The notes under the pieces: generated by a model
Seen by the model: the letters and a program-made list of their open reading frames with translations, nothing else
Databases searched by the model: none
What the model was told of the DNA's origin: nothing
In this document: in pieces, positions 1-64,000 of the stretch
Layout: every line of letters begins with the position of its first letter
How positions within the stretch are numbered: position 1 is the first letter of the stretch
Position numbers and translations under genes: made by a program
NCBI GenBank assembly: GCA_002356455.1
Contig: AP017968.1
Location: 2,232,001 to 2,296,000 of the forward strand
Length of the DNA stretch: 64,000 bases
Direction of reading: 5' to 3'
Source of the DNA: Fusobacterium varium
GTDB taxonomy: Bacteria > Fusobacteriota > Fusobacteriia > Fusobacteriales > Fusobacteriaceae

Positions 1-2999
1 GTACTCTTTCCTTTTTCATGTGGTATCACTTTTTTAAGATCTAATCCCACTTTGGCTGATGTATAATCAAATGATTTTGAATCTGTTTCTATTGCTAGAG
101 TTTTATTTTCCTCATCTGCTCCATCCTGTTTTACATATGTATATGATAGAGTTGCATAAGGCTCTAAGTATAGATTATCTTCAATACTATAAAAGTATCT
201 TCCATTTAAGTAGATGTCATAAGATATATCATTGTAATTATCTGAATATTTCATTACTGGCTCTGCGATATCAGAAGCCACATTATTTATGGCTAATCTA
301 TCGACATCATAATTTCCATATTGAAATCCCATTCCTGCTGTTACTTTTAGATTTCCAATATGCTTTTTAGTATATCCTCCAATATACATTGCATTTCCCT
401 CTGCTTTTGAACCATTAGACAAGTCAGATTTAAGTTTATTCCCTCCAACTGCCACTCCAGCTTTAAAATCATCAGATACTCCATATTCTCCAAGCATATA
501 TGTTCCTGTGATTTTTGTATCTGCGTCTATATCAGAACTTCCTATATCATAAGTATAATATCCTTTTCCATAGTATGTATTTTTAGTTCCTCCATCTATA
601 TGAGTAAATCCGCCATATATCATCCATTTTCCTGTATCTGCTTTAAACAAATTTTCAGTAATTATATCTCTGAATATTCCCATTGATTTTCTTGATAATT
701 CAGAACTGTAAGAATATGGATTTCCTGTATAGATATCATTAAGATATCCTAAGAGAGCTGAAAGATTCTCCTGACTCACAACATTAAAATATTTTATTTG
801 ATCTGTTGAAAGTATTCCTTTATATACCTTATTAAGCTGATAATAATTTATGTCATCTGGATAGGGCATTGTTGGCAGTTCTTTCTTTGCTTTTATTAGA
901 ACATCTTCTGAGGAAAGCTTCTCAATATCATGAAGAAGGGATAAACTGTCTAATGTTATATCTGAAGAATAATTTATTTCATTTCCTTTTATTGAATCTG
1001 TTAATTCTGTTTTACCAAAATTCACTATACTTCCATCAGATAATTTTCCTACATCTAAAAGCAGTTTTCCTCCGTTTGAAGCTATACTTCCAGTATTGTC
1101 ATACAATGCATGTCCAATAATTTTATTGTTATTTTTTTCTGTACCATCTATTTTAAGTACAAGAACACTTCCATTTTCTAAAGTTATGTTTCCTAATTCT
1201 GCTGTCAGTTTTTCCTCAACAACACTTAAATCATTTTTAACTACATGTGTTTTATCAGATATTGTTACATTTCCATGTATTGATGTTTCATCAAATCCTT
1301 TTATATTATTAGAAATATTTATTTCAGCTTTTACTGTTTCTTTTGTTATATTTTGTTTCCCCAAAACAAGAGAAGAAGTGCCTGTTCCTGACAAAATTTC
1401 CCCATTTATTATTGTCCCATCAGATATTGCAAGCTTGTTATCTCCATCTCCTAAATCAATATCTCCATTTATTACTGTATTTATTTTTTCAATGCTTCCA
1501 TCTTTAAACTTTATTTCCCCAGATTCCAAAATCAGCTCATCATTTTGAGAATCTCCCTTAATAGCTATTCCACTATTATCTAATCCCCCATTGATAACAC
1601 TTCCAGAAATAGTCAAGGAATTCTCTCCACTATCATCAAATTTTATTGCTGATGTATAAGCATTTACTACAGAACCTTCTATTGCCTTTCCTGTTCCTGA
1701 TATTAAGATTGTATCTGTTATTCCATTTACTATAGAATTCTCATAACTATTTTCTGAAAAACTATTACTGCTATCTGCTGATGTAACAGCATTCTTGACC
1801 TTCATTTCTCTTTCCTTAGAAAACATCTTTACATCTATATCTTCACTTCCAATATATCTATATGAAACATCGTATTTCCCATCAGATTTAACTTTAAACA
1901 CAATACCATAATTCTTAATTTCAGGATCTCCTGTTCCAGCATTATTTATCGTTACCCTGTCAACTGGAGAAGTTGCATCATTTTGATTTAATAACAAGCC
2001 ATAATTATTTCCTTCTACCTTTACACTGGCACTAAAACTTTTATAAACAGCACTAGTAGTTCCATACACTATTCCAATATTGTTTATAATATTCTTAGTA
2101 TTTGACTCAAAATATAGTCCTCTTCCTTGAGTTGCTCCTATCCCTTGTGGTTTTGTTATTCCTGATATCATTCCTAAATTATCTATTGCAATCTCAGAAA
2201 CTGAACCACTACTTGTTATTCCATATGAAAATGCTTCTGAAGATATTCCAGTAATTTCTCCCATATTTTCCAATTTATTCAGCTTACCCTGATAATTATC
2301 TATTCCTGCTCCCTGATCTTTTCCACCTTGCCCTATTATAATTCCTTTATTTTTTATTTCTTCAATATTTGCTGTAGATCTAAAATTCATAATTCCAGTT
2401 CCTGTTTCTCCATTTCCTAATATTAATCCTGTATTATTTATCTCATCAATATTGCCAAAATTTCTAATTCCTGATGAAGTAAAATCACTTCTTATACTTT
2501 GGTTTAAAATCACTCCCAATATTTTCCCAGAATTATTTACCTCCCCTATATTTTCATTATTTTCTATTCCCACACCTCCTTTTTTTCCTGTTCCCAGCAC
2601 TATTCCATTATTTTCTATTTTTTCTACTCCTAATTTTGCATTGTAAATCCCATATCCAAATCCGTCAATATTTACTCCTGATATTGAGCCATTATTATAT
2701 ATTCCAAGCTTTAAATCTTCTTCTAATTCTATTGCCAATCCTAGCTGTCCATTCATTTCTATTTTTGTATTATTAGTATAGACATTATTCTTAAAAATAT
2801 TCTCTTTAAATGGATGTGTTGCTTTATCATATGTTTCACCATTAAATAATATTTCTTTTCCTGTTTCTTGAGTTATTTCTAAACCTTCTCCCATTACTGG
2901 TAAACAAGACAATAAAAAACCTATTGCAGTTGCTATTGTTACATTCAAACTTTTTTTCTTACTTCCTCTCTTAACTGCTTTCATTAGTTGTTCAATCAT
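1..2999 (-). CDS. Autotransporter outer-membrane protein, 3' end outside window
   Basis: The minus strand stays open from an ATG at 2999 (GGGGAGG ribosome site just upstream) to the window edge, giving about 999 visible residues. Residues 1 to about 38 form a long signal peptide with a basic start and hydrophobic core. The passenger is rich in short Asn/Gly/Ile strands of the NNxGxIxG kind, as in beta-helical type Va adhesins. From about residue 750 the sequence becomes aromatic and alternating (KWMIYGGFTHIDGG and similar), as in an autotransporter beta-barrel. The barrel end lies beyond base 1. Known fusobacterial members are adhesins; the ligand here cannot be told. The family call is firm, the specific role unknown. 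Confidence 0.9.
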   Translation of the reverse strand, partial: MIEQLMKAVKRGSKKKSLNVTIATAIGFLLSCLPVMGEGLEITQETGKEILFNGETYDKATHPFKENIFKNNVYTNNTKIEMNGQLGLAIELEEDLKLGIYNNGSISGVNIDGFGYGIYNAKLGVEKIENNGIVLGTGKKGGVGIENNENIGEVNNSGKILGVILNQSIRSDFTSSGIRNFGNIDEINNTGLILGNGETGTGIMNFRSTANIEEIKNKGIIIGQGGKDQGAGIDNYQGKLNKLENMGEITGISSEAFSYGITSSGSVSEIAIDNLGMISGITKPQGIGATQGRGLYFESNTKNIINNIGIVYGTTSAVYKSFSASVKVEGNNYGLLLNQNDATSPVDRVTINNAGTGDPEIKNYGIVFKVKSDGKYDVSYRYIGSEDIDVKMFSKEREMKVKNAVTSADSSNSFSENSYENSIVNGITDTILISGTGKAIEGSVVNAYTSAIKFDDSGENSLTISGSVINGGLDNSGIAIKGDSQNDELILESGEIKFKDGSIEKINTVINGDIDLGDGDNKLAISDGTIINGEILSGTGTSSLVLGKQNITKETVKAEINISNNIKGFDETSIHGNVTISDKTHVVKNDLSVVEEKLTAELGNITLENGSVLVLKIDGTEKNNNKIIGHALYDNTGSIASNGGKLLLDVGKLSDGSIVNFGKTELTDSIKGNEINYSSDITLDSLSLLHDIEKLSSEDVLIKAKKELPTMPYPDDINYYQLNKVYKGILSTDQIKYFNVVSQENLSALLGYLNDIYTGNPYSYSSELSRKSMGIFRDIITENLFKADTGKWMIYGGFTHIDGGTKNTYYGKGYYTYDIGSSDIDADTKITGTYMLGEYGVSDDFKAGVAVGGNKLKSDLSNGSKAEGNAMYIGGYTKKHIGNLKVTAGMGFQYGNYDVDRLAINNVASDIAEPVMKYSDNYNDISYDIYLNGRYFYSIEDNLYLEPYATLSYTYVKQDGADEENKTLAIETDSKSFDYTSAKVGLDLKKVIPHEKGKS

Positions 3000-3593
3000 A
3001 TTATTTTTCCTCCCCAAGAATATTTTAAAAATGCTTTCTTTATATGATTTTATTTTTATAGTTTTTTATAGTTATACATATCTCAAATCCCAAGCAATTA
3101 AAAAAAGTTCTCTTATATGTATCAAGGCGCCCACTTTTTAAAATATAAGTTTTAAAGAATATTTTAATTAAAAAATATTTTTATATATTAAATTTATTCA
3201 ATATTTTTACTATAATTAAGATTTGCCCTTATTTTTAATTCTTTATTATTTTTTTGCTAGTTTTGCTATTAATAAAAATACACTATCTAAAAATCTTTAA
3301 ACTATATCACTTTATATTAATATTTTCTATTATATTTCTCATCAACTTCATTACTGCTATAAGTAAAATCTATCAAAAACTTATACATTTTCTTTAATTT
3401 TATTTTTATCTTAATTGAAATTTCTCATTTATAATTTAAGTTTAATTTATTTCAATAACTTCTTTACTAATGTTTTTAATAGCAGTTTTTTATATAAGAT
3501 TATCCTTCATATTCTATAGAAATTAAAAAAAAGCGGATTATGCCATTAATCCGCTAACCCACTTTTTTCTTTTTCAAAATTTCTTCTTTATAT
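3000..3593. other. Intergenic region upstream of the autotransporter
   Basis: About 590 bases of very AT-rich sequence. Apart from the terminator at 3532-3555 I see no gene. It must hold the autotransporter promoter, but no -35/-10 pair stands out from the A/T runs. Confidence 0.6.
3532..3555 (-). terminator. Intrinsic terminator of the DhaLK-LsrF operon
   Basis: AGCGGATTA at 3532-3540 pairs with TAATCCGCT at 3547-3555. On the minus strand the hairpin is followed by an uninterrupted U run, about 40 bases after the last gene of the operon. Confidence 0.85.
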
Positions 3594-3908
3594 TTATTTT
3601 TTCTCCTCTATTAATTCAAAGATTACTCCTTCTTTAATAGCAAAAGCTATATTTATATCTCCAGCATCAAAAGTATCAAAAATTACTCTGTCCATTTTTT
3701 TCTTTTCTTCTTCAATAGATGCTACTTTTATAGCTACATGAGGCTGATGCTGCATTTCTATAGGAAGTGGAGTTCCACTTTCATATCTTAAATATTCAAA
3801 TTTATATTCATGATTATCAGCAACTGTTACAAATACTTTTAAAGGTGCTAAGTATATTTCATTCTCTTTTATCTCTGTAGTAGGAACTCCTATATGTACA
3901 AATTCCAT
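3594..3908 (-). CDS. Small VOC/glyoxalase-like protein, last gene of the operon
   Basis: 104 residues from ATG 3908, with a GAGGAGG ribosome site 5 bases upstream; a TTG in that site is unlikely to be used. The opening MEFVHIGVPT and the later QPHVAIKV strand suggest one vicinal-oxygen-chelate half-fold (His5, then His in QPHVA, late Glu), as in small isomerases or lactonases. It follows the LsrF-like aldolase by 21 bases and so is probably an accessory isomerase in the same sugar-phosphate route. The metal site and substrate are inferences. Confidence 0.6.
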   Translation of the reverse strand: MEFVHIGVPTTEIKENEIYLAPLKVFVTVADNHEYKFEYLRYESGTPLPIEMQHQPHVAIKVASIEEEKKKMDRVIFDTFDAGDINIAFAIKEGVIFELIEEKK

Positions 3909-3929
3909 ATTTTTCCTCCTCAAAATTTT

Positions 3930-4808
3930 TTATTTTTTAATACTTAAATAATAATCATATGCTGCTTTACCAGTATAATTTTCATGAACTACTTTTGCTA
4001 CCGCTTTAGCCATAGCTTTGGGATCTTCAGCTTGAAATATATTTCTTCCCATATCTACTCCTGCTGCTCCTTGTCTGATTGCATTATATGTCATTTCCAA
4101 TGCTTCGTCTTCAGGAAGTTTTTTTCCTCCAGCTACTACAATAGGTACTGGACAGGCTGCTACTACTTTATCAAAATCTTCACAATAATATGTTTTGATT
4201 ATATGAGCTCCCAATTCTGCAAGAATTCTTGTTGCAAGAAGAAAATATTTAGTTGTTCTTTCCATTTGTTTTCCAACTGCAACTACCCCCATTACTGGTA
4301 TACCATATTTATTTCCCATATCTATAGTCTTTGTAAGATTAGCTATTGATTCCTTTTGTCCTGGTGCTCCTATAAATGTTTGTACAGCCATACATGTTGC
4401 ATTCATACGGATAGCATCTTCTATATCTACCCCTATTACTTCATGGCTCATGTCATCATCAAGTACAGAACCTCCTGCTGTTACTCTAAGTGCTAAGCCT
4501 TTATCAAAATATGGAGGTATACAAGTTCTCATAGCTCCTCTTGTTGCCATAAAAACATCCACATCTTCTGCTAAAGGGGGAATAGCTAAATCTAATCTCT
4601 CTAATCCAGCAGTTGACCCCATTATATATCCATGATCAAAAGCCAGCATAACTGTTCTTCCACTTTTAGGATTGAATATTTTAGCTAGACGAGATTTCAT
4701 TCCCCAGTCCATATTCTCCATTCCTTTTACATAAAATGATTTATTATTTTCAAAAGGGACATCTGTCATATAGTCCTTTGCTAATTTATTTCCAAATTGA
4801 TCTGCCAT
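3930..4808 (-). CDS. lsrF: LsrF-like class I aldolase/thiolase
   Basis: 292 residues, colinear by eye with E. coli LsrF, including the early KSRLAKIFNPKSG block, MLAFDHGY, and the end GVDMGRNIFQ. Lys205 in AHIIKTYY matches the Schiff-base lysine of this aldolase family. LsrF itself acts on the phosphorylated autoinducer-2 breakdown product. No lsrK, lsrR, lsrG or Lsr transporter is nearby; the gene sits with dhaK and dhaL-like kinase genes instead. A different short keto-sugar phosphate is therefore a fair guess as substrate. ATG 4808 has an AGAGAGG ribosome site. Confidence 0.85.
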   Translation of the reverse strand: MADQFGNKLAKDYMTDVPFENNKSFYVKGMENMDWGMKSRLAKIFNPKSGRTVMLAFDHGYIMGSTAGLERLDLAIPPLAEDVDVFMATRGAMRTCIPPYFDKGLALRVTAGGSVLDDDMSHEVIGVDIEDAIRMNATCMAVQTFIGAPGQKESIANLTKTIDMGNKYGIPVMGVVAVGKQMERTTKYFLLATRILAELGAHIIKTYYCEDFDKVVAACPVPIVVAGGKKLPEDEALEMTYNAIRQGAAGVDMGRNIFQAEDPKAMAKAVAKVVHENYTGKAAYDYYLSIKK

Positions 4809-4822
4809 CTATTTTACCTCTC

Positions 4823-5824
4823 TTACTTTTTAAAATATGGTGTATTACATGGTTGATTCCAGTAATGAACAAGTTCGTCATCCATTCTTGCTATCATCAT
4901 TTGGAATCCTGCCTGCTCCTGAACTGTCAATAATTCTCCAACTGCATTAGCCACATCTTCTATTCCTTTTTCTTTTAGGTAATTATAGCATTTTCTAAAT
5001 ACTATTAATTGCTCCATAAGAGTAGTTGCCCCAGTTCCATTAATAACTACTAATAACTTTTCTCCTGTTTTGACATCTAAATCTTTCAACAAAGCATCAA
5101 GCATAATTTGAGCTGTTTCATCAGCAGTTTTAAGAGGCATTCTTCCTCCGCCACCTTCTCCATGCTGACCCATTCCAATTTCCATATCATCTTCATCAAG
5201 TTCTGCTATAACTCCACCTGTGCTTGGATGAGTAGCTCCTTTTGCTGCTACTGCTATAGTTGCCATATTATCAGCAAATTTTTGAGCTATTGCTGCCACT
5301 TCCTCTAAAGATTTTCCCTCTGCTGCTGCAGCTCCTGCAATTTTATATAAAGGTACACATCCAACAAGTCCTCTTCTGTCATCAGCATTTTCTCTAGGTG
5401 CATTAGCCACATCATCTTGAGTAACTACTTTTATTACATTTAATCCAGCTTTTTTTACCATTTTCATAGTGAGGTTAGCAGTCAGCATATCTCCAGCATG
5501 ATTTAATACTACAAAAAGTACTCCTTTTCCTTTATCAGCCATTTTGATAGCTTCAAAACATGGCTGAGGCCCAGGTGCTGCAAAAATATCTCCTGGTACA
5601 GAAATATCTACCATTCCTTCTCCTACAAATCCACTGATAGCAGGTTCATGTCCTGTTCCACCAAGAGTTACAATAGTTACTCTATCTGCATCTTTTAATT
5701 TTTTATTTACTACCAATCTTGTTCCTTCTGTCAACTCAATAATATCCTGATTAGAAAGTGCCAATCCCTCCAAAAGTTCCTGTGTTAAATTACTTGGATC
5801 ATTGATGAATTTTTTCATTTTCAT
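4823..5824 (-). CDS. dhaK: DhaK-like dihydroxyacetone/short ketose kinase, substrate-binding subunit
   Basis: 333 residues. GGTGHEP at about 55-61 and GDIFAAPGP at 78-86 are hallmarks of the DhaK fold. His221 in GMGQHGE is the residue that binds the ketose covalently in DhaK. It pairs with the DhaL gene just upstream (26-base gap). No DhaM or other PTS partner is in the window, so the phosphate donor (ATP, or a distant PTS protein) is open. In some bacteria DhaK/DhaL relatives phosphorylate C4 ketoses rather than dihydroxyacetone, and the LsrF-like neighbour points the same way. Confidence 0.88.
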   Translation of the reverse strand: MKMKKFINDPSNLTQELLEGLALSNQDIIELTEGTRLVVNKKLKDADRVTIVTLGGTGHEPAISGFVGEGMVDISVPGDIFAAPGPQPCFEAIKMADKGKGVLFVVLNHAGDMLTANLTMKMVKKAGLNVIKVVTQDDVANAPRENADDRRGLVGCVPLYKIAGAAAAEGKSLEEVAAIAQKFADNMATIAVAAKGATHPSTGGVIAELDEDDMEIGMGQHGEGGGGRMPLKTADETAQIMLDALLKDLDVKTGEKLLVVINGTGATTLMEQLIVFRKCYNYLKEKGIEDVANAVGELLTVQEQAGFQMMIARMDDELVHYWNQPCNTPYFKK

Positions 5825-5850
5825 AATAAAAACCCTCCTGTTAATTTATT

Positions 5851-6477
5851 TTATTCAAAACTTTTTGCAAATCCCTGAAATAAAAGATTCATTGAAACTG
5901 CTCCCGCATCTTTAAATCCTAAAGTTTTTTCTTTATAGCTTTTTGCCCTTCCATATTTTGAAATATAATTTTTAGTATCTTCACATCCCTTTTCTGCTGC
6001 TACTGCTGCTTCAGCAAACATTCCTCTTATATCTGATTCAGAAACTGCAATAGCTGCTGCTGCTGGTATAAAAGTATCCATCATAGTTTTATCTCCAACT
6101 TTTGCCCCAGATACATCATTCATTTCTTCTAGTGAAGCTGCAAACATATCTTTTATAATCTGCTCATCTAATTCCTCTGCACCTTCTGGGATTCCAACAG
6201 CTAAACCAGATATTAAGCTTCCCCAAAGAGGTCCTGCTGATCCGCCATTTACTCCCATAACACTCATTCCTAAATTATCTATAAAGTCTTTTATACTAGT
6301 TTCTGCATTCCAGTTTTCTATATCTTTTTCTATTGCATTTGCTATTTTTACAATAGTTATACCATGATCACCATCACCAAATTTTGAATCTATCTCAGAA
6401 AGCTCATCAGCATCAGCCTTTAAAAGATCACATGATGTCAGAAACATTTTTTTAATATCTTCTTTATTAATTTTCAA
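5851..6477 (-). CDS. dhaL: DhaL-like kinase, nucleotide-binding subunit
   Basis: 208 residues from TTG 6477, chosen because GGAGGTG ends 5 bases before it; an in-frame ATG at 6492 would overlap that ribosome site. Asp30, Asp35 and Asp37 in IDSKFGDGDHG are the Mg-nucleotide ligands of the DhaL fold, and the GGSAGPLWGS loop is present. First gene of the operon dhaL-dhaK-lsrF-like-VOC. DhaL normally holds ADP/ATP and passes phosphate to the sugar on DhaK. Confidence 0.87.
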   Translation of the reverse strand: MKINKEDIKKMFLTSCDLLKADADELSEIDSKFGDGDHGITIVKIANAIEKDIENWNAETSIKDFIDNLGMSVMGVNGGSAGPLWGSLISGLAVGIPEGAEELDEQIIKDMFAASLEEMNDVSGAKVGDKTMMDTFIPAAAAIAVSESDIRGMFAEAAVAAEKGCEDTKNYISKYGRAKSYKEKTLGFKDAGAVSMNLLFQGFAKSFE

Positions 6478-6884
6478 TTTTGGCACCTCCATACTTCTTT
6501 AATTCAATATTATCATATGTAATTACAAATGTCAACGGATATAAAATAAATATTGTGATATTTTTATGTACGATATTATTTGTTTTAAAACAATATTTTT
6601 ATTTTTTATAAAAAAATCTTAATATATATTCTCTATATAAAATATAATGTATAAAGAATAATTTCTAATATTTTATTTATTTTTATATTAAAACTGTATT
6701 TTCTAATTGACTAATGCTTTTTAACTTTTAATACAAACTTTTATATCCTGTAAAAATATTTATATAAATAAAAATTTAAAATTTACTTTTTTCATTTTAT
6801 AGATTATAATACTTTAGTATGTCACAATACTTAAGACAATTAATTGTTGATATACTATAAATCTTTAAAAGGAGAGATAAACAA
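6478..6884. other. Divergent promoter region
   Basis: About 400 bases, almost entirely A/T, between the minus-strand dha operon and the plus-strand flavoprotein. It must carry both promoters; many TATAAT-like words make an exact choice unsafe. No gene or clear hairpin seen. Confidence 0.55.
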
Positions 6885-8564
6885 ATGAAAAAATTATTTA
6901 CAACTGTATTATTTTTATTTATCAGTGCTTTTATCTTTGCATCTGGTACAGTAACTACATCTGGAACTGGAGATGGATTTTCTGGAAAAATTAAAGTTGA
7001 TGTTCTAACAAATGGGGAAAAGATAGAAGATATCAAACTTGTTTCAGATTCTGAAACTTCTCACATAATCTCAAGAGCCTTTCCTGTATTAAAAGAAAGA
7101 ATTTTAAAAACTCAATCACCTATTGTTGATAGCGTATCTGGTGCTTCTTATACTTCTTTCGGAATAAAAAAAGCTGTTGCTGACGCTCTTAAATCTAATG
7201 GAAAAGATTTTGGAAGAATTAGATTTAATACTAAAGCTCCTGAACAGCCTATTGTTAATTTAAAAGCTGTAAATACTGATCTTGTAATTATTGGTGGAGG
7301 CCCTGCTGGATTAGCTGCAGCTATATCCGCTAAAGAGGCTGGACTAAAAAATATAATTCTTATTGAAAAATTAGATATTCTTAGTGGTAATGGAAAATAT
7401 GATATGAATTTTTATGATCTTATTAATTCAGAAGCTCAAAAAGCTAATGGAATAAATGATACTGTTGAAGCCCTTATAGCTGATAATACTAATCCTTTGG
7501 ATACTCCTGAAAGAATAAAAGCACAAGCTGAGGGTGCATTCGTCTTAGATAAATGGTTAAGAAGTTTTGGTGTAAAATTAAACTATAACTATGGAAAAAG
7601 AGGGCATATGGCAGAATCTAATGCCTATGCTGGAGCTCATGTTCAAGATGGTATGGAAAAGAAAGTTAAGGAATTAGATATTGATGTTCGTACAGGTACA
7701 AAGGGACTTGACCTCATTATGAAAGATGGTAAAGCAGTTGGTGTAAAAGTACAAAATGGAAATAATTTTTATGATATCAATGCTAAGGCTGTTATTCTTG
7801 CTACTGGAGGATTCTCTGCTAATAAAGAATTACTTAAGAAGTATGTCCCAGGATCTGAAATTTTCCAAACTTCAAATCAAATAGGAGCTACTGGAGATTT
7901 TATTCCTGTATTTGAAAAAAATAATATAAAAACTGCTAATCTTGAAGTATTAAATATATTTCCTTTCATTATCAGACAAACAAGAGATTTAACTGGTGGA
8001 GGAGATGGATTTATTCTTGTAAATAAAGATGGAAAAAGATTCACAAGTGAAAACATTACTTATGCTACTAGATTTTCTACTGCACAGAAAATACTTGATC
8101 AACCTGATTCTGCTGTTTTCTATATTTATGACCAAAAATTATATGATGCAAGTTTCCGTCTGCAAAAGCATACAGCCCAAGGACTTCATATAAAAGCTGC
8201 TACTCTTGATGAATTAGCAGATAAATTAGGAATAGATAAAAATAATTTAAAAACAACAGTAAAAGAATTTAATAAAGCTGTTCGTGGAGAAATTAAAGAT
8301 CCATTCAGAGAAAACCCTACTAAAAAAGAATTTATGAGTGAAGGTCCTTATTATGGTGTACAGGTAGAATCTGCTATACATATGACTAGAGGTGGAGTTG
8401 TTGCTGATGAAAAAACTCAGGTTCTTTATGAAAATGGCAATATAGTAAATGGACTGTATGCAGCTGGAGAAGTTGCCAACAGTAATTCAGGTGCCTATAG
8501 TGCTGCTGTTATCTTTGGTAGAATAGCAGGAAAAGAAGCTGCTGAATATATAAATAAAAGGTAA
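6885..8564 (+). CDS. Secreted FMN-bind/FAD flavoprotein reductase (fumarate/urocanate reductase family), copy A
   Basis: 559 residues with an AGGAGAG ribosome site. Residues 1-20 are a signal peptide. An FMN-bind domain follows (about 20-100), with DSVSGASYTS at 82-91; Ser88 fits the ApbE flavinylation motif. An FAD_binding_2 domain starts at LVIIGGGPAGLAAA (133-146) and runs to the end, with the ILATGG and AGEVANSNSGAYSAA blocks. There is no heme domain, so electrons probably arrive through covalent FMN from a membrane donor. Related enzymes reduce fumarate, urocanate or other enoates outside the cytoplasm in anaerobic respiration. The acceptor here is unknown. A paralogue follows at once. 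Confidence 0.9.
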   Translation: MKKLFTTVLFLFISAFIFASGTVTTSGTGDGFSGKIKVDVLTNGEKIEDIKLVSDSETSHIISRAFPVLKERILKTQSPIVDSVSGASYTSFGIKKAVADALKSNGKDFGRIRFNTKAPEQPIVNLKAVNTDLVIIGGGPAGLAAAISAKEAGLKNIILIEKLDILSGNGKYDMNFYDLINSEAQKANGINDTVEALIADNTNPLDTPERIKAQAEGAFVLDKWLRSFGVKLNYNYGKRGHMAESNAYAGAHVQDGMEKKVKELDIDVRTGTKGLDLIMKDGKAVGVKVQNGNNFYDINAKAVILATGGFSANKELLKKYVPGSEIFQTSNQIGATGDFIPVFEKNNIKTANLEVLNIFPFIIRQTRDLTGGGDGFILVNKDGKRFTSENITYATRFSTAQKILDQPDSAVFYIYDQKLYDASFRLQKHTAQGLHIKAATLDELADKLGIDKNNLKTTVKEFNKAVRGEIKDPFRENPTKKEFMSEGPYYGVQVESAIHMTRGGVVADEKTQVLYENGNIVNGLYAAGEVANSNSGAYSAAVIFGRIAGKEAAEYINKR

Positions 8565-8580
8565 AATTAATTTTTTATAG

Positions 8581-8625
8581 AAACTGAATCATTCTCCTAT
8601 TAAAGAGTGATTCAGTTTTTTTATT
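8581..8625 (+). terminator. Terminator after flavoprotein A
   Basis: AAACTGAATCA (8581-8591) pairs with TGATTCAGTTT (8608-8618), followed by a T run. It separates the two flavoprotein genes, so copy B has its own promoter in 8626-8790. Confidence 0.9.
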
Positions 8626-8800
8626 TTTGATATTATTTTCAGATTTGATATATAACATATACTTAAATCATTTTAATTTAAATTTACTTTTAATATTTTT
8701 TAAGTTATAATATAAATATATAGTGTATTTAATATCATAAATTAGTTTTGATATTGACTTTACAAACTAAAACAATACAATATTTGAAGGAGGATTTAAA

Positions 8801-10486
8801 ATGAAAAAATTAACTTCATTAGTTACTTCTGTTGTTCTTGGAGTATTCCTTGCAGCTTTCAGCTGTTTTGCAGCTGATAAGATTACTACAGAAGCTGTTG
8901 CATCTGGATTTGGAGGAGATATCAAAATTGAAGTTGTAACTGAAGGAAAAAAGATTGAAGATATTAAGCTTATTTCACACAAGGAAACTTCTCATTTAAT
9001 GGATAGGGCCTTTCCTGTTATTAAAGAAAGAATTCTTGAAGCCCAGTCACCTATTGTTGACAGTGTATCTGGTGCATCTTATACATCCTTTGCAGTAAAA
9101 AGAGCTGTTGCTGATGCAATGAAAAAAAATGGTGTAGATTTTGGAAGAATTACTTTTAAAACTCAAGCACCTGAACAGCCTGCTGCTGTATTAAAAGATG
9201 TAAATACGGATCTTGTAATTATTGGTGGAGGCCCTGCTGGATTGGCTGCAGCTATCTCTGCCAAAGAATCTGGTGTAAAAAATGTAATTGTCATTGAAAA
9301 AATGGATATACTTAGTGGTAATGGAAAATTTGATATGAATTTCTTTGATATGATTAATTCTCAAGCTCAAAAAGCTAATGGAATAAATGATACTGTTGAA
9401 GCTTTTATAAAAGATAAAGCTAATCCAAGAGATACTATCGAACGTACAAAAGCACAAGCTGAAGGTGCATTTGTTCTTGATGAATGGTTAAGAAGTTTTG
9501 GTGTAAATCTTAATTACAATTATGGATTAAGAAATCATATGGCAGAAGCTGATGCCTATGCTGGTGCTCATATTCAGGATGGTATGGAAAAGAAAGTAAA
9601 GGAATTAGCTGTAGATGTTCGCACTGGTACAAAAGGGCTTGATCTCATTATGAAAAGCGGTAATGCTGTTGGAGTAAAAGTTCAGCAAAAAAATAATACT
9701 TACAACATCAATGCAAAAGCTGTCATCATCGCTACTGGAGGATTCTCCGCGAATAAAGAATATCTTGCCAGATTTGCTCCTGGTTCTGAAAGAGTTCAGA
9801 CTTCAAATCAAATAGGAGCTACTGGAGATTTTATTCCTGTATTTGAAAAAAATAATTTAAAAATGGAAAATATGGAAGTTTTAAGCGTATTTAAAACTAT
9901 AATATACCCTACTAGAGATCTTACTGGTGCTGGAGATGGCTTCATATTTGTAAATAAAAATGGGGAGAGATTTGTTGACGAAAGTCAATCTGGGCTTCCT
10001 ACTGCTTATACAATTCTTGATCAGCCTGAAAGTAAAGTTTATTATATTTATGATCAAGACCTTTATGATTCTAGCTATCGTTTACAAAAACACACAGCTC
10101 AAGGACTTCACACAAAAGCTTCTACTCTTGATGAATTAGCTGAAAAATTAAATATCCCAGCTGAAAATCTTAAAAAAACTATAGCTGATTTTAATAAAGC
10201 TGTTCGTGGAGAAATTAAAGATGCTTTTAGAGAAAAACCTGTTAAAAAAGAATTTAAAACTGAAGGTCCTTACTATGGTGTACAAGTTGAATCTGCTATA
10301 CATATGACAAAAGGCGGAGTTGCTGCCAATGAAAAAGCTGAAGTACTTCACAAAGATGGACACATAGTGAAAGGACTTTATGCTGCTGGAGAAGTTACTA
10401 ACACAACTGGAGCTTACAGTGCTGCTGTTGTATTTGGACGTATTGCAGGTCAAAATGCTGCTGATTTTATAAAAAATTCTAAATAA
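8801..10486 (+). CDS. Secreted FMN-bind/FAD flavoprotein reductase, copy B
   Basis: 561 residues, same layout as copy A: signal peptide 1-25, FMN-bind domain with the DSVSGASYTS motif, then FAD_binding_2 with IIGGGPAGLAAA. The two are alike along their whole length at both protein and DNA level, so they are a tandem duplication. Differences cluster in the stretch just after the ATGDFIPVFEKNN block (NIFPFIIRQTRDL in A, SVFKTIIYPTRDL in B), which in this family lies near the substrate. The pair may therefore serve two acceptors. GAAGGAGG ribosome site 8 bases before ATG. Confidence 0.9.
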   Translation: MKKLTSLVTSVVLGVFLAAFSCFAADKITTEAVASGFGGDIKIEVVTEGKKIEDIKLISHKETSHLMDRAFPVIKERILEAQSPIVDSVSGASYTSFAVKRAVADAMKKNGVDFGRITFKTQAPEQPAAVLKDVNTDLVIIGGGPAGLAAAISAKESGVKNVIVIEKMDILSGNGKFDMNFFDMINSQAQKANGINDTVEAFIKDKANPRDTIERTKAQAEGAFVLDEWLRSFGVNLNYNYGLRNHMAEADAYAGAHIQDGMEKKVKELAVDVRTGTKGLDLIMKSGNAVGVKVQQKNNTYNINAKAVIIATGGFSANKEYLARFAPGSERVQTSNQIGATGDFIPVFEKNNLKMENMEVLSVFKTIIYPTRDLTGAGDGFIFVNKNGERFVDESQSGLPTAYTILDQPESKVYYIYDQDLYDSSYRLQKHTAQGLHTKASTLDELAEKLNIPAENLKKTIADFNKAVRGEIKDAFREKPVKKEFKTEGPYYGVQVESAIHMTKGGVAANEKAEVLHKDGHIVKGLYAAGEVTNTTGAYSAAVVFGRIAGQNAADFIKNSK

Positions 10487-10496
10487 CATATAAATT

Positions 10497-10530
10497 AAAG
10501 AGGCTGTCTAAAGAAAAACAGCCTCTTTTT
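10497..10530. terminator. Bidirectional terminator between convergent genes
   Basis: AAAGAGGCTGT (10497-10507) and ACAGCCTCTTT (10518-10528) form an 11-pair stem with T-rich sequence on the plus-strand side and A-rich sequence on the other. It ends flavoprotein B and, from the other side, the oxidoreductase at 10532-11599. Confidence 0.85.
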
Positions 10531-10531
10531 A

Positions 10532-11599
10532 TTATCTTATATAATCTTTATTTGAAAATACTCCTGACATTATTATGAACTTTCTGATAAAAGAATTATA
10601 CATCAGTTTTCCTTTTAAAACTTTTAAATTTAATTTCATTCTCATACTGCCAGTTCTTTTTTGATAATCTATAATTCCATTTTTTATACCTTTTTTATTT
10701 ATAGAATCTGCCAGATAATATCCACTGATAAGAGCATAACTTATTCCTTCTGATGAACTGGCACTTATAAGTCCAGCTGCCTCTCCTATGAGTGCTATTC
10801 TATCTTTTCCCATAAAATATTCATTCCACTTAGGAACCTTTATAAAAGTTCCTTCATCTCGGATTACATCATTCAGATCTATCCCTTCCGATTTAACTCT
10901 CTGCTCTAATTTATAAAATTTATCCCAGCTATTTTTGCCTTTTTTCAAAATAGTTCCCAAAATAAGTTCATCTCCTTTGGGTACCATCCATGAATAGTAA
11001 TCATTAATATCTTTATCAAATATAGCCATATGGTATGAGAAATCTTTTTTCATTTTATAAACTCTTTGAATAGCTATATAATCATTTTCAGACTCTTTAT
11101 CTAAATTTTTCCTGATAAGTGAATTTGCTCCCTCAGCACTTACTAACATTTTTGTTTTTACTTTTTTAATTTCCATACCTATTCTATATACTACTGTGTA
11201 AATACCATTTTCATCTTCTGAATAATCTATAAATAAAGCTCCTTTAACTAATTCTACATGAGATGCCCTTTGCGATAAAAGATAGTTATCAAACTTCTCT
11301 CTATCAAAATTCAAATAATTTTTATAATATTTTTTTTTAAGATTATTATCATAATCTATTACTTGTACATTAAATACTTGAGGTGAAACCAATACATCCT
11401 TTGACAAAGAATATCCCAATCCTGATAAAGCAGCTTGAGCTTCATGTGCCAAAAGTCCCCCACAACATTTTATAACTTTATTATTTTCATTCTCATAATC
11501 TCTTCTATCTAAAAGAAGAATTTTGTATTTACTATCAATAAATCTTGAAAAAACACTTCCAGCTGGGCCTCCCCCAATCACTACTATATCATATATCAT
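10532..11599 (-). CDS. Geranylgeranyl-reductase-family FAD oxidoreductase
   Basis: 355 residues. The Rossmann start IVVIGGGPAGSVFSR (5-19) binds FAD; KCCGGLLA near residue 45 and GEAAGLISASSSEGISYAL in the C-terminal half match the GGR/FixC group that saturates prenyl chains or oxidises related substrates. ATAGGAG ribosome site before ATG 11599. The window also holds a polyprenyl synthase at its right end, but the two are far apart and a functional link is only a thought. Confidence 0.82.
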   Translation of the reverse strand: MIYDIVVIGGGPAGSVFSRFIDSKYKILLLDRRDYENENNKVIKCCGGLLAHEAQAALSGLGYSLSKDVLVSPQVFNVQVIDYDNNLKKKYYKNYLNFDREKFDNYLLSQRASHVELVKGALFIDYSEDENGIYTVVYRIGMEIKKVKTKMLVSAEGANSLIRKNLDKESENDYIAIQRVYKMKKDFSYHMAIFDKDINDYYSWMVPKGDELILGTILKKGKNSWDKFYKLEQRVKSEGIDLNDVIRDEGTFIKVPKWNEYFMGKDRIALIGEAAGLISASSSEGISYALISGYYLADSINKKGIKNGIIDYQKRTGSMRMKLNLKVLKGKLMYNSFIRKFIIMSGVFSNKDYIR

Positions 11600-11898
11600 C
11601 TATCTTTTCTCCTATTATTATTATATTTTATAATACCACAATAGTTTATATTATTCTAGCAAATCCTATACTTTTAAATTTTATATTTTTTCACTGCTCT
11701 CTTTCTTTCGATATTTTTGTATTAATATTTTTTCATTTTACTTTTACAATTTATTTTTATAAAAAAATTTTTTGCTTATTATTTCTTATATTAATTCTTT
11801 AAAGCCTTGAATTATCATTATATATTATGTTATAATTTCGACATTGTAAGAATATTTTTATTAATCTTTTTTATCATTTGCAAAAAGGAGTTGATATT

Positions 11899-12309
11899 TT
11901 GGATCTTGTTCTAAAGAAGAAAATCAAAAAAATAGTGGATGAAAGAAGCCTGTATAGAGTAATGAGCAATTCAAAATGGTGTGATCTCCTATTAGCTATG
12001 GAAACTGAAATGCCTTTTGAACCACCTTTTATACTAAAACGCCTTGATGAAGATATCCCTCCAGAAGAAAATATAGTTGAAGACCAATTATCATATTTAG
12101 GTGACTGGTCATTTGAAAATATTTGTAATGGAAATTTTTTTGTTATTGACTGGCTGAAAATATATCCTTTTTATTATATACATCAAAATCATTTAGATAA
12201 TCCTAAAAAAATAGATGCAGCAGAAGAACTAAAAAAAATATTAAATACCCATGATATTCCTTATACTATAAAAAATGAAATATTTATAATCCATGGATAT
12301 AATAAATAA
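11899..12309 (+). CDS. Conserved small protein of unknown function
   Basis: 136 residues from TTG 11899, chosen because AAAAGGAG ends 8 bases before it. Soluble, acidic, with a block SKWCDLLLAMETEMPFEPPF and a later LGDWSFENI. The pattern (N-S-K-W near the start, W-L-K-I-Y-P later) reminds me of the DUF6678-type family, but I cannot confirm this. An extended -10 (TGTTATAAT, about 11828-11836) lies upstream. Single-gene unit with its own terminator. Confidence 0.7.
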   Translation: MDLVLKKKIKKIVDERSLYRVMSNSKWCDLLLAMETEMPFEPPFILKRLDEDIPPEENIVEDQLSYLGDWSFENICNGNFFVIDWLKIYPFYYIHQNHLDNPKKIDAAEELKKILNTHDIPYTIKNEIFIIHGYNK

Positions 12310-12321
12310 AATTTATAAAAA

Positions 12322-12352
12322 ACCTCTGTTTTTCACTGCAGAGGTCCTCTTT
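12322..12352 (+). terminator. Terminator
   Basis: ACCTCTG (12322-12328) pairs with CAGAGGT (12339-12345), followed by a T-rich stretch, directly after the gene ending at 12309. Confidence 0.75.
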
Positions 12353-12667
12353 ATATTTTTACTTAAAGTTTTATCTCTCTTAATTTATAAAAAATATTTC
12401 CTATTCTATTTTAAAATTCTTACTTTGTATACTTAAGAATTTTTATTAGACTATCACTAACTACTACATAAGTTGAACCATTTTTTTACAATACTGTCTT
12501 TTCTTGCAATAGCACTTTCTCTAAATACCTTTTTAAATTGTAATTTATTATGTTGCTTTTCTATTACAGCATAATTATAAAAGTTCTGTTCTATTGTATA
12601 ATGCTTTAATATATTTTTCATTTTTAATCAGTTTATAAAAAATATCGGCATTTTTCAATATAATTCT
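12353..12667. other. Intergenic region
   Basis: About 315 bases. A 54-codon minus-strand frame (12457-12621) opens here but has no ribosome site; I treat it as chance or decayed. Nothing else seen. Confidence 0.5.
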
Positions 12668-12910
12668 TTATTTTCTATTATTTTCATGACAATTTTTTAA
12701 AATTCTATTATATTTAATTACTCTTGTAATAAAAAAATATTCTATTAATAAAGCTCCACAAATTAAAATTAATACACCTGGAACAAAAATTTTAACTCCT
12801 TCAGATAAATCTTTGACTAAAAGTTGGATAAATTTTCCTAATGCTACTACTCCTAATAAAGTCAAAATAATCCAAACAATAAAATTATAAATAATAATCA
12901 ATTTTTTCAT
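12668..12910 (-). CDS. Small two-helix membrane protein
   Basis: 80 residues with two hydrophobic segments (about 4-27 and 40-62) and a basic tail (IKYNRILKNCHENNRK). A GGGAGAG ribosome site precedes ATG 12910. No family recognised. Confidence 0.65.
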   Translation of the reverse strand: MKKLIIIYNFIVWIILTLLGVVALGKFIQLLVKDLSEGVKIFVPGVLILICGALLIEYFFITRVIKYNRILKNCHENNRK

Positions 12911-13209
12911 AATTCTTCTCTCCCATCAACATTTTTATATCAAAATCATGAAATCATTTTAGCATAATTTCAACTTTACATGCAATCAAACAAATTTTGC
13001 ATTGTGGCAACTTCTCATTGCTTTTACATCTAATACTTATATAGAATATATGTTATTTTCCACATATCTTATTAAACAAGTATTTCTTGTATCATAATTA
13101 AAATTGCTTTATCAGTTAATGTATTGTATCTAAAATTATTTGTTCTCTCTTAATTTTCATTGATATCGCTATTCTAAGGGGTAGTGAATATTTCTATTAT
13201 TTTATAACT

Positions 13210-13334
13210 GCCTGTTGCAATAAAAATGTTTAACTTCAAAACAATGAAGAGATACAGGACAAAATTTACATTTTTATGCTATAATATAATTAATAAATAC
13301 AGATTTTGTTATTGCAAAAGAAGGGGGAATTTTT
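13210..13334 (+). promoter_or_regulatory. Extended -10 promoter and leader shared with the prophage copy
   Basis: TATAAT at 13280-13285 with an upstream TG (TGCTATAAT). The stretch from about 13243 to 13320 matches 50209-50285 in the prophage, including the run TTAATAAATACAGATTTTG against TTAATAATTACAAATTTTG. Each leads to a different small gene. The rest of the 12911-13334 gap shows nothing further. Confidence 0.6.
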
Positions 13335-13493
13335 ATGAAAATTTTAAAAGTATTAATTATTCTGTTTATAATAATTTTTTTAATTGCTGTTGCTTTTTCT
13401 ATTTATGATCCTGATTGTTTTCATGATATTGCTAAAGCTATACGTTTAAAAATTCTTCCATCAAATATTTTTAATAATAATTCAGCTCTTTAA
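13335..13493 (+). CDS. 52-residue single-pass membrane peptide
   Basis: MKILKVLII start, one transmembrane helix (about 4-22), then a short soluble tail with YDPDCFHD. The ribosome site GAAGGGGGAA lies 5 bases before ATG 13335. Size and build resemble type I toxin peptides or small stress-membrane proteins; no family can be named. A predicted sRNA with a UUCCC loop lies 220 bases downstream on the same strand. Confidence 0.55.
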   Translation: MKILKVLIILFIIIFLIAVAFSIYDPDCFHDIAKAIRLKILPSNIFNNNSAL

Positions 13494-13508
13494 ATTTTAA
13501 ATGACCTT

Positions 13509-13533
13509 GCCCCTTTCTTTAGGGGCTTTTTTT
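13509..13533 (+). terminator. Terminator of the 52-residue peptide gene
   Basis: GCCCCT (13509-13514) pairs with AGGGGC (13521-13526), then TTTTTTT. Confidence 0.85.
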
Positions 13534-13713
13534 ATTAGAAGCACTTTTTTTCATATAAAAACAATACTTATCTTAAATTAAAAAATATTTTTATAATTTA
13601 TATATTTATTTTTAATAAATAATTATATCGTTATCTTTAATCAGTCTTTTTATATAAAAACAGGTTTTGAGAATATTATTTGACATTTTTTATATATTTT
13701 GTTAAAATAAAAT

Positions 13714-13815
13714 ATGAACTTCGTTCCCTCGAATGTTCTATAATTTATTAATCTTTTTCAGAGTTAGACATTTCTGAAGAGAACCTAAGTCAAAGCCCTT
13801 ATGGGCTTTTTTGAT
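13714..13815 (+). ncRNA. Predicted small RNA, chromosomal copy
   Basis: TTGACA (13680-13685), 17-base spacer, TAAAAT (13703-13708), then about 100 nt ending in GCCCTTATGGGC plus a T run. A first hairpin (GAAC-UUCG stem, loop UUCCCU, CGAA-GUUC) and a second (UUCAGA/UCUGAA, loop with GACAU) can be drawn. The same promoter, both hairpins and terminator recur at 50600-50730 with substitutions that keep the stems. No open frame of note. The exposed UUCCC could pair with GGGGGAA in the ribosome site of the 52-residue gene upstream. Confidence 0.7.
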
Positions 13816-13982
13816 TATCTTTTTAAAATATTTAAAAAATTTTATACAAATAAAATTAAAATAAGGAATATAGTAAAATTTTATAATTTTTTTGTTATTT
13901 TCTTATTAGTACCCGTTTTTATTATGTTATAATAACAAAATAAAAAAACTGTAATTATTTATTTGATGAAAGGAAATATAGT

Positions 13983-14534
13983 ATGAAAATATTAATAATA
14001 ATTTTTTATTTATCTTTAATAACTAAAACTTTTTCTCATCCTCATATATTTTTTGATACATCTTTTTCAATAAATATTAATCAAGACATGATTCAAAATA
14101 TATCTCTTGATTTATCACTTGATGAAATGAATACTTTATTATATCAAGAAGAATTATCTCCAGAAAAAGATGGTAATGTAAAAAAAGAGAATATTTATTT
14201 TCTTAAAGATATAATTAATCATTTCCATTTATCTTATAATAATGCTCAAATCCTTAAAAATAATTTTATGTTTGAAAGTGCTTTTCTCATTGATAATAGA
14301 CTTAATATCCATATCACTTTCCCTTTAAATAAAAAAATAAATCAATATGATAAAATAATTTTTTCAATGTATGATAAAGAATATTATTACACCTATGATT
14401 ATAATGAATATTCATTAGAGGATAATATTACAGAGAGTTCTTTTAAAATAAATTCAATATTTAAAGAAAATAAAAATAAAGCTTTCTATTTTGGAATGAT
14501 TTCCCCTTTAGAATTTGAGGTGGTTTTCAATTGA
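13983..14534 (+). CDS. DUF1007-family secreted protein, partner of NicO transporter
   Basis: 183 residues with a signal peptide (1-18), then HPHIFFDT, the start typical of mature DUF1007 proteins. The family occurs next to nickel/cobalt NicO permeases and is thought to be an extracytoplasmic part. It overlaps the next gene by 4 bases. An extended -10 (TGTTATAAT) lies upstream at about 13925-13933. Confidence 0.8.
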   Translation: MKILIIIFYLSLITKTFSHPHIFFDTSFSININQDMIQNISLDLSLDEMNTLLYQEELSPEKDGNVKKENIYFLKDIINHFHLSYNNAQILKNNFMFESAFLIDNRLNIHITFPLNKKINQYDKIIFSMYDKEYYYTYDYNEYSLEDNITESSFKINSIFKENKNKAFYFGMISPLEFEVVFN

Positions 14535-15259
14535 AAAAGAAAATGATCCTAATTTTAATCTTCTCTATTATAATTTTATATATTTTAACTAATAATGGTA
14601 ATATTTATCTTATAAAGTTTCAAAAGATACAATTAAAATTGACTCAAGATTTCATTACTAATATAAGAAAAATGAATAATTATTATTGGTTCGTTATTAT
14701 TTTTTTGTATGGTATTGTTCATTCCTTAGGACCTGGACATGGAAAAACTATTTTAGCTGCTAATTGCTTAAATTATAAAAAAAGCAATATTTTTTTACTG
14801 GCAGCATTTATTTCTTATACCCAAGGAATCATAAGTTATTTATTTATGAATTTTTTACTTTGGTGTAATAAAACTATTTTATCTTTACAAATAAAAAATA
14901 TAGATAAAACAGCTATGAAAAGTTATTTTATTTTATTGATTTTAATAGGAATATATGGTTTAGCTCACGAAAGTTTTGAAAAAATAAAAAAAATCAATTT
15001 TATAATTATTAGTGGTTTTATTCCTTGTTCTGGAATAATTAATCTTTTATTAGCAGCAAATTTATTAGGTTATCAGCGATATTTTTTAACAATAACTCTT
15101 ATTATGTCTACTGGTGTATTTTGTACTTTAACATTATTTTTAATAATTTTTAATAAAGTTGATTCTTTTTTTCTTGAATCAAATAATAAAAAAATTTTTT
15201 CTTTTATTGTTCCTATTTTTTTAATTATATTAGGAATATATGGTTCATTTAATATTTAA
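14531..15259 (+). CDS. NicO/RcnA-type nickel or cobalt membrane transporter
   Basis: 242 residues, about six hydrophobic segments. HSLGPGHGK near residue 64 is the NicO metal motif, and GFIPCSGIINLLLAA is the second conserved loop. Start TTG 14531 follows GAGGTGG. Together with the DUF1007 protein it forms a two-gene uptake or export unit; direction and metal cannot be told from sequence. Confidence 0.85.
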   Translation: MKKKMILILIFSIIILYILTNNGNIYLIKFQKIQLKLTQDFITNIRKMNNYYWFVIIFLYGIVHSLGPGHGKTILAANCLNYKKSNIFLLAAFISYTQGIISYLFMNFLLWCNKTILSLQIKNIDKTAMKSYFILLILIGIYGLAHESFEKIKKINFIIISGFIPCSGIINLLLAANLLGYQRYFLTITLIMSTGVFCTLTLFLIIFNKVDSFFLESNNKKIFSFIVPIFLIILGIYGSFNI

Positions 15260-15608
15260 AAATAACTATTAAGTTGATTTAATTTTTTCTTTCCAGCAAT
15301 ATCCACTTTATTTAAAATGATTTGAAAGCCATATATAGAGTAGATATATAAATCTATGAATAAAAATAAATCATTATAATTTATTATCTACTAATATATA
15401 AAATTTATTTATCAATTGTGAGTAACAACATTTTCAAGATAAATACATAAATGAATAATATTAGTTCTATCTCCTATAAAATCTTGATATCTTATTTATA
15501 TATATTTATCTAAAAAGCTATTTGTGTATTATATCATTTTTTTATTTCTTATCTTCACTTTTAATATATTAAATTTTTTATATCTTTTTTTCTTACACTT
15601 TTTTCAAT
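15260..15608. other. Intergenic region
   Basis: About 350 bases, AT-rich, no gene, repeat or convincing promoter recognised. Confidence 0.55.
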
Positions 15609-15646
15609 AAAAAAAGACCAATAAGTTATAAGCTCACTGGTCTTTT
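15609..15646 (-). terminator. Terminator, near-identical to the one at 63307-63342
   Basis: A stem-loop with AGACCA/TGGTCT arms and A and T runs on either side, just past the PTS remnant. The 36 bases 15611-15646 match 63307-63342 at 34 positions. Either a common terminator cassette or a relic of element insertion. Confidence 0.7.
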
Positions 15647-15659
15647 CTTCTATAATAAA

Positions 15660-16112
15660 TTAAATTTCATTTACTGGTTTTTTCCAAGTTCCTAATATAA
15701 AGGCTGTTACTAATGAACCAACAACTATCGATACAAGATACATCACTGGATTTGTAACTACTGGGAAAACAAATATTCCACCATGTGGAGCTGGTAATAA
15801 TACTCCAAACATCATAGAAAGTCCTCCAGCAATTGCTGCTCCAATTATTGAAGCTGGAATTACTTTTACAGGATCTGATGCTGCAAATGGAATTGCACCT
15901 TCTGTAATAAATGACAGCCCCATTATATAGCAAGTTTTTCCTGCATCTCTCTCATCTTTTGTAAATTTATTTTTAAATATAGTAGTTGCTATAGCTATTC
16001 CTAAAGGTGGTACCATCCCTCCTGCCATTACAGCAGCATGTGGTGCATAATTTCCAGCAGCTATAGTTGCTATCCCAAATGTAAATGCAGCTTTGTTTAC
16101 CGGACCTCCCAT
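15660..16112 (-). pseudogene. 5'-truncated fructose-type PTS EIIC remnant
   Basis: 150 residues matching only the C-terminal third of fructose/mannitol-type EIIC: MGGPVNKAAFTFG, then MVPPLGIA, FITEGAIPF and PHGGIFV. In intact proteins MGGPVNKA lies inside the membrane domain. No ribosome site precedes the ATG, and the homology stops exactly at that codon. Upstream, out of frame, lies an unrelated 37-codon frame (ATG about 16211). The rest of the permease is not in the window, so this is a deletion remnant. Confidence 0.85.
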
Positions 16113-16219
16113 AAATAATTAGAGCAAACATTTATATATTCTTTAAAACTAACCTCTTTGTAATGTACAGGTTCCTTTGTTATTAAAATTTTACTTTTTT
16201 TATTTTCCATAGATTTAAA

Positions 16220-16768
16220 TTATCTTAATATTTTATTAAAAACTTCAAATTCTTTTCCATAAATCTTTATGATACTTGGTTCTCCATCAGTTAAAAATAT
16301 AAAGCTATGTTTTATGGCTACATCTTTTGGAATTGTTACATCTTCAAAGGGACCAGAAGAAAAAACTGCAAATCCATTTTTATCTAAAAGTTGCAATGAA
16401 TCTCTTTCTTGAAGATTTGTCATTCGTACTGGTTTATCAGTATTATTTTTTAGTCCAAGTGTTATTTTATATTCAATTTTATTTTCTGAATCCTCAATGT
16501 TTTTATCTGGTAAATTCTCTACCGAAATTATAGAAACCTTTATATATTTTTCTAAGGATTCTTTATCAAATATGATCATTGCTCCATCAATACTTGTTCC
16601 TTCTTTTCTTCCAGTATCTATCCCTTCTTTTACCCCTTTCAGTATATTTTTTCCAGTTGATACCGCACCAGATACAACTGAAGACACTTTTTTAGTAATT
16701 TCTGCTTTTTCCTCTCCATAGACAAAACTAGAAATAAGAACACTTAAAACAAATATTATTTTTTTCAT
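16220..16768 (-). CDS. Secreted protein of unknown function
   Basis: 182 residues: signal peptide (1-18, ending VYG), a Lys/Ser/Gly-rich spacer, then a beta-rich domain with KITLGLKNNTDKPVRM and a later HSFIFLTDGEPS. This resembles immunoglobulin-like extracytoplasmic domains. Strong AAAGGGGG ribosome site. No named family recognised. Confidence 0.7.
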   Translation of the reverse strand: MKKIIFVLSVLISSFVYGEEKAEITKKVSSVVSGAVSTGKNILKGVKEGIDTGRKEGTSIDGAMIIFDKESLEKYIKVSIISVENLPDKNIEDSENKIEYKITLGLKNNTDKPVRMTNLQERDSLQLLDKNGFAVFSSGPFEDVTIPKDVAIKHSFIFLTDGEPSIIKIYGKEFEVFNKILR

Positions 16769-17336
16769 ATTATCCCCCTTTTAAAGAAATTTTTATTGTT
16801 ATTTTATCATGATTTTAATTTACATTCAACCACTGATAATTGACTTTATAGTAACTGGTAGTTGCTATTTGTAACTTTTAAATTCATGTTTAAAATATTG
16901 TTTTTTAAATTATTCTTGTAGCTTTATATATTGCTACTATTATAAACATAATCCATCCACTCCATAATTCTTCCATTAGATTTTCAGTTACCTTTTGAAC
17001 AAGTACCAAAAAGCTTTGCAAACTTCAGCAAAGGAATAGTAAAAATTTCTCAAAAAGATTTTCTTATTTTTTAAATATGACAAAATTGAAAACTGCTAAA
17101 TATGGATAAAAAAATGATATAACTTTGAAAAAATGAAATATTTTATAAGAAGATGATAAACAGGATATTATTAAAATCAAAAATATATAGAAAAAAAGGA
17201 GAATAACGTGTTAAAATAAGAATATAAACTAAAATTATAAATCAAAATTAACTAAATAGAGATAAAAATACTTTCTGAATAATAGTTCAAGAAGATAATA
17301 TTTGAAAAAATTTAAAAATTGGAAGGTGGAAGAATT
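16769..17336. other. Intergenic region
   Basis: About 570 bases. The first part is the promoter side of the secreted protein; the rest is AT-rich. No gene, no clear hairpin. Confidence 0.5.
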
Positions 17337-17921
17337 ATGACTGAAAGAGAAAAAATGCTAGCAGGACAACTTTATGACTGTGGAGATGCTGAGTTATTAT
17401 CTCAATGGCATAAGGCAAAAAATTTGGTAAGGAGTTATAATAACATTAATTCTGAAAATACTGAAGAAAAAGAAAAGATTTTAAATGAATTACTTGGAGG
17501 AATGGGTAAAAATCTTTGGATAACAGCACCATTTTTTGTTGATTATGGAAATAATATTTATTTTGGAAATAATTGTGAGGTAAATATGAACTGTACATTT
17601 TTAGATGACAATGTCATTTGCATTGGAGATAATGCTCTAATTGCTCCAAATGTACAGATATACACAGCTTTTCATCCAACAAATGCAATAGAGCGATTTG
17701 GAGAACCCAAAGAAGATAATTCATTTGAATTTTGTAAAACTCTAACAGCTCCAGTTACAATAGGAAATAATGTATGGATTGGTGGTGGTGCTATTATTAT
17801 GCCAGGTGTTACAATAGGAAATAATGTTGTAATTGGAGCAGGAAGCATTGTTACAAAAGATATTCCAGACAATAATATAGCATATGGCAATCCTTGTCAA
17901 GTAATGAGAGAAAACAAATAA
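17337..17921 (+). CDS. maa: Maltose/galactoside-type O-acetyltransferase
   Basis: 194 residues from ATG 17337, which follows GGAAGGTGG. The N-terminal EREKMLAGQLYD block is the Mac domain. Left-handed beta-helix hexapeptides follow (IGDNALIAPNVQI, VTIGNNVWIGGGAIIMPGVTIGNNVVIGAGS). The catalytic His is in AFHP near residue 114. Transfers acetyl from acetyl-CoA to a sugar hydroxyl in the cytoplasm; the exact sugar is uncertain. Confidence 0.88.
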   Translation: MTEREKMLAGQLYDCGDAELLSQWHKAKNLVRSYNNINSENTEEKEKILNELLGGMGKNLWITAPFFVDYGNNIYFGNNCEVNMNCTFLDDNVICIGDNALIAPNVQIYTAFHPTNAIERFGEPKEDNSFEFCKTLTAPVTIGNNVWIGGGAIIMPGVTIGNNVVIGAGSIVTKDIPDNNIAYGNPCQVMRENK

Positions 17922-18242
17922 ATTTTCATCTATCAAAAATAGTATTTAATGGAACAACAAAACAAAAAATGGTGTGTATTTTTCTCATGCAGTACAAATT
18001 GTTTTCATTGTTACTCTATCTATTAATTATTGATTTGATTATTTATAAAGATATTTATATTTATTTTTCTTATATTAGAGATATAGGTTAAGAATAAAAT
18101 TGTTTCATTTTTTATGATAAGCTTTCATTTTAAAAAATATAGATTTTTTAAAATGAAAAATTAGGAAAAAGATGGACAAAGCTAATAAAATAATGATATA
18201 ATTTATTAATTCCTGTATAAGTCATAATTTTAGTAAGCGAAA
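17922..18242. other. Intergenic region
   Basis: About 320 bases with no supported gene. A hydrophobic frame at 17970-18091 lacks a ribosome site. Confidence 0.5.
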
Positions 18243-18377
18243 GAGGCTCTCTTTGAGGGCTTCTTTATTTTTATTGACATTTTGATATTTTATAAGATAT
18301 AATTTAAACACCCAATATTGTTTTATAATTTTGTATCTAAATAAGAAACTCCTTGTTCTTGCAAGGAGTTTCTTTAT
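18243..18377 (+). ncRNA. Promoter-sRNA-terminator cassette, copy C (inverted relative to A and B)
   Basis: A terminator-like hairpin (18243-18266) is followed by a consensus promoter: TTGACA 18274-18279, 18-base spacer, TATAAT 18298-18303. A transcript from about 18310 would begin AAACACCCAAT and end about 65 nt later at a strong terminator, GAAACTCCTTG/CAAGGAGTTTC (18345-18372). The same order recurs on the minus strand at 22.3 and 22.75 kb. No open frame of useful size lies in the transcript. Confidence 0.65.
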
Positions 18378-18581
18378 TGTTGAATAAAAGATATAGTAAT
18401 TTTTAGATTTTACCTTTAAAACTATAAAAAAATTAATAAAAAATGAAGTAGAAAATTCTACTCCATCTATCATTTATATATTGCTTTAAAATCAATTTTA
18501 CAAGGTCTTTTTTTATATATTTTCCCACTATTTTTCCTACTAAAAAATAACTTCTCTTTCTAAAAGTTCTTTTTCATCTTT

Positions 18582-18863
18582 TTAAATTCTTCCTGTAGAT
18601 TTATATAAATATATCATGACTATTACTACTATTATGAAAGCTATTTTTTCTATCCACGAACCTTCCATTACTCCGCCAATTACATTTTGAGCATATTGTA
18701 ATATGCTTAAAACAAGTGTTACAATGAATAAAAATATAAAGAATGTCACTATATATGTTGTTATCTCAGTAACTATTTTTCCTGTTCTGTAATAGCTTCT
18801 TAGAATAAATGCAATATATAATATTATTGTTGGAACTATGTATCTTTTAAAAAATATTTTCAT
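18582..18863 (-). CDS. Small membrane protein next to 18866-19924
   Basis: 93 residues with about three hydrophobic segments and a short charged end. It starts 3 bases after the upstream gene, so the two are co-transcribed. Possible partner or immunity protein for the larger protein; this is a guess from size and position. No family recognised. Confidence 0.65.
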   Translation of the reverse strand: MKIFFKRYIVPTIILYIAFILRSYYRTGKIVTEITTYIVTFFIFLFIVTLVLSILQYAQNVIGGVMEGSWIEKIAFIIVVIVMIYLYKSTGRI

Positions 18864-18865
18864 TT

Positions 18866-19924
18866 TTATTTCCTCTTTTCTGTTTCAGCTTTAAAAGCTT
18901 CTTTAGTTGAATATGCACTAGGTAACAGTTCATTTAAATCTCCTAATAATGCTTTCAATGTTATCCCACCATATGCTCTATACGAAACTGTTTTTCGCCC
19001 CCAAGGACTTACTGCTATATTTTTATATTTTACTTTATAATATATCTCTGCGCCTTTATGTCCTCTTAACATTGTAATTCCTTCTCTGATTTTATCTCCT
19101 ATTGCTAGTATGGAAAATGCTAAATTAGCTTGATTATACATATCAATTCCTATATTTTTATCTATTTCTATTGTGGAATCATAAGATTCTATATTATCTT
19201 TTATTATTTCACCTAAAGGCTGATAAAACCAATCTCTAGTCATATTAAAACTTCCAATTTTACCAGGGTCTCCCTTTATGACAAATGTAACATCTGCTAT
19301 AAACTCTGTAATCATTCCAGTTCCATGTGCAATAAAGAAAAATATTAAGACCCCTGTTGCTGTTGTATATTCTCCACCAGCAATAGCTAATTTGAGTCCA
19401 GCCTCTTTTAAGAAAGAAATTCCTGTTGCTCCATTCAATCCACTTAACAAACTTTGATTAAAATTAAAATCTTGTGGCATAATTATCATGTCACCTTTTA
19501 CACCTTTGAGAGTAACTGTTCTTACATATGCCCCATCTCTATTTATTTTCTTGTGTTCTCTTAGAATAAAGTGGAATTTGTATCCTTTAGCATTATCATA
19601 TGTTTCATGATAAGCAGATAAATATCCCTCAAACATCAAGTGCCTAAGAACATAACCATTTCTTGATATCTTAATTTCAATATCTCTCAAAGATTCTTTA
19701 GATGTTCCTGCAATCATGCTCCATTTATTTAACTTCATTATTTCAGTTAAATTCTTTTCATCTTCTCCCCTCAAATAACCTGTTATAATAAATATTCCTT
19801 TTTTGAGAAACATTTTTATATTTGAGAAATCTATCTGTTTCAGTTTTATTTCTTCATCAGTAACCTTAGATTTTATAAGTATTTCTGTTTTTATTTCTTC
19901 ATCTTCATAATGATATAACTCCAT
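18866..19924 (-). CDS. Unknown 352-residue protein with hydrophobic centre
   Basis: The N-terminal part is charged and beta-rich (about 1-150). A Gly/Ala-rich hydrophobic stretch (about 165-225, including ATGVLIFFFIAHGTGMI) follows, then a soluble C-terminus. No named domain seen. AAAGGGG ribosome site. The layout, soluble head then membrane-active middle with a tiny membrane partner gene, is compatible with a contact-toxin/immunity pair but equally with an envelope protein. Confidence 0.6.
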   Translation of the reverse strand: MELYHYEDEEIKTEILIKSKVTDEEIKLKQIDFSNIKMFLKKGIFIITGYLRGEDEKNLTEIMKLNKWSMIAGTSKESLRDIEIKISRNGYVLRHLMFEGYLSAYHETYDNAKGYKFHFILREHKKINRDGAYVRTVTLKGVKGDMIIMPQDFNFNQSLLSGLNGATGISFLKEAGLKLAIAGGEYTTATGVLIFFFIAHGTGMITEFIADVTFVIKGDPGKIGSFNMTRDWFYQPLGEIIKDNIESYDSTIEIDKNIGIDMYNQANLAFSILAIGDKIREGITMLRGHKGAEIYYKVKYKNIAVSPWGRKTVSYRAYGGITLKALLGDLNELLPSAYSTKEAFKAETEKRK

Positions 19925-20290
19925 AAATCAATCCCCTTTTATTAAAATAATTTTAATATATAAAATATTATACCATATAAATTTACATTTTAGTTTTTGA
20001 TGAAATTATAGAGGCACAATTTAATTCTTTGTTACGTTTTTATTTTATATAAATAATATAAATAAAAAAAAATACTTGTAATTTATTTGATTTTTTATCT
20101 ACATAACTTTTCCCATTTTTATTAAAACTGGAAAAATATCTTTTAATGTATATTATGTAACATTTTAAAGGAAATAAAATTTATACCAGTATAATTATAA
20201 TGAAATATTTTTTCTTCTAAAAAGATTAAAAATAAAAATTTTTTTTATTTGTTTTTCATTTTTATAAAAAATAGTTATCAAGGAGGAGTT
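19925..20290. other. Intergenic promoter region
   Basis: About 365 bases, very AT-rich. A hairpin-like TTTTCCCA...CTGGAAAAA (about 20109-20136) resembles those at 28694 and 59730. The sigma-factor promoter must lie here; TATAATTATAATG near 20190-20202 is a candidate -10. Confidence 0.45.
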
Positions 20291-20884
20291 ATGTTAAGTA
20301 TTCAAACTATTCGTGCTGCTCAAAATGGAGATGAAGATGCTATACAATTAATATTCCAAACTCTTAGGCAGCTCATTCTTTACAAAACTAAAAACTATTT
20401 TTTTCAAGATGGGGATCGAGAAGATGTAATCCAAGAAGCAAGGATAGGTCTTTTAAAAGCTATCAAAGCTTATGATGAAAGCAAAAAAACTTCTTTTTCC
20501 AATTTTGCTTTATTGTGTATTAAACGTCATTTAATAACCATTTTAAAAACTTCAAGTTCTGGAAAAAATCGAATTTTGAATATGGCTATCTTAAATTCTT
20601 CTGAAATTGAAGATGATTCAAAAATAACATATGAAAATAGATCATTTAATTTCTATAACCCTGAAGAGATTTATTTGAGTAAAGAAAAAATTAAACTTTT
20701 AAATAAGTATTTAAAATCTCATTTAAGTCCAATGGAAAAACAAATATTTGAATATATGATATTAGGGTTAACATATATAGAAATTTCAAAAAAAACTAAA
20801 AGAGATTTGAAATCTGTAGATAATAGTATGCACAGAATAAAAACAAAAATAAAAAAATTTATCTTGGAATATGAACAAATCTAA
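20291..20884 (+). CDS. SigH-like sigma-70 family factor
   Basis: 197 residues from ATG 20291 after AAGGAGGAG. Region 2 lies at about 35-95 (GDREDVIQEARIGLLKAI, then SFSNFALLCIKRHLI) and region 4 at about 135-185 (LSPMEKQIFEYMILGLTYIEISKKTKR). There is no region 1.1 or 3. The layout is that of the sporulation/competence SigH group. It sits alone with its own terminator, so its regulon cannot be read from neighbours. Confidence 0.85.
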   Translation: MLSIQTIRAAQNGDEDAIQLIFQTLRQLILYKTKNYFFQDGDREDVIQEARIGLLKAIKAYDESKKTSFSNFALLCIKRHLITILKTSSSGKNRILNMAILNSSEIEDDSKITYENRSFNFYNPEEIYLSKEKIKLLNKYLKSHLSPMEKQIFEYMILGLTYIEISKKTKRDLKSVDNSMHRIKTKIKKFILEYEQI

Positions 20885-20888
20885 TACT

Positions 20889-20921
20889 AAAAAAGATTTT
20901 ATTTAATAAAGTCTTTTTTTA
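20889..20921 (+). terminator. Terminator of sigma factor gene
   Basis: AAAAAGA...TCTTTTT arms with an inner TTTATT/AATAAA helix, followed by T-rich sequence. Confidence 0.7.
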
Positions 20922-21000
20922 GTAAATTAAATTATTTACTTTTTATCATATAATAATTCTTATTAAAAAATTTTTATTTTTAAATATATAATATTAACAA

Positions 21001-21026
21001 AAAACCTCTCAAAAGAGAGGTTTTTT
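21001..21026. terminator. Perfect hairpin, bidirectional terminator
   Basis: AAAACCTCTC (21001-21010) and GAGAGGTTTT (21015-21024) pair over a 4-base loop, with a T run following. It sits between the sigma gene and the convergent 21176-21457 gene. Confidence 0.8.
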
Positions 21027-21175
21027 GTATATAAGACATCTTTTAGGAAAGAGTATATAATTTTATTTTCAGGAAGAAAAAATTATTGTTATTGATCACT
21101 TATACTCTTGTTACCTCTATTTTGATCGTTTTTTATATATTTTACTTTAAAGAAAGTTTTATGTAAAACTAAAAT

Positions 21176-21457
21176 CTATTTTATGCATTTCTTTTCTAAT
21201 TCTTCATAGCTTCCGCCATCTTTTGATATGTAGCATGCTTCATTTTCAAGAAGTTCTTTATCATATTTTATTTGCTTTTCTAATACTTCAATATAACTCT
21301 TTAATAATTCAAATTTTTTGATTATTAATTCTTTTTGTGTTTCATCAGTTTTTAATTTAAATTCCTCACTGTGAATAAAATTATTTAATCTTTCCAATTT
21401 TGCTTTTTCTACTTCATGCTCTTCCAAAATGTACTTAAGATTTTTTTCAATGCTCAT
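21176..21457 (-). CDS. Small coiled-coil protein
   Basis: 93 residues, almost all charged helix with heptad pattern (LEEHEVEKAKLERLNNFI, later IEVLEKQIKYDKELLE). TAGGAGG ribosome site. Function unknown. Confidence 0.65.
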   Translation of the reverse strand: MSIEKNLKYILEEHEVEKAKLERLNNFIHSEEFKLKTDETQKELIIKKFELLKSYIEVLEKQIKYDKELLENEACYISKDGGSYEELEKKCIK

Positions 21458-21678
21458 AACTTTCCTCCTATTTTATTTGTTGCTTTGCAATATATTATTC
21501 GTAAATTTTATTATTTTTCCTCTTTTTAATTTATATAATTCAAATTAAATTAAAACAATAAACCTAAAAGCATTAAAAACTAATACTAAAAAATTTATTT
21601 TTAAACAAGTTTTTTATCTTTATTTAATCTTAATTCCTTCACTTTAATATGATTTAATAAATAAAAAGGAGTATTACT

Positions 21679-22071
21679 ATGAAAAAATTTAATATTTTTA
21701 TTTTTAATATTGGAATTTTATTAGTTATTTTTACTATTTTAATTGATTTATTTACAAGTTTCTACTTACCTTTTATAAGAAATTACATATCTTTCATATT
21801 CTATTTATCAGTTTTTATTTATTGGTTAAATGATAAAGAATTTAATTTAAAGTATTTTTCTTGCTATTTTATAATTTCCATTTATATTAATTTTTTACTC
21901 ACTACAACTCTTTTTTATGTACTTTTTAATGAACTTTTTTCTATTTTTTTTATAATTTATGGAAAATTTTTTAATATTACACTTATTGGCATTAGCACTA
22001 GTTTATTAAATTCTTTTCTATATAATCGCTTTAAATTCAAATCATATTCTCAATATAAATCCTTACTTTAA
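21679..22071 (+). CDS. Small integral membrane protein
   Basis: 130 residues with about four transmembrane helices and few charges; ends with KFKSYSQYKSLL. AAAAGGAG ribosome site. No family recognised. Lies just left of the prophage late end; whether it is bacterial or prophage cargo is unclear. Confidence 0.6.
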   Translation: MKKFNIFIFNIGILLVIFTILIDLFTSFYLPFIRNYISFIFYLSVFIYWLNDKEFNLKYFSCYFIISIYINFLLTTTLFYVLFNELFSIFFIIYGKFFNITLIGISTSLLNSFLYNRFKFKSYSQYKSLL

Positions 22072-22227
22072 TTTTATAATCATTTTAAAACATATCAACT
22101 TTTTATTACTACTAAATTTATTAAATTTTAAATTTTTCATAAATTTTATTTATTTTCTCTTCTTTTATTTTTATTATAAAATGAAATTTAAAATGATAAA
22201 ATGCTTTACTATATCTTTTATTTAACA

Positions 22228-22360
22228 ATAAAAAAACTCCCTACAAAAATAAGGAGTTTTTTTGAAAAAAATTGTAAAACGAAAATTAGGTATTTAAATT
22301 ATATCCTATGAAATATCAAAATGTCAACAAAAATAAAGAAGCCCCTTTGAAAGAGCTTCC
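22228..22360 (-). ncRNA. Promoter-sRNA-terminator cassette, copy A
   Basis: On the minus strand: hairpin about 22338-22360, TTGACA (22327-22322), 18-base spacer, TATAAT (22303-22298), transcript from about 22292 starting AAATACCTAAT, and terminator about 22262-22231. Matches copies C and B in order and spacing. Confidence 0.65.
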
Positions 22361-22519
22361 ATTAGATACTTAAATTGTTGTATACATATTACAGGGAATT
22401 TGCAATATAGTTTATATTAACATAAATAAAATAAAAATTCAATATATTTATTAATAAATAAAAAAGCCCTCACATGAGAGCCTCTTTTTGTTTACTATAT
22501 CTATTGTCTTATGTCGGAT

Positions 22520-22618
22520 TAATTAAAGTATACCATTATTTTATAAGTTTTGTCTACATTTTTTATTCTTTTCATTTTCTGTTCTTTACACTGTTCCAAC
22601 GCCATCCTTAATCTTGGC
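22520..22618 (-). pseudogene. Decayed copy of the holin C-terminus
   Basis: Minus-strand codons from about 22617 give PRLRMALEQCKEQKMKRI, which matches PEKLKVALEQYRDKQDIKK at the end of the intact holin (22863-23303). The flanking DNA, including AAAGTATACCATTATTTTAT just past each stop, also matches. Only the tail survives, so this is half of a tandem duplication that also copied the sRNA cassette. Confidence 0.75.
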
Positions 22619-22659
22619 AAAATCTAAAATGATAAAAATATATTACTATATTTTTTATT

Positions 22660-22797
22660 CAAAAAAACTCCCTGTAAGAACAAGGAGTTTCTTTTGAAAA
22701 AAGTTATTAAACAAATAAGAAGATTAGGTATTCAAATTATATCTTATAAAATACCAAAATGTCAACAAAAATAAAGAAGCCCTCGTGGGAGAGCTCC
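22660..22797 (-). ncRNA. Promoter-sRNA-terminator cassette, copy B
   Basis: Minus strand: hairpin about 22776-22797 just past the holin, TTGACA (22765-22760), 18-base spacer, TATAAT (22741-22736), transcript from about 22730 starting GAATACCTAAT, and terminator about 22692-22662 with an ACTCC/GGAGT stem. Confidence 0.65.
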
Positions 22798-22862
22798 TTT
22801 TGTCATACTACATTTATAAACTATATCTTATATAGGATTGAATAAAGTATACCATTATTTTA

Positions 22863-23303
22863 TTAATTTTGTCCATCTTTTTTTATATCTTGTTTATCCC
22901 TATATTGTTCTAATGCTACTTTTAATTTTTCTGGTATAGGTATCCCTAATATTGCTGCATTTTCTAATATAGATAAAAATTCAGTTGCAACATAAAACAT
23001 TAATACAAGAGTTCTTATTCCTATCCCCTGTAGAATTATATCCATTTGAGTAGCTGCAACTATTATTATAAGTATAATTAATTTCTTTCTTAATCCTTTG
23101 TAGGCCCTATTAGAATTGGCATTTTTATTTTTAAAGCCTTTTGCAACCCCTGTTATATAATCTAATGCCATCATTATTAGCAATGCTCTAAATAAGTTGT
23201 CAAAGCCCCCTATTAAAAAAATAGTTATACTTAACCAGCTTGTCCATATCATAGCAAGTCCTATTTTTGCTAAATCTATATATTCTTTTAGTAGTCCATC
23301 CAT
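22863..23303 (-). CDS. Phage holin, toxin-secretion/holin_4 family
   Basis: 146 residues. Hydrophobic segments at about 12-32, 36-50, 72-90 and 94-112, with the family landmark LDYITGVAKGFKNKN after the second one. Makes the membrane lesion that lets endolysin out. Last gene of the late operon. AGGAGA ribosome site. A decayed second copy of its end lies downstream. Confidence 0.88.
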   Translation of the reverse strand: MDGLLKEYIDLAKIGLAMIWTSWLSITIFLIGGFDNLFRALLIMMALDYITGVAKGFKNKNANSNRAYKGLRKKLIILIIIVAATQMDIILQGIGIRTLVLMFYVATEFLSILENAAILGIPIPEKLKVALEQYRDKQDIKKDGQN

Positions 23304-23311
23304 TGTTTCTC

Positions 23312-23650
23312 CTATTTGTTGCTAAATTTTTCTATAGTTTTCTTTCCAAATAATGCTACCATAAACCATTTAATCAATTCAAAATGCAAATTATCAATTA
23401 TATAAATTGGAGTTTCACACTTGAATATTAAACTCATCCATGGAGCTAATACATTAAATAACAATCCCATGGACATTATCCAAACAAGGAGTGGAAATGT
23501 TACTGGTATTATCTTATCTATAAGGCTTTTTTTAGCTTCATATTCTTTTATATCAAGCTCTCTTAACTCTTTTTCAATTTGTTGCTGATTTGTTTTATCT
23601 GGTATAAATTTATTTATAAGCTTTATAGCTTCATCTATTAAGATCATCAT
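23312..23650 (-). CDS. Second holin-like membrane protein
   Basis: 112 residues: charged N-terminal half, then two hydrophobic segments (about 48-70 and 92-104). It lies between endolysin and holin genes, 8 bases from the latter. Could be a holin, antiholin or spanin-like accessory. Start at the ATG-ATG after GGAGGA. Confidence 0.7.
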   Translation of the reverse strand: MMILIDEAIKLINKFIPDKTNQQQIEKELRELDIKEYEAKKSLIDKIIPVTFPLLVWIMSMGLLFNVLAPWMSLIFKCETPIYIIDNLHFELIKWFMVALFGKKTIEKFSNK

Positions 23651-23655
23651 TCCTC

Positions 23656-24228
23656 CTATTTCCAGTTATTTTCTATATTGTTATATCTTCTTTTAACATC
23701 TCTAGGTTGCTCTCTTCCCCATTTTGTTTCTTTTAATTTAAAATTTAAAATATCTTGAGAAGTAAGAAATTTCTTACTTTTTATAAATCTGTGCATAAGT
23801 CCATTTTTACTAAGGTTATATTGATTATGATAATCTACCAAATGTACAAAAGTCTTTTCATTTTCAAATTCTGGTAATCTATCAAGTGAAGCTACATAAT
23901 TTACCATTTGATTTATATGTTCTTTGTCAAGTTCATCTATGGCATTTCTAAAAAGTTTCAATCTTTCATTCAGATATCCTATATCTTTATCAAGATTTAG
24001 TAATTTTCCGATATCCTGTCCTGTAAATCCACAGATATTCTTTAAGAAATTTCTAGCCTTAATATTGTGAGTTACATCAAACTGACTTCTACCAAAGCTA
24101 TACCCTGATTTTCCACCTGCATAACTGAATTTACATATAACATTTTCATTTCCTGATATTTCATTTAAGGCTATTACCCTCATTATTTTTTCTAAATTTA
24201 TATTTTCCATTATTTGTTTTATATTCAT
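23656..24228 (-). CDS. Putative endolysin
   Basis: 190 residues, no signal peptide. The N-terminus reads ALNEISGNENV, then YAGGKSGYSFGRSQFDV, with Glu23 as likely catalytic acid. This resembles lysozyme-fold peptidoglycan cutters with a Glu-Ser-Gly start and a (Y/F)(S/T)FGR-QFD strand. It is followed immediately by two holin-type genes, which supports the call. No separate wall-binding domain is visible. Confidence 0.7.
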   Translation of the reverse strand: MNIKQIMENINLEKIMRVIALNEISGNENVICKFSYAGGKSGYSFGRSQFDVTHNIKARNFLKNICGFTGQDIGKLLNLDKDIGYLNERLKLFRNAIDELDKEHINQMVNYVASLDRLPEFENEKTFVHLVDYHNQYNLSKNGLMHRFIKSKKFLTSQDILNFKLKETKWGREQPRDVKRRYNNIENNWK

Positions 24229-24245
24229 TTTCTCCCTCCTTATTA

Positions 24246-25103
24246 TTATTCTTTATTTCCTATATACATAATATATTTTAAATTTTTACTTTGAACTACA
24301 GTCCCCATATTGTTTGTTATATCCCAATCAAATGGAATGTCTATGTATAATTCATCTGATATTACTGGAAGTTCCATCTTTACTTCTTTAATTTCTAATA
24401 ATTTTGCATTCGAAGCATATCCTCTCACTTCAATATATTTTTCTTCCTCTGGTAAATTAAAATCAAAATTAGTTAAAAACATATTAAATGTAAATTCACC
24501 ATTATATTCTTCTTTTGGTTGCAATTGGTATTGTGGATTAGTATATGTTCCTCCAGCCCCTTTTAGAAAAAAAGTCATCCAAAATGAACCCGCTGTAAAT
24601 TCTGAAACATTGTTTTGTCGCCATTTATATTTAGTTCTTATTGCATTTAATTTATCTCCAATTATATATAAATCAGAAACTATTTTTCCTTTCAATTTAA
24701 AAACAGGTCTTCTTCCATATTGATTTTCTTCATATGTAGTACTAACTCCATCTCCTGCATAATATCCAGTATTCTCATTTCCATCAAACATTTTATATAA
24801 ATTATCAAACGTTTCATCACAACCAGCCCCTGCATCCTCTCTATTAATATCTATATATAAATTTGAACTACTTGTATTACTAGACATAGCTACATCTATT
24901 TCTTTTATAATTATATTAGTAGTTCCAAAGATATCTATTAAATATGGATAATCTTCTGCTTTCAAAGCTGTTCCCCATTCTATAAAACCTTGTGGAGTAG
25001 GTATCTGCTTTGGGATAGTTAAAATTGTGCCATATGGAATTTCAAATATCTCTTTCTTTCTCGGAACATCTTTTTCATTTACAACATTTCCTAAATTTTT
25101 CAT
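24246..25103 (-). CDS. Tail-tip or receptor-binding accessory protein
   Basis: 285 residues, beta-rich, with two parts: FIEWGTALKAEDYPYLIDIFGTTN near the start, typical of phage tail-collar-like modules, and a jelly-roll-like stretch with GNENTGYYAGDG. Lies in the run of distal-tail genes. No enzyme motif seen. Confidence 0.6.
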   Translation of the reverse strand: MKNLGNVVNEKDVPRKKEIFEIPYGTILTIPKQIPTPQGFIEWGTALKAEDYPYLIDIFGTTNIIIKEIDVAMSSNTSSSNLYIDINREDAGAGCDETFDNLYKMFDGNENTGYYAGDGVSTTYEENQYGRRPVFKLKGKIVSDLYIIGDKLNAIRTKYKWRQNNVSEFTAGSFWMTFFLKGAGGTYTNPQYQLQPKEEYNGEFTFNMFLTNFDFNLPEEEKYIEVRGYASNAKLLEIKEVKMELPVISDELYIDIPFDWDITNNMGTVVQSKNLKYIMYIGNKE

Positions 25104-25114
25104 AGTTGGTCTCC

Positions 25115-25858
25115 TTATCCTGCTATTACAATTTTTATAGAATCTTGCTCTGGTGGTTGACTAAATGTAATTTTAATACTATTTGGAGAAGTTATTGCTA
25201 TATCTGCTATAACAAGTTCATCTCCTTCATAAAGATTTATAAGAATATCTTTTGTGTTCAGAGGATGATCTATTACAAATTCAGTTCTTTGTCCATCTCC
25301 TATTGTTGCAGTAAATTTTTTAGTAGTGTTACTTAGAATTGCCTCTTTTACCCTTAAAGGTGTCATAACTTTAGTATTATCTTTTCCTATCTCTGCTTCT
25401 GCTTGTGTTGCATAATCAAGTGGGTTACTTATTCCTATATAAGCTTGTCCACTCCATCTGTATATAGTGCTTGTATCTATAGCTACATAAATTTTTCCTT
25501 GTTCTCCTGCAGCTGGAAAACTATTTCTACTATCAAATTCTAATACATCATCCACATAACTTGGCAAATACTCTGAATTTATTATATTTGCTTGGTTTAA
25601 AATAGCAAGGTCCAGTATTCCACTATCATTTATCTTTAATCCGTTTCCTACTATAACAGTTCCTGGAGTAGAAGTTGTAGCAATTTTTGGTTCTCCTACT
25701 TCCACAAAAGCAGTCCCATTATGTATGTTTATTTTTTTGGTTTCTGTATTGTAAAAAATTTGTCCTTCTATTCCTCTACTAGGAATACTTAGCAATTTCT
25801 CCAATACTGCATTCTTTAATTCATTTAGTGTAAAATCAAAACCATTTAATACTTTCAT
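25115..25858 (-). CDS. Tail fibre-like protein
   Basis: 247 residues. The N-terminal MKVLNGFDFTLNELKNAVLEKL fits a tail-fibre attachment start; a middle repeat (PAAGEQGKIYVAIDTSTIY, then ATQAEAEIGKDNTKVMTPL) is common in phage fibres. The last 65 residues repeat the C-terminal domain of 41443-41844 (H-LNT-D-V/I, then a KI/KV-FS-PP/AP strand). Confidence 0.75.
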   Translation of the reverse strand: MKVLNGFDFTLNELKNAVLEKLLSIPSRGIEGQIFYNTETKKINIHNGTAFVEVGEPKIATTSTPGTVIVGNGLKINDSGILDLAILNQANIINSEYLPSYVDDVLEFDSRNSFPAAGEQGKIYVAIDTSTIYRWSGQAYIGISNPLDYATQAEAEIGKDNTKVMTPLRVKEAILSNTTKKFTATIGDGQRTEFVIDHPLNTKDILINLYEGDELVIADIAITSPNSIKITFSQPPEQDSIKIVIAG

Positions 25859-25870
25859 TTTTTCCTCCTT

Positions 25871-26941
25871 TTATGCTTCTAAATAAGTTATTGTTGCATT
25901 TGTTGCTCCCCATGGAGCCCCTGCAAGTGCCTGTCCACCTGTTGTATATATTGTTAAGTTTGTTAAATTTTCACAATTTCCAAACGCTATTTCGTGAATA
26001 AAAGTAACGGGATATCCTTTATCTCCAAGACTTAAATTCGTTAATGATAAACACCCATAAAAACAAGAACTAGGGATTGTAGTTATTTTTTTAGGTAATT
26101 TAGTTATTGCTATCTTAGTAATTGCAAAGGAAGCAATCCCTATTTTTTCAAGTGTTTGAGGCAAAGATGTTATAGTAAGATTTTCACAATACTGAAAGGC
26201 AAAATCTTCTATTTCTCGTACCTTTGGCATAAATATACTTGTTAATTTTTTACAAAATTCAAATCCCATTCTTTCTATTTTATCTACAGATTCAAATTCA
26301 GCTGCTATTATAGAAGAACGCGCAAACATTCCTTTTTGTATTGTAGTTATTTTTTTTATTACAACTTTTTTAAAATAACATCCCCAAAACGCATCTGTTC
26401 CTATCTCTACTTCTTCTGTAAGAATTATTTCTCCTGCTCCTGAGAGATAGAAAGCGTAACTTTCTATTACTCTTATTGTTGTTGGAATTTGCATTTTTTC
26501 TATCTTTGTGCATCTATAAAATGCCCTATATCTAACAGCTTCTAAATTAGATGGCAATTTAATAGTTTTTAATGTTTCACATTCACAAAATGCCTCCATT
26601 GGTATTTCTGTTATTTCATCATTTAAACTTATAGTTTCAATTTCACATCCCCGAAAACATCCTTCTCCAATAGACACTACATTTGAAATATCTATAGTTT
26701 TAAAACCACACCCTGAAAATGCGTTTTCTCCTATAACTCGTAATCTTTTAAAAATTGCTGTATGTAAATTGCTACACCTCCTAAATGCTTGATAATTTAT
26801 TACAGTTATCATATCCATTTCAACATATGTAAGTAATTTATTTTCATAAAACATATCAGATTCTATTTCATCAGTTTCTACCCCATTTTTATAAATATTA
26901 TTAAATTTAAATTCTATTCCGTCTATAATTAACTTTCCCAT
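25871..26941 (-). CDS. BspA-type leucine-rich repeat tail protein
   Basis: 356 residues from ATG 26941. Nearly the whole chain is LRR_5/BspA repeats of about 23 residues with an F/Y-x-x-C core, e.g. AFSGCGFKTIDISN and AFYRCTKIEKMQIP. Such repeats are usually surface adhesins of oral and gut bacteria. Placed among tail-tip genes, it is most likely the receptor-binding or host-range protein. Overlaps the upstream stop codon. Confidence 0.85.
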   Translation of the reverse strand: MGKLIIDGIEFKFNNIYKNGVETDEIESDMFYENKLLTYVEMDMITVINYQAFRRCSNLHTAIFKRLRVIGENAFSGCGFKTIDISNVVSIGEGCFRGCEIETISLNDEITEIPMEAFCECETLKTIKLPSNLEAVRYRAFYRCTKIEKMQIPTTIRVIESYAFYLSGAGEIILTEEVEIGTDAFWGCYFKKVVIKKITTIQKGMFARSSIIAAEFESVDKIERMGFEFCKKLTSIFMPKVREIEDFAFQYCENLTITSLPQTLEKIGIASFAITKIAITKLPKKITTIPSSCFYGCLSLTNLSLGDKGYPVTFIHEIAFGNCENLTNLTIYTTGGQALAGAPWGATNATITYLEA

Positions 26942-27984
26942 CAATCCACCTCTGAATCTTTAAAATTAATCTGAACTTTTGAAGTTGCACTTTCTGGAAT
27001 AATCTCTATTTCAAATGGAATTGCTCCCTCTGTAAATATTGTTAAATTTAAAGAACCTATATATTGATATACTTTTAATTTTGGATTTATCCATACTACA
27101 GGATTATTTAAAGTTCCTAACTGTAAGTATTTTATCCACTTTTCATTTTCTATATTGATTTCTCCATCTATATTCACTACATGAGGAAATGAAAGATATG
27201 TTGTTTTTGCTTCATTGTAATTGAATTCTGATATAGAAGTTATATTTTCTTGTGTCCCTTCTTTCTTCATAGAATAAAAATCTATAAATGATTTTCCAAA
27301 CCCTAAAAGTCCTATTGGATTTTCTGGTTCTGGCTCTGGATTTTCTCCTGGAGTTGCTGGGAATGTTATCCCTTTATCAAGATCAAAGTTCCCATATACT
27401 GATTCTGTAACTACAACTGTATTTTTTACACTCTTTGTTTTCTTTGTAAAATAATAGCAAGATGACATATAAGCCCATGATATATTCACCCCTGATACTC
27501 TTACATTTACAGTTTCAGCTTTTTGCTTGTAGCATATTCTATATACTTTAGCTGGTGTCATGGTTTCATTATCTGCCATTTGAAATGTAACTGGTTCCTC
27601 ATTTTCATATACTGTAAATGTTCCTTTCCCTGCTACTTCTATTGTATAAAGACTATATCCACTTGGAATAGTTATTGTAGTGAACTTCCCATCTGCATAC
27701 AATGGATGTTCTCTTTTGTTTTCTATATCTGCAAAAAAGAGAGTAGGTGTTGTATTCCAAGTTTTAGCTATACTGTCTATTGTTACAGTCTTTTCTCCAT
27801 AGCTCCATGATGTAGAATAGTCACAAGCTGTACTCCCAAGAATTATCCCATCATTTAGAGTGAATACCTGTGCTTTTTCAACTCCTGCTCCTTCAAAAAG
27901 ATTTTGAACATTAACCGTTTGACTTCCCCTAGCCGTTGTCATTTGAGTTTTCTTTATTTTATTTTTAGTTTTCCAATCAGCCAC
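26941..27984 (-). CDS. Distal tail protein of unknown fold
   Basis: 347 residues from GTG 27984 after AGAGGTGAC. Beta-rich, with a Pro/Glu linker (FPATPGENPEPEPENP) near residue 220 dividing two parts. A fibre or adhesin scaffold is likely. No domain recognised. Confidence 0.65.
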   Translation of the reverse strand: MADWKTKNKIKKTQMTTARGSQTVNVQNLFEGAGVEKAQVFTLNDGIILGSTACDYSTSWSYGEKTVTIDSIAKTWNTTPTLFFADIENKREHPLYADGKFTTITIPSGYSLYTIEVAGKGTFTVYENEEPVTFQMADNETMTPAKVYRICYKQKAETVNVRVSGVNISWAYMSSCYYFTKKTKSVKNTVVVTESVYGNFDLDKGITFPATPGENPEPEPENPIGLLGFGKSFIDFYSMKKEGTQENITSISEFNYNEAKTTYLSFPHVVNIDGEINIENEKWIKYLQLGTLNNPVVWINPKLKVYQYIGSLNLTIFTEGAIPFEIEIIPESATSKVQINFKDSEVD

Positions 27985-28675
27985 TATATGTCACCTCTTT
28001 TTCCCCTTTTTCTAGGACAAGAATTGTCAATTCTGCATCATCTACAAGAGCTTTATTATATCCATCAGAAATAATTCCACCTGATCCGTTATCTTTCCAG
28101 AATAAGTCATTTTCTATAGACATCATAAAGCTATCTATACATGATGTTCCCCTTGTATGAGTTAATGTATACCTTATGGCAACACCATTACTATAATATT
28201 GCTGTGGTACTGCATAAAACCACCAGTAGCTACCCATATATGAATCCCCCACCATATTTACTCTTGAAAATTTTTGAATTACAGACATATCTTGTGGATT
28301 TATTACCTCTATGTCTACAACTCCATTCATTGCTCCTACAACTCCTGTAGGATATAAATATCCTGCAAAGCTTATTCTCCTAGTTGCTGGAACATTTCCA
28401 ATAGTATATTGAGTTGAGCCACTTACAGTCATTGTCCTTTTTAATTCTGATGGAGTTCTTACATAGGGAGCTACTTTATACCTATTTCCTGATACTTTAG
28501 AAACAACAGGAGAAAGTCCTGTAATAGTGCCATTGTATTTGATACTATTCCAGAAAACCATAAATACTGGATTTTTAAAACTATCTGATATTATAAATTC
28601 AAAATTTTCACTTGCTCTAGTTTTATATAGAGCTTGATTGTAATTTGTAATAGTAGTCCAATCAGTAAATGCCAT
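27977..28675 (-). CDS. Distal tail/baseplate-like protein
   Basis: 232 residues from ATG 28675; an AGGAGAG ribosome site lies just upstream, so a longer frame start is unlikely. Aromatic, beta-rich (GSYWWFYAVPQQYYSNG), as in carbohydrate-binding or fibre domains. Function is taken from position only. Confidence 0.65.
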   Translation of the reverse strand: MAFTDWTTITNYNQALYKTRASENFEFIISDSFKNPVFMVFWNSIKYNGTITGLSPVVSKVSGNRYKVAPYVRTPSELKRTMTVSGSTQYTIGNVPATRRISFAGYLYPTGVVGAMNGVVDIEVINPQDMSVIQKFSRVNMVGDSYMGSYWWFYAVPQQYYSNGVAIRYTLTHTRGTSCIDSFMMSIENDLFWKDNGSGGIISDGYNKALVDDAELTILVLEKGEKEVTYSG

Positions 28676-28693
28676 TTTCTCTCTCCTTTTAAA

Positions 28694-28722
28694 TTTTCCC
28701 ACTTTTAATAAATTTGGGAAAA
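28694..28722. repeat. TTTTCCCA/TGGGAAAA hairpin, copy 1
   Basis: An 8-pair stem (28694-28701 with 28715-28722) around an AT loop, between two late genes. A close copy lies at 59730-59758. Could attenuate or process the late transcript. Confidence 0.55.
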
Positions 28723-28725
28723 ATT

Positions 28726-29007
28726 TTATCTTTCTTTTAAATCTGCTTCATATAGCATAATACTTATAATGCTATATGGATTTAAAGTTGTATTGGTTGT
28801 AGAAATTTCTACATACCCATTTTGTCTTAACTTAGTTTTTATTGGTATCTCTACCTGTGTTTCTGTCAAATTAGAATCCAAACACCAGCCATCAACGATA
28901 CTTACTAAAGCTTCTATTTTCATCCCTTTCCATCTTATACTGTTGCTTGGAAAAGGACTTGTAAATCTTACTGCTTTAACTTGGTTTTGGATATAACCTA
29001 TATTCAC
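28726..29007 (-). CDS. Small distal-tail protein
   Basis: 93 residues from a GTG with a weak ribosome site, so the start is uncertain. Soluble, beta-rich. Lies between the tail-tip protein and fibres. Confidence 0.55.
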   Translation of the reverse strand: MNIGYIQNQVKAVRFTSPFPSNSIRWKGMKIEALVSIVDGWCLDSNLTETQVEIPIKTKLRQNGYVEISTTNTTLNPYSIISIMLYEADLKER

Positions 29008-29061
29008 TTTTTCTATAAAAACATATTTCTTTAGTACACTTACTGTATACCAGAGATTACT

Positions 29062-31281
29062 TCAACCCTTTTCCTGAAACAGTATCTCCCCACCTTTTAT
29101 AACAATTCTTTTTGTACTGTTAGCTTGTGTGGTCCCATCATATGAAATTATTCCCTTATCATTGCTGAAAACTTCCAATACTCCATTTACTTGGGTATTT
29201 GCATTTATTTCAAATTTTCCCTTTCCTATATCTGTTACAAATGTTTCAATGTCTGTTCCTGCTACCTCTTGTTTTAATTTTCCATTTGTAAATTTTATAA
29301 AAGTTCCTGTATTTTCTTCTCCTACTTGGAAAAGAGTTGATTTATGCTTTGTATCTTCTGGATTAGTTACTCCCATCAAGAACTGACTTGTAATTTCTGC
29401 TGGCTTCAATGGATTCTTAACATTAAATGCAAGCTTGTTATTTGCATTTTGTATTATTACCCCTGCGTCTTTATTTATAACTATTCTTGCAATATTTGTT
29501 GGATCAGTTCTCCCAAATACTGGATTACTTGTATCTTCATCATATTGAAAGAAGATCCCTACTTCTGCGGCATTATTTCCTATTCTAAATATCCCAGATT
29601 CTGCCATTATTGCAGATTTTAAAGCTGGCATGATATCATCTTCCATAGCAGCTTGCCATTTTCCATTTTTCCATACTTTATAGATTTTAGTACTTGGCTG
29701 ATACCAAACATCCCCCTCCGCTGTTGCTGTTGGCTCTGTTTCCTGAATAAATCCTTTTGCATTTATTTTATTTAATAGGTCCTCATCTATTGGAGGAACT
29801 TCTATATTTTCTATCTGGTCTTTCAATTCATTAATATTTTCTAAATATTCTGCGTTTGTTTTCAAACTTTCTACAGTATTATATTTGAATGTTTGAACAG
29901 AAGTATCAATTTTAACCGCTGTAATTTCACTGCTAAACCCTTTTATTTTAGAAAGGGTATGACTTATGTTTGTTACTCTTGCAGGAGTGCTTATATTGTC
30001 AATTACAATTTCAACGAGGTCTCCTATCATCACAAAAGGGCAAAATAAGCTTTTAAAAGATAATTCTACTCCATCAAGACATTGTTCCTTATATTCATAC
30101 TCTGCAATTTCTGTAGCAAACTGCATTTCTTGTATATATTTATTTTTATTTGATGTTGGAAAATTCTCTTGTTCCTCTGTTTCAACATCTGTATTCTTGA
30201 CAATACTCTCATTATCTTCATACTTTACAACTGGTACTCCTTTTATCTCAAAGTTTTCTATATATAGTTTAGAGGCATATGGATTATAAAACTTGACCTG
30301 TGCTCCACTATTTATAAAAGATACAAAATCATAGTGAGTACCCTCCATCAGATTAACTTCTACTTTTTCAGATAATTCATTGAAATAGTAGCCTGTAGCC
30401 TTTGTAAGATTATATTGAGTAATGACATCTGTTATATACTTAATAGACATTATCTTTTTTTGATTTTCTGGAGTTGTTCCTGGATCTACAGTTATTTTTT
30501 GTTTTAAATTAAAGCAAACTTGATTTTCTAAATAGCTGTAATTATCAAAGGTTTTTCTTATTCCATTGTATTTAGCATAGGAATACTTTTGAGTTATACT
30601 ATTTAAAATATTAGTTTTATTAAAATGACATATTACATTTTCTAGGGGATTATATAATCCCCCTTTAATTACTATTTTGCTATTATTATCTATATACATT
30701 CTGCCTTTTATACAGTCTATAATTGTTTCTAGTTCATCAATCCATCTATTCCCTTTAGTAAATACCATAAAAGGTATCTTTATAAGTCTTGTCTGGCTGT
30801 CTCTCACATCTTCAAAAAGAACATTTTCTGGATTTATTCCTAGTTGTTTTATGATATTAAATAATAAAGAATTGTTCTCATTATTTTGATAGTATACCCA
30901 GTTATCAAAAGCGAAAGTATCTTTTGGTACTGTCTTTGTAAATAAATCTTTTATCTCATCATAAATAATTATCTGTAAACTATAAACTAACCCACTACTT
31001 AGTTTTCTTTCTTGTAATTCAGCTTTTCCTCTAAGTAATATTATTTCTTCTAGTTCATGCACTGCTTTTATTTCAATAATGTCTCCCTTACTTATAAGGG
31101 AAACATCATCTAAAGAAAAGGAGGCTATCATTGATTTTATAGTTTTGCTTTCACTCGAATAAGATATTGAAATATTTTCTATAACATTGGTTAAAATTAT
31201 TCCTTTTGTTATATTTGTCACAACTCCATTAAATTTAAACATATCAGCTTCTGCTAATGTTTTAAAATATGTCTCTGTCAT
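29062..31281 (-). CDS. Tail-tip/tail-associated structural protein
   Basis: 739 residues, overlapping the tape-measure stop by 4 bases. N-terminal two thirds beta-rich (about 1-470), then a helical linker with KINAKGFIQETEPTATAEGD and a QPSTKIYKVWKNGKWQ strand, ending in a fibre-like domain. Position after the tape measure and overall build fit the tail-tip hub/adsorption protein of siphoviruses. Confidence 0.75.
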   Translation of the reverse strand: MTETYFKTLAEADMFKFNGVVTNITKGIILTNVIENISISYSSESKTIKSMIASFSLDDVSLISKGDIIEIKAVHELEEIILLRGKAELQERKLSSGLVYSLQIIIYDEIKDLFTKTVPKDTFAFDNWVYYQNNENNSLLFNIIKQLGINPENVLFEDVRDSQTRLIKIPFMVFTKGNRWIDELETIIDCIKGRMYIDNNSKIVIKGGLYNPLENVICHFNKTNILNSITQKYSYAKYNGIRKTFDNYSYLENQVCFNLKQKITVDPGTTPENQKKIMSIKYITDVITQYNLTKATGYYFNELSEKVEVNLMEGTHYDFVSFINSGAQVKFYNPYASKLYIENFEIKGVPVVKYEDNESIVKNTDVETEEQENFPTSNKNKYIQEMQFATEIAEYEYKEQCLDGVELSFKSLFCPFVMIGDLVEIVIDNISTPARVTNISHTLSKIKGFSSEITAVKIDTSVQTFKYNTVESLKTNAEYLENINELKDQIENIEVPPIDEDLLNKINAKGFIQETEPTATAEGDVWYQPSTKIYKVWKNGKWQAAMEDDIMPALKSAIMAESGIFRIGNNAAEVGIFFQYDEDTSNPVFGRTDPTNIARIVINKDAGVIIQNANNKLAFNVKNPLKPAEITSQFLMGVTNPEDTKHKSTLFQVGEENTGTFIKFTNGKLKQEVAGTDIETFVTDIGKGKFEINANTQVNGVLEVFSNDKGIISYDGTTQANSTKRIVIKGGEILFQEKG

Positions 31282-34200
31282 GATGGTATCACCTTTCCTT
31301 GTTTGTTTGCTTCTTCTATAGCTTCTTTTGCTCCTTTTTTTGCTAGTTCATACATAGTATCTTCCCCATATACTCCTGTAAAATGTTGTTCAATAGTTAT
31401 ATTGTATTCAATACCACTATCTTGATAATATGAGTTCCCAAGTGTATTATCTTCTGTTGAATTTCCACTTACTGTATTCCCTCTATTTAAGCCTATTTTT
31501 TCAAGTTCATATTCTAAATCCTTTAAATAGTCCTGCATTAAGTCAAATCCTTGCTGTGCACTTGTTGCCTGTGATAGTTTTTCTTTTATATCATCCATGT
31601 TATAAAACTGATTCATGTATGTTTTATATACTTCACTATCGACAAAAGCTTGAATTAAGCTGTCTTTTACACTTTCATAAATAGAATTCCCCAGACTTTC
31701 TTCAAAGGAAGCAAAGGAATTATTATCTAAAGCCTCTGACATGGCACTTGACAACATATTTTTCATATTGCTTATTCTTTCTGAAAGTTCTGTAGCTGGT
31801 AACATACTATCTATAAGAGAAGTTGAAAGGCCTCTACTTTCTAATTGTGTTCTTAAATCATTTATCACTTTTTCATAGTCTGTAGTTATTCTATCTGCTT
31901 CCAGTATCTTATTGAAATTAAAATCATCCCAAAATCCTGTAAAATCAAGAACACCAGTTTTTTTCATTTCAACAAGTTTTTCTGAGATTTTTTCAAATTC
32001 TTTAGTCATATACTCATCAATAGAGCTATAAGCCACATCATATGTTACTTGTGCAGCATTATTAAGAATTTTCTTAAAATATGAACTCATTGAAGAACTA
32101 AAGTCGCTCGCCTCTCCTGATGATAAAGCCTCCACAAAAGAACTCCTTGCATCTTGCATAGCGGTTACCAGAACTTGTGCATTTTTTGCCATTTCTTCAA
32201 TAGTGTCTTTGTATGCTTCCGCATTCAATCCCATATCCTCAAACATTTGAGTATATTCCTGGATAAGAGATTTATAACTTGATACATCTATTCCCTCAAA
32301 GGCATTAAGAGTTGAATTTCTGAATAATTGCTCTTGTTCTTCTCTTAGCTTGTCTATTTGAGCTACATATTCATATACTCCCTCTTTCCATTCTTCAAAG
32401 TTACTATCTACGAAATTTGTTCCTAGAGCTTCTTTTAAATCTCCTATTCCTGTTGTTTTCAGTTTTTCTGCAAAATCTCTTAATTGATTTTCATCCATAT
32501 TAGCTATATTGGTATTAGTTATCCCCATAGCTCTTAAAATATCTGCTTCATCTATATTTTGTGCCTCATATTTATCTGTAGATTTTGACTTAAAATATGA
32601 TTTATATTTTGCTTTACTTTTTACAAGTCCTGTTACAGTTCCAAAGTCTTTTGTACTTGCTACCATAGCTTTAATATAGTAATCAAAATTCTTTTCTACC
32701 TTTTTTATTCCCGCTAAAGTAGTATTATTAGTAGCATACCCAAGCATACTATTGCTATAACTATTTATAGCCGTTATATTTGATTTTATAACTTCTGTGA
32801 AAGTCAAAAGAACTTTGGTTGATTCTTCAAAAGCTTTCTTATTTTCTTCATTGGCTGCTTCTATCTTTTTCTTTTTATCTTTTCCACTAAGAGAAGAAAG
32901 AGCACTACTTGCAAGGCTTCCTATTCCTGCTATTCCACTTACTGCGGTCATTATTCCAGTTAAGGAACTAAATCCATTTACCAGTCCAAGCATACTACTG
33001 CCTTTACTAAACATACCTGTAATAGCTCCAAGTCCTCCGCTAGTTTGATATTGATTCATTCCATTAGCTATAATTGAAACAGAATTTGTAATATTTCCAA
33101 TTGCTTCTATGAATGAACTATTTAACTGTTGCCCTAACTTTATCATGTCATTTCCAAATGTTCCCATGATATTTATCAAGTCTTTTACTGCTGTTTTCTC
33201 TTTTTCTTTAAGTTTGTTATTTTCTTCAATAATTTTAAGCTGCTTTTTTTCTTCTTCTAGTTGTGTTTCATATTTTTTAAAATTTTCTGTATCTATAATT
33301 TTCCCATTTGTATCATATAAGCTTTTTAACAAATTTTGTAAATTTGTTATTTTCTGCTTTATCTGTGCTTCTTCATCCAGCCCCATTATTTCTGCTAGTT
33401 TTGGAAATTTCTCCAAATCTTCTCTATAATCTTTAAACAGATTTCTGATTTTATCTTCCTTGTTCAGTTCCTCTGCTTCTTTTCTTAATTTTTGCATTTC
33501 TGGAATCAATTTATTTGCCAGTCCATCTGCTCCCTTACCAATTAAATCTTTATAAGCCTTTTCTACATCACTAAGTTTACTCTTTATTTGGTCAAGTTCA
33601 GAAAGTCCAAGCCCTTCTGCTAATTTTGGAGCATTTGCCATGGCTTTTTTATATTCATCCATGATTTTTGTTATTTCTTCTGAAGTATTATTTGGTTTAA
33701 CCTTTGGCCCTGTCTTTGTTGTTCCAAAATCCTGAATATATGCAATTGCATTTTGAATAGTCCTATCTGCTTCTTCACTATTTAAACCTCTTAATTTTAA
33801 ATCTTTTATATCTTTAAAAAGATTATTTTGCATTTCTAGTTTAACTTCAATTGATAATCCATCTTTAAATTCTTCATCAAATTTTCTTTTTATTTCAGCA
33901 TATTCGGCCTGTAAAGATTTTTGAGTTTCCTCATCTGTCATAATAGGATTATTTTTAAGTGTTTCCAGTTTTTTTAGTTCTTCCTGATCTATTTGGAAAG
34001 ATATTTTGAGCAATAATTCTTTATCTTCTTTTAATTGTTCTTGTATTCTTTTAAAAATTTTTAACTTTTCATTCGCTGACCCTGCATTTTTTTCAAGTTC
34101 TTTGTATTGATTTATCAAATCTGTATACTTGATATTCTTTCCTAATTCTTGTAATTCTTTCCAATCAACACCATTAGCAAAAGTATCTATATAACCTTGA

Positions 34201-36119
34201 ATTTCATTCATTTCTTTTTCTAATGATTCTTTTTTTATAGCAAATTCTAATTTGATTTTTTTAACATCATTTTCCTTTTCAATAGTAGATATAAAATCAT
34301 GATATTTTTTTTCTAATTCTTCTAAGTTCTTCTTGTCTTGACTTATATCTATTATGCTAAATCTAGTACCCCATTTTTCTTGATTTTGTATTTTTGATTC
34401 TAGTTGTGTCATTTGATATCTAAGTCCTGCTAATTCAGGATATTGATCTTCTAAAGCTTTTATATCTGCTCTATTATCTTTATTCATTTTTCCAGTTTTT
34501 TGATATTCTCTAAGTTTTTTCAAAGCTTCTGCTTGTCTTTCTATTGCCTGTGTTTGTTCTTCCCAAGTCCCTTTTGAATCATCCATAGCCTTTTTGACTG
34601 CTTCTACTTCGTTTTTGAAAGATATATATTTTGTTACTAAATAACCTATTCCTGCTACAACTCCCCCTACTGCAAGCCCTGTCAATGCTGTTCCTAGTGC
34701 TGTTATAGCTATTTTACTTGCCATTGCTGCACTTGTTACACTACTGAAAGATTTTACTATTGGTACACCAATTCCATGTCCTATACTTAAAGCTTTCATA
34801 GCCACATATACCCCTACAATAGCTTTTCCAGTAGAAATTATAGATTCTATATTTTCTTTACTGAATGTCTTTTTAAAGTCAATCTTTTTTAATTCTTCTG
34901 TTATCTCTCTTATAGTTGGAGCTATGGAATCACCAAATCTTATCCCTATTTCTTTTAAATTAGCAGTTATTATTTTTATTTGCTGGGATAAAGATTCCTG
35001 CATTTTTTCAAATGCTTTGTCTGTACTTCCCAATGATTCTTGCATAGCCTCTTTAAATACTCCATATCGGTTAATCGAATCTACAATAGATTGAGCCCCT
35101 TTAAAAGACCTAATATTAAATAGGTCTAGCAAAGAGTTTCCTGTTTTATCAGCTTGTTCTTTTAGGAGCATTAATGCCTCTCCTAAATCTCCCCCTGCTT
35201 TCATATACTCCATGAATCCCATACCTGCCGCTTTTTTAAAAGCCTTGCTTGCTTCTGTGGATCCTTTAGAAAGTTCCGTAAACATAGCATTTAAAGCGGT
35301 TGCACTCTCAGCAGTTCCTATACCATTGCTTGTTAAAAGTGCCATTGCTGTGGAAAGAGCTTCAAAAGATACCCCTACACTTGAAGCTGTTGGTATTACA
35401 TTTCCCAGTGAGGTAGCCAGTAAATCTACAGTAGTTTTTCCTTTGTTTTGAGTTTGTATAAGTAAATCTGATATTTTGATTGCATCTTCCGCTTTCATTT
35501 TATAAGCATTTATAACAGTAGTTAGGACATCAACCGCATTTGTAGTAGTTGTGAATCCTCCAATTGCTAGTTTATTGGCAGTTGTTAATACTTCATATTT
35601 CCCTGCTACATCTCCTATGGCAGATACTGTTTGATATAAAGCTTCTGCTAAATCATTCACAGATGTTCCTGTTTCTGTTGCAAGATTTCTGACATTATTT
35701 GAAATAGTTCCAAAACTATCATTACTGATTGTTTGGACTTTCTTTATTTGTCTTTCAAGATCTATAAAACTTTTTGTAGATACTACCCCTAAACTTACTA
35801 TTACCGCACTTGCATTTCTCAAAGTTTTTGTTATATCCCCATAAGCTGTACTCATTTTATTTTTTAATTCTTCTATCTTTGCTTTTTGTTTATCTATGCT
35901 TTCTACTACTGCCTTTTCTGCTTCTTTAACAGACATTCCAAGCTTGCTATAATCAACATCCTTTAATGCCTCTTTTACTCTTTTAGATTCTTTCAATGCT
36001 GTTTCAGCCATTTTTTGAAGTTCTTTAGTACTTAATCCAGTTGCTTTTGATAACTGTTCAAAATATTTACTGGCATTATCTTGGATAGATACTTTCATCA
36101 ATAATTCATTTGTTGCCAT
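31278..36119 (-). CDS. Tail tape-measure protein
   Basis: 1613 residues, the longest gene. Coiled-coil N-terminus, a TP901-type core at about 90-330 (LATETGTSVNDLAEALYQTVS, later GIGTAESATALNAMF), hydrophobic patch near 430-470, long charged coiled coils at about 490-1000, and a Gly/Ser-rich segment. Its length sets tail length and it acts as ejection plug. Preceded by the G/GT frameshift genes, the standard siphovirus order. Confidence 0.92.
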   Translation of the reverse strand: MATNELLMKVSIQDNASKYFEQLSKATGLSTKELQKMAETALKESKRVKEALKDVDYSKLGMSVKEAEKAVVESIDKQKAKIEELKNKMSTAYGDITKTLRNASAVIVSLGVVSTKSFIDLERQIKKVQTISNDSFGTISNNVRNLATETGTSVNDLAEALYQTVSAIGDVAGKYEVLTTANKLAIGGFTTTTNAVDVLTTVINAYKMKAEDAIKISDLLIQTQNKGKTTVDLLATSLGNVIPTASSVGVSFEALSTAMALLTSNGIGTAESATALNAMFTELSKGSTEASKAFKKAAGMGFMEYMKAGGDLGEALMLLKEQADKTGNSLLDLFNIRSFKGAQSIVDSINRYGVFKEAMQESLGSTDKAFEKMQESLSQQIKIITANLKEIGIRFGDSIAPTIREITEELKKIDFKKTFSKENIESIISTGKAIVGVYVAMKALSIGHGIGVPIVKSFSSVTSAAMASKIAITALGTALTGLAVGGVVAGIGYLVTKYISFKNEVEAVKKAMDDSKGTWEEQTQAIERQAEALKKLREYQKTGKMNKDNRADIKALEDQYPELAGLRYQMTQLESKIQNQEKWGTRFSIIDISQDKKNLEELEKKYHDFISTIEKENDVKKIKLEFAIKKESLEKEMNEIQGYIDTFANGVDWKELQELGKNIKYTDLINQYKELEKNAGSANEKLKIFKRIQEQLKEDKELLLKISFQIDQEELKKLETLKNNPIMTDEETQKSLQAEYAEIKRKFDEEFKDGLSIEVKLEMQNNLFKDIKDLKLRGLNSEEADRTIQNAIAYIQDFGTTKTGPKVKPNNTSEEITKIMDEYKKAMANAPKLAEGLGLSELDQIKSKLSDVEKAYKDLIGKGADGLANKLIPEMQKLRKEAEELNKEDKIRNLFKDYREDLEKFPKLAEIMGLDEEAQIKQKITNLQNLLKSLYDTNGKIIDTENFKKYETQLEEEKKQLKIIEENNKLKEKEKTAVKDLINIMGTFGNDMIKLGQQLNSSFIEAIGNITNSVSIIANGMNQYQTSGGLGAITGMFSKGSSMLGLVNGFSSLTGIMTAVSGIAGIGSLASSALSSLSGKDKKKKIEAANEENKKAFEESTKVLLTFTEVIKSNITAINSYSNSMLGYATNNTTLAGIKKVEKNFDYYIKAMVASTKDFGTVTGLVKSKAKYKSYFKSKSTDKYEAQNIDEADILRAMGITNTNIANMDENQLRDFAEKLKTTGIGDLKEALGTNFVDSNFEEWKEGVYEYVAQIDKLREEQEQLFRNSTLNAFEGIDVSSYKSLIQEYTQMFEDMGLNAEAYKDTIEEMAKNAQVLVTAMQDARSSFVEALSSGEASDFSSSMSSYFKKILNNAAQVTYDVAYSSIDEYMTKEFEKISEKLVEMKKTGVLDFTGFWDDFNFNKILEADRITTDYEKVINDLRTQLESRGLSTSLIDSMLPATELSERISNMKNMLSSAMSEALDNNSFASFEESLGNSIYESVKDSLIQAFVDSEVYKTYMNQFYNMDDIKEKLSQATSAQQGFDLMQDYLKDLEYELEKIGLNRGNTVSGNSTEDNTLGNSYYQDSGIEYNITIEQHFTGVYGEDTMYELAKKGAKEAIEEANKQGKVIPS

Positions 36120-36127
36120 TTCTCACC

Positions 36128-36430
36128 TCACTTCTTCCCTTTACCTTTATTCTTTTTCTCTCTTTTATTTTTCTCACTAATAGCCTCATTAAAACAATCT
36201 CTAATTAGTTCTAACATTTCTATCATATAGGCCGGGTGATTATCATACCCCAAACTTTCCCCCAATGGTAAAAATGCTATTTCTAAATAGCTTGACATTG
36301 GAGGATATTTTAAATATCTTCTATATCTTTTTATTTCTTCAAAAGCTTCATTCATTTTTTTAAAATGAGGGTCAATTTTACTGACCCTCCAATCATTTAT
36401 CAAAAACTCACAAGCCTTGAAGATTATTGC
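36128..36430 (-). CDS. T part of tail-assembly chaperone, read by -1 frameshift
   Basis: The -1 frame enters at 36430 and stays open to 36128, adding 100 residues to the G protein (about 222 in all). It includes INDWRVSKIDPHFKKMNEAF and a basic Lys/Asn-rich tail. Its own best start is a TTG at 36403 with no ribosome site, so frameshifting is the likely route. As in lambda gpGT, the extension would bind tape measure and tail-tube protein. Confidence 0.75.
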   Translation of the reverse strand, partial: AIIFKACEFLINDWRVSKIDPHFKKMNEAFEEIKRYRRYLKYPPMSSYLEIAFLPLGESLGYDNHPAYMIEMLELIRDCFNEAISEKNKREKKNKGKGKK

Positions 36431-36795
36431 TTTTTTTCTTCCTTTTCCTCTTCTTTTTCCTTTAATCCATTATTAGTGTTCAATTCTTCTAATACTCCAT
36501 AAAGATTTTCTGTATTGTCCACTACACTTTCCAATATTTCTGGTTTAAGTTTTTCTTTTCCAGAATATATTTCTATTCCATTTTCGACTATTTTTTTAAC
36601 CTGCTTACAAAGCAAGAAACATTCTGCTGTATTTTCAAACGGGATGTCTTTTGTAGTCATTACCATTCCACCCTTTTCATTCAATTGTATATCAAGAATT
36701 CCTGATATTTTTTTATGTCTTAACTTAGTTCCGAAATTCATTATTGGATTAAACTCCACATATGTTTTATCATTTCCTATTTTTTTTATATTCAT
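36424..36795 (-). CDS. Tail-assembly chaperone (G)
   Basis: 123 residues from ATG 36795, 7 bases after GGAGG; the ATG at 36810 overlaps that site and is rejected. Acidic, ending in a Glu/Lys run that contains the slippery codons. Lies between tail tube and tape measure, as lambda G does. Confidence 0.75.
   Translation of the reverse strand: MNIKKIGNDKTYVEFNPIMNFGTKLRHKKISGILDIQLNEKGGMVMTTKDIPFENTAECFLLCKQVKKIVENGIEIYSGKEKLKPEILESVVDNTENLYGVLEELNTNNGLKEKEEEKEEKKQ
36430..36436 (-). other. A_AAA_AAG slippery heptamer
   Basis: In the G frame the codons are GAA AAA AAG CAA TAA, giving a perfect A_AAA_AAG heptamer two codons before the stop. A GAGGGTCA/TGACCCTC stem-loop lies about 40 bases further on. 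Confidence 0.75.
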
Positions 36796-36818
36796 TATTA
36801 ATTCCTCCATTTTATTAA

Positions 36819-37772
36819 TTAATCTAAAGTTCCAAAAAGATATGACATAGGTGTTCCCGCTGTGATATCATAAGCAATATCCATTTCCTGTGTCATTCCT
36901 CCACCTGCATTTTTATCAGTCATTTCTACATTAGTTACATTCATATTAGGTATCTTGATATAAACAATATTAGCCCCTGAATTATAGCTTTCTGCCATTT
37001 TTACCAATAGAGAGACTTTGTCATTATCCATAAGAGCTTCTATTCCTTCTTTGAATTTTGCCTTATTATAAGCATTTAAAGTTATTGTTGCTGTGGATTC
37101 TATAAATCCATTTCTTGTGATTTTTGTAGCGTCTCTGCTCCCTAAACCATATTTTTGTTCAAGATTGTTATTTATAGATATTGAAACACTTTGAGTTTCT
37201 GCTGAAACATCTGTAGTTCCCATTATTAAATTAGATGTAACACAAGTTAGTAAATTCTCTATATCAGAAATGGCAGTTCCTGAATGAGTTATAGTATCTT
37301 TATATTCAAAAGCATATCCAACCACATCCGCTGTAAGCTTGCAATATGCCCCTTGAGCAGTTTCAAGAGTCACATTATTAAGTTGGCACCCTGTCATTAT
37401 TCTTTCTTCATTATCCTCTAAGTTCTGTTCTATCAAAGTATAAAATTTTTCAATTTTTCCACTTGTATTAGCTTTGGCTATATCTGTTATGGTTACCCCT
37501 GTTACTGTATCAGTATCGGTTTTCACTGTATATCCAAAGGCTGGTAGTAAATTTTTTAATGTTTCTATTGTTAATTCAAAAGCTATGTTTCCTGTTGCTC
37601 CTGCTGTTGATACAAAAGATTTTCCTTTGTAAGCTGATCCTGTAAATGCTTCTGAATCTGTTTTTCCAAAGTTGGGAGTTAAATTTATTTCAGTTGCATT
37701 CTGATAGGCTACAAAAGATGTTGCCATTGTTTTTTCATCTGTTTGTTCTCCAATCAAAAGTTTTATATTCAA
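36819..37772 (-). CDS. Major tail tube protein
   Basis: 317 residues from TTG 37772 after AAAGGAGG. Beta-rich, few charges clustered, Thr/Ser/Asn-rich. Lies directly before the G/GT genes and after the tail completion protein, the usual tail-tube slot. No homologue recalled by name; the role is from position and composition. Confidence 0.75.
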   Translation of the reverse strand: MNIKLLIGEQTDEKTMATSFVAYQNATEINLTPNFGKTDSEAFTGSAYKGKSFVSTAGATGNIAFELTIETLKNLLPAFGYTVKTDTDTVTGVTITDIAKANTSGKIEKFYTLIEQNLEDNEERIMTGCQLNNVTLETAQGAYCKLTADVVGYAFEYKDTITHSGTAISDIENLLTCVTSNLIMGTTDVSAETQSVSISINNNLEQKYGLGSRDATKITRNGFIESTATITLNAYNKAKFKEGIEALMDNDKVSLLVKMAESYNSGANIVYIKIPNMNVTNVEMTDKNAGGGMTQEMDIAYDITAGTPMSYLFGTLD

Positions 37773-37785
37773 TTTTTTTCCTCCT

Positions 37786-38232
37786 TTATTTCCTTATTTT
37801 TGCTGTTACTTCAAAGGTAGCTATCCAAACATCATATGTGATATTCTCTGCTATTTCATTATTGATTGTTGTTCTTACATTTTGTGATAATATTTGTGTA
37901 TCAAGGCTTATTAATTCTTGACTAAAAATTGTTTCTATAATTTGCTGTCTTTCTTCAAAAAATTTCTTTAATGGTTCTTCTCCTGCTTTAGACTTCATTA
38001 GAAAATGCACATTGTAAGAAAATTCTGGATTATCTACTCGAGAAGCAGGGGCTAACCCCTGACTTTCCAAGTAATCTCCCATAGGAGAAATGACAATTTG
38101 ATTTACAAATGCTTTTTCCAGTAAATTTCTTTCTACAAACCCTACTGTAACTTTATATTTGAAGTTATTTTCTAATAATTCTTTTATTTTATACAGTACC
38201 TCATAAGGATTTGGAATTTTCTTTTTATCCAT
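37786..38232 (-). CDS. Tail terminator/completion-like protein
   Basis: 148 residues, mixed alpha/beta, with PNPYEVLYKIKELLENNF at the start. Overlaps the preceding gene by 8 bases. The slot between connector and tail tube suggests the tail terminator. Confidence 0.6.
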   Translation of the reverse strand: MDKKKIPNPYEVLYKIKELLENNFKYKVTVGFVERNLLEKAFVNQIVISPMGDYLESQGLAPASRVDNPEFSYNVHFLMKSKAGEEPLKKFFEERQQIIETIFSQELISLDTQILSQNVRTTINNEIAENITYDVWIATFEVTAKIRK

Positions 38233-38566
38233 TAAATATCATCATCCCTTTCGAGCTTTTCTCTTCTGTTTTATTATCTTTTTTTCTTTCTTGTAGTCCT
38301 GTAATAGCTTTGTAAAAGTCTTTTTGCTTGGCCTGAGCTATTATTTCATTCCCTGCACAAGCATAGATTTTATATTCTGCATAAAGTTCTTTTAATACAT
38401 TTATTTCTTTTTCTGTAAGATCATCAGGATATTTCAAACCACTCATAGTGATGAGTGATTCTCCCTCATTCTCATAGGAATGTAAATTATTCTCTGCTAT
38501 TTCCCTTGTTCCAAACTCTTCTATGAAGTATTGTTGAACTCTTTCACTTAACTCCTCAAAAGTCAT
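38225..38566 (-). CDS. Head-tail connector-like protein
   Basis: 113 residues, helical. It follows the capsid gene, where head-completion adaptors normally lie. Charged C-terminal tail (ERKKDNKTEEKSSKG). Confidence 0.55.
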   Translation of the reverse strand: MTFEELSERVQQYFIEEFGTREIAENNLHSYENEGESLITMSGLKYPDDLTEKEINVLKELYAEYKIYACAGNEIIAQAKQKDFYKAITGLQERKKDNKTEEKSSKGMMIFNG

Positions 38567-38575
38567 AATTGCTCC

Positions 38576-39568
38576 TTATAGCCCAGTCACTTTATAATTC
38601 TTTATATATCCTGGATTTACTATGATAGGACAATAAGCTGATTCTATTAAAGTTTTTGCCTCTCCTGTTTCTGGATCTGCTGGTGTTTCTCTTAATAGTT
38701 CTGTTACTGCTTCCATCACTGCTGTACTATTTAATACATTTACAACTCCTGCATAAGCTGGTAAAAAAGCATTTGTATGATAAAAAGTCATTCTATCATC
38801 TGTATTTATTTCATTTCCTTCTGTATCATAAGCAGGTCCAAACATTGTAAAAGTTTTTCCCATTATTTTAATACTTAGTTCTTCTTGTCCATCTTCTGCT
38901 TTAGTTGTAGTTATTTGTGCCTTCCCCATAATCTCATTTGAAGATGGATTGTATAATTCTTTAAGAAATTTTAAAATTTTTGAACCTATGAGAATTTCTG
39001 ATACTGATACATTGTTTTTCTTTACAAATTCATTCATTTCATCTATAAGCCACTTTTCAAAATCTTCTATAGTTGTTTTTGCTACTGATGTAGCTGTTGG
39101 ATAAGTGTATGTTATTGTATTTTTTGTTTGCTTTGATTTATATTTTCCTGTAAGAAACACTGAAGCTGATATTGCCTCTTTTGTAGTAAGAGTTGATACC
39201 TTTAATTTTTCAACTCTTCTATCTTGCTCATATTGTCTGTTATCAACTTTTGTTCCATTAATATATACGTACTGTCCTGCTTGTCTATTTACCATATCTA
39301 ATGGGAAAAATGGAATACTATCCTTTATTACTTCTGGTGTAACAGCTTGTAATATACTTCCATTAAGTGTTGCTACTGGGAATTTATCCCCTCTTCTTAA
39401 AATATGTGCCTGTCTTACATATTTTTCTATTTCTTCATATGCTATTGTTGGCATATTTGTTATATAAGGCATTTTATTTGCTAAAATTCTTCTCAAATAA
39501 AAAGTTGTTACATTTGGTTTAGCTGCCCCATATATTCCTAATAATGATACTTGTTGTGCATTTAGCAT
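38576..39568 (-). CDS. Major capsid protein
   Basis: 330 residues. The layout fits the phage capsid E family (lambda E-like HK97 fold): TTFYLRRILANKMPYI early, RRGDKFPVATLNG, and the late MTFYHTNAFLPAYAG strand. Start codon overlaps the end of the decoration-protein gene. The protease/scaffold and decoration genes precede it in standard order. Confidence 0.82.
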   Translation of the reverse strand: MLNAQQVSLLGIYGAAKPNVTTFYLRRILANKMPYITNMPTIAYEEIEKYVRQAHILRRGDKFPVATLNGSILQAVTPEVIKDSIPFFPLDMVNRQAGQYVYINGTKVDNRQYEQDRRVEKLKVSTLTTKEAISASVFLTGKYKSKQTKNTITYTYPTATSVAKTTIEDFEKWLIDEMNEFVKKNNVSVSEILIGSKILKFLKELYNPSSNEIMGKAQITTTKAEDGQEELSIKIMGKTFTMFGPAYDTEGNEINTDDRMTFYHTNAFLPAYAGVVNVLNSTAVMEAVTELLRETPADPETGEAKTLIESAYCPIIVNPGYIKNYKVTGL

Positions 39569-39915
39569 TATTCATCAACTCCTCTTAATATAATTCCCAT
39601 TTTCATTAACTCTAATATCTGTAGATAGTCAGTGGCTGTGATTCCATTTACTTTTCCTATATTTATTTCAGTTACTGGCATTGCAACAGTTACACTTCCT
39701 TCTTCTGTTGTTGCATCACATTCAGAAAGAGCTATTGAAAATGCTTCATCCCCTGACACATATTTTTTCACTGTTCCAGTTGTTGTATCATATGTCAGAA
39801 CATCTCCTTCATTGATTTTTCCAACTCCTGAAGCTACTGGTATATTTAATCCTAGTGGTCCTGATATTTTCAAAATATCTCTTTCAAATCTTACAATTTC
39901 TTTTGTTAATTCCAT
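39568..39915 (-). CDS. Head decoration protein-like
   Basis: 115 residues, beta-rich with GPLGLNIPVASGVGKINEGD and a VAMPVTEINIGKVNG strand. Resembles lambda-D type decoration proteins by size and position between scaffold and capsid. GGGGG ribosome site. Confidence 0.65.
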   Translation of the reverse strand: MELTKEIVRFERDILKISGPLGLNIPVASGVGKINEGDVLTYDTTTGTVKKYVSGDEAFSIALSECDATTEEGSVTVAMPVTEINIGKVNGITATDYLQILELMKMGIILRGVDE

Positions 39916-39918
39916 TTT

Positions 39919-40434
39919 TTATACCCCCTTACTGTATGCAGCGAATCTTTTTTCTGGTGTTGTTTCTTTACTTTCTTCATCTTCTTTTCCAAATTCCATT
40001 TCTTCTACTTCACTTTTAAAGTTTGCAGCATCTTTCATTTTTTCAAATTCAGCTTCAAATTTTTCAAATTGTGATATTTTTTCTGTTTCTGAAAATTCAA
40101 TAATTGTTGTTCTTTCTTCTCCTGCCTTTTTAATAGCAAATTCAACTACTGGTTGGAGAACTGGAATTACTTTCTTTTTAGAAAGCTCTATTAAGGCTTT
40201 TTTCTTAGCTTCAAATTCCATTTCCTCTTTGATCTGCTTTCTTATTTCTTCTGCTGTTAATTCTTTTTCAGGAGTGCTTTGAATAACTTCAATTTTTTCC
40301 CACTCCATTAATTTTCTCATGCCTTTTCTTTCTTCATCAGAAACAGTTGCTACAAGAGCATTTATAATTTCTGCTCTATCTCCTAGAGAGAACTCAGTTA
40401 ATGCTTTTTTAATTTCTTCTTTTGTTACTTTCAT
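39919..40434 (-). CDS. Nested scaffold protein (Mu Z-like), internal start
   Basis: Met146 of the I-like protein is preceded on the mRNA by AAGGAGGAAAAAA, an excellent ribosome site 7 bases before the ATG at 40434. Starting here gives a 171-residue coiled-coil protein, in the same place as Z inside Mu I. Strong site inside a gene plus the known family layout make a second product likely. Confidence 0.7.
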   Translation of the reverse strand: MKVTKEEIKKALTEFSLGDRAEIINALVATVSDEERKGMRKLMEWEKIEVIQSTPEKELTAEEIRKQIKEEMEFEAKKKALIELSKKKVIPVLQPVVEFAIKKAGEERTTIIEFSETEKISQFEKFEAEFEKMKDAANFKSEVEEMEFGKEDEESKETTPEKRFAAYSKGV

Positions 40435-40869
40435 TTTTTTTCCTCCTTCTTCAAATTCTTGATATTTACCTGTATAAACTACTTTCTTTTCTTCTACTTG
40501 GAATTCTGCTGTTGCAACTGCTGGCTCTACTCCTAAAGGGAGCAAAGCTATTTTTGATAAAGAATCATTTGTTTGATCTATCTCTACAGATATTCCATTA
40601 AAAATTCCATCTGCATGATAAATCTCTCCTTTTTCATTCAATTCTATATCAGCAAAAACTGACAATTGTTCCCCCTCTTTTTGAAAAGAAAAATTATCAA
40701 ATTTTCCTAGTTCTACAGGATTTTTACCTTTATCTTGCCACTTAGAGCTATGTATATATATTGCTGGAATTTCTCCTGCTGATTCAAATGCTTTTTTTGT
40801 TCTTTCTTCCGAAAATTCCCCTTGTGGATAGTTTCCACTTTCAAAAACCTTTACTCTTTTCTTGGCCAT
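39919..40869 (-). CDS. Mu I-like head protease with C-terminal scaffold
   Basis: 316 residues. The N-terminal half (1-140) carries the Mu gpI pattern: IYIHSSKWQDKGKNPVELG, then DGIFNGISVEID and LPLGVEPAVA. The C-terminal half (146-316) is charged helix, as in scaffolds. In Mu the protease gene I contains the scaffold gene Z in the same frame. GGAGGTG ribosome site before ATG 40869. Confidence 0.8.
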   Translation of the reverse strand: MAKKRVKVFESGNYPQGEFSEERTKKAFESAGEIPAIYIHSSKWQDKGKNPVELGKFDNFSFQKEGEQLSVFADIELNEKGEIYHADGIFNGISVEIDQTNDSLSKIALLPLGVEPAVATAEFQVEEKKVVYTGKYQEFEEGGKKMKVTKEEIKKALTEFSLGDRAEIINALVATVSDEERKGMRKLMEWEKIEVIQSTPEKELTAEEIRKQIKEEMEFEAKKKALIELSKKKVIPVLQPVVEFAIKKAGEERTTIIEFSETEKISQFEKFEAEFEKMKDAANFKSEVEEMEFGKEDEESKETTPEKRFAAYSKGV

Positions 40870-40882
40870 TAGTTCACCTCCA

Positions 40883-41437
40883 TTATTTTTTTATATATAG
40901 CTCTCTTATCCAGCCATTGTATCTATCAATCATTCTCTGATTTAATCCCATAAAACGCCTTGCGGGAATTGTAATCTGTTTCTTTAAAAGAAATAGAGTT
41001 CTTAAATTTACACCATTCTTTTGAGCTATAAATAAATTTCCTGTTCTTTTACTCTTAAAAATAAAAGTATCTTGAAAACTTCTAGCACTTTTTCCTTTAG
41101 CTTCTTTTGCTATTGGAATTGTTAAATATTTCTTTTTTGCTCTTATGATTCCACCATAATTGTGTATTCTGGCATATCTAATATTTGTTCCGACTTGTGC
41201 CACTTTATTATCATATTTAATAGCAAAGCTTTGCCTTAGCAAGCCCGTATCTACAAGAGTTTTCCCACCTCTAAGGCTTGGCTTCCATTTGATTCCTTCT
41301 GGTGTTTCTCCATTCCTGAATCTTAATTCAATCTCGCTTCTCATATCTCTTGCTATTCTATTTGTTATCTGTGATGGCTTCCCTACAAGCTTTTTAAGCA
41401 TTGGGGTAAGTCCATCTTTTATTTTATAGCTTCCCAT
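40883..41437 (-). CDS. Mu G-like virion morphogenesis protein
   Basis: 184 residues. The block KSLRGGKTLVDTG-like region (WKPSLRGGKTLVDTGLLRQS at about 47-66) and the following VGTNIRYARIHNYGG are diagnostic of the phage virion morphogenesis (tail completion) family. Lies among Mu-like head genes. Confidence 0.85.
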   Translation of the reverse strand: MGSYKIKDGLTPMLKKLVGKPSQITNRIARDMRSEIELRFRNGETPEGIKWKPSLRGGKTLVDTGLLRQSFAIKYDNKVAQVGTNIRYARIHNYGGIIRAKKKYLTIPIAKEAKGKSARSFQDTFIFKSKRTGNLFIAQKNGVNLRTLFLLKKQITIPARRFMGLNQRMIDRYNGWIRELYIKK

Positions 41438-41442
41438 AAGCT

Positions 41443-41844
41443 TTACCCTATTATTACAGCTTTAACCGCATTTGTGGTTGGAGCTTTTGAAAAGCTTACT
41501 TTTAAAGAGTTTTCATCTAGTATTTCTACCTCTGCAAATACTGTCTTTTTTTCTTCAAATAAAGATACTGTTACATCCTCTGTATTTAAATTATGTGATA
41601 TTGTATATCCTGTTGCGGAGCCATCTCCAACATTCTGGATATACTTTTGTATTCCTGATACTCCACCAGTTCCTAATGGTAGCCATGTTGAGCCATTAGA
41701 AATTTTTAATGTTTTTGAAGTAGTATTATATATAATTTTTCCTTCTGGTTTCTCTACAGGATCAGTTGCTACATTTTCTATTCTTACATTTTTCAGCTCA
41801 TTTCCATCTAAATTGATATCTACTCCATATTTTAATTCTGGCAT
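41443..41844 (-). CDS. Small fibre-like structural protein in the head cluster
   Basis: 133 residues. N-terminal INLDGNELKNVRIEN and GKIIYNTTSKTLKIS match fibre-type modules; the last 60 residues share a domain with the fibre protein at 25115-25858. Unusual so far from the tail-tip genes; possibly a head fibre. Confidence 0.65.
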   Translation of the reverse strand: MPELKYGVDINLDGNELKNVRIENVATDPVEKPEGKIIYNTTSKTLKISNGSTWLPLGTGGVSGIQKYIQNVGDGSATGYTISHNLNTEDVTVSLFEEKKTVFAEVEILDENSLKVSFSKAPTTNAVKAVIIG

Positions 41845-41859
41845 TTATAACACCTCCCA

Positions 41860-42117
41860 TTAATTTAATATTGCTTTGCCTGTATGTTCTTTATTAAATC
41901 TTATTATTACTTGGCTTTTGTTCATGTATTCTATTTCTCCAATTATTGCAATGTTGTTACCATCTACAATAATTACAGATGGATATTTATCCAAATCATG
42001 ATTTATTACCCATACATCTTTTGCCTCTGTCTGTTCATAAATATAATTTTTGTCACTCCCCCCACCGCTCCCCTCTCCTTTATAAACAACTCCAAATTTT
42101 ACATCAAATTTCATCAT
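41860..42117 (-). CDS. Small virion-type protein
   Basis: 85 residues. A Gly/Ser linker (GEGSGGGSDKN) is followed by WVINHDLDKYPSVIIVDGN and a GKAILN end. This module is common at the ends of phage fibre or decoration proteins. Overlaps both neighbours slightly. Confidence 0.65.
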   Translation of the reverse strand: MMKFDVKFGVVYKGEGSGGGSDKNYIYEQTEAKDVWVINHDLDKYPSVIIVDGNNIAIIGEIEYMNKSQVIIRFNKEHTGKAILN

Positions 42118-42443
42118 TCCTCCTGCAATATGGCATTAATTGTACTCTTTAAAATTTTACTAGCACAAACAGTTCCATTAATTAAAGTAGGCCTTATCTG
42201 GATAAATACAGGTTCTGGTTTAGGTACTCTTACAATTCCTTCTCCGTTCTGCTTAAACGTTTCCGTTTCTGTAACAGAAAGAGTACACATAATAAGATTG
42301 TCTTTAAATTCCATATCAGACTTATTTTTGATGATAGTCACTTCTTCACTTTTTATGATTAGCTGACATTCTTTTATTTCACTTGCTGTATCTCTTATAT
42401 CTGTTTCAAATACCAGTGTAGGTGTAGTTCCTCTAATAATCAT
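42114..42443 (-). CDS. Small phage protein, RGTTP family
   Basis: 109 residues beginning MIIRGTTPTLVFETD, with FKQNGEG and VFIQIRPTLINGTVCAS later. This small beta protein recurs in Firmicutes and Fusobacteria prophages beside fibre modules. Start ATG overlaps the portal stop by 4 bases. Confidence 0.65.
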   Translation of the reverse strand: MIIRGTTPTLVFETDIRDTASEIKECQLIIKSEEVTIIKNKSDMEFKDNLIMCTLSVTETETFKQNGEGIVRVPKPEPVFIQIRPTLINGTVCASKILKSTINAILQEE

Positions 42444-44602
42444 TTTTTACCCTCCATAAGTTCAGCTATTTCAAGTTTTAATTGTACAAGTTTCTTTTCT
42501 TTAGCTTTTATATCCTTTTCTCTTTCTTTTATATCTATAGGTGGTCTTGCAAAGTCTCCTATTTCTTTTTCTATCTCTTCAAGCTCTTTTTTCTTAGACT
42601 TTAATATTTCCAGTCCTAATTCTTTTATTTTGTCTGCTCCTAGCTCTATAACACTACTACGGCAATTAAAATGGTTAGGAGGATAGATTAAAGCCCAAAT
42701 AGGATCAGTTTTTTTATAAACTTTCCCTGAATATGTCCTACAGAAGTCTGTTTGTCTGTCGTCCTCTACTCCATCAAATAGGAGATAAGAAAAATACTCG
42801 TCACTATCTTCCATTTGCTGTTCATATCTTCCAGATTGATAAGCATTTACCATATTTTGTCTATAGACTAGATTAGAATACCAGCCATCTTCTCCAAGTC
42901 CTGCTTTATCTGCTATATCAGCAATATCATTTTTCCATTCCTGATATGTGCCTCCATTTTTAAGAGTTTTTTTCAAACTTTCTAAAACTCTTTTAGTGGC
43001 TTCTAGCTCTGTACTTCTTCTAATATAAAAAAATGTATCTTTTGCTGATAAAGTAATATCATCTAATTTCTCATAAAGAATGGGAGCTTTTTTCACAAAA
43101 TAATTGATAGCCTCATTAAATTTCATATTAAATGGATCAAATTCCTCTTGGAACTCTTTATTGCCTCTTTGATTTAAACTGTCTGTATAACCAAATAAGA
43201 AAGTTTTAATATATATTTCTTCGAGGATATCTATGTTAAGATTCAAATTTTCATTTAAAATATCACTTTCCAGCCATTTTTTTACACTTTTTTGAATATT
43301 TTTTACGAATTCTTGTAATTTTATCTCACTATCTGCCATTCTCTTATCAAAAATGTTTTTTACATTATCAATCAGAATTTTTTTTTTATCTTTTGAGAAC
43401 TCTACTACTTCTTTTTCTTTTATTGTTAAATACTTTTTATCTATCCCAAGAGAAGAAGTTATATATTCATCAGAAATTCCTGCTATTTGACTTAATTTAA
43501 TTAAATTATCTATTTTTAACCCCATATTTTTTGCTTCTTTTTCTTCAAGTTCTATTTCTTTATCTCTATCTTTCTTAGTTTCCAATTTAAAATAAAACTC
43601 TTTAGAATCATATCCAAAATATCGTCCATCAAATTCAAGTAATTGCTGCATACTATCACTGATAAAAGAACAACATTCTTCTACTACCTCATCAAAGCTC
43701 TCTTGATGTATCTGTCCTAGAGAATAGCTTCCAGTGGCATTTCCTGATTCCATAGTAAGAGTTCCACCAAGTATATTTTGTATTAATCTTTCTTTTTCTC
43801 TATCTTCTAGCTTTGTATAAACTTCTGTATTCAAGTCAGATAGAGTCATAACATAAAGATTTTCTTTTAAGTCTCTTGCCCCAGTCATTGGGACAGCTAT
43901 TTTAGATTTTCCACCCTGAATTTTACTTAATTGTTCTCCCTTTTTCTTTATTTCTTCTACATCTTCATTAGGGTCAAATCCATAAATGATAATTGTATCT
44001 CCATATTTTTTAGCAAGTCCTCGCAACTGTGCTCTAAACATCTCTTTATCTAAAAAGCAAGTTCTTATTCCAGTGAATATTGATTTACCTGTTTTTTCTG
44101 CTACATTCCATTCATGTATGGATAAAAGAAATTTTTTATAATCTATTTCTTTTTCTTCTGTTCCTGCTCTGATTACCCATTTCTTATTTAAAGTATCATA
44201 AAGAACATATTTTTCTGGTACGAATACTAGTGTCTTTAATGAATAATCTGGATTGTATACTTTTTCAAAACAGGAATAGCCATAATATCTGGCTCTTAAA
44301 AAATATTTAAAAATCCTATTAAATTTAACATCATTAAATCTATCTTGTATTTCATCAACTATTTTTCTATTTTTTTCATTATCGCTCCATACAATAAGTT
44401 CTTTGCCTGCTACTGCTCTTTCTATCTTTTTAATTGCTGTGTCTACATCTGTATCTTTTAAGATTTTATCTATGTCAGAAAAAGTCAAATCTTTTTCATC
44501 AAGATATACTTCTGAAAATAACTTTATTGCTACTTCCTGCATAAGTTCAGGACTAGCCTTTTGAATAATTGGTGTTTGCTTTCTTTTTAAAAACTCAAGC
44601 AA
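42440..44602 (-). CDS. Portal protein fused to MuF head morphogenesis domain
   Basis: 720 residues from TTG 44602 after GGGGGTG. Residues 1 to about 440 follow the Mu gp29/DUF935 portal (ARYYGYSCFEKVYNPDYS, then GGTLTMESGNATGSYSLGQIH). About 560-690 is a MuF domain with YRQNMVNAYQSGRYEQ and the Zn-like C-N-H-x-x-C ending PPNHFNCRSSV. In Mu these are separate genes 29 and 30. A final coiled coil ends the chain. Confidence 0.88.
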   Translation of the reverse strand: MLEFLKRKQTPIIQKASPELMQEVAIKLFSEVYLDEKDLTFSDIDKILKDTDVDTAIKKIERAVAGKELIVWSDNEKNRKIVDEIQDRFNDVKFNRIFKYFLRARYYGYSCFEKVYNPDYSLKTLVFVPEKYVLYDTLNKKWVIRAGTEEKEIDYKKFLLSIHEWNVAEKTGKSIFTGIRTCFLDKEMFRAQLRGLAKKYGDTIIIYGFDPNEDVEEIKKKGEQLSKIQGGKSKIAVPMTGARDLKENLYVMTLSDLNTEVYTKLEDREKERLIQNILGGTLTMESGNATGSYSLGQIHQESFDEVVEECCSFISDSMQQLLEFDGRYFGYDSKEFYFKLETKKDRDKEIELEEKEAKNMGLKIDNLIKLSQIAGISDEYITSSLGIDKKYLTIKEKEVVEFSKDKKKILIDNVKNIFDKRMADSEIKLQEFVKNIQKSVKKWLESDILNENLNLNIDILEEIYIKTFLFGYTDSLNQRGNKEFQEEFDPFNMKFNEAINYFVKKAPILYEKLDDITLSAKDTFFYIRRSTELEATKRVLESLKKTLKNGGTYQEWKNDIADIADKAGLGEDGWYSNLVYRQNMVNAYQSGRYEQQMEDSDEYFSYLLFDGVEDDRQTDFCRTYSGKVYKKTDPIWALIYPPNHFNCRSSVIELGADKIKELGLEILKSKKKELEEIEKEIGDFARPPIDIKEREKDIKAKEKKLVQLKLEIAELMEGKK

Positions 44603-44618
44603 TTCTTTTCACCCCCTA

Positions 44619-46307
44619 TTAATCATAATCTATAACCTCATATTCATTGTTCTTCGGACTTACTTTGTACATCTGGTAAGCAATAGCAAGGGATATTACC
44701 CTGTCTTTACCATTTGTATTTACTTTTCCATCTTCTTTTTGAATTTCTCTCATTTGCTTCAAGGTTTTAACTGATTTTACTTTTATTTCTCCATTTCTTA
44801 AGGCTGTGTCTAAATCATCAAGCATTATATATTTTGAATTTGTATTGGTACTCCACCCTAATTTATCAGTTCTTTTTTTTCTTATTTTGTCTAAAGTTCT
44901 CTCAATATATAGATTGGTATATTTGCAAGTATTTTTTAAAGTATTTAAAGTAGAGTGTCCATGATTATTTCTCTCTACTCCTATTAATGCTTTGTTATAC
45001 TTTCTACCCCATTCATTTAATATTGCCCCATGTTCATCTGGAGATACTTTATATTCTCCATTTGCCACCTCTTCCAATGTGTCTACTCTTAATATAGTGA
45101 ATGTAGAACTATCTCCAAGTTCTAATCCTTCGGCTACATCGGAACCAATAACATATTTAACTCCTGGTTGTGGATCTTCATATACTTCTATTTCTCCATT
45201 GTGTAATGAGGTAAAATCTATATTCTTATTTTGATTAATTAAGATATCCAGTAATTCAATATCAAAATATGGTCTTCCTGAATGTAGAAATGCTTGTTCA
45301 TCTGTGCAAGGGTATTCTTGATATACATCTTCTTTTAATTCAAGTCTTTTATCAAAATACCAGTGTACTTGCTCTATATCAAGGTTAGTATCATGTATGA
45401 GAGATTTCAAAAGCTTTATGAATTTAGTATCTACTCCCTTAAATCTTTCTCCTTTTTCTATTGCTGTTCTGAACTCTTCCTCTGTATAGTCAACTCCTTT
45501 AAAAGATTTTCTATATTCAGATGTTCTATACCATTCATAGAAAACTCCTATCCATTTACTTTTCCCCTCTTTGATAGAATCCCAATCATCTTTGAATTCA
45601 TTGTAGCCATTGGCTGTGGTCTCATCAATTTCAATAGAGTATTTAGTCAATGCTTGGGATATTGCAGCAGCATTTTTTCTCATATCTTTCCAAAAAGCTT
45701 TCTCTGAATTATGGAGCATTTTTAATTTCTTCCCCCTCCCTGCTCCTTTACTTCCTGCTGTTGCCACCCTCCATGCACTATTACTACCAGCAAATACAAG
45801 TTCTCTAGCATTTGAATATTTAGGTGTTTCTTTCATTTCATTTATGATACTTTCATAAAATCCCTTTGCTATATCTGAAAAGATAGAATTTGTAGCATCA
45901 TTGTCGTGTGCCATAGTAAAGCCCCTGAATCCTTCTTGTGTTAACATTAAGCACTCTTGAAAGGCAGTTATTAAAGTAGTGAAGCCCTGCTGTCTCCCTT
46001 TTAGAATCTTAATTTTAATTTGTTCTATCTCTTTTTTATTTTGCTTCTTTACTAGAGGTAATAGAACATTATTTAAAAAGTCGCTTTGTACTTCATTGAG
46101 AAAAAAAGGAACTTCGTTAAACTCTTTGTCAATCACGCAAAAGTGCATTTCCATTAAATGCCAAGGATTTTCTATCAATTCTTTGAAAGTTTCTCTATTA
46201 TCTATGAGTTCATACCAACTTGCTCTTCTCCATAGATGATCTTCTTCCATGTTCTTTGTTTTATTCCATAACTTTTTCCTTTCTGCTATGTATTCTTTAC
46301 AGGTCAT
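44619..46307 (-). CDS. terL: Terminase large subunit
   Basis: 562 residues. The ATPase P-loop variant KGRQQGFTT is at about 103-111. An acidic IEIDE stretch near 223-228 may be the Walker B, and GSDVAEGLELGDSST near 393 starts the RuvC-like nuclease with its Asp. Overlaps the small subunit by 11 bases. Drives DNA packaging at the portal. Confidence 0.9.
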   Translation of the reverse strand: MTCKEYIAERKKLWNKTKNMEEDHLWRRASWYELIDNRETFKELIENPWHLMEMHFCVIDKEFNEVPFFLNEVQSDFLNNVLLPLVKKQNKKEIEQIKIKILKGRQQGFTTLITAFQECLMLTQEGFRGFTMAHDNDATNSIFSDIAKGFYESIINEMKETPKYSNARELVFAGSNSAWRVATAGSKGAGRGKKLKMLHNSEKAFWKDMRKNAAAISQALTKYSIEIDETTANGYNEFKDDWDSIKEGKSKWIGVFYEWYRTSEYRKSFKGVDYTEEEFRTAIEKGERFKGVDTKFIKLLKSLIHDTNLDIEQVHWYFDKRLELKEDVYQEYPCTDEQAFLHSGRPYFDIELLDILINQNKNIDFTSLHNGEIEVYEDPQPGVKYVIGSDVAEGLELGDSSTFTILRVDTLEEVANGEYKVSPDEHGAILNEWGRKYNKALIGVERNNHGHSTLNTLKNTCKYTNLYIERTLDKIRKKRTDKLGWSTNTNSKYIMLDDLDTALRNGEIKVKSVKTLKQMREIQKEDGKVNTNGKDRVISLAIAYQMYKVSPKNNEYEVIDYD

Positions 46308-47055
46308 TCTTTTTTCTCACCTCTACTATAGAACTTACTTTTTCATTATCTTTATTTTCAATTTTTAATCCTGAATGAGTTGTAAGAAAATCTAAAGATT
46401 TACATTTTTCTATAAGTTCTATCTCCACAGTTCTACCCTTGTCATTCTCTGTTATCTTCATTTTTTTAATTAAAGTTCCATCTGTATGAGTTATAGGCTT
46501 AGGACTTCCATCTTCATTGAAATACTCATTTATATCACTCCAAGCCACTTGAACATGCCTGTTCAATATTCTTTCTTGAGAAATTAAAAATTTTTGTCTT
46601 TGCTGCTTTTTTAATTTTTTTAAAAAGTTTTTTATACTAACATTTTCTAACATTTCATATATTCTAGTTCTTGAATAATTAGGACTATATCCTGCTTTTA
46701 TTCCTGCTTGAAAAGCGTTCAAACTTTCCATGTAATAATAGCAGAAAAGCCTCTGTTTATCTGACAATCCATCTATTTCATCTATCCAGTCATAATCTTT
46801 ATTTTCATCTGGAATTAACTCTTTTTTTTCTTCTATTTTTTCATTGGAACGTTCCATATTTTTATCGGAACGCTCCATTACTTTTTTTTTCGGAATGCTC
46901 CATTTATCTTTAGCTTTCCAACCTCTCACTGTTCCTTCTGAAAGTGCCAATTTATCAGCTATCTCTTTCAAAATTCCTTTAGGTGCTTTGTCGCCTCCTG
47001 CTTCTTTCCATAATTTTTTTGCCTTGTCTCTTACTGGGTCTCTATTTCTTGCCAA
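46297..47055 (-). CDS. terS: Terminase small subunit
   Basis: 252 residues. The start MARNRDPVRDKAKKLWKE and GTVRGWKAKDKW form the PBSX/XtmA-type DNA-binding helix-turn-helix; LSDKQRLFCYYYMESLNAF and AGYSPNYSRTRIYEML are terminase_2 landmarks. First gene of the late operon. Confidence 0.9.
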   Translation of the reverse strand: MARNRDPVRDKAKKLWKEAGGDKAPKGILKEIADKLALSEGTVRGWKAKDKWSIPKKKVMERSDKNMERSNEKIEEKKELIPDENKDYDWIDEIDGLSDKQRLFCYYYMESLNAFQAGIKAGYSPNYSRTRIYEMLENVSIKNFLKKLKKQQRQKFLISQERILNRHVQVAWSDINEYFNEDGSPKPITHTDGTLIKKMKITENDKGRTVEIELIEKCKSLDFLTTHSGLKIENKDNEKVSSIVEVRKKNDL

Positions 47056-47118
47056 ACATCACCACCTCTTTATTAGATTTCTCTATATTTTTTTACTTGT
47101 TTATGTTATAATTAATCA

Positions 47119-47175
47119 CATCTTTCCCTAAGATGACTTTTTCTTAATATGGAGCCTACACAGGCTCTTTTTATT
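47119..47175 (+). ncRNA. Predicted short RNA with UCCCU loop, upstream of late operon
   Basis: Extended -10 TGTTATAAT (47104-47112) on the plus strand, then hairpin CATCTT/AAGATG with loop TCCCT (47119-47135) and terminator GAGCCT/AGGCTC (47152-47167) plus T run. About 57 nt, opposite in direction to the late genes. No frame. Confidence 0.55.
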
Positions 47176-47330
47176 TTTATAAGATTTTTATAGTTTCTAT
47201 TTTTATATCTTTTTATTTTTTATAGATTTTAAAGATTTTTATTAACATAAAATTTTCCAAAAAATAAAGGAGCCAAGATTTTGATTACTCAAAACCCTGA
47301 CTCCGTAAGTCCTGTCATATTATTTTTTAT

Positions 47331-47495
47331 TTATTTTATCTTTATTGTGGTTATCTCTTCACATTTACATCTTATCATAAATTCTTTGCCATTACTAGAT
47401 ATTGACTTTGAATTTTTTATTTCTATGTATCCATCTTGTTTTAATTCAGCTAAAAACCTTTTGCACTTATTACATACATATGTTTTGCTTTTCAC
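47331..47495 (-). CDS. Com-like zinc-ribbon microprotein
   Basis: 54 residues from GTG 47495, 5 bases after AGAGGTGG. MKSKTYVCNKCKRFLAEL gives CxxC, and IRCKCEE near residue 43 gives CxC, making a four-Cys zinc ribbon. Phage Mu Com has this size and pattern and activates translation of the mom modification gene. No mom is visible here. Fills the gap between VRR-NUC and terminase genes. Confidence 0.75.
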   Translation of the reverse strand: MKSKTYVCNKCKRFLAELKQDGYIEIKNSKSISSNGKEFMIRCKCEEITTIKIK

Positions 47496-47514
47496 TTGTC
47501 CACCTCTATTTTAG

Positions 47515-47862
47515 CTATTTTAAATCCAATATTTTTCTAACTTCTTCAACGGACCTAACTATATGATATTCAGCCCCATTTCTTTTAAATCTTTCCTCAA
47601 TATCCTTTTGTTCCTTTCTTTGTGTTCCCTTAGGTGCTTTTACTTCTAGTCCTATTGTTTTACCATCTTTTATTACCCATATATCAGGAATTCCTTTTTT
47701 TGCTCCTGTAGATAACTTTCTATACCCAACTGTTTTTCCTGTCACTCTATCTTTTATTGGAGTAGGTATATTATTCATTCTATTAAAAAATAATTTCCCT
47801 TGATTTTCATAAAATGACAACAAATATATAATTGCTGTCTGAATTTGTGTTTCTAATCCCAT
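47515..47862 (-). CDS. VRR-NUC domain nuclease
   Basis: 115 residues: METQ-like helix, then TGAKKGIPDIWV (Asp of the metal site) and GLEVKAPKGTQRKEQ (Glu-x-Lys). These are the PD-(D/E)xK landmarks of VRR-NUC proteins, common in phage replication blocks, where they may resolve branched DNA. Confidence 0.88.
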   Translation of the reverse strand: MGLETQIQTAIIYLLSFYENQGKLFFNRMNNIPTPIKDRVTGKTVGYRKLSTGAKKGIPDIWVIKDGKTIGLEVKAPKGTQRKEQKDIEERFKRNGAEYHIVRSVEEVRKILDLK

Positions 47863-47926
47863 TTAATCACTTCCTTTTTTATAAGTTTTATAAGACACTC
47901 ATTAAAAAAATGAATGTCCTAAAAAT

Positions 47927-48556
47927 CTATAATTTAAAAAGATTAAGAAAAGAGTCATACCATTTTCTATTTTTTAGTTCTTTTATTACTGCAAGTGAAA
48001 TATCAATTTTTTCTACTAATTTTATATTTCTATTTTTATATTCCTCAATCTCTTTTTCTCTTTTTCCCAGCGTTAATTGAGAAGCTCTTATTTCTGTGTT
48101 TTTCTCTTTTATCTCTTTTTCAAGTTCTGATATTTTTTCTATATTAGCAGCTATTGTCTTAGCTTTATCTAAATTACTTTCCTGTGTGAACCTATTCTTT
48201 TTTTCTAATTCTTTTATTTCTATTTTTAGTTCTTCTATTTTTTCATCTTTTTCAAGTATTATATCTATGCAATTTTTCTTTTCATTTTCAATAATTACTT
48301 TTTTCTTTTCTAAAGTAGTGATCTGATTATTTCTATCAGCTAATTCTCTTTTAAGATTTTCAATATTTGCTCTTGTTTCTGCCTCTACTTCTTTTCTATA
48401 TTTTACTCTGTTTAGTGCTTCTATTTCCTCCTTGCATTCTTCTTTTTTCATAAAATTTGTATCTTTTATAACTGTTCCTACTTCTTCTGCTAATTTTCTT
48501 AACTGATGCCTTAAAAAATCTGCCTCTCCATGAAAATTTCTTTCTTTTTTTGCCAT
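47927..48556 (-). CDS. Long coiled-coil protein
   Basis: 209 residues, almost all heptad coiled coil (about 15-190) with Glu/Lys pairs, ending in an aromatic tail NRKWYDSFLNLF. No domain recognised. In the replication block. Confidence 0.65.
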   Translation of the reverse strand: MAKKERNFHGEADFLRHQLRKLAEEVGTVIKDTNFMKKEECKEEIEALNRVKYRKEVEAETRANIENLKRELADRNNQITTLEKKKVIIENEKKNCIDIILEKDEKIEELKIEIKELEKKNRFTQESNLDKAKTIAANIEKISELEKEIKEKNTEIRASQLTLGKREKEIEEYKNRNIKLVEKIDISLAVIKELKNRKWYDSFLNLFKL

Positions 48557-48605
48557 TTTGTTTCCTCCTCTTATTTTGGTTTTATTTGAACCTAAAGTTT
48601 TTTTC

Positions 48606-49091
48606 TTATGATAATTTTTTATATTTTTCTTTCATTTCTTCTAGGAGTTTTATTATAGTTTCTCTTGATTTCTGATATTCATCTTCTTTTTCTTTTAAGT
48701 GACAAGCCTTTGAAAACAAAATCTTTCCTTCTATCTCTTGGATTACTCCTTCAAATTCTTTTATTTTATGCCTTAACTGTACTCTCTCATCATCAGAAAA
48801 AAATATATCTTCCAGTTCTTCAACAACTTTTTTTGATATCTCTTTTAAGTCTACATAAACAATTCCAAGTTTTTTATTCTGCTCTCCTGCATATCTCTTA
48901 AAGGTTTCTTTTTCAAGGTTATTTAATTCATAATTTTCAAATAAAGCATTTAAAAATTCTTTCTTTACAGGTTCTTTTCTATTTTCAATAGCGGATAAAT
49001 AATATAGTTTTATTCCTAATTTCTTTGCCATTCCAATAGAATTTTCATTTTCTCTTGCTCTTAAAAGCCTTAATTCCCTTGTAAAACTCAA
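48606..49091 (-). CDS. Helix-turn-helix protein with coiled-coil tail
   Basis: 161 residues from TTG 49091, directly after the initiator stop codon. Residues 1-55 form an XRE-like helix-turn-helix (NSIGMAKKLGIKLYYLSAIENRK); the rest is coiled coil. Possibly a regulator or helicase-loader partner of the initiator. Confidence 0.65.
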   Translation of the reverse strand: MSFTRELRLLRARENENSIGMAKKLGIKLYYLSAIENRKEPVKKEFLNALFENYELNNLEKETFKRYAGEQNKKLGIVYVDLKEISKKVVEELEDIFFSDDERVQLRHKIKEFEGVIQEIEGKILFSKACHLKEKEDEYQKSRETIIKLLEEMKEKYKKLS

Positions 49092-50114
49092 TCAAATCAC
49101 CTCTTTTATCTTTTTATTTCTAAGATATTCCTTTAAAACATCAAAGAAAGCCTCTGTCCTAGCCATTACATGTGCAATATTTTTATTATATTTTTCTAAA
49201 GCTAATTTTAAAGATTCTTGTTCTATGGAATTTTTTTCATAATCTGAAAGAGTTTCAAAAATTTTTCTTAATTTCTCCTTTTCTTCAATAGTTTTATCTC
49301 TTTGCTCTTTATGTTCAAGATTCTTTTCAATCACTTTTTTTGCCTTTTTTTCTAAAATAGTATTTGTTTTTACAGGAAGAACATCACATTTTTTATTTTC
49401 TATAATCCAATTTTCTTTTAAGGCTTTGTATATAGCTCCATCTTCCCATCTTTTAATTACAGCTACTGTTAATACTGCTTTTATTCTTTCTAAATCTATA
49501 TGTTTAGAATAGACAAGGTCCATTATATTTTTACATGTAGATACACTTATCCCATGCATTTGTAGGACAGATTTTATTTGTTTTATTTTATCTTTTTCTA
49601 AAATTTCTGAAGAACTACTACTAGGGTCTATCTTATTTATATTATCTAACTTAGTAGTAGTTTCTTTGTTAGTATTCTTAATATTAGTTTTCTTCGGGGT
49701 ACATCCCATGTAGGTACTACTAGGTACATCTGATGTAGGTGGTGTAAATACATCTGGTGTAGTAGGTACATCAAATGTAGGTACTTCTAATGTATCTACT
49801 TCTTTATTACTAGGTACATCTAGTGTAGGTACTTTTTCTACATTTTTTAAATAATATCTATTAGATTTACCTTTTAATTTTTCTATTACAACTAAACCTT
49901 TATCTGCTAAACTTTTTGTATATTTTACTATTGTTCTAGTATCCTTTATCCCTAGTTCTCTGGCTAAAGTTTCTAATGCTGGATAAGCATATTCTTTTTT
50001 TCCTGTATGTCTTGCTAAACAGGCATACAGCATTTTTTCATACAAGTTTAAATCAGTTCTATCTATTAATGCATTATCTAACCAAAACCAATCCTTTTCT
50101 CTTAAATCTCTCAT
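49092..50114 (-). CDS. Replication initiator/organizer with internal iterons
   Basis: 340 residues. The N-terminal 90 (DLNLYEKMLYACLARHTG, LARELGIKDTRTIVKY) is a winged-helix replication-initiator domain. A flexible Pro/Thr/Ser linker (about 93-175) with repeated VPTxDVP units encodes the DNA repeats at 49699-49829. A C-terminal domain (about 178-240) of DnaD/loader-like helices and a charged coil follow. GAGGAAT ribosome site lies in a hairpin. Confidence 0.78.
   Translation of the reverse strand: MRDLREKDWFWLDNALIDRTDLNLYEKMLYACLARHTGKKEYAYPALETLARELGIKDTRTIVKYTKSLADKGLVVIEKLKGKSNRYYLKNVEKVPTLDVPSNKEVDTLEVPTFDVPTTPDVFTPPTSDVPSSTYMGCTPKKTNIKNTNKETTTKLDNINKIDPSSSSSEILEKDKIKQIKSVLQMHGISVSTCKNIMDLVYSKHIDLERIKAVLTVAVIKRWEDGAIYKALKENWIIENKKCDVLPVKTNTILEKKAKKVIEKNLEHKEQRDKTIEEKEKLRKIFETLSDYEKNSIEQESLKLALEKYNKNIAHVMARTEAFFDVLKEYLRNKKIKEVI
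49699..49829. repeat. Iteron array, probable phage origin
   Basis: Five copies of GGTACATC-N3-TGTAGG: 49699-49715, 49723-49739, 49747-49763 (weaker), 49765-49781 and 49813-49829. A decayed copy lies near 49789. Starts are mostly 24 bases apart, always a multiple of 6. Each copy is itself a dyad (TACAT-N3-ATGTA). An AT-rich stretch follows at 49610-49690. Confidence 0.75.
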
Positions 50115-50201
50115 TATTCCTCCTTTCAGGAGAGGACCACTGCCAATAGACCCTCTCTATTTTTACTTTGTATCTGCCCACCATAACTAAGGTCTATCGG
50201 C
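50115..50201 (-). promoter_or_regulatory. Structured leader of the initiator mRNA
   Basis: On the minus strand GCCGATAGACC (50201-50191) pairs with GGTCTATTGGC (50152-50142) around a 38-base loop. It is followed by CTCCTGAAAGGAGG, which folds on itself and hides the ribosome site. Confidence 0.5.
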
Positions 50202-50315
50202 TTTGTCATGATGAACAGATATAAAATAAAAATCATTTTTTTATGTTATAATATTATTAATAATTACAAATTTTGTTATTTAATCATAAAATTTATTTAT
50301 ACTAAGGAGTATTTT

Positions 50316-50549
50316 ATGAAAAAAACTTTTGAAAAAAAATTAAAAGATGGTTTTAACATTGAAGTTAGCTGCAATTTCTTCTTAAAAAATTCTCATGAAC
50401 CTTACTGTAATATCAATTTAATACTAAAGCCTAATGAAAAATATTTTACATTAGTAGATAAAGGAATATTTTTTGATTTACCTAAAAGTCAAATGTTTAT
50501 TTCATATAAAAAAATTATTTGTTTTAGATATGAAAAAATAATTATATAA
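50316..50549 (+). CDS. 77-residue protein of the second leader-gene-sRNA module
   Basis: Start ATG 50316 after AAGGAGT; its extended -10 TGTTATAAT is at 50244-50252. Charged, soluble, unlike the 52-residue membrane peptide in the matching chromosomal module. No family recognised. Plus-strand gene between minus-strand blocks, so probably expressed in the lysogen. Confidence 0.55.
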   Translation: MKKTFEKKLKDGFNIEVSCNFFLKNSHEPYCNINLILKPNEKYFTLVDKGIFFDLPKSQMFISYKKIICFRYEKIII

Positions 50550-50634
50550 TTGCCTATATTCAGTAATTTTCAAATAAAAAATATGTTTCAAGTATATTGT
50601 TGACATATTTTGTATATTTTGATAAAATAAGATT

Positions 50635-50730
50635 GAACTTCGTTCCCTCGATGTTCATTAGTTTTTACTCATTTTTCAGAGACGGACATTTCTGAAAATC
50701 ACTTAGTTAAGCCCACACGGGCTTTTTTGT
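50635..50730 (+). ncRNA. Predicted small RNA, prophage copy
   Basis: TTGACA (50600-50605), 17-base spacer, TAAAAT (50623-50628). The transcript starts near GAACTTCGTTCCCTCG and ends at GCCCACACGGGC plus T run (50711-50728). Same two hairpins as the chromosomal copy at 13714-13815. Confidence 0.7.
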
Positions 50731-50782
50731 TTTTCCCTCATGCGAGGGCTCAGGAAAGATTTTTATGAAAAAAAGATGCAAA

Positions 50783-50859
50783 TGGGAATGATTGGATTTG
50801 AACCAATACTAAAGGGTTCCTTATAAGCTCCCTATGCCTTACCTCTTGGCTACATTCCC
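50783..50859 (-). tRNA. tRNA-like gene with abnormal anticodon arm
   Basis: Minus strand: acceptor GGGAATG/CATTCCC, discriminator A, D arm GCCAAGAGGTAAGGC and T arm ATTGG-TTCAAAT-CCAAT are all canonical. The anticodon arm is too long: AGGG and CCCT enclose 13 bases (AGCTTATAAGGAA) where 7 are normal. Sliding the stem does not restore a normal arm. A C-G closing pair would leave loop TTATAAG (anticodon ATA). CCA is not encoded. Could be a decayed or modified tRNA, or a tRNA mimic. Confidence 0.6.
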
Positions 50860-51016
50860 ATACTTAGACAGGATATTCCTGTCTATATTAACCCCGTGTT
50901 ATAAATGTCTTTATTTAGTTAAAATATTCACTATTTCTATACTTTGTTTGATTTTATCCCTCCAAAAAGTTATAATATATTCACCACAAACAATTTTTAT
51001 TTAAGGAGGAACATTT

Positions 51017-51397
51017 ATGAGATTAAACCCTGACTGCATTAGAGACATTCTTTTAACTGTAGAAGAAAAAACAGCTTATATGAAAAGGTGGACTATTCTA
51101 TCAGATGCTTCAACTACTATCCCTAGATTACAAGAATATAGTCAAGATGAATTAAACTATCATATTCGACAATGTTTAAATTTTAATTATATAATGGGAA
51201 CTGAAGGACTTGGAGGAGCATTTAAAATTGATGATTTAACCTTTAGTGGACATAATTTTTTAGCCGACATTAGAAAAGATACAAATTGGAACAAAACAAA
51301 AGAAATCGCTGGTAATGTTGGTTCTTATTCTTTGGATATTTTATCTAATATTGCAAAAAACGTTGTCACTGCCTTAGTCCTCGACAAGTTCAAGTGA
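51017..51397 (+). CDS. DUF2513-family phage protein
   Basis: 126 residues. MRLNPDCIRDILLTVEE, ELNYHIRQCL and LTFSGHNFLADIRKDTNW are landmarks of DUF2513, a small family common near prophage immunity regions. Function unknown. AAGGAGGA ribosome site. Confidence 0.85.
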   Translation: MRLNPDCIRDILLTVEEKTAYMKRWTILSDASTTIPRLQEYSQDELNYHIRQCLNFNYIMGTEGLGGAFKIDDLTFSGHNFLADIRKDTNWNKTKEIAGNVGSYSLDILSNIAKNVVTALVLDKFK

Positions 51398-51577
51398 TTC
51401 TAAATCACTAAATTTTATTATTACTTCTTCTTTTTCTTTTGTTGGAATATAGGAGTTATTTATTATAATTTCTGATACACCTTTTAACTCCTTTCCATCA
51501 AAAAAAACTTGTTTCACCTTTCCACATTGTTTTACTATCTTTAAATTATGATATTTTATTTCTGGCTCGCCTTTCAT
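51374..51577 (-). CDS. Small phage protein of unknown function
   Basis: 67 residues from ATG 51577; a frame continues upstream to 51628, so the start is uncertain. IKYHNLKIVKQCGKVKQVF and KGVSEIIINNS form a beta-rich module seen in other prophages. Ends overlap the convergent DUF2513 gene by 24 bases. Confidence 0.6.
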   Translation of the reverse strand: MKGEPEIKYHNLKIVKQCGKVKQVFFDGKELKGVSEIIINNSYIPTKEKEEVIIKFSDLESLELVED

Positions 51578-51668
51578 TTTCCACTCTCTCACCTCCCTTT
51601 CTATATAAGATTGATTTTTCATCTCCAAAAAGTTAAAATATTAATGGTTAGGCACTTTAGGAGGCAGA

Positions 51669-51911
51669 ATGACATTACAAGAAAAATTTAATCAAGCTAG
51701 ACAAAATATGCAACATCACTTTAAATCAGCCTTAGGATTTAGAACATCCTTTGCTAATTCTACTACAATTAAAACAGAAATATATATAAATGATACTATT
51801 ATAGCTGTTGGATTTGCTGGTGGCTCAGATTATCCATTGAATGAGAGATGCTTACTCTCTATGCTAAATGCTATAGCTAACTATGATTTGAATTTAATAC
51901 CAAAAGAATAA
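51669..51911 (+). CDS. Small phage protein of unknown function
   Basis: 80 residues with an AGGAGG ribosome site. One helical part then a short beta part with AVGFAGGSDYPLNERC. No family recognised. Confidence 0.6.
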   Translation: MTLQEKFNQARQNMQHHFKSALGFRTSFANSTTIKTEIYINDTIIAVGFAGGSDYPLNERCLLSMLNAIANYDLNLIPKE

Positions 51912-51951
51912 AATAAATTTCTAGTGCCTAGCCTATCAATTAATTAATCTT

Positions 51952-52065
51952 TAAATTTTTAACTATTTCTGTAATCACTTGAACTCTTTGTTCTTCCATA
52001 TATCCCAATTCTGTCAATTTTTTATCAATCTTCTCTATAATTTCTAAATATTTATCTATTGGCAT
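51952..52065 (-). CDS. 37-residue microprotein
   Basis: MPIDKYLEIIEKIDKKL start, all helix. A GGGAGGTGGG ribosome site lies 5 bases before ATG 52065. Too short for family assignment; in the immunity region. Confidence 0.5.
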
Positions 52066-52155
52066 TCATCCCACCTCCCTTCTCCCTTTTTGTATACGAT
52101 TCTAACCATTTTCAATTCTTTATTTAATTTCTGAACTCTAATTTTTTATCGATTA

Positions 52156-52172
52156 TTATACATAAAGTATAA
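52156..52172. promoter_or_regulatory. Operator TTATAC-N5-GTATAA
   Basis: Perfect 6-base half-sites with spacer ATAAA, just past the stop of the small repressor-like gene. Same half-sites as at 52393 and 54974. Confidence 0.65.
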
Positions 52173-52175
52173 GTT

Positions 52176-52373
52176 TTAATTAAAAAAAATATCTTCTCTG
52201 TCGGAAATAAAAAGTGAAATTTGTTGTATTGTTTCCATTTTAAAAGTAAGTTTCCCTTTTTTTAAATTATTATAATGATAGTATAAATTACCTCTAGTCA
52301 TTTCCAAATAGGAAGCCAGTTCACTAAAACTAGTTCTACTTAATTTTTCTTCTAATCTTTTTTTATTTACCAT
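52176..52373 (-). CDS. Cro-like helix-turn-helix protein
   Basis: 65 residues, only an HTH: FSELASYLEMTRGNLYYHYNNLKKG. Flanked on both sides by the same palindrome found at the repressor promoter, so it probably binds it and is regulated by it. AGGAGG ribosome site. Confidence 0.7.
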   Translation of the reverse strand: MVNKKRLEEKLSRTSFSELASYLEMTRGNLYYHYNNLKKGKLTFKMETIQQISLFISDREDIFFN

Positions 52374-52392
52374 AGATAACCTCCTATTTCAA

Positions 52393-52409
52393 TTATACAT
52401 AAAGTATAA
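52393..52409. promoter_or_regulatory. Operator TTATAC-N5-GTATAA
   Basis: Perfect palindrome with spacer ATAAA, 20 bases before the small HTH gene; overlaps its likely promoter. Confidence 0.7.
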
Positions 52410-52462
52410 AAATAAGTCAACAAAAAAATCACACCTGTTAAAGTGTGATGGGTTTGTAATGG

Positions 52463-53434
52463 TTATTTGTATAATTCAAATAATTTTTCCATTCTTTCTT
52501 TTAAATTTCTTGGTAATTTTGTAACTTCTAAATAATCACTTGCTACTTCCTCAAAATTTTCTACTAAAGCTATTAGTTCTAACAACATATTTTTAATAAA
52601 GAAATTCTCTTTTAGTAATATTATCAATGATATTATCATTGCAAAAAGATCATTTCTTCCTCTTTTTTTATTCTTATCATTCTTAGTCACAAAAAATGAA
52701 GGAAATATTTTTAAAATTGTGTCTTGATGAAGTTCTGCATTTTTCTCACTTCTGTAAGTTATAACTTTTGAATTATGAGCTATTTTGTTTCTAAATTTTC
52801 TTACAATTGTCAAAGAGGCTCTCATCAATTCTATCTTATCCTTATTTGAAATGACACGTTCTTTTATGTATTCATCAGTAATTTCTATTTTTTCACCATA
52901 CTGCAAATAAATAAACAAATCAATAACATCAGTAAATCTCACATTTTTAAAAAGAATCCATGCAGGTATATGGTTATGGTTGTCATTGTAATGTTTTGTT
53001 GGTTGATCGTTTGTTGAAATAGAATTTTTTATATTCGAAAGCACTTCGTTCAATTTCCATTCATTCAAACTATTATAGTTAAAGTTACTTTTTTTTAAAT
53101 ATTTATCTTGATGTACCCCATAATTTTTAGAAATTAAATATGAAATATTAGTCTTGTATATATTTTCTACATAAACACTATATTTAAAAAGTATATTTTG
53201 AAAGTTTTTATCAAAAAAATTGAAATCTATTATTTTTTCTAAGGTAACATTTTTCTTGTATTTATCCCCATTCCTAAAACACTCTTTTGTCCCTGTGATT
53301 AAATCGTAATAAGAAAAAGCTTTTAGCCATTGAATCGCTTGCTCTTTATTCAAAATTTCTAATTCACGCTTTTCTATTAATTGTTTTATTAACTCATCAT
53401 AAGTCATAAAAGGTTTATCATATATTATGCACAT
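52463..53434 (-). CDS. Abi_2/AbiF-like HEPN abortive-infection protein
   Basis: 323 residues from ATG 53434, 5 bases after AGGAG; an ATG 3 bases earlier is possible. KPFMTYDELIKQLIEKRELEI at 7 onward and the following SYYDLI match the Abi_2 start. HIPAWILFKNVRFTDVIDLF near 155-175 is the central block, and R215-N-K-I-A-H220 is the Rx4H HEPN ribonuclease motif. AbiD/AbiF proteins stop phage growth, and AbiF has been linked to an RNA antitoxin and to Cas13 ancestry. A structured RNA lies directly upstream here. Likely superinfection defence carried by the prophage. Confidence 0.85.
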   Translation of the reverse strand: MCIIYDKPFMTYDELIKQLIEKRELEILNKEQAIQWLKAFSYYDLITGTKECFRNGDKYKKNVTLEKIIDFNFFDKNFQNILFKYSVYVENIYKTNISYLISKNYGVHQDKYLKKSNFNYNSLNEWKLNEVLSNIKNSISTNDQPTKHYNDNHNHIPAWILFKNVRFTDVIDLFIYLQYGEKIEITDEYIKERVISNKDKIELMRASLTIVRKFRNKIAHNSKVITYRSEKNAELHQDTILKIFPSFFVTKNDKNKKRGRNDLFAMIISLIILLKENFFIKNMLLELIALVENFEEVASDYLEVTKLPRNLKERMEKLFELYK

Positions 53435-53440
53435 CATTAC

Positions 53441-53538
53441 TCCTAAAAACAAAACTCACTACAAAATTATTGTAGTGAGTTTTTGACCTATCAACTCAAC
53501 TTAAATCGCGAATTTAAGTTTAAACGTTAACAAGGTAG
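53441..53538 (-). ncRNA. Structured RNA upstream of the AbiF-like gene, candidate antitoxin
   Basis: About 98 nt on the minus strand. Hairpin 1: AACTTAAAT/ATTTAAGTT with a CGCGA-type loop (53498-53520). Hairpin 2: a perfect 13-pair stem (53451-53463 with 53471-53483) followed by a T-rich tail, i.e. a terminator placed between RNA and toxin gene. A candidate -10 (TATATT, 53550-53545) lies inside a GGTAGT/ACTACC dyad (53534-53558). No frame. The start point is uncertain. Confidence 0.65.
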
Positions 53539-53581
53539 TTATCTAATATAATACTACCACAAATAATCAAAAAATACAAGT

Positions 53582-53953
53582 TTATTCTTTTATTTTCTTT
53601 GCTAAATCTCCTTTTTTTATAGGTTCATCTGTACTATAAGCTAAACTTTCTATATCTTTATCAAGGACTTCAATTTTTATCTTTTCCTTTTTAGTAGATA
53701 GGTAACTATTTAAACTCATAATAGGTCCTGATTGCCTAGTCTGAATCTTTTGACACAAAGAAAACTTGTCATAAACTATTTCTACTTGAAGTTCATCTTT
53801 CAATATTTCTATTTTTCCTAAACTTTTTCCATCCAAATCAAAGATTTCATCTCCTTCGTTAAAAATTCTGATTTTGTCTTCTTTTTTGATTCCATCCATT
53901 TTCCCAGCATCTATCAATACACTGTATTGATCTACTATTTTTATAACTCTCAT
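53582..53953 (-). CDS. Unknown protein of the immunity operon
   Basis: 123 residues, beta-rich: VIKIVDQYSVLIDAGKMDGI, then KEDKIRIFNEGDEIFDLDGK. The pattern resembles flagellar FlgT-C-like or OB-like folds found in small regulatory proteins. Between the ImmA/IrrE and Abi genes. CAAGGAGG ribosome site. Function not known. Confidence 0.6.
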   Translation of the reverse strand: MRVIKIVDQYSVLIDAGKMDGIKKEDKIRIFNEGDEIFDLDGKSLGKIEILKDELQVEIVYDKFSLCQKIQTRQSGPIMSLNSYLSTKKEKIKIEVLDKDIESLAYSTDEPIKKGDLAKKIKE

Positions 53954-54012
53954 ATTTCCTCCTTGATTCTATTTAATTTATTTTATTCCCCCTCATCTCA
54001 GGGCTATTTTAG

Positions 54013-54414
54013 TTACTTAAATATTTCAATCAATAACTCATTTTTTATATATTTTAATTCTTCTTCATCTTGAAATTCTGCGTTTTCAAGCATTAAGAAT
54101 TTTGTAAATTCATGTGCTTCCATTTCTAAAATATTTCTTTTGCAAATAATGTCATTATCCAACATAAACTTTATATCGTTTGAACTGTGTAGAACTGAGT
54201 GCCCTAGTTCGTGAGCACATACTATTTTTCTTTCAAGCTCAGATAATTCGCTATTAATTATTATAAATTTCTTTCCAAGCATTTTCTTAAAATACCCTTT
54301 AGTTTTTCCGAGATCTAAAAAAAGCACAGTTATTTTTAAATATTTACACAATAAAAATGGATTACTTGTTCCATATTTCTTTATCAAATTATCCACTTTC
54401 TTTTTTATATCCAT
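54013..54414 (-). CDS. ImmA/IrrE-family metalloprotease
   Basis: 133 residues from ATG 54414, which follows TTGGGAG. The zinc site HELGH is at about 68-72. In ICEBs1 and similar elements ImmA cleaves the XRE repressor to induce excision. It lies 13 bases after the XRE gene, so it is the likely de-repressor of this prophage. Confidence 0.88.
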   Translation of the reverse strand: MDIKKKVDNLIKKYGTSNPFLLCKYLKITVLFLDLGKTKGYFKKMLGKKFIIINSELSELERKIVCAHELGHSVLHSSNDIKFMLDNDIICKRNILEMEAHEFTKFLMLENAEFQDEEELKYIKNELLIEIFK

Positions 54415-54427
54415 AAAATCTCCCAAG

Positions 54428-54886
54428 CTACTTTTTTCTTTTATTCAATTCTTTAGCTTTAAAAAATACTTCTTTTAAAGATTCAACAAGTTTTTCTTTG
54501 TCATCATCATCTATTTTTTCATCATTAAACATTAAAATAGCTTCTTCTAAAAATTCGTCAAACTGTCTTCTAGTTTTGGAATTTAAATTTTGTATCCTAA
54601 TATCATCAGAAAAATTATCAATTTTCTTTTCTAGCTCATTTATTTCCTCAGGCAATTTATCTTGTTTCAATATTTCCAATATTTTTATTTTTTCTTTCTC
54701 TGATAATCTAAACTTCTTAAAAAAAGTATTGATAAATTTATAAGAAGGGCTTCTTCTCCCATTTATGTAATGGCTTATAAGACCGAAAGAATATCCAACT
54801 TCTGCTGCAAATGCTTCAAGTTTATATCCATGATTATCCATATATTCTTTAAGAAATTTTCCAAATTCGTTTTTTTCCATTGGCAC
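54428..54886 (-). CDS. XRE-family prophage repressor
   Basis: 152 residues from GTG 54886, 7 bases after AGGAGG. HTH at about 15-70 (KLEAFAAEVGYSFGLISHYINGRR). The C-terminal half is helical, with no LexA-type protease residues, which fits cleavage by the partner ImmA/IrrE protein. Divergent from the early operon across three palindromic operators. Confidence 0.85.
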   Translation of the reverse strand: MPMEKNEFGKFLKEYMDNHGYKLEAFAAEVGYSFGLISHYINGRRSPSYKFINTFFKKFRLSEKEKIKILEILKQDKLPEEINELEKKIDNFSDDIRIQNLNSKTRRQFDEFLEEAILMFNDEKIDDDDKEKLVESLKEVFFKAKELNKRKK

Positions 54887-54939
54887 AACTTAACCTCCTG
54901 CTATGATTTAGCTTTCTATTTCTAATATTATAATATTTA

Positions 54940-55044
54940 TTATACAGTTTGTAAAAAAGTATTTGACTTTTCTTTATACTTTTTGTATAATAGTCATATA
55001 AAGAAATTTATTTTTTTTAAAATGTTTTTATACTTTTTGTATAA
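54940..55044 (+). promoter_or_regulatory. Early promoter with three operators
   Basis: Promoter TTGACT (54963-54968), 17-base spacer, TATAAT (54986-54991). Palindromes TTATAC-N5-GTATAA sit at 54940-54956 (second half-site GTAAAA), 54974-54990 (covering spacer and -10) and 55028-55044. Classic repressor-controlled early promoter; the first early gene starts at 55068. Confidence 0.82.
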
Positions 55045-55067
55045 AGACACAAAAAAAAGGAAGAACT

Positions 55068-55208
55068 ATGGAAGATAAAAACAAAAAGACTCGTAAAGAG
55101 CCTAGAAAGAGAAAAAATGTAATCGGAATTGAAATATTAGGACCACTCGCTTTTATCATTGCACTTATTTCATTAGCGATAGCAGTATTAAATCTTTTAA
55201 TAAAATAA
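55068..55208 (+). CDS. 46-residue membrane microprotein
   Basis: MEDKNKKTRKEPRKRKN, then one membrane helix to the end. AAGGAAG ribosome site. First gene after the early promoter. Its basic N-terminal code is copied in the gene at 55501. Confidence 0.65.
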   Translation: MEDKNKKTRKEPRKRKNVIGIEILGPLAFIIALISLAIAVLNLLIK

Positions 55209-55236
55209 CTAAAGAGATTAAAATAAAGGAGGAAAG

Positions 55237-55437
55237 ATGAAAGTTAAAGAATTGATAGAGGAATTACAAAAATACAATCCAGAATTAGAAGTGATATTCA
55301 ATAGCTGTATAAAAGATACCAAAAAGTTTGCAGAATTTACTCCGGTTCCATTTGTACGTATGCATGATGTTTGGGATCAAGTAAGTATTTATTTAGGAAA
55401 GCCAAAAAAGGAGGAAAAAAAGAAAATAAACATTTAA
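55237..55437 (+). CDS. Small conserved phage protein
   Basis: 66 residues: MKVKELIEELQKYNPELEV, a start shared with many early phage proteins of unknown role, and a basic tail. AAAGGAGG ribosome site. Confidence 0.7.
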   Translation: MKVKELIEELQKYNPELEVIFNSCIKDTKKFAEFTPVPFVRMHDVWDQVSIYLGKPKKEEKKKINI

Positions 55438-55447
55438 TTTTTTATAG

Positions 55448-55469
55448 GTCTCTTAGTAGCCTAAGGGAC
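55448..55469 (+). promoter_or_regulatory. Leader hairpin 1 of the early operon
   Basis: GTCTCTTAG (55448-55456) pairs with CTAAGGGAC (55461-55469). Preceded by a CATTTAATTTTTTATAGG block that recurs before the hairpin at 56115. No U run follows, so it is not a terminator. Confidence 0.5.
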
Positions 55470-55500
55470 TTATTAAGAAATTAAAACAAGGGAGGTAAAA

Positions 55501-55626
55501 ATGAATAAAAACAAAAAGGCTCCTAAAGAGCCGTTCTTTACTACAAAAAAAATTATAGTTCTAACTATTATCATTCAAATAATTACTCTTATTGGACTTA
55601 TTTTGAGAGATTTTGAAGTTTTCTAA
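55501..55626 (+). CDS. 41-residue membrane microprotein
   Basis: MNKNKKAPKEPFFTTKK and one membrane helix. GGGAGG ribosome site. The first 30 bases copy the start of the 55068 gene. Its end overlaps the convergent gene at 55598 by 29 bases. Confidence 0.6.
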   Translation: MNKNKKAPKEPFFTTKKIIVLTIIIQIITLIGLILRDFEVF

Positions 55627-56038
55627 TAAGCTTCTCTATCACTGGGAAAAAAGTGTAAAAAGCTACAATGATTGAAACTACTAAGCTGACTTTGGAAATC
55701 TTACTTGATGAAACAGAAGATTCCTTATTTTCTTTAGTTTGAGTTTGAAGTTCTGTAAGCTGTTGTTGGTTATTTTCTGTAAGCTTCTCAATGACTGATA
55801 AAATATTCTCTGAAAACTCATCAAAAGTTGTTCCTTTGAAAAAGTATGAAGAATCAAGTGGTTCTGCTTCTTGCTCCTCTTTGTATCTTTCTAAAGCTTC
55901 ACGAGCTTCTTCTAGGTATTCAGCATTTTTATTAGCCCAATTGTAAGCTTCGTTATTTTTATCAAAGTTTTCTCTAGCTTCTGTTGCTTTTTGGAAAGCT
56001 TCTTTTATAACTTTTTTATCAAGATCATCTATATTCAC
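55598..56038 (-). CDS. Coiled-coil protein with C-terminal membrane helix
   Basis: 146 residues: long coiled coil (about 5-115), then SKVSLVVSIIVAFYTFFPV as a tail anchor. Opposite in direction to the surrounding early genes, so probably expressed from the lysogen. Function unknown; tail-anchored coiled coils are a common form of superinfection-exclusion protein, but this is a guess. Confidence 0.65.
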   Translation of the reverse strand: MNIDDLDKKVIKEAFQKATEARENFDKNNEAYNWANKNAEYLEEAREALERYKEEQEAEPLDSSYFFKGTTFDEFSENILSVIEKLTENNQQQLTELQTQTKENKESSVSSSKISKVSLVVSIIVAFYTFFPVIEKLIRKLQNLSK

Positions 56039-56114
56039 AAGTTCCTCCTAAAAGTTAGTTTTCAAATATTATAACTTTTTGGAGAAAATAAAACAAACAT
56101 TTAATTTTTTATAG

Positions 56115-56139
56115 GGTTCTTAATAAAGAGTTAAGAGCC
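56115..56139 (+). promoter_or_regulatory. Leader hairpin 2 of the early operon
   Basis: GGTTCTTAA (56115-56123) pairs with TTAAGAGCC (56131-56139). Same upstream block as hairpin 1 and the same distance to the next gene start. Confidence 0.5.
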
Positions 56140-56169
56140 TTGTTAAAAAATTAAAAGGAGGAAAGAATT

Positions 56170-56751
56170 ATGTATATAACATCTAGGCATTGGTTTAAGT
56201 ATGGAAGAGAAACAGACGAAATGGAATGTACTACACTGTATCACGAAACATTAGACAAGGCTATTAACTATGCTCATAGATATGCTAAAGGGGTAAGATT
56301 TGCAAGTGTGACAGTTGAAGATGAAGAAGGAAATATTTTATATGAAATCTGCAACTGTGGGGCTGAAGTATTTGATTATAGAGAAGAAGTGAAAGAAAAG
56401 GAAGAAAAAAAGATCCATGAAAAAGTAGAAATAGAAACTACTGAAATTGATGGTTATAAATATTGCTTAATTGTAAGCCAATATCATCATGACCATATTC
56501 AATTTTTAGTGGGATTAGATGAAAAGTTCCACGATAAAGTAAGAAACTTAATAATAGAACTCGGCTCTTATAAAGCTAGTAAAGAATATAAAGAACTAGG
56601 AGATTTTAAAAATAAAGATGATACAAAAATACTTCCTAAATACTCCTACTCAGGAGCAGGAAAAATTTTATTTCTAAATTGTAAAACTGTAGTCTTCTAC
56701 TCACGAGAAAAGCGACTAACTCCTGAGTATGAAATAAGCCCCCATTACTGA
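56170..56751 (+). CDS. Early protein, paralogue of 56961-57377
   Basis: 193 residues. An N-terminal part (1-85) of unknown type, then a domain (about 90-185) with IVSQYHHDHIQFLVG and LIIELGSYKASKEY. These are shared with the next large gene. AAAGGAGG ribosome site. No outside family recognised. Confidence 0.65.
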   Translation: MYITSRHWFKYGRETDEMECTTLYHETLDKAINYAHRYAKGVRFASVTVEDEEGNILYEICNCGAEVFDYREEVKEKEEKKIHEKVEIETTEIDGYKYCLIVSQYHHDHIQFLVGLDEKFHDKVRNLIIELGSYKASKEYKELGDFKNKDDTKILPKYSYSGAGKILFLNCKTVVFYSREKRLTPEYEISPHY

Positions 56752-56802
56752 GAGCTTGTATCATCGCTTTTCTACATATCACAAGTGCCCCTAAGGGACT
56801 TT

Positions 56803-56864
56803 CAAATATATTATACCATAATTTATCAAAAAGTCAAAAAAAGCAAAAGCTCTCTTTCGAGAGC
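56803..56864 (-). promoter_or_regulatory. Minus-strand promoter antisense to 56170-56751
   Basis: TTGACT (56837-56832), 16-base spacer, TATAAT (56815-56810) read leftward into the 3' end of the gene. A GCTCTC/GAGAGC hairpin (56849-56864) lies just upstream, as in cassettes A-C. Confidence 0.45.
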
Positions 56865-56960
56865 CAATGCCTGAAAATGTAATTTAGTTATTAACAGTAT
56901 GGAAAGTACTGTAACGAAAAAATTATAGCATGAAAATTTAAAAAAATATAGGGGGAATAT

Positions 56961-57377
56961 ATGAAATATTTATACACTTTAATAATAAGCCAATACCATT
57001 ATTCATACCATCAAATAGTAATAAGAAATTTATCAGAAACTCCAGAATCATTTTTAGATAAAGCTAGATTAATGGTAGTGGAGATAGGAAGTTATAAAGC
57101 TGGCAAAGAATACACAGATTATCTTGGAGACTTAGATCCTGAATATGCTAACAGTAAAGAAATTAAGCAACAGTATAACTACAATGGATATGGAGATATC
57201 TATATAATAAACTGTGAAAATTTAGTAGTTCTCCTTAAATACTGGGATGAATACAGAGAAAAAGCCAGAAAAGCTTCTACTGGTTATAAAAGAAAAGGAT
57301 ATGTACAAGCAATTGAAGAAAGGCACGATTTTCAAAAGATTAGAGAAATAATCAATAAATATTTTAAAGTGATTTAA
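56961..57377 (+). CDS. Early protein, paralogue of 56170-56751
   Basis: 138 residues; the first 100 (LIISQYHYSYHQIVI, MVVEIGSYKAGKEY, then NYNGYGDIYIINCENLVVL) match the C-terminal domain of the preceding protein. Basic tail. GGGGG ribosome site. Confidence 0.65.
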   Translation: MKYLYTLIISQYHYSYHQIVIRNLSETPESFLDKARLMVVEIGSYKAGKEYTDYLGDLDPEYANSKEIKQQYNYNGYGDIYIINCENLVVLLKYWDEYREKARKASTGYKRKGYVQAIEERHDFQKIREIINKYFKVI

Positions 57378-57386
57378 GGAGGGAAT

Positions 57387-57467
57387 ATGAACATTTCTAA
57401 AATTGCATGGTATTTATGTTTAATTCCTCTTGCAATCCAAGTTATCTTGTATCTTACAGAAGTTTAA
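57387..57467 (+). CDS. 26-residue membrane microprotein
   Basis: One transmembrane helix (IAWYLCLIPLAIQVILYL). AAGGAGGG ribosome site 5 bases before ATG. Confidence 0.5.
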   Translation: MNISKIAWYLCLIPLAIQVILYLTEV

Positions 57468-57479
57468 ATAGGAGGTTTT

Positions 57480-57569
57480 ATGAAAACAGACAATAATTTA
57501 TATAAAACATTTTTAGAACTGCTAAATATTGAAAACTGCAAAGGCAGAAAGGGGGAATTATTATATTAA
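57480..57569 (+). CDS. 29-residue microprotein
   Basis: MKTDNNLYKTFLELLNIENC start, soluble. TAGGAGG ribosome site. Its end overlaps the next reading frame. Confidence 0.4.
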   Translation: MKTDNNLYKTFLELLNIENCKGRKGELLY

Positions 57570-57646
57570 TAAACTTTTTAACAGTAATAATAGGAATTGA
57601 TTTATTAGTTGCTTATGCAGCTATAAAAATAATGGGAAAGAGGTAA
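57560..57646 (+). CDS. Membrane microprotein with possible ATT start
   Basis: A 28-codon frame (LINFLTVIIGIDLLVAYAAI) with a strong AAGGGGG site 4 bases before ATT 57560 and no ATG/GTG/TTG in reach. A rare start codon or no gene at all; kept because site, frame and packing agree. Confidence 0.35.
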   Translation: MILINFLTVIIGIDLLVAYAAIKIMGKR

Positions 57647-57648
57647 AT

Positions 57649-57942
57649 ATGAAAATATCTGATTATATAGTTTTATTCCAAAGAACACTAAAAGAATATG
57701 GAGATATTGAAGTGGATAACCTCTATATCTCTAAAGATGGAAAAACTAAACTACATGACAATATAACAGGAGTAGAGTATATTCCGCAAAAAAATAAATT
57801 AAGCTTTGTTGTAGATAAAACTCCAAAGAAAAGAAAACTTAAAAAAGTAGATATAAAAACTATTTTTAAAAGCACTCCTGAATTAATAAAAAGAGAAAAT
57901 TATATTCCTAAAAAAGATTCAGGACAACAATTAAATTTTTAA
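57649..57942 (+). CDS. Small early protein
   Basis: 97 residues: MKISDYIVLFQRTLKEYGDI start (also seen in other phage early proteins), basic middle, and QQLNF end. The end resembles a clamp-binding QxxLxxF-like peptide (QQLNF), but this is weak. Confidence 0.6.
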   Translation: MKISDYIVLFQRTLKEYGDIEVDNLYISKDGKTKLHDNITGVEYIPQKNKLSFVVDKTPKKRKLKKVDIKTIFKSTPELIKRENYIPKKDSGQQLNF

Positions 57943-57954
57943 AGGGAGGATTAG

Positions 57955-58092
57955 ATGGAAATAAGAATTGGAAGCTACTATGACCCTAAAGAAAATGAAG
58001 AAATAGAAAATATAGAAGATATGAAAGAATATGAAGTTTTTGAATGTGGTGATTTTATAAGAGAAATTGAAAAAAGAATGAAGATGATGTGA
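57955..58092 (+). CDS. 45-residue acidic microprotein
   Basis: MEIRIGSYYDPKENEEIEN start, ending EIEKRMKMM. GGGAGG ribosome site. No family. Confidence 0.5.
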   Translation: MEIRIGSYYDPKENEEIENIEDMKEYEVFECGDFIREIEKRMKMM

Positions 58093-58096
58093 TCTT

Positions 58097-58423
58097 ATGG
58101 AAATTCTTGATATATCAGCAGCTAATTTTACAACAAATTTAATTTCTATTCTTATTAAATATAAATCTGGAAAGACTGGAAGTATTAATATAAGAGATGG
58201 GGAAATTATGAATAATGTATTTAACGAAGGTGTTAAAAATAAAATAATTTCTTTAATTGCTAAAGATAGTTATAAATGGTTAAAAGCTAAATATAGACAA
58301 ATAGCAGAAGAAGAAAAACAAGAAGATGGCATTGAATATTGCCTTAGAGATTATGAAGAAGAAAAAAAACTTCTAAAAAGAATACATCAGGAATTAAAAA
58401 AATTATATATAAATGTAGCTTAA
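58097..58423 (+). CDS. Small early protein
   Basis: 108 residues; weak ribosome site. Short beta part then charged helices (KWLKAKYRQIAEEEKQED). Just before the annealing protein. No family recognised. Confidence 0.55.
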   Translation: MEILDISAANFTTNLISILIKYKSGKTGSINIRDGEIMNNVFNEGVKNKIISLIAKDSYKWLKAKYRQIAEEEKQEDGIEYCLRDYEEEKKLLKRIHQELKKLYINVA

Positions 58424-58437
58424 AAGGGAGGAATAAA

Positions 58438-59223
58438 ATGTGTAAATTAACAGATACATTCGATATTAAAGATATATCTTGGAAAGTAGTAACTTGTAAA
58501 TGGAATAATGGCAAACCTTGGGCTATGATAACACCTTATTTAAATGCTTCTGCTATCCAGCAAAGGCTTGATGATGTCTTTGGTTGGGATAACTGGAAAA
58601 CTGAATATAAAGTTCAAGATACCTATGCTATTTGCTACCTTTCTGTTTATTCTACTGATAGAAAAGAATGGATAAAAAAAGAAAATGTATGTGAAATAGA
58701 TAGTGAACAGAATAATCCTATTAAAGCAGCATATTCAGGAGCTTTTAAAAGAGTAGCTCTTGAATTTGGAATAGGAAGGTATTTAAAAGGTATTGTTCAA
58801 TTTGCAAAAAGTTGTTGTGAAACTCCTGATTCAAACGAAAGAGATAATTATATTTTATGCACAGAAAACAATAAACAAACTAAGGAGAAAAAGTTTTTCT
58901 ATGCTTTATTACCTACACAAGATGAATTTAAAAAAATAGTAGAAAACATGAATACACCTGTTGAAAATCATCCTAAGATTGAAAAAGAGATAACTGAAAC
59001 AAGAAAGGATAATAGTCCTAACCTTTCAGCAGAATCTTTTAAAACTGTTTCTGAGTGGATAAATCAAAAATGTAAAACTCCTGATGTCCTTATTGCAGAT
59101 ATAAAAAAATGTTTTGGAATACCAGGACTTAGTGATCTTACAGAAAATCAATTACAACTTTTAAAAGACCATACTTTTAAAATGAAAGAGGTTGAAAAGG
59201 CATATAAAGCAGGTGGTAAATAA
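58438..59223 (+). CDS. Rad52-like single-strand annealing protein
   Basis: 261 residues. The first 130 match the Rad52/Rad22 core: NGKPWAMITPYLNASAIQQRLDDVFGW, then NPIKAAYSGAFKRVALEFGIGRYL. The C-terminal part (about 190-261) is a small helical domain, possibly for partner binding. Phage relatives (Sak-type) anneal complementary strands in recombination-dependent replication. No exonuclease or SSB partner is obvious nearby. Confidence 0.88.
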   Translation: MCKLTDTFDIKDISWKVVTCKWNNGKPWAMITPYLNASAIQQRLDDVFGWDNWKTEYKVQDTYAICYLSVYSTDRKEWIKKENVCEIDSEQNNPIKAAYSGAFKRVALEFGIGRYLKGIVQFAKSCCETPDSNERDNYILCTENNKQTKEKKFFYALLPTQDEFKKIVENMNTPVENHPKIEKEITETRKDNSPNLSAESFKTVSEWINQKCKTPDVLIADIKKCFGIPGLSDLTENQLQLLKDHTFKMKEVEKAYKAGGK

Positions 59224-59372
59224 TGACTTATTCCATATTAAACAAGGGTAAAAAAATAATTACATCAAAAAATAAAGAGGTGATCTCAAAAATTTTAAAT
59301 GGAATTGAAAAGTATTATAAACCAGAAAAGAAAAAAAATTTGAACTTACAGGAGAGTAATCATGACATTTAA
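59223..59372 (+). CDS. 49-residue microprotein
   Basis: Starts in TAATG overlap with the annealing protein stop. Basic and helical (NKEVISKILNGIEKYYKPEK). Overlaps the next gene by 11 bases. Confidence 0.5.
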   Translation: MTYSILNKGKKIITSKNKEVISKILNGIEKYYKPEKKKNLNLQESNHDI

Positions 59373-59538
59373 ACTTAAAATAAAAAGATTTGTAAATGAA
59401 GAAGTGATTGGAACCGTAAAAAATATAGAAGAAGCCAGAGAAATTCTTGATGGCTTAAATGGAAATGGGAAAAACAGATATTATGGACTTTTCAGAGAGG
59501 TTATGAATGAGAGAAAGAAAAACAGGAATACTCTATAA
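59362..59538 (+). CDS. 58-residue microprotein
   Basis: ATG 59362 after CAGGAGAG. NIEEAREILDGLNGNGKNRY suggests one helix-loop module. Overlaps both neighbours. Confidence 0.5.
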   Translation: MTFKLKIKRFVNEEVIGTVKNIEEAREILDGLNGNGKNRYYGLFREVMNERKKNRNTL

Positions 59539-59722
59539 AAAATCTATAAGAAAGAGAAAAAAGAAGATGGCTGAACTAGAAAAACTATGTAGAATTAACT
59601 ATAAAATTGAAAATAAGATACTTATAGAAAAGCTTGGAATATCTAAAACTGAATTTTATAGAAACTATAAAAAAAGAGCTGACGAGCTTCGAGAGATAAA
59701 TTCTCAAGAAGCTCTATTCTAA
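59507..59722 (+). CDS. Small basic helix-turn-helix-like protein
   Basis: 71 residues; a second start at Met21 (ATG 59567) is possible. IEKLGISKTEFYRNYKKRAD-like segment (LIEKLGISKTEFYRNYKKRA) looks like a recognition helix pair. Possible early regulator. Confidence 0.5.
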   Translation: MRERKTGILYKKSIRKRKKKMAELEKLCRINYKIENKILIEKLGISKTEFYRNYKKRADELREINSQEALF

Positions 59723-59729
59723 AAAATAA

Positions 59730-59758
59730 TTTTCCCAATTTTAATAAAAATGGGAAAA
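59730..59758. repeat. TTTTCCCA/TGGGAAAA hairpin, copy 2
   Basis: 8-pair stem (59730-59737 with 59751-59758); the loop TTTTAATAAA is shared with copy 1 at 28694-28722. Confidence 0.55.
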
Positions 59759-59791
59759 ATAAGAATGACACAGAAAAGGAGGATATAATAA

Positions 59792-60025
59792 ATGCCTATT
59801 TTAAGATTAAGTAATAAAGAATACAATGTAACTCTTTTAGATAAAAAAAATAATCCTTTTTTCCTAACTAAAGAAAAAGAAAAAACAACATTAGATAATA
59901 TTTTAAGCAACATTTCTAAAACTATTGACAATAAAACTGATATAGAAATTATAAGAGCTATTCTTTATAAACACTTAAAGAATACTAAAATAAAATTTAA
60001 TAATATCAAGTTAAGAGAAATTTAA
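59792..60025 (+). CDS. Small early protein
   Basis: 77 residues, beta start (MPILRLSNKEYNVTLLDKK) then helices. AAAGGAGG ribosome site. No family recognised. Confidence 0.55.
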   Translation: MPILRLSNKEYNVTLLDKKNNPFFLTKEKEKTTLDNILSNISKTIDNKTDIEIIRAILYKHLKNTKIKFNNIKLREI

Positions 60026-60035
60026 GGGGGAGGAT

Positions 60036-60125
60036 ATGAAAATAAAAAAATATGGAAATATATACCATTCATATGCAGGAGTTCGCTTGAACTTCTGGGA
60101 GTGGTTAAAAAGGAGACTTAGATGA
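60036..60125 (+). CDS. 29-residue microprotein
   Basis: MKIKKYGNIYHSYAGVRLN start, ending in WEWLKRRLR. GGGGGAGG ribosome site; ATGA-type overlap with the next gene. Confidence 0.45.
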   Translation: MKIKKYGNIYHSYAGVRLNFWEWLKRRLR

Positions 60126-60277
60126 AAAGAATTTTAATAGCAAGTAATGGAGAAAAAGTATTTATGATAGAAAAAGAAAATCAAACACTAATAAATATAG
60201 GAAAAACAATTAATAGATTACCCTTTAACATAGAGCAAACAATAAATTACTTAAGAATAATTGGAATAATAAAATAA
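60122..60277 (+). CDS. 51-residue microprotein
   Basis: Translationally coupled (ATGA overlap). MKRILIASNGEKVFMIEKEN start. AAGGAG ribosome site. No family. Confidence 0.45.
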   Translation: MKRILIASNGEKVFMIEKENQTLINIGKTINRLPFNIEQTINYLRIIGIIK

Positions 60278-60363
60278 ATTAAAAAAATGAACATTGGCAA
60301 GTGAATAATACTGAGGATTTCCTAAACTTTATTTGGGAGTTGGTAGAGTATAATAAAAAAACC

Positions 60364-60406
60364 TTGACAATTACGTGACTAATATATATAATTAAGTTAG
60401 TCTCGT
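60364..60406 (+). promoter_or_regulatory. Promoter with embedded palindrome
   Basis: TTGACA (60364-60369), 17-base spacer, TATAAT (60387-60392). ACGTGACTAA (60373-60382) and TTAGTCTCGT (60397-60406) form a dyad centred on the -10, a likely autoregulatory operator for the AbrB-like gene that follows. Confidence 0.75.
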
Positions 60407-60422
60407 AAGAAGGAGAAACAAT

Positions 60423-60599
60423 ATGGAAAAAAGAGATTTGAATATTTCTTTTTACAAAGCTGGTAATGGTGGAATTTCTACAAGAATTAATCTTCCTAAA
60501 AAATGGGTTGAAAAGATAGGAGTTTCTAATGAAGAAAGAGGAATAGAATTAATTCTTGATGAAGAAAAACAAACTATTACTATAATGAAAAAGAAATAA
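60423..60599 (+). CDS. AbrB/MazE-like DNA-binding microprotein
   Basis: 58 residues: GNGGISTRINLPKKWVEKIG and EERGIELILDEEKQTITI form the swapped-hairpin AbrB fold. AAGGAG ribosome site. No MazF-like toxin follows, so a transcription regulator rather than an antitoxin. Confidence 0.75.
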   Translation: MEKRDLNISFYKAGNGGISTRINLPKKWVEKIGVSNEERGIELILDEEKQTITIMKKK

Positions 60600-60664
60600 A
60601 AAAATCTCCTGTTAGTTCCCTTACGAGTTCCAACAGGAGTAGCTATGTAGTACATAACCGTGAC
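60598..60664 (-). ncRNA. Predicted minus-strand small RNA
   Basis: On the minus strand TTGTAT (60699-60694), 17-base spacer, TACAAT (60676-60671), then about 66 nt ending in the stem CTCCTGTT/AACAGGAG (60639-60606) and a seven-base T run. The loop repeats GGAACU twice around UAAGG. It runs opposite to the early genes. A GTAGTACA/TGTACTAC dyad surrounds its start. Confidence 0.5.
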
Positions 60665-60717
60665 AAGTATATTGTACTACACTAACTCCAAAAATACAAG
60701 GTTTAGGAGGAAAAAAT

Positions 60718-61008
60718 ATGATAGAAGAAGACAAAGAGCTTATTATGACATTCTTAGAGAATTGTTACTCGAGCAAAATAATCAATGACCAATTATCTAT
60801 GCAAGAGGAAAGAATGTATAGTGTATTTTGGAAGTTAGAAGAAACTTTGACTGAATCTCAAAGAGAACTATACTTAGAATTGGATTCTTTATTGAGTGAA
60901 GTATTAAGCTTAACTAAATGGAAGTATTTTGAGTATGGAGAAAATGCAGGAGAAATACATGAAGGAGCTTTTGTATGGAAAAATCCTTTTAAAAAAGAAA
61001 CTGCATAG
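60718..61008 (+). CDS. Small early protein
   Basis: 96 residues, acidic and helical (ESQRELYLELDSLLSEVL). GGAGG ribosome site. No family recognised. Confidence 0.6.
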   Translation: MIEEDKELIMTFLENCYSSKIINDQLSMQEERMYSVFWKLEETLTESQRELYLELDSLLSEVLSLTKWKYFEYGENAGEIHEGAFVWKNPFKKETA

Positions 61009-61026
61009 TGTAGGAGGTATCACAGT

Positions 61027-61761
61027 ATGAACGAACTAATAAAAATTGAAGAAAGAAATGGAGAACAGTTAGTAAGTGCAAGAGAATTACATAAATTTTT
61101 AGAAGTAAAAACAGAATTTAAAATATGGATTGCTAGAATAATAGAAAAATATAATTTTATTGAAAATAAAGATTTTGTAAGGGTATATCAAAAATGTAAT
61201 ACCCTTGGAGGAGAACAAGAAAAAGTTGATTATTTATTAAAAATTTCAACAGCAAAAGAAGTTGCGATGGTATCAAATACCCCTAAAGGGAAAGAAGCAA
61301 GGGAGTATTTTATAAAATGTGAAGAGGCTTGGAATAGCCCAGATATGATTTTAGCAAGAGCTAATCAAATACAATCAAAAATGCTTGAAAGTTATAAGGA
61401 TAAAGTCATTATCTTAGAAGAGAAAATTGAACAAGATAAACCAAAAGTTATTTTTGCAGAGGCAGTAGAAGCTTCTAAAACTTCTATTTTGATTGGAGAA
61501 TTAGCTAAACTATTAAAACAAAATGGTCATAATATAGGACAAAAAAGATTATTCTCTTGGTTAAGAGAACAAGGATTTTTAATTAAAAGGGAAGGATCAG
61601 AATATAATATGCCTACTCAAAAATCAATGGATTTAGGACTATTTGAAATTAAAGAGACTGCTATAACTCATTCAGATGGACATATAACAGTAAATAAAAC
61701 ACCCAAAGTAACTGGAAAAGGACAAATATACTTTATGAACAAGTTTAAAACAGCAGCATAA
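61027..61761 (+). CDS. AntA/KilAC phage antirepressor
   Basis: 244 residues. AntA/AntB domain at about 10-90 (LVSARELHKFLEVKTEFKIW, then STAKEVAMVSNTPKG), coiled linker, and KilAC domain at about 140-240 (IGELAKLLKQNGHNIGQKRL, EYNMPTQKSMDLGL). Antirepressors of this kind block the phage repressor during induction. GTAGGAGG ribosome site and own terminator. Confidence 0.92.
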   Translation: MNELIKIEERNGEQLVSARELHKFLEVKTEFKIWIARIIEKYNFIENKDFVRVYQKCNTLGGEQEKVDYLLKISTAKEVAMVSNTPKGKEAREYFIKCEEAWNSPDMILARANQIQSKMLESYKDKVIILEEKIEQDKPKVIFAEAVEASKTSILIGELAKLLKQNGHNIGQKRLFSWLREQGFLIKREGSEYNMPTQKSMDLGLFEIKETAITHSDGHITVNKTPKVTGKGQIYFMNKFKTAA

Positions 61762-61768
61762 TAAATCA

Positions 61769-61800
61769 ATCCTCAGTATTAATTTACTGGGGATTTTTTA
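61769..61800 (+). terminator. Terminator of antirepressor gene
   Basis: ATCCTCAGTA (61769-61778) pairs with TACTGGGGAT (61785-61794), then TTTTT. Confidence 0.85.
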
Positions 61801-61815
61801 ATAGGAGGAAAATTT

Positions 61816-61911
61816 ATGATTATAAGAGATAAAAAACCTTTAACAGAAAAAGAATTGCTGGAATTACAAAATAGTATAAAAAAACTATATGATATGCAAG
61901 AAGGGAAATAA
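61816..61911 (+). CDS. 31-residue microprotein before the recombinase
   Basis: MIIRDKKPLTEKELLELQN start. GGAGG ribosome site; its stop overlaps the recombinase ATG (TAATG), so it may couple recombinase translation. Too short for a family; size would fit an excision helper, but that is speculation. Confidence 0.5.
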   Translation: MIIRDKKPLTEKELLELQNSIKKLYDMQEGK

Positions 61912-63308
61912 TGAAGGAAACAAAAAAAGCAATAGCTTATTTTAGAGTAAGTACAGATATGCAAAGAGATGACCTCTCCCTTGAAACACAGGAAAAGGGA
62001 GGGGAAATCTTTGCAAAGGATAATGATATTGAAGTAATAAAAAAATTTACTGACGTAATGTCTGGAGGAAACAGAAATAGAAAGGGATTTCTTGAAGCTC
62101 AAAAATATTTAGAAGATCATAAAAATGAAATAGATTATTTTATTGCCTATGATGTGTCAAGAATAGCAAGGGACGCATTCGCGTTCCTTTCATTATTCAA
62201 TAAATTAAATCTTTTAGGAGTAAAGTTAAAGCTAATAAATAACCCTACATTAGATAGTGATAGCCCTATGGGAAAGTTGATTTTAACTATATTAGCTGCT
62301 ATCTTTGAGTTTTTCCGATTTGATAATGCAGATAGAGTAAGAGATAATATGATTATAAGAGTTAAAGAAGGAAAGAGAATGAACAATGCACCCTTTGCTT
62401 ATAGAATGATAAATAAAAAAATGGTAGTAGTTCCTGAAGAGGCAGAGTTAATAAAATTTATCTATAATGAATATTTAAAAGGACATGGAATAGTAGCTCT
62501 TGAAAAAATGACTGGTAAAGATAGGAGTAGTATAAAACAATGGCTAAATAATAAAGTTTATGCTGGCTATAATGTCTTTGGTGCTAGAAAAATGAATAAA
62601 ACTACTTTTAAACCTATGAAAAACCCAGACGCAAACAAAATTGTAGAAGCGAAAGGAGACTGGGAAGCCATAATTGATATAGAAACTTGGGAAAAGGTAG
62701 CGGCTAGAATGAATAATAATAGAGAATTTAGAATAAGGAATGTTGAAAAAACCTCTTATTTGTTATCTGGACTTTTATTCCATACTTGTGGTTCTAAATT
62801 TAGAGGAAATGCAGGAAGAAAAGGTACTAATTATTATAGATGTATTGGCTGCAACAAAAGTATAAAAACAGATACTATAGATGAAAAAGTTCTTAATGAG
62901 CTGTTTAATAATGAGTTCTTAAAAGAATTGAATAAAAGTACAGGAAAAGTGGAAAATAAGAAAGAAAAAGCCCTTATTAAATTAAGAAATTACAAAGCTT
63001 CTTTAAAAAATAAAGAAAAGAAATTGATAGATTTATATACAGAAGATTTAATCTCCAAAGATGAATATATAAACAGAAAAAATGAAATTAAAAATTCTAT
63101 AATAAATACAGAGGCAGAATTAATCCTATTAGAAAATGAAAAGGAAGAAAAGAAACAAAATATTGACTTTGCTAAAATGTTTGTTATGGCACTTAGTAAT
63201 TTAAAAAATGCAGAGAGTAAGCAGGAAGCTAACAAAATTCTAAAAATGATAATAAAAAAGATAGAAATAGATGATAATAAAGAAGTTTTTATTCATCTTA
63301 ATTTTTAA
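61911..63308 (+). CDS. Large serine recombinase (integrase)
   Basis: 465 residues. Resolvase domain 1-150 with Ser14 in YFRVSTD and the SRIARDAFAFLSLF helix; recombinase domain about 160-270; zinc ribbon about 285-330 (HTCGSKF then YYRCIGCNKS); coiled coil about 340-430. Integrates and excises the element between short att sites. Last gene of the prophage, which marks its right end. Confidence 0.92.
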   Translation: MKETKKAIAYFRVSTDMQRDDLSLETQEKGGEIFAKDNDIEVIKKFTDVMSGGNRNRKGFLEAQKYLEDHKNEIDYFIAYDVSRIARDAFAFLSLFNKLNLLGVKLKLINNPTLDSDSPMGKLILTILAAIFEFFRFDNADRVRDNMIIRVKEGKRMNNAPFAYRMINKKMVVVPEEAELIKFIYNEYLKGHGIVALEKMTGKDRSSIKQWLNNKVYAGYNVFGARKMNKTTFKPMKNPDANKIVEAKGDWEAIIDIETWEKVAARMNNNREFRIRNVEKTSYLLSGLLFHTCGSKFRGNAGRKGTNYYRCIGCNKSIKTDTIDEKVLNELFNNEFLKELNKSTGKVENKKEKALIKLRNYKASLKNKEKKLIDLYTEDLISKDEYINRKNEIKNSIINTEAELILLENEKEEKKQNIDFAKMFVMALSNLKNAESKQEANKILKMIIKKIEIDDNKEVFIHLNF

Positions 63309-63342
63309 AAAGACCAATAAGTTATAAACTCATTGGTCTTTT
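63307..63342. terminator. Terminator shared by recombinase and polyprenyl synthase
   Basis: AGACCAAT/ATTGGTCT stem with A and T runs on both sides, between convergent genes. 34 of 36 bases match 15611-15646. Lies where attR of the prophage is expected. Confidence 0.75.
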
Positions 63343-63400
63343 TTATTAAATAAAATTAGATTTATGCCTTATAATAGGCTAATAATAATTTTATAAATTA

Positions 63401-64000
63401 TTATAAGAAATTAAAAACTTCAATATATTTTATATCTACACCTCTAATTTTAAAAAGTTTTTTTAAAAGAAAAATTGAAGTTTTTCTATCTATTGGATAT
63501 CCTACTTCTTCAAATATTTGAAATCCATATAATGCTTTTTCAAGCGTATTTTTTAAATAATTATTAATATTTTCTTTAGTTTCTCCATATTTATATAAAA
63601 AGGCTGTAGCTAGATTTACTTTCCCATTTTTCTTATCTTCTCCCATATCTGTTAAGTCATCTAAAGCTTGTAAAGCCATTCCTATATGAAATAAACCTTC
63701 ATTATAATCTTTTAATAAATTATTATCTTCTAATAATAAAGGAACTACCAAAGAAAGTTGTAATAACTCTCCCCCAATTCCTTCATGAATATCTTTTTCA
63801 ATAATATTAACAGATGGATATTTGTTATATAAAGATACATCTCTTAAACTTTCACTTTTGGCAATAAAAAAAAGTTTTTCTAAAAGACGTTTAAATACTA
63901 TAGAAGAACTATCTTTATTTTTTATTTCATTATTTATAATATTTTGATGCAGCATTAAATTAAAAATATTATTAGAAACAATTTCTACAATACCATTTAT
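63401..64000 (-). CDS. Polyprenyl diphosphate synthase-like protein, 5' part outside window
   Basis: The frame is open from 63401 to the window edge (199 residues visible). GMALQALDDLTDMGED contains the second Asp-rich motif of trans-prenyl synthases (DDxxD), followed by GKVNLATAFLYKYG. The first Asp-rich motif would be upstream, off the window. Makes isoprenoid chains for quinones or undecaprenyl-type lipids. An ATG at 63955 is internal to the frame and not convincing as a start. Confidence 0.82.
   Translation of the reverse strand: MNGIVEIVSNNIFNLMLHQNIINNEIKNKDSSSIVFKRLLEKLFFIAKSESLRDVSLYNKYPSVNIIEKDIHEGIGGELLQLSLVVPLLLEDNNLLKDYNEGLFHIGMALQALDDLTDMGEDKKNGKVNLATAFLYKYGETKENINNYLKNTLEKALYGFQIFEEVGYPIDRKTSIFLLKKLFKIRGVDIKYIEVFNFL

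Follow-up and report, generated by a model that had tools for sequence, protein, structure and literature searches.

The window, by which we mean the whole 64,000-nucleotide stretch of Fusobacterium varium DNA analysed here, carries phage terminase genes recognised in profile searches; the region is a prophage. On its minus strand, at 49092-50114, lies a gene for a replication initiator of 340 amino acids. The protein matches HTH_36 (PF13730; 2.1e-10, 40.6 bits against a cut-off of 25) and phrog_270, 'replication initiation protein' (1.9e-15); by these profile matches it is an HTH_36 phage replication initiator of the phrog_270 group. A tRNA-Tyr gene with the predicted anticodon ATA (50782-50860, minus strand) lies upstream of the initiator, at a distance of about 0.7 kb.

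A structure prediction, built from four sequences, divides the initiator into a predicted winged-helix N-terminal domain (NTD; about residues 15-92), a Pro/Thr linker (about residues 93-172; low-confidence or disordered in the model, 91-172) and a predicted helical C-terminal domain (CTD; about residues 173-340). The predicted NTD fold is compatible with the NTD structures of pSK41-type initiators (4pt7 and 4pql; Z 9.0 over about 86 residues), a score that generic winged-helix-turn-helix proteins equal or exceed. The CTD model found no convincing structural match in the PDB, and the designation 'DnaD-like' for this domain therefore rests on the PHROG label 'DnaD-like helicase loader' carried by three relatives (L011, L022 and L202). 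Sequence searches of the PDB gave no match, and scans of viral and genome contigs with the window protein as query gave no relative; the relatives described below were obtained by whole-genome searches and by scans for DNA patterns.

The code for the linker contains six 17-bp dyads (core TACAT-N3-ATGTA), which together span 49698-49829. Four are exact copies of the motif GGTACATC-N3-TGTAGG and two differ from it by three mismatches. In gene order, all on the minus strand, the putative iterons are iteron 1 at 49813-49829 (exact), iteron 2 at 49780-49796 (three mismatches), iteron 3 at 49765-49781 (exact), iteron 4 at 49747-49763 (three mismatches), iteron 5 at 49723-49739 (exact, and a perfect TACATC-N-GATGTA dyad) and iteron 6 at 49698-49714 (exact). 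Allowing up to three mismatches, the whole window contains 14 matches to the motif compared to an expected 1.64, a number reached by no shuffle. Genome-wide, TACATNNNATGTAGG occurs eight times, six of them in the window initiator gene and its paralog. Two TACATTTTATGTAGG sites 1.17 kb apart (967435 and 968607 of the same contig; L001 and L002) lie outside any initiator identified in this analysis.

A first-pass annotation of this DNA had reported five copies of the motif inside the initiator reading frame, mostly on a 24-base pitch and always at multiples of six. The motif and its location are borne out by the motif count and the shuffles, but the copies number six, and the start-to-start spacings of 25, 24, 18, 15 and 33 nt, with one neighbouring pair overlapping by two bases, rule out regular helical phasing of this kind. 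The dyad symmetry, the frame shift of iteron 6 and an inverted repeat (49613-49623 and 49651-49662) are additional to that account. The AT-rich stretch it placed next to the repeats is present (49625-49694; 79% AT) and is a candidate unwinding region, although in a window that is itself 72% AT it reaches only about the 85th percentile.

Repeats within a coding sequence may reflect selection on the DNA or on the peptide. The linker does contain the VPTxDVP peptide repeats previously noted, and one explanation is that a Pro/Thr-rich spacer has been selected as protein, the DNA repeat being a product of repeated codons. The repeat is visible in the protein and five of the six copies share one reading frame. 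Iteron 6, however, is an exact copy shifted by one frame, and encodes TYMGCT in place of PTxDVP; under host codon use this six-codon spelling has a probability of 7e-5, the rare codon ACC (3.7%) being used twice. Synonymous recoding of the window peptide yielded a mean of 0.30 exact copies, and in none of 20,000 trials did it yield four. The same test was weaker for L017, the paralog carried by another prophage of the same genome (P 0.01), and was not significant in L010 or, as regards exact copies, in L012. The last dyad copy is out of frame in both L017 and L012, and in L040, which belongs to another genus, two copies are out of frame.

Between the window gene and L017 the NTD code shows 13 synonymous and no amino-acid changes, whereas the linker code shows three synonymous and 10 amino-acid changes (P 1e-4 for the contrast): between paralogs the linker peptide drifts while most dyads are retained. 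Because of the out-of-frame, rare-codon copy and the NTD/linker contrast, we attribute the repeats to selection on DNA, and there is next to no probability that they are a protein feature; selection on the peptide repeat was rejected on the out-of-frame copies, the codon choice and the changes between paralogs. Judged on sequence, the DNA for the most part simply carries the linker peptide along with it. The first-pass annotation had regarded the peptide repeat as a by-product of DNA function and had looked to relatives for conservation of DNA rather than protein. Both expectations are supported, in that L017, L012 and L040 keep the dyad even where it is out of frame; the opposite pattern, peptide repeats kept with changed codons, is not what the relatives show. 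A second related prophage is found in L212 (1500500-1507500 of the same contig), with the same order of initiator, coiled-coil and VRR-NUC-like genes; the NTD of its initiator is identical in protein sequence to that of the window, and its linker has diverged.

If the dyads are binding sites for the initiator that encodes them, then the type of dyad should follow the type of NTD. Three relatives (L010, L012 and L040) have both the NTD and the dyad in common with the window gene, even though the CTD of L012 differs. Conversely, L011 has a CTD that resembles that of the window protein (68% identity over the compared stretch) joined to a RepA_N NTD (PF06970, 1.4e-14), and carries four copies of a different dyad, GTACA-N6-TGTAC. 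Other dyads are likewise found at the same gene position in relatives with other N-terminal domains. L018 (ATGACAAATTGTCAT), L050, L053, L201, L067 and L148 each have an array of their own that exceeds all 40 shuffles, and tandem arrays of three to six dyads between NTD and CTD code are a recurrent feature of these initiators. Since a shared NTD means a shared dyad and a swapped NTD a swapped dyad, we conclude that the iterons travel with the NTD. Among initiators carrying the triplet element described below, a check for dyad arrays found none that was clear in L202, L060 and L049, and weak ones in L022, L046 and others.

On the basis of these data we put at roughly 85% the probability that the repeats serve as iterons for the prophage initiator in whose own gene they lie and that the phage replication origin consists of them and the DNA immediately downstream, the proposed opening and CTD recruitment included. 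The features of the sequence that argue for this reading are the conservation of iteron DNA, the pairing of iteron with NTD, the position between NTD and CTD, and the adjoining element in initiators that lack a loader. By covariation and precedent, the winged-helix NTD would bind the dyads, probably as one dimer per dyad. By precedent, the resulting protein-DNA assembly would open the neighbouring AT-rich DNA, and the CTD would then recruit the host helicase and primase.

Palindromic sites for winged-helix-turn-helix proteins are also typical of operators, and every dyad here could be occupied by a dimer. The dyads might thus serve to control transcription, bound inside the gene by the initiator itself or by a repressor, with no origin present. 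Operators of this kind are very improbable here. No copy of the motif with zero to two mismatches is found at the promoter of the initiator gene, which rules out the motif as an operator at that position, or elsewhere in the window outside the array; furthermore, the recurrence in other initiators of tandem, NTD-cognate arrays between NTD and CTD code is the layout of the pSK41 and lambda origins. The dyads may have an autoregulatory role in addition to their proposed role in the origin.

Downstream of the iterons, as read on the coding strand, lies a further element, ACTACTACTA...AGTAGTAGT, at 49613-49662, here called the triplet element. Its left arm (49651-49662, minus strand), part of the AT-rich stretch, reads AACTACTACTAA on the coding strand and encodes TTTK; its right arm (49613-49623, minus strand) reads TAGTAGTAGTT and encodes SSS. 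The element is present in about 20 Fusobacteriaceae initiators, whatever their NTD or iteron type, and in the region of the element most of the proteins that bear it share only 17-42% identity with the window protein. Both arms show marked codon bias. Threonine in the run is encoded by ACT in 65 of 65 codons (21 genes), compared to 190 of 386 elsewhere in those genes (P 2e-18, kinship ignored), and serine in the right arm is encoded by AGT in 58 of 72 codons, compared to 149 of 441 elsewhere in the same genes (P 1e-13, kinship again ignored). The order of the arms is constant among these genes. In the window's own genome the arm pair (gap 10-40) is found only in the two initiator genes.

Four distant phage initiators on viral contigs (L067, L071, L148 and L168) also carry the element; as the pair itself was the search query, they demonstrate its existence elsewhere rather than its frequency. 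In L168 the right arm lies in another frame and is read VVV. Many further matches to the pair in contig collections were discarded, since they proved to be Thr/Ser-rich structural proteins that contain simple ACT/AGT repeats. A CTA/TAG strand switch beyond the arms reached a P of 0.03 only. Taken as sequence, the triplet element is conserved at the level of DNA across many initiators, and a limited literature search found no earlier report of it.

The Clostridioides phage and plasmid initiators L196, L198 and L199 have a related NTD and linker repeats, which in L196 and L198 are followed by AACAAGACTAATATTAACAAGACTAA (peptide NKTNINKTN), resembling KTNIKNTNK of the window gene; none of the three showed the complete ACT/AGT pair. 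A protein from a Methylomicrobium MAG (L098:1189-2550), for which no family match was found, has several VQKxNLA-type repeats (GTTCAAAAANTGAAC dyads) and then TTTTSSSCSSS, a layout as in the window gene.

The two arms of the triplet element are complementary, and folding of the single strand gives -6.6 kcal/mol (z -2.1). The element might therefore be a stem-loop – a cruciform, a single-strand hairpin or an mRNA hairpin – rather than a site recognised by its sequence. We consider this rather unlikely: the sequence of the arms is fixed and shows no compensatory changes, the gap between them varies in length (about 12 to 57 nt), and two initiators (L049 and L060) retain the left arm alone.

A Walker-A, DnaC-type open reading frame stands beside the initiator at nine of 11 Fusobacteriaceae loci without the element and at none of 22 with it (P 1.4e-6); the survey relied on motif searches of the flanking DNA (about 1.5 kb), and its statistics ignore kinship, several of the loader-bearing initiators being close relatives. 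L012 provides a natural experiment, combining the NTD and iterons of the window gene with a different CTD, an adjacent loader and no triplet element. The element is probably a helicase/primase-loading signal. A more specific proposal, which we advance tentatively and rate below an even chance, is that, in phage and plasmid initiators that lack a loader, the inverted ACTACTACTA/AGTAGTAGT pair constitutes an origin element not described before. It would be a strand-specific site for landing or priming and would replace the DnaC-type loader of sister phages, in hosts without detectable DnaA. Such a site could consist, for example, of two clusters of CTA primase starts that diverge from each other or of single-strand sites for the initiator CTD. 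In the first case the arms would be DnaG start sites that prime divergent strands through CTA runs on the two strands; DnaG of several Firmicutes prefers CTA (PMC5429622), and the Rep protein of pSK41 contacts DnaG (PMC5703833). In the second, they would be bound as single strands, in the manner of the TnnT sites of DnaD (PMC10201434).

A further option is that the triplets are DnaA-trios (3'-GAT-5'), and hence a site for the host's DnaA. TAG triplets beside an array of initiator sites fit the DnaA-trio consensus and orientation (PMC8287927), but DnaA domain IV (PF08299) is matched in none of 61 Fusobacteriaceae genomes, and on this account the option is disfavoured in this host. In addition, none of 12 genomes of the genus passes the DnaA cut-off (TIGR00362), and a putative RPA-like initiator occupies the place of dnaA in the host. 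A DnaA site is accordingly a distinctly poor candidate for the triplet element. The host protein in question, of 596 amino acids, is encoded where dnaA would be expected (L210:371-2161, positions 371-2161 of the chromosomal contig, upstream of recF-dciA-gyrB-gyrA); its match to RPA, 'Replication initiator protein A' (PF10134), is weak (24.4 bits against a cut-off of 27), and ATTAT..ATATACA repeats lie upstream of its gene (L210 1-370).

If the repeats are iterons, as we propose, then nature offers in them a clean demonstration that a protein linker can be dictated by an origin. The pairs of NTD and dyad, in which the same NTD goes with the same dyad and a swapped NTD with a swapped dyad, provide a ready series for studies of incompatibility and NTD specificity. 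The part that could change thinking is the triplet element: it is conserved as DNA, no adjacent loader was found beside any Fusobacteriaceae carrier, and the hosts have no detectable DnaA. Should it be a landing site for helicase or primase, the encoding of strand-specific loading at DnaA-less origins would become directly testable on a small plasmid.

An origin inside an initiator gene is an arrangement of an already known kind (lambda O, pSK41, pPR9); what appears to be new is the triplet element, together with its association with initiators that lack a loader. The first-pass annotation had called the origin lambda-like. As an analogy this holds, since the lambda origin consists of dyad iterons inside O with an AT-rich stretch beside them (PMC6022878), although the AT contrast is weak for the window genome. 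As a statement of membership it does not: Phage_rep_O (PF04492) is absent from the Pfam matches of the window protein up to an E-value of 1, its one O-like PHROG match is weak (phrog_391, 6.9e-6), the iterons are irregularly spaced, and no lambda-P-like loader gene was recognised downstream of the initiator. The triplet element, for its part, resembles the DnaA-trios and BUS of oriC in that its TAG/CTA triplet repeats adjoin an initiator-site array (PMC8287927), and the DnaD recognition element in having TnnT motifs on its complementary strand (PMC10201434); it differs from both in possessing two inverted arms rather than one, in lying within a phage gene and in belonging to a host family without detectable DnaA.

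The RepA_N/pSK41-pPR9 type is the nearer known system. In pSK41 the Rep boxes are central in the rep gene, encode a dispensable linker and are bound by the winged-helix NTD; in RepA_N plasmid initiators NTD and origin are exchanged together, as one unit, while the CTD to which they are joined is conserved; and the staphylococcal chimera pPR9 has a PF13730 NTD on the pSK41 CTD (PMC5703833). The window gene shares with pSK41 RepA the tandem putative initiator sites in a central, linker-encoding part, and with pPR9 an HTH_36 (PF13730) NTD, while L011 joins a RepA_N NTD to a CTD close to that of the window protein. The window protein differs from RepA_N initiators in matching HTH_36 only and not RepA_N (PF06970), and its system differs from those of pSK41 and pPR9 in being that of a prophage rather than a plasmid, in its dyad, and in the additional ACTACTACTA/AGTAGTAGT element.
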